From JAGLHV01 sp023132075 [NCBI: bacterium] (GTDB lineage Bacteria; CBDUZB01; JAGLHV01): 7,288 bases of DNA. The notes below the pieces were generated by a model that was not told the DNA's origin, made no database searches, and saw only the letters and a program-made list of their open reading frames with translations. The first letter of the stretch is position 1; each line of letters begins with the position of its first letter. Made by a program: the position numbers and the translations under genes. The stretch spans positions 1 to 7,288 of the forward strand of contig JAGLYT010000078.1 of assembly GCA_023132075.1 (NCBI GenBank). The letters run 5' to 3'. Shown piece after piece: positions 1 to 7,288 of the stretch.

Positions 1-812
1 CTATTGAAAAAAGACATCTTTACCATTTTTATCCCGGGAAAAAAATTCTTTCTTTAGGAACAATAGGTTGTAATCTTCATTGTAAATTTTGTAATCAAAG
101 CCATATTTCACAGGTAGGTTTAGATAGTACTCCTACACATAAAATTTCTGCCGACGAATCTGTGATTTTAGCCAAACAATATCTTTCTTTAGGCGTAGCT
201 TACGATTATAACGAACCAATAGTCAATTTTGAGTATATTATGGAAGCAATGGTCAAAGCTCATCGCTATAGTTTAAAAAATGTTTTGGTCATTAATGGTT
301 TTGTTAATGAAAAACCCTTAATGGACCTGTTATTATATGCTGATGCGATAAGTGTTGATATTAAATCTTTCAATGATGATTTTTATAGGCAGGTTTGTGG
401 CGGAAATCTTGATACAGTATTAAAAACTGTAGAATTAATTGTAAAGAATGGCCCTCATTTGGAAGTAAGTATGTTGCTTATTCCGGAATTAAATAATGCG
501 GAAGAAGAGATAGAATCTTTAGTCGATTGGCTTTATTCTTTAAATCCGCACATACCTTTGCATTTTTTGCATTATTCACCTGCTTATGAATTAGGGAGGG
601 AGGCTACATCTTCAATTGCTTTAATGAAGGCTAAAGATATTGCGCAAAAGAAAATGAATTTTGTTTATTTAGATGAAGACGGGTTTAATCTTACTCATTG
701 TCCTTTTTGCGGGGAACCTCTTATCAAGAGGCAAGGGAAGCATGTAAAAATATTAGATATGGATAAAGACCGGTGTAAGAAATGTGGGAATAAAATTAAT
801 ATAATAGTATAA
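1..812 (+). CDS. amrS: AmmeMemoRadiSam-type radical SAM enzyme, 5'-truncated by the window edge
   Basis: The reading frame is open from the first complete codon at nt 3, so the gene starts before the window; the internal GTG at 162 is not the start. The radical SAM [4Fe-4S] motif CxxxCxxC is seen as GCNLHCKFCNQ, with cysteines encoded at 69-71, 81-83 and 90-92. It is followed by AYDYNEP, which resembles the YTYNEP segment of this family and of pyruvate formate-lyase-activating-like enzymes. The C-terminus carries two CxxC pairs (CPFCG at nt 699 onward, CKKCG at nt 774 onward) around an LIKRQGK stretch, a probable metal-binding tail usual in AmrS proteins. About the first 60-70 residues of a roughly 330-residue family seem to be missing. 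The family is often encoded with Memo and AMMECR1 proteins, but those partners are not visible here and the substrate is unknown. The assignment to radical SAM is firm; the subfamily is likely. Confidence 0.85.
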   Translation, partial: IEKRHLYHFYPGKKILSLGTIGCNLHCKFCNQSHISQVGLDSTPTHKISADESVILAKQYLSLGVAYDYNEPIVNFEYIMEAMVKAHRYSLKNVLVINGFVNEKPLMDLLLYADAISVDIKSFNDDFYRQVCGGNLDTVLKTVELIVKNGPHLEVSMLLIPELNNAEEEIESLVDWLYSLNPHIPLHFLHYSPAYELGREATSSIALMKAKDIAQKKMNFVYLDEDGFNLTHCPFCGEPLIKRQGKHVKILDMDKDRCKKCGNKINIIV

Positions 813-849
813 CGGGAAAAATTAACAAAAGGTAGAAAAAATAATCAAA

Positions 850-1866
850 ATGGGGTTGAGTTTACGATTTCTTAGAAAAAAACAAAATATATCTATTGTT
901 GTTTGTGGGGTAATTGTTTTTTGTTTTTTAGGTTGCCGGGAAGCTAAGGTAAAAAAAAGTACTTCCTTAATGGGAACTTTTGTGGAAATTACGGTTTGGG
1001 ATAAAGATAAGTTAAATGCGGATAAAGCAATAAAAAGTGCTTTTGGTGAAATAAAAAAAATAGAACAGATTGCCAATATTTTTAAACAAGAAAGTGAAAT
1101 TTGCGTACTTAACCGACAGGGTCAAGCCAAACTAAGTCCTCAATTATATTCTCTATTAAAACAGTCCTGCCGGGTAGGTGGTTTAACCGGAGGAGCCTTT
1201 GATATTACTATTGCTCCTTTATCCGTTTTATGGAAAGAAAAAATAGCCAAACAGAAAGTTCCGGATAAAGAAGATATATTCTCTTTGCAGGAATTGGTTA
1301 ATTATAAAAATATTGTTTTTGAGGATAATAACCAAGTTTATTTTAAGAAAGAAGGAATGGCCGTAGATTTAGGCGGCATAGCTAAAGGTTATGCGGTAGA
1401 TTGTGCGGTTAGAGTTTTAAAGGAATATAGAATTAAAGATGCTTTGATTAATGCCGGAGGGGATGTATTTGTTTTAGGTAAGGACAAAGATGAAAAATGG
1501 TCGATTGCTCTCCAACATCCCCGGCTAAAAGAAGAAATCCTGGGAACGCTTAACCTGGAAAATAAAGCAATATTCACTTCGGGAGATTACGAAAGGTTTT
1601 TTGAAAAAAAGGGCATAAGATATCATCACATTATAGATCCTCGAACAGGTAGTCCTGCCGTAGAATGTATAAGTGTAACTATAATAGCTGATAATAGTGC
1701 TGTAGCCGATGGGTTGGCTACCGGAATTTTGGTTTTAGATTCCGGAGAGGGAATGAAATTAATTGAGGATTTGCCGGATGTAGAGGCTGTAATTATAGAT
1801 AACACAGGAAAAGTATTTATTTCTTCCGGCTTGAAAAAATACGATATTTACCAAAAAATAAGGTGA
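850..1866 (+). CDS. apbE: FAD:protein FMN transferase, ApbE-like lipoprotein
   Basis: ApbE enzymes use FAD and Mg2+ to attach FMN covalently to Thr/Ser of target proteins such as Nqr or Rnf subunits, usually outside the cytoplasmic membrane. The 338-residue length is normal. The N-terminus is basic (RFLRKK) with a hydrophobic core, then FLGC with Cys29, an acceptable though imperfect lipobox, so a membrane-anchored lipoprotein is likely. Family motifs follow in order: SLMGTFVEI (39-47), GGAFDITIAPL (114-124), DLGGIAKGY (173-181), NAGGDVFVLG (201-210), HHIIDPRTGSPA (259-270), and the Mg-binding segment ADGLATG with Asp287 and Thr291. Only a weak SD (AAAAGG at 827-832, 17 nt upstream) precedes the ATG, but no better in-frame start exists between the upstream stop at 823 and this ATG. 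The gene lies 37 nt after the radical SAM gene and is probably co-transcribed. No flavinylation target is encoded in the window. Confidence 0.93.
   Translation: MGLSLRFLRKKQNISIVVCGVIVFCFLGCREAKVKKSTSLMGTFVEITVWDKDKLNADKAIKSAFGEIKKIEQIANIFKQESEICVLNRQGQAKLSPQLYSLLKQSCRVGGLTGGAFDITIAPLSVLWKEKIAKQKVPDKEDIFSLQELVNYKNIVFEDNNQVYFKKEGMAVDLGGIAKGYAVDCAVRVLKEYRIKDALINAGGDVFVLGKDKDEKWSIALQHPRLKEEILGTLNLENKAIFTSGDYERFFEKKGIRYHHIIDPRTGSPAVECISVTIIADNSAVADGLATGILVLDSGEGMKLIEDLPDVEAVIIDNTGKVFISSGLKKYDIYQKIR
1860..1866 (+). promoter_or_regulatory. Shine-Dalgarno of aroE overlapping the apbE stop codon
   Basis: AAGGTGA ends in the TGA stop of apbE and lies 4 nt before the aroE ATG at 1871. It fixes the aroE start and suggests that ribosomes finishing apbE are well placed to begin aroE, so the two genes are probably translationally linked. 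Confidence 0.7.
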
Positions 1867-1870
1867 TTTT

Positions 1871-2731
1871 ATGCTGATAAAAGGACAAACACAAACTGTA
1901 GGTATTTTCGGGTTTCCGGTTAAACATTCTTTTTCTCCTCCGATGCACAATGCTGCTTTTGAGAAATTGGGGTTGGATTTTGTATATTTACCTTTTTGTG
2001 TTCAGCCTGATGATTTACCGGAGGCAGTTAAAGCGATAAAGGCATTATCTATAATCGGTGTTAATATTACCGTTCCCCATAAGCAGAAGGTTATTGAATT
2101 TCTGGATAAAATTGACCCGGTAGCGGAGATGATTGGTGCGGTAAACACTATTCATAATCAGCAGGGAAAATTAGTAGGATACAATACCGATGGAACGGGG
2201 TTTATTAATTCTCTGAAAGAGGAAGGACAATTTAAGCCGTTGGGAAAGTCAGCTTTTTTAATAGGAGCAGGGGGGGCAGGCCATGCTTTAGCTCTTATGC
2301 TGGCTAAAGAAGGAATAAAAAAACTGTACCTTAGTGATGTAATAGGAGAAAAAAGTCAGGTTTTGTTTAATCGCATAAAAAAGTATTTTAATACTTGTTC
2401 AGTAGAAATTGTTGATTTTAAAGAAGAATGTTTTTCCGATAAAATAGCGGAGGTGGATATTCTTTTAAATGCAACGCCAATGGGTATGCATGAGGGTGAT
2501 TCCTCCGTGGTCAAAGAGAATAATTTAAGAAAAGACTTATTTGTTTACGATGTGGTTTATAATCGGGAAACAGCTTTAATCAAATCGGCAAAACAAAAAG
2601 GCGCAAAAACACTGGGAGGGCTGGGTATGCTCTTGAATCAGGGTGCCCTTGCCTTTAAAATATGGACAGGTGAAGATGCACCCAAAGAACTAATGAAAGA
2701 AATCCTGCAAAAACAAATCAATATTAGATAA
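1871..2731 (+). CDS. aroE: shikimate dehydrogenase
   Basis: This enzyme reduces 3-dehydroshikimate to shikimate in the cytoplasm. The 286-residue protein has the full family layout. The substrate domain shows GFPVKHSFSP with Ser20 and Ser22, NITVPHK (65-71) with the catalytic Lys71, GAVNTI (89-94), and NTDG (105-108) with catalytic Asp107. The Rossmann domain starts with LIGAGGAG (130-137), followed by NATPMGM (200-206) and the C-terminal GGLGMLLNQGALAF with Gln257. At the end of the second Rossmann strand, where NADP-dependent AroE proteins usually carry Asn-Arg-Thr, this protein has Asp156-Val-Ile. That removes the arginine that contacts the NADP phosphate, so NAD(H) use or dual specificity is possible (inference). 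The start is supported by the AAGGTGA SD. The gene is separated from the other aro genes by an accessory island of about 2.7 kb. Confidence 0.96.
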   Translation: MLIKGQTQTVGIFGFPVKHSFSPPMHNAAFEKLGLDFVYLPFCVQPDDLPEAVKAIKALSIIGVNITVPHKQKVIEFLDKIDPVAEMIGAVNTIHNQQGKLVGYNTDGTGFINSLKEEGQFKPLGKSAFLIGAGGAGHALALMLAKEGIKKLYLSDVIGEKSQVLFNRIKKYFNTCSVEIVDFKEECFSDKIAEVDILLNATPMGMHEGDSSVVKENNLRKDLFVYDVVYNRETALIKSAKQKGAKTLGGLGMLLNQGALAFKIWTGEDAPKELMKEILQKQINIR

Positions 2732-2827
2732 GAGATGGATTAGCTTTGTTTGGCAATAGCCTCAATCCGCATTAAAATTCTAATTTCCCCTTTCAATGAC
2801 TACTTTCCTTAAAAATAATTTTAAAAG

Positions 2828-2848
2828 TTTTCATTGACAATGAGAACT
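2828..2848 (+). repeat. operator-like dyad, copy 1, over the -35 box
   Basis: The core is a perfect palindrome, TCATTG-A-CAATGA (2831-2843). With flanks, GTTTTCATTG faces CAATGAGAAC with a single mismatch. The same 21-bp motif recurs 33 bp downstream. The -35 hexamer TTGACA (2834-2839) lies wholly inside this copy, so a bound protein would block RNA polymerase. A further CAATGA half-site occurs at 2794-2799. Confidence 0.6.
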
Positions 2849-2862
2849 TAATATGTTATCTT
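2834..2862 (+). promoter_or_regulatory. sigma-70-type promoter of the ATPase gene
   Basis: A consensus -35 TTGACA (2834-2839) is followed, after a 17-nt spacer, by TATCTT (2857-2862), which matches the -10 consensus at four of six positions. The predicted start of transcription is near 2869, inside the second dyad repeat and about 27 nt before the ATPase ATG. This is the clearest promoter in the window. It suggests that the ATPase is transcribed separately from the upstream aro genes. Confidence 0.6.
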
Positions 2863-2881
2863 TTCATTAGCAATGAGAACT
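2861..2881 (+). repeat. operator-like dyad, copy 2, over the predicted transcription start
   Basis: This copy matches the repeat at 2828-2848 at 19 of 21 positions; the only differences are the two central bases (GA in copy 1, AG here). The dyad TCATT-AGC-AATGA is centred at 2870, exactly 33 bp from the first centre at 2837. That is about three helical turns, so two dimers would sit on the same face of DNA. The regulator is not identified. Confidence 0.6.
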
Positions 2882-2896
2882 ATTTAAGGAATAAAA

Positions 2897-4168
2897 ATGA
2901 ATAAATCATTATTGAAAGAAGTTATTTTAGAACAAAAAAACATTATAGATGACATAGATATTGGCATATCAAGAGAAAGTCTTTCTCAGATAGAAAAATA
3001 TTTGAAATTGCCTCATAGTATAATTGTTTCAGGAATCAGGCGTTCAGGAAAATCTACTTTGATGTCTCAAATTATAAAAAAGTTTTACGGGAAAAACGCA
3101 GTAAATTATCTAAATTTTGAAGATGAACGGTTAATTAATTTTGAACTGGCTGATTTTAATAAATTATACGAATTATTTATAGAACTTTTCGGAGAAAAGA
3201 AAATTTTCTTTTTTGATGAAATCCAGAATGTGCAAAACTGGGAAGCGTTTGTAAGAAGGATGCAGGATAGAAAGTGTAAATTTTTTATTACCGGTTCTAA
3301 TGCTTCTCTCCTGAGTAAAGAATTAGGGACAAAATTGACCGGGCGCTCAGTGACTGTAGAACTTTTTCCGTTTTCTTTCAAAGAGTTTCTTTCTTTTAAA
3401 GGGTACAAGTTTGTGCGAAATAATTTGCTTTTAACTCAGGAGAGGGGGGAAATCAAAAAATATTTTAATGAGTATATAAGAAAAGGAAGTATGCCTGAAT
3501 ATTTAAAATATAAAGATACAATTGTTTTGAAAAAGGTTTACGAAGATATTTTATATCGGGATATTGTTGCTCGTTATGAAATCAAAGAGATAAAAATATT
3601 AAGAGAATTAAGTTTGTATCTTTTGAGTAATGTCGGGAATTTGTTTTCCTATAATAAGTTGAAATCATTTTTTAAATTGGGAAGCATGAATACAATCAAA
3701 AGTTACATTGGATATCTTGAAGATTCTTTTCTTTTTTTTACAGTAAAGGGTTTTTCTTCTTCTTTGAAGAAACAAATGGTTAGTCCTCAAAAAATCTATT
3801 GTATTGATAACGGATTAATTAATACTATAGCTTTCCGATTTTCTAAGGATAAAGGGAAGTTTTTGGAAAATTTGGTTTTTGGTGAGCTTAAACGAAGAGG
3901 AAAAGAGGTTTATTATTACAAAACAAAAAACAATTTGGAAGTGGATTTTTTGATAAAGGAAGGGATAAAAATTGATACATTAATACAAGTGACTCAAACG
4001 TTATCCGGTAATAAAGTCCGGGAGAGAGAAATAAAAGCACTTGTTTTAGCAATGGATGAACTAAAGTTAAAGAAAGGACTTATCCTTACAGAAGATGAAG
4101 AGGAAGAAATAAAAGTAAAAAATAAGACAATAACCGTAATACCTGTTTATAAATGGCTTTTGATTTAA
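2897..4168 (+). CDS. AAA ATPase with C-terminal DUF4143-type domain
   Basis: The protein has 423 residues, typical for this large family of P-loop ATPases (AAA_14 plus DUF4143), whose cellular role is not established. The N-terminal ATPase has Walker A GIRRSGKST (46-54) and Walker B KIFFFDEIQ (102-110, Asp107-Glu108). It also has a sensor-1-like ITGSN (131-135) and the family signature GRSVTVELFPFSFKEF (149-164). A linker holds GSMPEY (197-202). The C-terminal half contains a winged-helix-like stretch (about 245-280) and then a PD-(D/E)XK-like fold signature: LENLVFGEL (323-331), EVDFLI (348-353) and LIQVTQ (362-367). The last replaces the ExK of active nucleases, so cleavage is doubtful. An SD (AAGGA, 2886-2890) lies 6 nt before the ATG. 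The gene has its own promoter and paired operators and lies inside the aro cluster. It may be mobile or defence-related (inference). Confidence 0.9.
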   Translation: MNKSLLKEVILEQKNIIDDIDIGISRESLSQIEKYLKLPHSIIVSGIRRSGKSTLMSQIIKKFYGKNAVNYLNFEDERLINFELADFNKLYELFIELFGEKKIFFFDEIQNVQNWEAFVRRMQDRKCKFFITGSNASLLSKELGTKLTGRSVTVELFPFSFKEFLSFKGYKFVRNNLLLTQERGEIKKYFNEYIRKGSMPEYLKYKDTIVLKKVYEDILYRDIVARYEIKEIKILRELSLYLLSNVGNLFSYNKLKSFFKLGSMNTIKSYIGYLEDSFLFFTVKGFSSSLKKQMVSPQKIYCIDNGLINTIAFRFSKDKGKFLENLVFGELKRRGKEVYYYKTKNNLEVDFLIKEGIKIDTLIQVTQTLSGNKVREREIKALVLAMDELKLKKGLILTEDEEEEIKVKNKTITVIPVYKWLLI

Positions 4169-4451
4169 ATAGAAATAACGACCGGTTTTTGACTAAAGAA
4201 CAAACTTGACATGGTTAGTATTCGAGAGTTTCTTTAATATAATAAAAAATATGAGTTGAATTAGATGAGAATTAGCTAAATATTTGATGAAAAAATCTAA
4301 AAATAAAAACAGGTTTTAGATAAAGCGATAAAGAAGATAAAAAAATAAAGTTTTTACCTTTATGAAAATGGCTTTTGGAGTAAAATAGAAAACGGAAAAA
4401 ACTAATTGCAAAGGGTATTTTAGAATTATTATATACGGTGTAAATAATATC

Positions 4452-4480
4452 TTGATTTTGTGGGAGAAATTTCATAAGAT
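4452..4480 (+). promoter_or_regulatory. possible promoter of the HEPN/MNT pair
   Basis: TTGATT (4452-4457) and TAAGAT (4475-4480) each match the sigma-70 consensus at four of six positions with a 17-nt spacer. This would start transcription about 55 nt before the antitoxin gene. In such AT-rich DNA a match of this quality can arise by chance. Confidence 0.25.
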
Positions 4481-4514
4481 ATTGTTAAGAGGATAAAACT
4501 CCTAAAAATTACAT

Positions 4515-4530
4515 ATATGATAATATGATA
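4515..4530 (+). repeat. tandem octamer ATATGATA x2 before the antitoxin SD
   Basis: Two perfect, directly adjacent copies of ATATGATA end immediately before the AAGGGAAG SD of the nucleotidyltransferase gene. The repeat lies in the leader, so it could be a binding site for autoregulation or simply a slippage-prone microsatellite. Confidence 0.4.
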
Positions 4531-4541
4531 AAGGGAAGATT

Positions 4542-4835
4542 ATGAAAAACCTTAGTGAAATAAAAAAAATTCTTGAGGAAAATAAGAAATTCTTGAGGGA
4601 GAAGTATGGAGTAAAAGGTATGGGAATATTTGGTTCATATTTAAGGTCGGAGGCAAAAGAAAGTAGTGATTTAGATATACTCGTGGAATTTGAAAAAAGT
4701 ATAGGGTTGTTAACGTTTGTAGAATTAGAAAATTACTTGAGTAATATTTTAGGCATCAAGGTTGATCTTGTAATGAAAGGAGTTTTAAAACCACGGATAG
4801 GGAAGCATATCCTCAAGGAGGTCGTTTATTTATGA
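4542..4835 (+). CDS. mntA: MNT-family nucleotidyltransferase, MntA-type antitoxin
   Basis: This is a 97-residue minimal nucleotidyltransferase. The fold signature is intact: FGSYLRSEAKESSDLDIL has Gly31-Ser32 followed by the Asp43-x-Asp45 metal pair, and a third acidic residue, Asp75, lies in KVDLV. In studied HEPN/MNT systems the MNT protein neutralises its HEPN partner by transferring AMP units to a tyrosine near the HEPN active site. Intact catalytic residues suggest the same mechanism here (inference). A modest SD (AGGGAAG, 4532-4538) lies just 3 nt before the ATG. The stop codon overlaps the toxin start by 4 nt (ATGA), which couples the two genes. Length and gene order, with antitoxin first, are usual for the family. 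The alternative, an MNT protein with another substrate, is less likely given the partner. Confidence 0.88.
   Translation: MKNLSEIKKILEENKKFLREKYGVKGMGIFGSYLRSEAKESSDLDILVEFEKSIGLLTFVELENYLSNILGIKVDLVMKGVLKPRIGKHILKEVVYL
4815..4821 (+). promoter_or_regulatory. strong Shine-Dalgarno of the HEPN toxin gene
   Basis: AAGGAGG is a near-perfect anti-SD match, 10 nt before the HEPN ATG at 4832 and inside the antitoxin coding region. It is clearly stronger than the antitoxin's own SD, although its spacing is a little long. Toxin translation therefore may not depend on coupling alone. Confidence 0.65.
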
Positions 4836-5179
4836 AAAGGGAGTATGGTGATTATATTGAAGATATCCTGGATGCTATGAATAAAGTAAGCAAATTTACG
4901 GAGAATATGAATTTCGATGAATTTAGTAAAGATGATAAAACTGTCTTTGCAGTTGTAAGAGGTTTAGAGATTATCGGCGAAGCGGTTAAGAATATTCCGG
5001 AAGAAATAGAGAAAAAATATCCGGAAATTCCCTGGAAAAATATTGCAGGGATGAGAAACAAACTAATCCATGAGTATTTAGGTGTTAAATTAGAGATTGT
5101 TTGGGACACGGTGAAAAAAGAAATTCCGGAAATCAAGCCTGAATTTCAAAAAATAATGGAAGATTTTAAGGAAGTTTGA
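4832..5179 (+). CDS. hepT: HEPN-domain (DUF86) ribonuclease, HepT-type toxin
   Basis: This is a 115-residue, mostly helical protein of the DUF86/HEPN family. The N-terminal region (DYIEDILDAMNKVSKFTE, 7-24) and RGLEIIGEAVKNIPEEI (43-59) match the family pattern. The diagnostic RX4HXY motif is RNKLIHEY (75-82): Arg75 and His80 form the RNase site and Tyr82 is the expected AMP-acceptor. IPWKNIAGMRNKL just before and at the motif is also typical. In characterised HepT/MntA systems the toxin cleaves RNA (tRNA in some cases) until the tyrosine is modified by MntA. All three key residues are present, so the toxin looks active. It is the second gene of a coupled pair. Only 6 nt after its stop codon begins the composite palindromic element at 5186. 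Confidence 0.9.
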   Translation: MKREYGDYIEDILDAMNKVSKFTENMNFDEFSKDDKTVFAVVRGLEIIGEAVKNIPEEIEKKYPEIPWKNIAGMRNKLIHEYLGVKLEIVWDTVKKEIPEIKPEFQKIMEDFKEV

Positions 5180-5193
5180 GGAAAAGACTGTAT

Positions 5194-5208
5194 CATAAAA
5201 TTTTTATG
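5194..5208 (+). repeat. perfect AT palindrome after hepT
   Basis: CATAAAA and TTTTATG form a perfect 7-bp inverted repeat around one central T. It overlaps the end of the left terminal repeat. The stem is A/T only, so it is unlikely to act as an efficient terminator on its own. Confidence 0.4.
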
Positions 5209-5210
5209 TG

Positions 5211-5233
5211 GTAGCCGCAACCTTTAGGTTGCG
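5211..5233 (+). repeat. left REP-like hairpin with GTAG foot
   Basis: GTAGC is followed by a perfect 7-bp stem, CGCAACC (5216-5222) and GGTTGCG (5227-5233), around the loop TTTA. No T-run follows, so a classical Rho-independent terminator is not supported, though the hairpin could protect the 3' end of the toxin transcript. Confidence 0.65.
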
Positions 5234-5250
5234 TTATCGTCGTAAATTTT

Positions 5251-5294
5251 CCACAGGCTTCCTCCACAGGCGGACAAGAAAGCCCTGCGACTAC
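5251..5294 (-). repeat. right REP-like hairpin with GTAG foot, opposite strand
   Basis: CAGGCTT (5254-5260) pairs with AAGCCCTG (5280-5287) with one bulged C, and the GTAG foot is read from 5294 on the minus strand. The left arm and loop contain two direct copies of CCACAGGC (5251-5258 and 5264-5271). It faces the left hairpin but is less regular, and may have decayed. Confidence 0.5.
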
Positions 5295-5411
5295 TAAAAA
5301 AAGGATTACGATACAGTCGATTAATTAAGGGAATGACTCGCTTTAAAGATTGGCGGGGAAGCAGGGTGTGTTTTAATCTATTTTGCAGAAGGCTTAAAAC
5401 TAAATAATTAC

Positions 5412-5416
5412 GGAGG
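5412..5416 (+). promoter_or_regulatory. Shine-Dalgarno of aroC
   Basis: GGAGG lies 5 nt before the ATG at 5422. It is the only good SD in the 5319-5421 gap and supports translation of aroC independently of the upstream accessory genes. Confidence 0.7.
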
Positions 5417-5421
5417 AAAAA

Positions 5422-6561
5422 ATGTTAAGATATCTTACCTCGGGTGAATCACACGGGAAGTGTTTAGTTGCTATTCTGGAAGGGTTTCCCTCCGGATTAA
5501 AGATAGAGGGAAAGGTTATAGATAAGGAATTATTACGCAGACAGCTGGGTTATGGCCGGGGAGGGAGGATGCAGATAGAAAAAGATAAAGCAGAAATTCT
5601 TTCCGGATTATATAGAGGAAAAACTACGGGAGCTCCTCTTTGTATAATGGTTGCCAATAAAGACTGGAAGGGATGGGACAAGATGCCTTCCCTTACTAAA
5701 CCCAGGCCGGGTCATGCCGATTTATCCGGAATGTTTAAATATAACTTTGAGGACTTAAGGCCGGTTTTAGAAAGAGCCAGTGCCAGAGAGACAGCGGTAA
5801 GGGTAGGAGTGGGGGCGGTGGCTAAAAGATTATTAGCTGAATTTGATATTAAAATTTACAGCCGTACGGTGCAAATCGGTAGTGTTAAAGATGAGTCTGT
5901 TTACAATCCGGCAAAAGGAAAAAGTATTGGAATAAAAGAAACACCCCTGCGTTGTATAGACAAAAATATTGAAAAGAAGATGATTGCTTTAATTGACCGG
6001 GCTAAAGAAAAGAAAGATAGCCTGGGAGGGGTATTTGAAGTTGGTGTTCTTAATTTGCCGGTAGGATTGGGGAGTTTTGTTCATTGGGATGCCCGATTGG
6101 ATGCCCGTCTGGCTTTTGCTTTAATGAGTATTCAGGCAATTAAGGGTGTAGAGATAGGGTTAGGCTTTGATTGTGCCCGGCGGTTTGGTTCCGAGGTACA
6201 TGATGAAATCTTTTATGAAAAAAAACAGGGATTTTACCGCAAGACTAATAATGCCGGCGGATTGGAAGGTGGGATGTCTAACGGAGAGACGATTGTTTTG
6301 AAGGCGGCTATGAAACCGATTGCTACCCTGGGTAAACCTTTACGGTCGGTAGATATAAAATCCAAGAAACCATATAAAGCTTGCGTAGAGAGAGCGGATG
6401 TTTGTGCTGTTCCGGCTGCCGGTGTAGTGGGGGAAACAGTTGTGGCTTTTGAGGTTGCCCGGGCGTTAAAGGAAAAATTCGGCGGGGATAGTTTAGCAGA
6501 GATGAAGGAAAATTTTTCTAATTATAAAAAGTATTTAAAAACGGGGAATAAGAAAAAATGA
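5422..6561 (+). CDS. aroC: chorismate synthase
   Basis: This enzyme converts 5-enolpyruvylshikimate-3-phosphate to chorismate with reduced FMN as cofactor, the last common step of aromatic synthesis. The protein has 379 residues, normal for the bacterial type. Motifs in order: GESHG (8-12) with catalytic His11, RRQLGYGRGGRM (39-50), RPGHADLSG (95-103) with His98, and ERASARET (117-124). Next are the FMN-binding region GGLEGGMSNGE (279-289) with KPIATL (298-303), and RADVCAVPAAG (324-334) with the conserved Asp326. No flavin reductase domain is attached, so reduced FMN must come from elsewhere. The start is set by GGAGG (5412-5416), 5 nt before the ATG. It overlaps aroK by 4 nt, so the two are coupled. 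No confident promoter was found in the 103 bp after the palindromic element. Confidence 0.98.
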   Translation: MLRYLTSGESHGKCLVAILEGFPSGLKIEGKVIDKELLRRQLGYGRGGRMQIEKDKAEILSGLYRGKTTGAPLCIMVANKDWKGWDKMPSLTKPRPGHADLSGMFKYNFEDLRPVLERASARETAVRVGVGAVAKRLLAEFDIKIYSRTVQIGSVKDESVYNPAKGKSIGIKETPLRCIDKNIEKKMIALIDRAKEKKDSLGGVFEVGVLNLPVGLGSFVHWDARLDARLAFALMSIQAIKGVEIGLGFDCARRFGSEVHDEIFYEKKQGFYRKTNNAGGLEGGMSNGETIVLKAAMKPIATLGKPLRSVDIKSKKPYKACVERADVCAVPAAGVVGETVVAFEVARALKEKFGGDSLAEMKENFSNYKKYLKTGNKKK

Positions 6562-7082
6562 ACATTGTTTTGACCGGATTTATGGGAACAGGGAAAACAG
6601 CTGTAGGGAAGAAATTGGCGGAAGAAACAGGAATGCAGTACATTGATACTGATGAGATGATAGAAAAAGATGTGGGGATGACGATTCCTAATATTTTTAA
6701 ACGAAGGGGAGAGAAATATTTTCGCGAGGCAGAGACACAGGCAGTTAAATGTGTGGCGATGCTGGATAATTTTGTGATTGCTACCGGAGGCGGAGTGGTT
6801 TTAAAAGAAGAAAATATGAAAGAGTTGGAAAAGAACGGGATTATTGTTTGCCTGACTGCTTCTGCGGATTCAATTTTACAGCGGACCGGTAAAGATACTA
6901 ACAGGCCTTTATTGAAAGGCGAAAATCCGGCAGATAAAATTGAGCAATTGTTAAATGAGAGAGAACCTTTCTATAAACGGTGCCATAAAATGATTGACAC
7001 TTCACAAAAAGAGATTAAGGATATAATCGGGGAAATTATTCCTTTTTTTAAAGAAGTAAGCAGCAGTAAAATCAAAAAATGA
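6558..7082 (+). CDS. aroK: shikimate kinase
   Basis: This enzyme phosphorylates shikimate at the 3-hydroxyl with ATP. The 174-residue protein has the standard architecture. Walker A is GFMGTGKT (7-14). The substrate-binding residues are in DTD (30-32), in YFREAE with Arg56, and in the GGG loop (77-79). The lid carries NRPLL with Arg116, and NEREPFY with Arg135 lies near the C-terminus. The pattern IFKRRGEKYFREAE is diagnostic. The ATG sits in the ATGA that also holds the aroC stop, so the genes are translationally coupled. It is followed after 13 nt by aroB. The last ten or so residues are Lys/Ser rich and probably a disordered tail. Confidence 0.97.
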   Translation: MNIVLTGFMGTGKTAVGKKLAEETGMQYIDTDEMIEKDVGMTIPNIFKRRGEKYFREAETQAVKCVAMLDNFVIATGGGVVLKEENMKELEKNGIIVCLTASADSILQRTGKDTNRPLLKGENPADKIEQLLNEREPFYKRCHKMIDTSQKEIKDIIGEIIPFFKEVSSSKIKK

Positions 7083-7095
7083 TTGAGAAAGAAAA

Positions 7096-7288
7096 ATGAA
7101 AGAAATAAAAGTAGATTTAAAAGATAAAAGCTATAAAATTTATGTGGGATGCCGGTTGGAAGATATAGGCAGCCGGCTTAAAGAATATAAGACGGGCAGG
7201 AAAATCCTGGTGGTTACTAATCCGATAGTAGAGAAATTTTATTTGGAGCCGGTAGTAAAATCTTTGCAGGAAGCAGATTGGGATGTTT
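7096..7288 (+). CDS. aroB: 3-dehydroquinate synthase, N-terminal part only
   Basis: Only 64 complete codons are present before the window ends, against roughly 350 residues for the family. The visible segment matches the AroB N-terminus: a short first strand (IKVDLKDKSYKIYVG), then a helix with LEDIGSRLKEY, then KILVVTNPIVEKFYLEPVV, corresponding to the VVTn..V...Yl strand-helix near the NAD site. The enzyme makes 3-dehydroquinate from DAHP using NAD+ and a divalent metal; those catalytic residues lie outside the window. The ATG at 7096 is chosen by position and by match to the family start. A weak SD-like GAGAAAG (7085-7091) precedes it, in the 13-nt gap after aroK. The ATG at 7079 opens only six codons in another frame. 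Confidence 0.93.
   Translation, partial: MKEIKVDLKDKSYKIYVGCRLEDIGSRLKEYKTGRKILVVTNPIVEKFYLEPVVKSLQEADWDV

What the first reader, a model, noticed from the sequence alone, without database searches (positions are those of the whole stretch)
2827..2882. Paired 33-bp-phased operators built into the promoter of a DUF4143 ATPase
Two copies of a 21-bp dyad motif differ only at two central bases. Their centres are at 2837 and 2870, three helical turns apart. Copy 1 contains the whole consensus -35 box TTGACA; copy 2 covers the predicted transcription start. This looks like tight repression by a dimeric or tetrameric factor. An extra CAATGA half-site is at 2794-2799. Genes of this ATPase family are often multicopy in one genome, so the motif could define a regulon or mark DNA recognised by the ATPase itself.
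Basis: partly seen in the sequence, partly recalled or inferred. Interest (0 to 1): 0.6.

Follow-up and report, generated by a model that had tools for sequence, protein, structure and literature searches.

The report
Private paired operators of ATPase genes
A widespread bacterial and archaeal ATPase-nuclease gene, thought to be part of anti-virus defence, often carries two copies of its own private DNA tag about 33 letters apart in its promoter, most likely so that the protein can switch its own gene down.

Summary
Two 21-bp copies (2828-2848, 2861-2881; 19/21 identical, 33 bp apart) sit on a promoter-like site before an AAA_14/DUF4143 ATPase gene. Relatives at 96, 67 and 65% identity, two of them labelled Patescibacteria/Paceibacterota, carry the same dyad; one at 64% has a single copy.

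The larger result goes beyond the finding. In 219 AAA_14/DUF4143 genes, promoter repeats pile up at 32-33 bp (>=14/18 matches: 25 and 31 genes; other spacings mean 1.2), in bacteria and a nanoarchaeal phylum. Controls are near background. The motif is private to each gene: usually kept above ~50% protein identity, unrelated below 45%. It marks no regulon.

Best explanation: each ATPase represses its own gene through a private operator pair. Binding is untested, and over half of the genes show no pair. The protein matches PDC-S01, reported as the fourth most common predicted defence system (PMC12988326, passages). I found no account of its regulation in the library searched.

The parts
2828..2848 (+). 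operator copy 1 (dyad centre 2837), overlaps the -35-like box
   Evidence: conserved in L007, L008, L009
2861..2881 (+). operator copy 2 (dyad centre 2870), covers the inferred transcription start
   Evidence: second copy clear in L007 and L009, degenerate in L008
2834..2839 (+). -35-like box TTGACA
   Evidence: consensus match only
2857..2862 (+). -10-like box TATCTT with TG at 2854-2855
   Evidence: consensus match only
2886..2890 (+). Shine-Dalgarno AAGGA
   Evidence: read from sequence
2897..4168 (+). AAA_14-wHTH-DUF4143 ATPase (PADLOC PDC-S01), proposed self-repressor
3017..3391 (+). AAA_14 nucleotide-binding domain (residues 41-165; Walker A GIRRSGKST)
3590..3802 (+). winged helix-turn-helix (residues 232-302)
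   Evidence: AF2 model, mean pLDDT 93.3; fold comparison
3851..4165 (+). PD-(D/E)XK-like domain (residues 319-423); the usual ExK reads QVT here
   Evidence: (Mrr_cat, 21.4 bits against a cut-off of 21)

Best explanation
The two dyads are operators for autorepression by the ATPase itself. A dimer would bind each dyad. The two copies, 33 bp (about three turns) apart on one face of the DNA, would be held together by a higher oligomer of the protein, covering the -35 box and the start site, so that RNA polymerase is excluded once enough protein is made. Each family member has its own operator sequence, which changes together with the protein; circuits in one genome would then not cross-talk, and the gene would carry its control along when it moves between phyla. 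Shown here: the paired repeats, the 32-33 bp spacing preferred across the family, gene-private sequence, coupling to protein identity, position near the start codon, no regulon. Inferred: that the ATPase is the binder, that binding represses, that the spacing reflects the protein's oligomer, and the lack of cross-talk.
For: Same dyad at 96, 67 and 65% protein identity, single copy at 64%; L008's phylum is not the window's (the window's phylum has 3 genomes; the other was drawn evenly from a larger group). Family-wide spacing peak: 219 genes, >=14/18 at d=32 in 25 and d=33 in 31, other spacings mean 1.2, max 5. One random gene per 45%-identity cluster (78 genes): 8 and 15 against a mean of 0.53. 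Same spacing in 51 genes of a nanoarchaeal phylum, where promoters differ (>=13/18: 13 at d=32, 12 at d=33, others mean 1.2). Operators similar in 55% of 33 pairs at 45-55% protein identity and 88% of 17 pairs at 55-75%, against 0% for equal-sized flanks of the same pairs; 39, 71 and 89% in the larger set. Controls near background (exceptions under 'against'). Perfect 8-bp-arm dyads within -110..-10 in 30.6% of 219 genes against 5.3% of 657 shuffles. The protein has a wHTH and a restriction-enzyme-like domain, either of which could read DNA. Pfam names no DNA-binding regulator in the 6 window ORFs scanned.
Against: No binding or expression data. Only 93 of 219 genes (42.5%) show a pair at >=13/18, with a background of 7-14%. 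Only 2 of 10 named plasmid genes have 31-34 bp as top spacing. The Bacillota-labelled group is weak (5 of 30 at d=32). A TTGACA-like hexamer (>=5/6) falls in copy 1 in 34% of 59 genes, in copy 2 in 22%, in flanks in 17%, so overlap with the -35 box is not general. One control set, 18 weak AAA matches, has a small excess at 33 bp (3 at >=13/18, 2 at >=14/18, against 0.58 and 0.18). Operators of 2 pairs above 75% identity are similar, but so is the flank of one of them. The reading domain is unresolved: one search points to residues 333-353 and 192-217, to the wHTH. In NLR and CED-4 proteins the winged helix is not a sequence reader (recalled, not tested).
Confidence: 0.72

Rival explanations
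1. A separate host transcription factor binds the dyads and represses or activates the ATPase gene.
For: Paired dyads in promoters are usually bound by dedicated repressors; RptR, which controls an RM/DarTG2 island through promoter repeats, is an example (PMC12255303, abstract and two passages).
Against: The motif is private to each ATPase clade and follows the gene across phyla. The own genome shows no other target. A host factor would give one motif for paralogues in a genome; 59 of 62 same-genome pairs differ.
Confidence: 0.12
2. The dyads are a recognition or end sequence of a mobile gene cassette, or a target site of the nuclease-like domain, and the promoter overlap is secondary.
For: The gene occurs in different phyla and 4 of the 9 plasmid copies fetched neighbour integrases or recombinases.
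Against: No copy lies downstream of the gene in the window (downstream ends of the other genes were not examined). The pair sits near the start codon across the family (midpoint median -52, 63 genes), which fits promoters better than element ends. An attempt to find the empty site in the third genome of the genus gave no aroE match and so no answer.
Confidence: 0.08
3. The repeats act in the RNA leader (hairpin or attenuator).
For: Copy 2 would lie at the 5' end of the transcript and is self-complementary.
Against: Copy 1 contains the -35-like box and would not be transcribed, yet is the better conserved copy in L008. A spacing near three DNA turns points to DNA. RNA folding was not tested.
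Confidence: 0.03

Closest known systems
PDC-S01 / AAA_14-DUF4143 ATPases (PF13173, PF13635; COG1373 is a recalled label)
   Same: Same protein family: PADLOC PDC-S01 E 1.4e-119; ATPase plus PD-(D/E)XK architecture as described in PMC12988326 (passages).
   Different: No regulation or operator of this family found in the library searched (most hits seen as listings only). Anti-phage activity is not tested here.
Autorepressed toxin-antitoxin operons and RM controller (C) proteins
   Same: A defence-type gene limiting its own expression at its own promoter (both named in the PMC12255303 passage).
   Different: There a separate small antitoxin or C protein binds; here there is one gene and the proposed binder is the effector itself.
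RptR-controlled defence islands (PMC12255303, abstract)
   Same: Repeats in the promoter of a defence gene, repression.
   Different: RptR is a separate small regulator with a shared conserved TAGCTA site; here each gene has its own motif.
STAND/NLR ATPases and archaeal Walker ATPases (PDB 2qen, 2fna, RPP1, CED-4)
   Same: Nucleotide-binding domain plus winged helix, VIA-align Z 15.7-16.8 within residues 11-318.
   Different: No sensor repeats; a PD-(D/E)XK-like C-terminal domain instead (closest to McrBC 6hz4).

Membership tests
AAA_14/DUF4143 ATPase | PF13173 followed by PF13635 above cut-off | tested here: met
   133.5 and 94.1 bits against 27 and 28.1
PDC-S01 candidate defence system | PADLOC PDC-S01 profile match | tested here: met
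   E 1.4e-119 over residues 23-422
PDC-S01 candidate defence system | protects against phage | not testable with these tools
   needs plaque assays
Autoregulated repressor-operator circuit | operator overlaps own promoter | tested here: met
   in the window by consensus match; across the family the pair lies near the start codon but a TTGACA-like box falls in copy 1 in only 34% of 59 genes
Autoregulated repressor-operator circuit | operator conserved with, and changing with, the encoded protein | tested here: met
Autoregulated repressor-operator circuit | encoded protein binds the operator and represses | not testable with these tools
   no binding assay available
RptR-type regulation | TAGCTA palindromes in the promoter | tested here: not met
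   absent from 2740-2900 as read by eye
RM controller (C) protein system | separate small HTH gene next to the effector | tested here: not met
   Pfam scan of 6 window ORFs: besides the ATPase, Radical_SAM, ApbE, shikimate dehydrogenase, NTP_transf_2, HepT-like; ORFs under 60 aa not examined
STAND/NLR ATPase | NBD plus winged-helix fold | tested here: met
STAND/NLR ATPase | C-terminal sensor repeats | tested here: not met
   residues 319-423 form an alpha/beta, PD-(D/E)XK-like domain
PD-(D/E)XK nuclease | ExK catalytic lysine | tested here: not met
   window protein reads QVT at residues 364-366; 128 of 219 relatives have ExK

The most novel reading that the evidence does not exclude
PDC-S01 proteins are one-gene immune switches: an NLR-like ATPase with a nuclease-type domain parks as an oligomer on a private pair of operators in its own promoter. 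The operator-bound state is the resting state of the effector, and loss of occupancy, for example when an invader disturbs host transcription or replication or brings competing DNA, both derepresses the gene and releases active protein. Private specificity, 32-33 bp geometry and movement with the gene would then be what lets many paralogues stand guard independently in one small genome.
Probability: 0.2. Interest if true: 0.87.

Novelty: new variant of a known kind. Interest (0 to 1): 0.68.

Why it matters
PDC-S01 is reported as the fourth most common defence system across prokaryotes, with experimental validation pending for most such candidates (PMC12988326, passages). This work gives a concrete, sequence-specific DNA target for a good share of its members, a preferred geometry (32-33 bp) that constrains how the protein may assemble, and ready-made test pairs with different operators (L094 and L077, 62% identical and in one genome). 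It turns an uncharacterised ATPase family into one whose DNA binding can be tested in a single gel shift.

Tried and rejected
Regulon idea: rejected. TCATTGNCAATGA with up to one mismatch gives 8 forward places in the genome, two of them in the window, against 4 for the reversed control. Of the other six, four were checked and lie inside ORFs (three, one); two were not checked.

Viral relatives: none by protein. The motif pattern hit 41 viral contigs; tblastn of the ATPase against all loci then held found no relative in the fetched stretches.

Third genome of the genus as an empty site: its search found no aroE, so nothing learned.

Recognition domain: window-wise partial correlation and a matched comparison disagree; pairs are not independent; no claim made.

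Catalytic class: ExK and other proteins have pairs at similar rates (54 of 128 and 39 of 91), so the operators are not a mark of dead nucleases.

Other-ORF control: 7 of 151 ORFs had pairs at >=14/18. Three (L160, L166, L281) share the ATPase's operator divergently and one (L181) is itself a family member with an odd Walker A (profile E 1e-102), leaving three. The weak-AAA control set keeps a small unexplained excess at 33 bp.

Rows dropped: one search scanned 288 loci (counted again); genes without a recognisable Walker A/B motif, with under 100 bp of upstream DNA, or duplicated, were left out before the count of 219. Start codons were chosen by a heuristic that is sometimes wrong (L013 and L259), and only ungapped 18-base windows were compared; L008, which visibly has the dyad, does not reach 13/18. 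Not every place listed was fetched: one search counts 126 matches, of which 30 loci came with the call and 60 were taken; some searches were likewise sampled (40 more taken). Same-genome pairs cover 22 genomes that I mapped by hand.

Fold comparison: one search lists no PD-(D/E)XK chain; that part was searched apart.

Literature: AAA_14 as a search word returned only unrelated papers in the 20 listed. PMC13356809 and the COG1373 papers were seen only as search listings; PMC8195603 as one passage.

Full report
Observation. The window carries two copies of a 21-bp motif, 19/21 identical and 33 bp apart (2828-2848, 2861-2881). Allowing two mismatches, the 20-bp motif matches three times in the window; 200 dinucleotide shuffles give a mean of 0.01 and none reaches three. 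Copy 1 holds the whole TTGACA of a promoter-like site with a 17-bp spacer and TG-TATCTT; copy 2 would cover the start (inferred). The scan as a whole finds no excess of such sites (14 against 12.3 expected), so the promoter is plausible, not proven. The gene behind it (2897-4168) is an AAA_14/DUF4143 ATPase.

Conservation with the gene. A scan of genome contigs found 11 relatives. Those at 96% (L007), 67% (L008, labelled Patescibacteria) and 65% (L009, labelled Paceibacterota) carry the same dyad; L008 has a 31-bp palindrome and a degenerate second copy; L013 (64%) has one copy. More distant relatives, 47% (L011) and 38% (L022), have unrelated repeats in the same place, again 33 bp apart. This set up a prediction, tested on genes most of which were fetched afterwards.

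Family-wide test. For each gene, -170 to +30 was compared with itself at spacings of 12-70 bp. With 81 genes (region -160 to +20), >=14/18 matches occurred at 32 bp in 11 genes and at 33 bp in 10, against a mean of 0.48 elsewhere. With 138 genes: 15 and 21 against 0.82. With 219 genes: 25 and 31 against 1.2, max 5. With one random gene per cluster at 45% identity (78 clusters): 8 and 15 against 0.53. By group, >=13/18 at 32 and 33 bp: phylum of L008's genome (Patescibacteria label; n=60) 5 and 17; phylum of L014's genome (Nanoarchaeota label; n=51) 13 and 12; phylum of L017's genome (Peptostreptococcaceae label; n=30) 5 and 1, with 3 at 34. At any of 31-34 bp, 93 of 219 genes (42.5%) reach >=13/18 and 63 (28.8%) reach >=14/18; 126 genes show no pair.

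Controls. Far-upstream DNA of the same genes gives 14 and 5 of 207, other ORFs 21 and 7 of 151; four of those 7 trace back to an ATPase operator or gene. Fic genes (n=27) give 2, 0, 2, 1 at 31-34 bp for >=13/18; ATPase_2 genes (n=10) give none. A mixed set of 18 weak AAA matches gives 1, 0, 3, 1 against a mean of 0.58, a small excess at 33 bp that I cannot explain; the four genes concerned (L355, L356, L360, L361) do not match a profile of this family at E 1e-3. The spacing is thus strongly enriched in this family, and it is the same in the archaeal set, where promoter geometry differs (established knowledge). I infer that it is set by the bound protein.

Private and co-evolving. Operators of two genes are similar (>=13 of 16) in 55% of 33 pairs at 45-55% protein identity, 88% of 17 pairs at 55-75%, and 3-4% below 45%. 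Equal-sized flanking stretches of the same genes give 0%, 0% and 2%; of two pairs above 75%, one also shares its flank. The larger set gives 9% (40-45%), 39% (45-50%), 71% (50-60%) and 89% (60-80%). In one genome, paralogues rarely share operators: 3 of 62 pairs in 22 genomes, close to background. L094 and L077, 62% identical in one genome, differ (10 of 16). The copies are palindromic more often than flanks (>=7/8: 20% of 59 and 23% of 57 against 3% of 118), and 30.6% of 219 promoters have a perfect 8-bp-arm dyad against 5.3% of shuffles.

No regulon. In the 1.87-Mb assembly (86.7% complete) the 20-bp motif with one mismatch or fewer occurs only in the window; with three or fewer there are 12 forward matches against 19 for the reversed control.

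The protein. AF2 gives a confident model (pLDDT 93.3, pTM 0.91): NBD, winged helix (helices 232-244, 252-258, 264-276), C-terminal alpha/beta domain. VIA-align puts residues 11-318 next to archaeal Walker ATPases (2qen Z 16.8, 2fna Z 15.7), plant NLR RPP1 (16.2) and CED-4 (15.7). The C-terminal part alone (pLDDT 81) is closest to McrBC (6hz4 chain N, which I take to be McrC; E 8.5e-4, the only match under 0.001). The usual ExK is QVT in the window protein; 128 of 219 relatives keep ExK. PADLOC calls the protein PDC-S01. Company in two of the nine plasmids fits defence: between hsdR and a DNA methyltransferase gene in Treponema saccharophilum, between cas3 and cas4 in Arcobacter cloacae. In T. 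thermophilus HB27 the AAA_14/DUF4143 gene TT_P0211 changes 6.6-fold in cells with a plasmid (PMC4406477, one passage); the gene that I take to be it (TT_RS11170; mapping not confirmed) shows no 31-34 bp pair among its top spacings.

Mechanism. The simplest account is autorepression by the ATPase through a private operator pair. Binding and repression are inferred. Which domain reads the DNA is open: two crude analyses disagree. Against the account: more than half of the genes show no detectable pair, 8 of 10 named plasmid genes do not have 31-34 bp as their top spacing, one phylum is weak, and a TTGACA-like box falls in copy 1 in only 34% of 59 genes.

Novelty. Self-limiting defence genes are known (antitoxins and C proteins; PMC12255303 passages), but there a separate small protein binds. 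Searches for DUF4143, PDC-S01, AAA_14, guilt-by-embedding, COG1373, PF13635 and two mixed term sets found no account of regulation of this family. Most of those hits were seen as listings only, and subscription papers and preprints are largely not held.

Noticed in passing
window 4542-5179: A nucleotidyltransferase/HepT pair resembling type VII MntA-HepT toxin-antitoxin genes, below the NCBIfam equivalog cut-offs; a nucleotidyltransferase plus HEPN pair is described under the name PDC-M05 in a paper passage.
   Followed up: no
window 5211-5233: GTAGCCGCAACCTTTAGGTTGCG, an interspersed palindromic repeat: 3 exact copies and 1 with a mismatch in the own genome against 0 for the reversed control; a related copy lies upstream of the ATPase in L007.
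   Followed up: partly
window 3986-3994 (protein residues 364-366): The ExK lysine of the PD-(D/E)XK fold is replaced (QVT); 81 of 219 relatives have QxC/T/S/A, 128 ExK. Operators occur in both classes.
   Followed up: partly
L181, minus strand: A family member with the odd Walker A GLRRVGKNT still has a pair ACATTCTATTATAATAGAATGT / ATATTCTAGTATAATAGAATAT, 17/18 at 32 bp.
   Followed up: partly
L227, upstream of the gene: In an archaeal gene two copies, identical over 18 bases and 31 bp apart, flank a TATA-like TTTAAATA.
   Followed up: no
L160, L166, L281: Divergently transcribed neighbours share the promoter region and operator with the ATPase gene, so they may be co-regulated.
   Followed up: no
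L224, L226: Some Patescibacteria genes show a wider inverted arrangement around the promoter (TTACA ... TGTAA), perhaps a second operator architecture (by eye).
   Followed up: no
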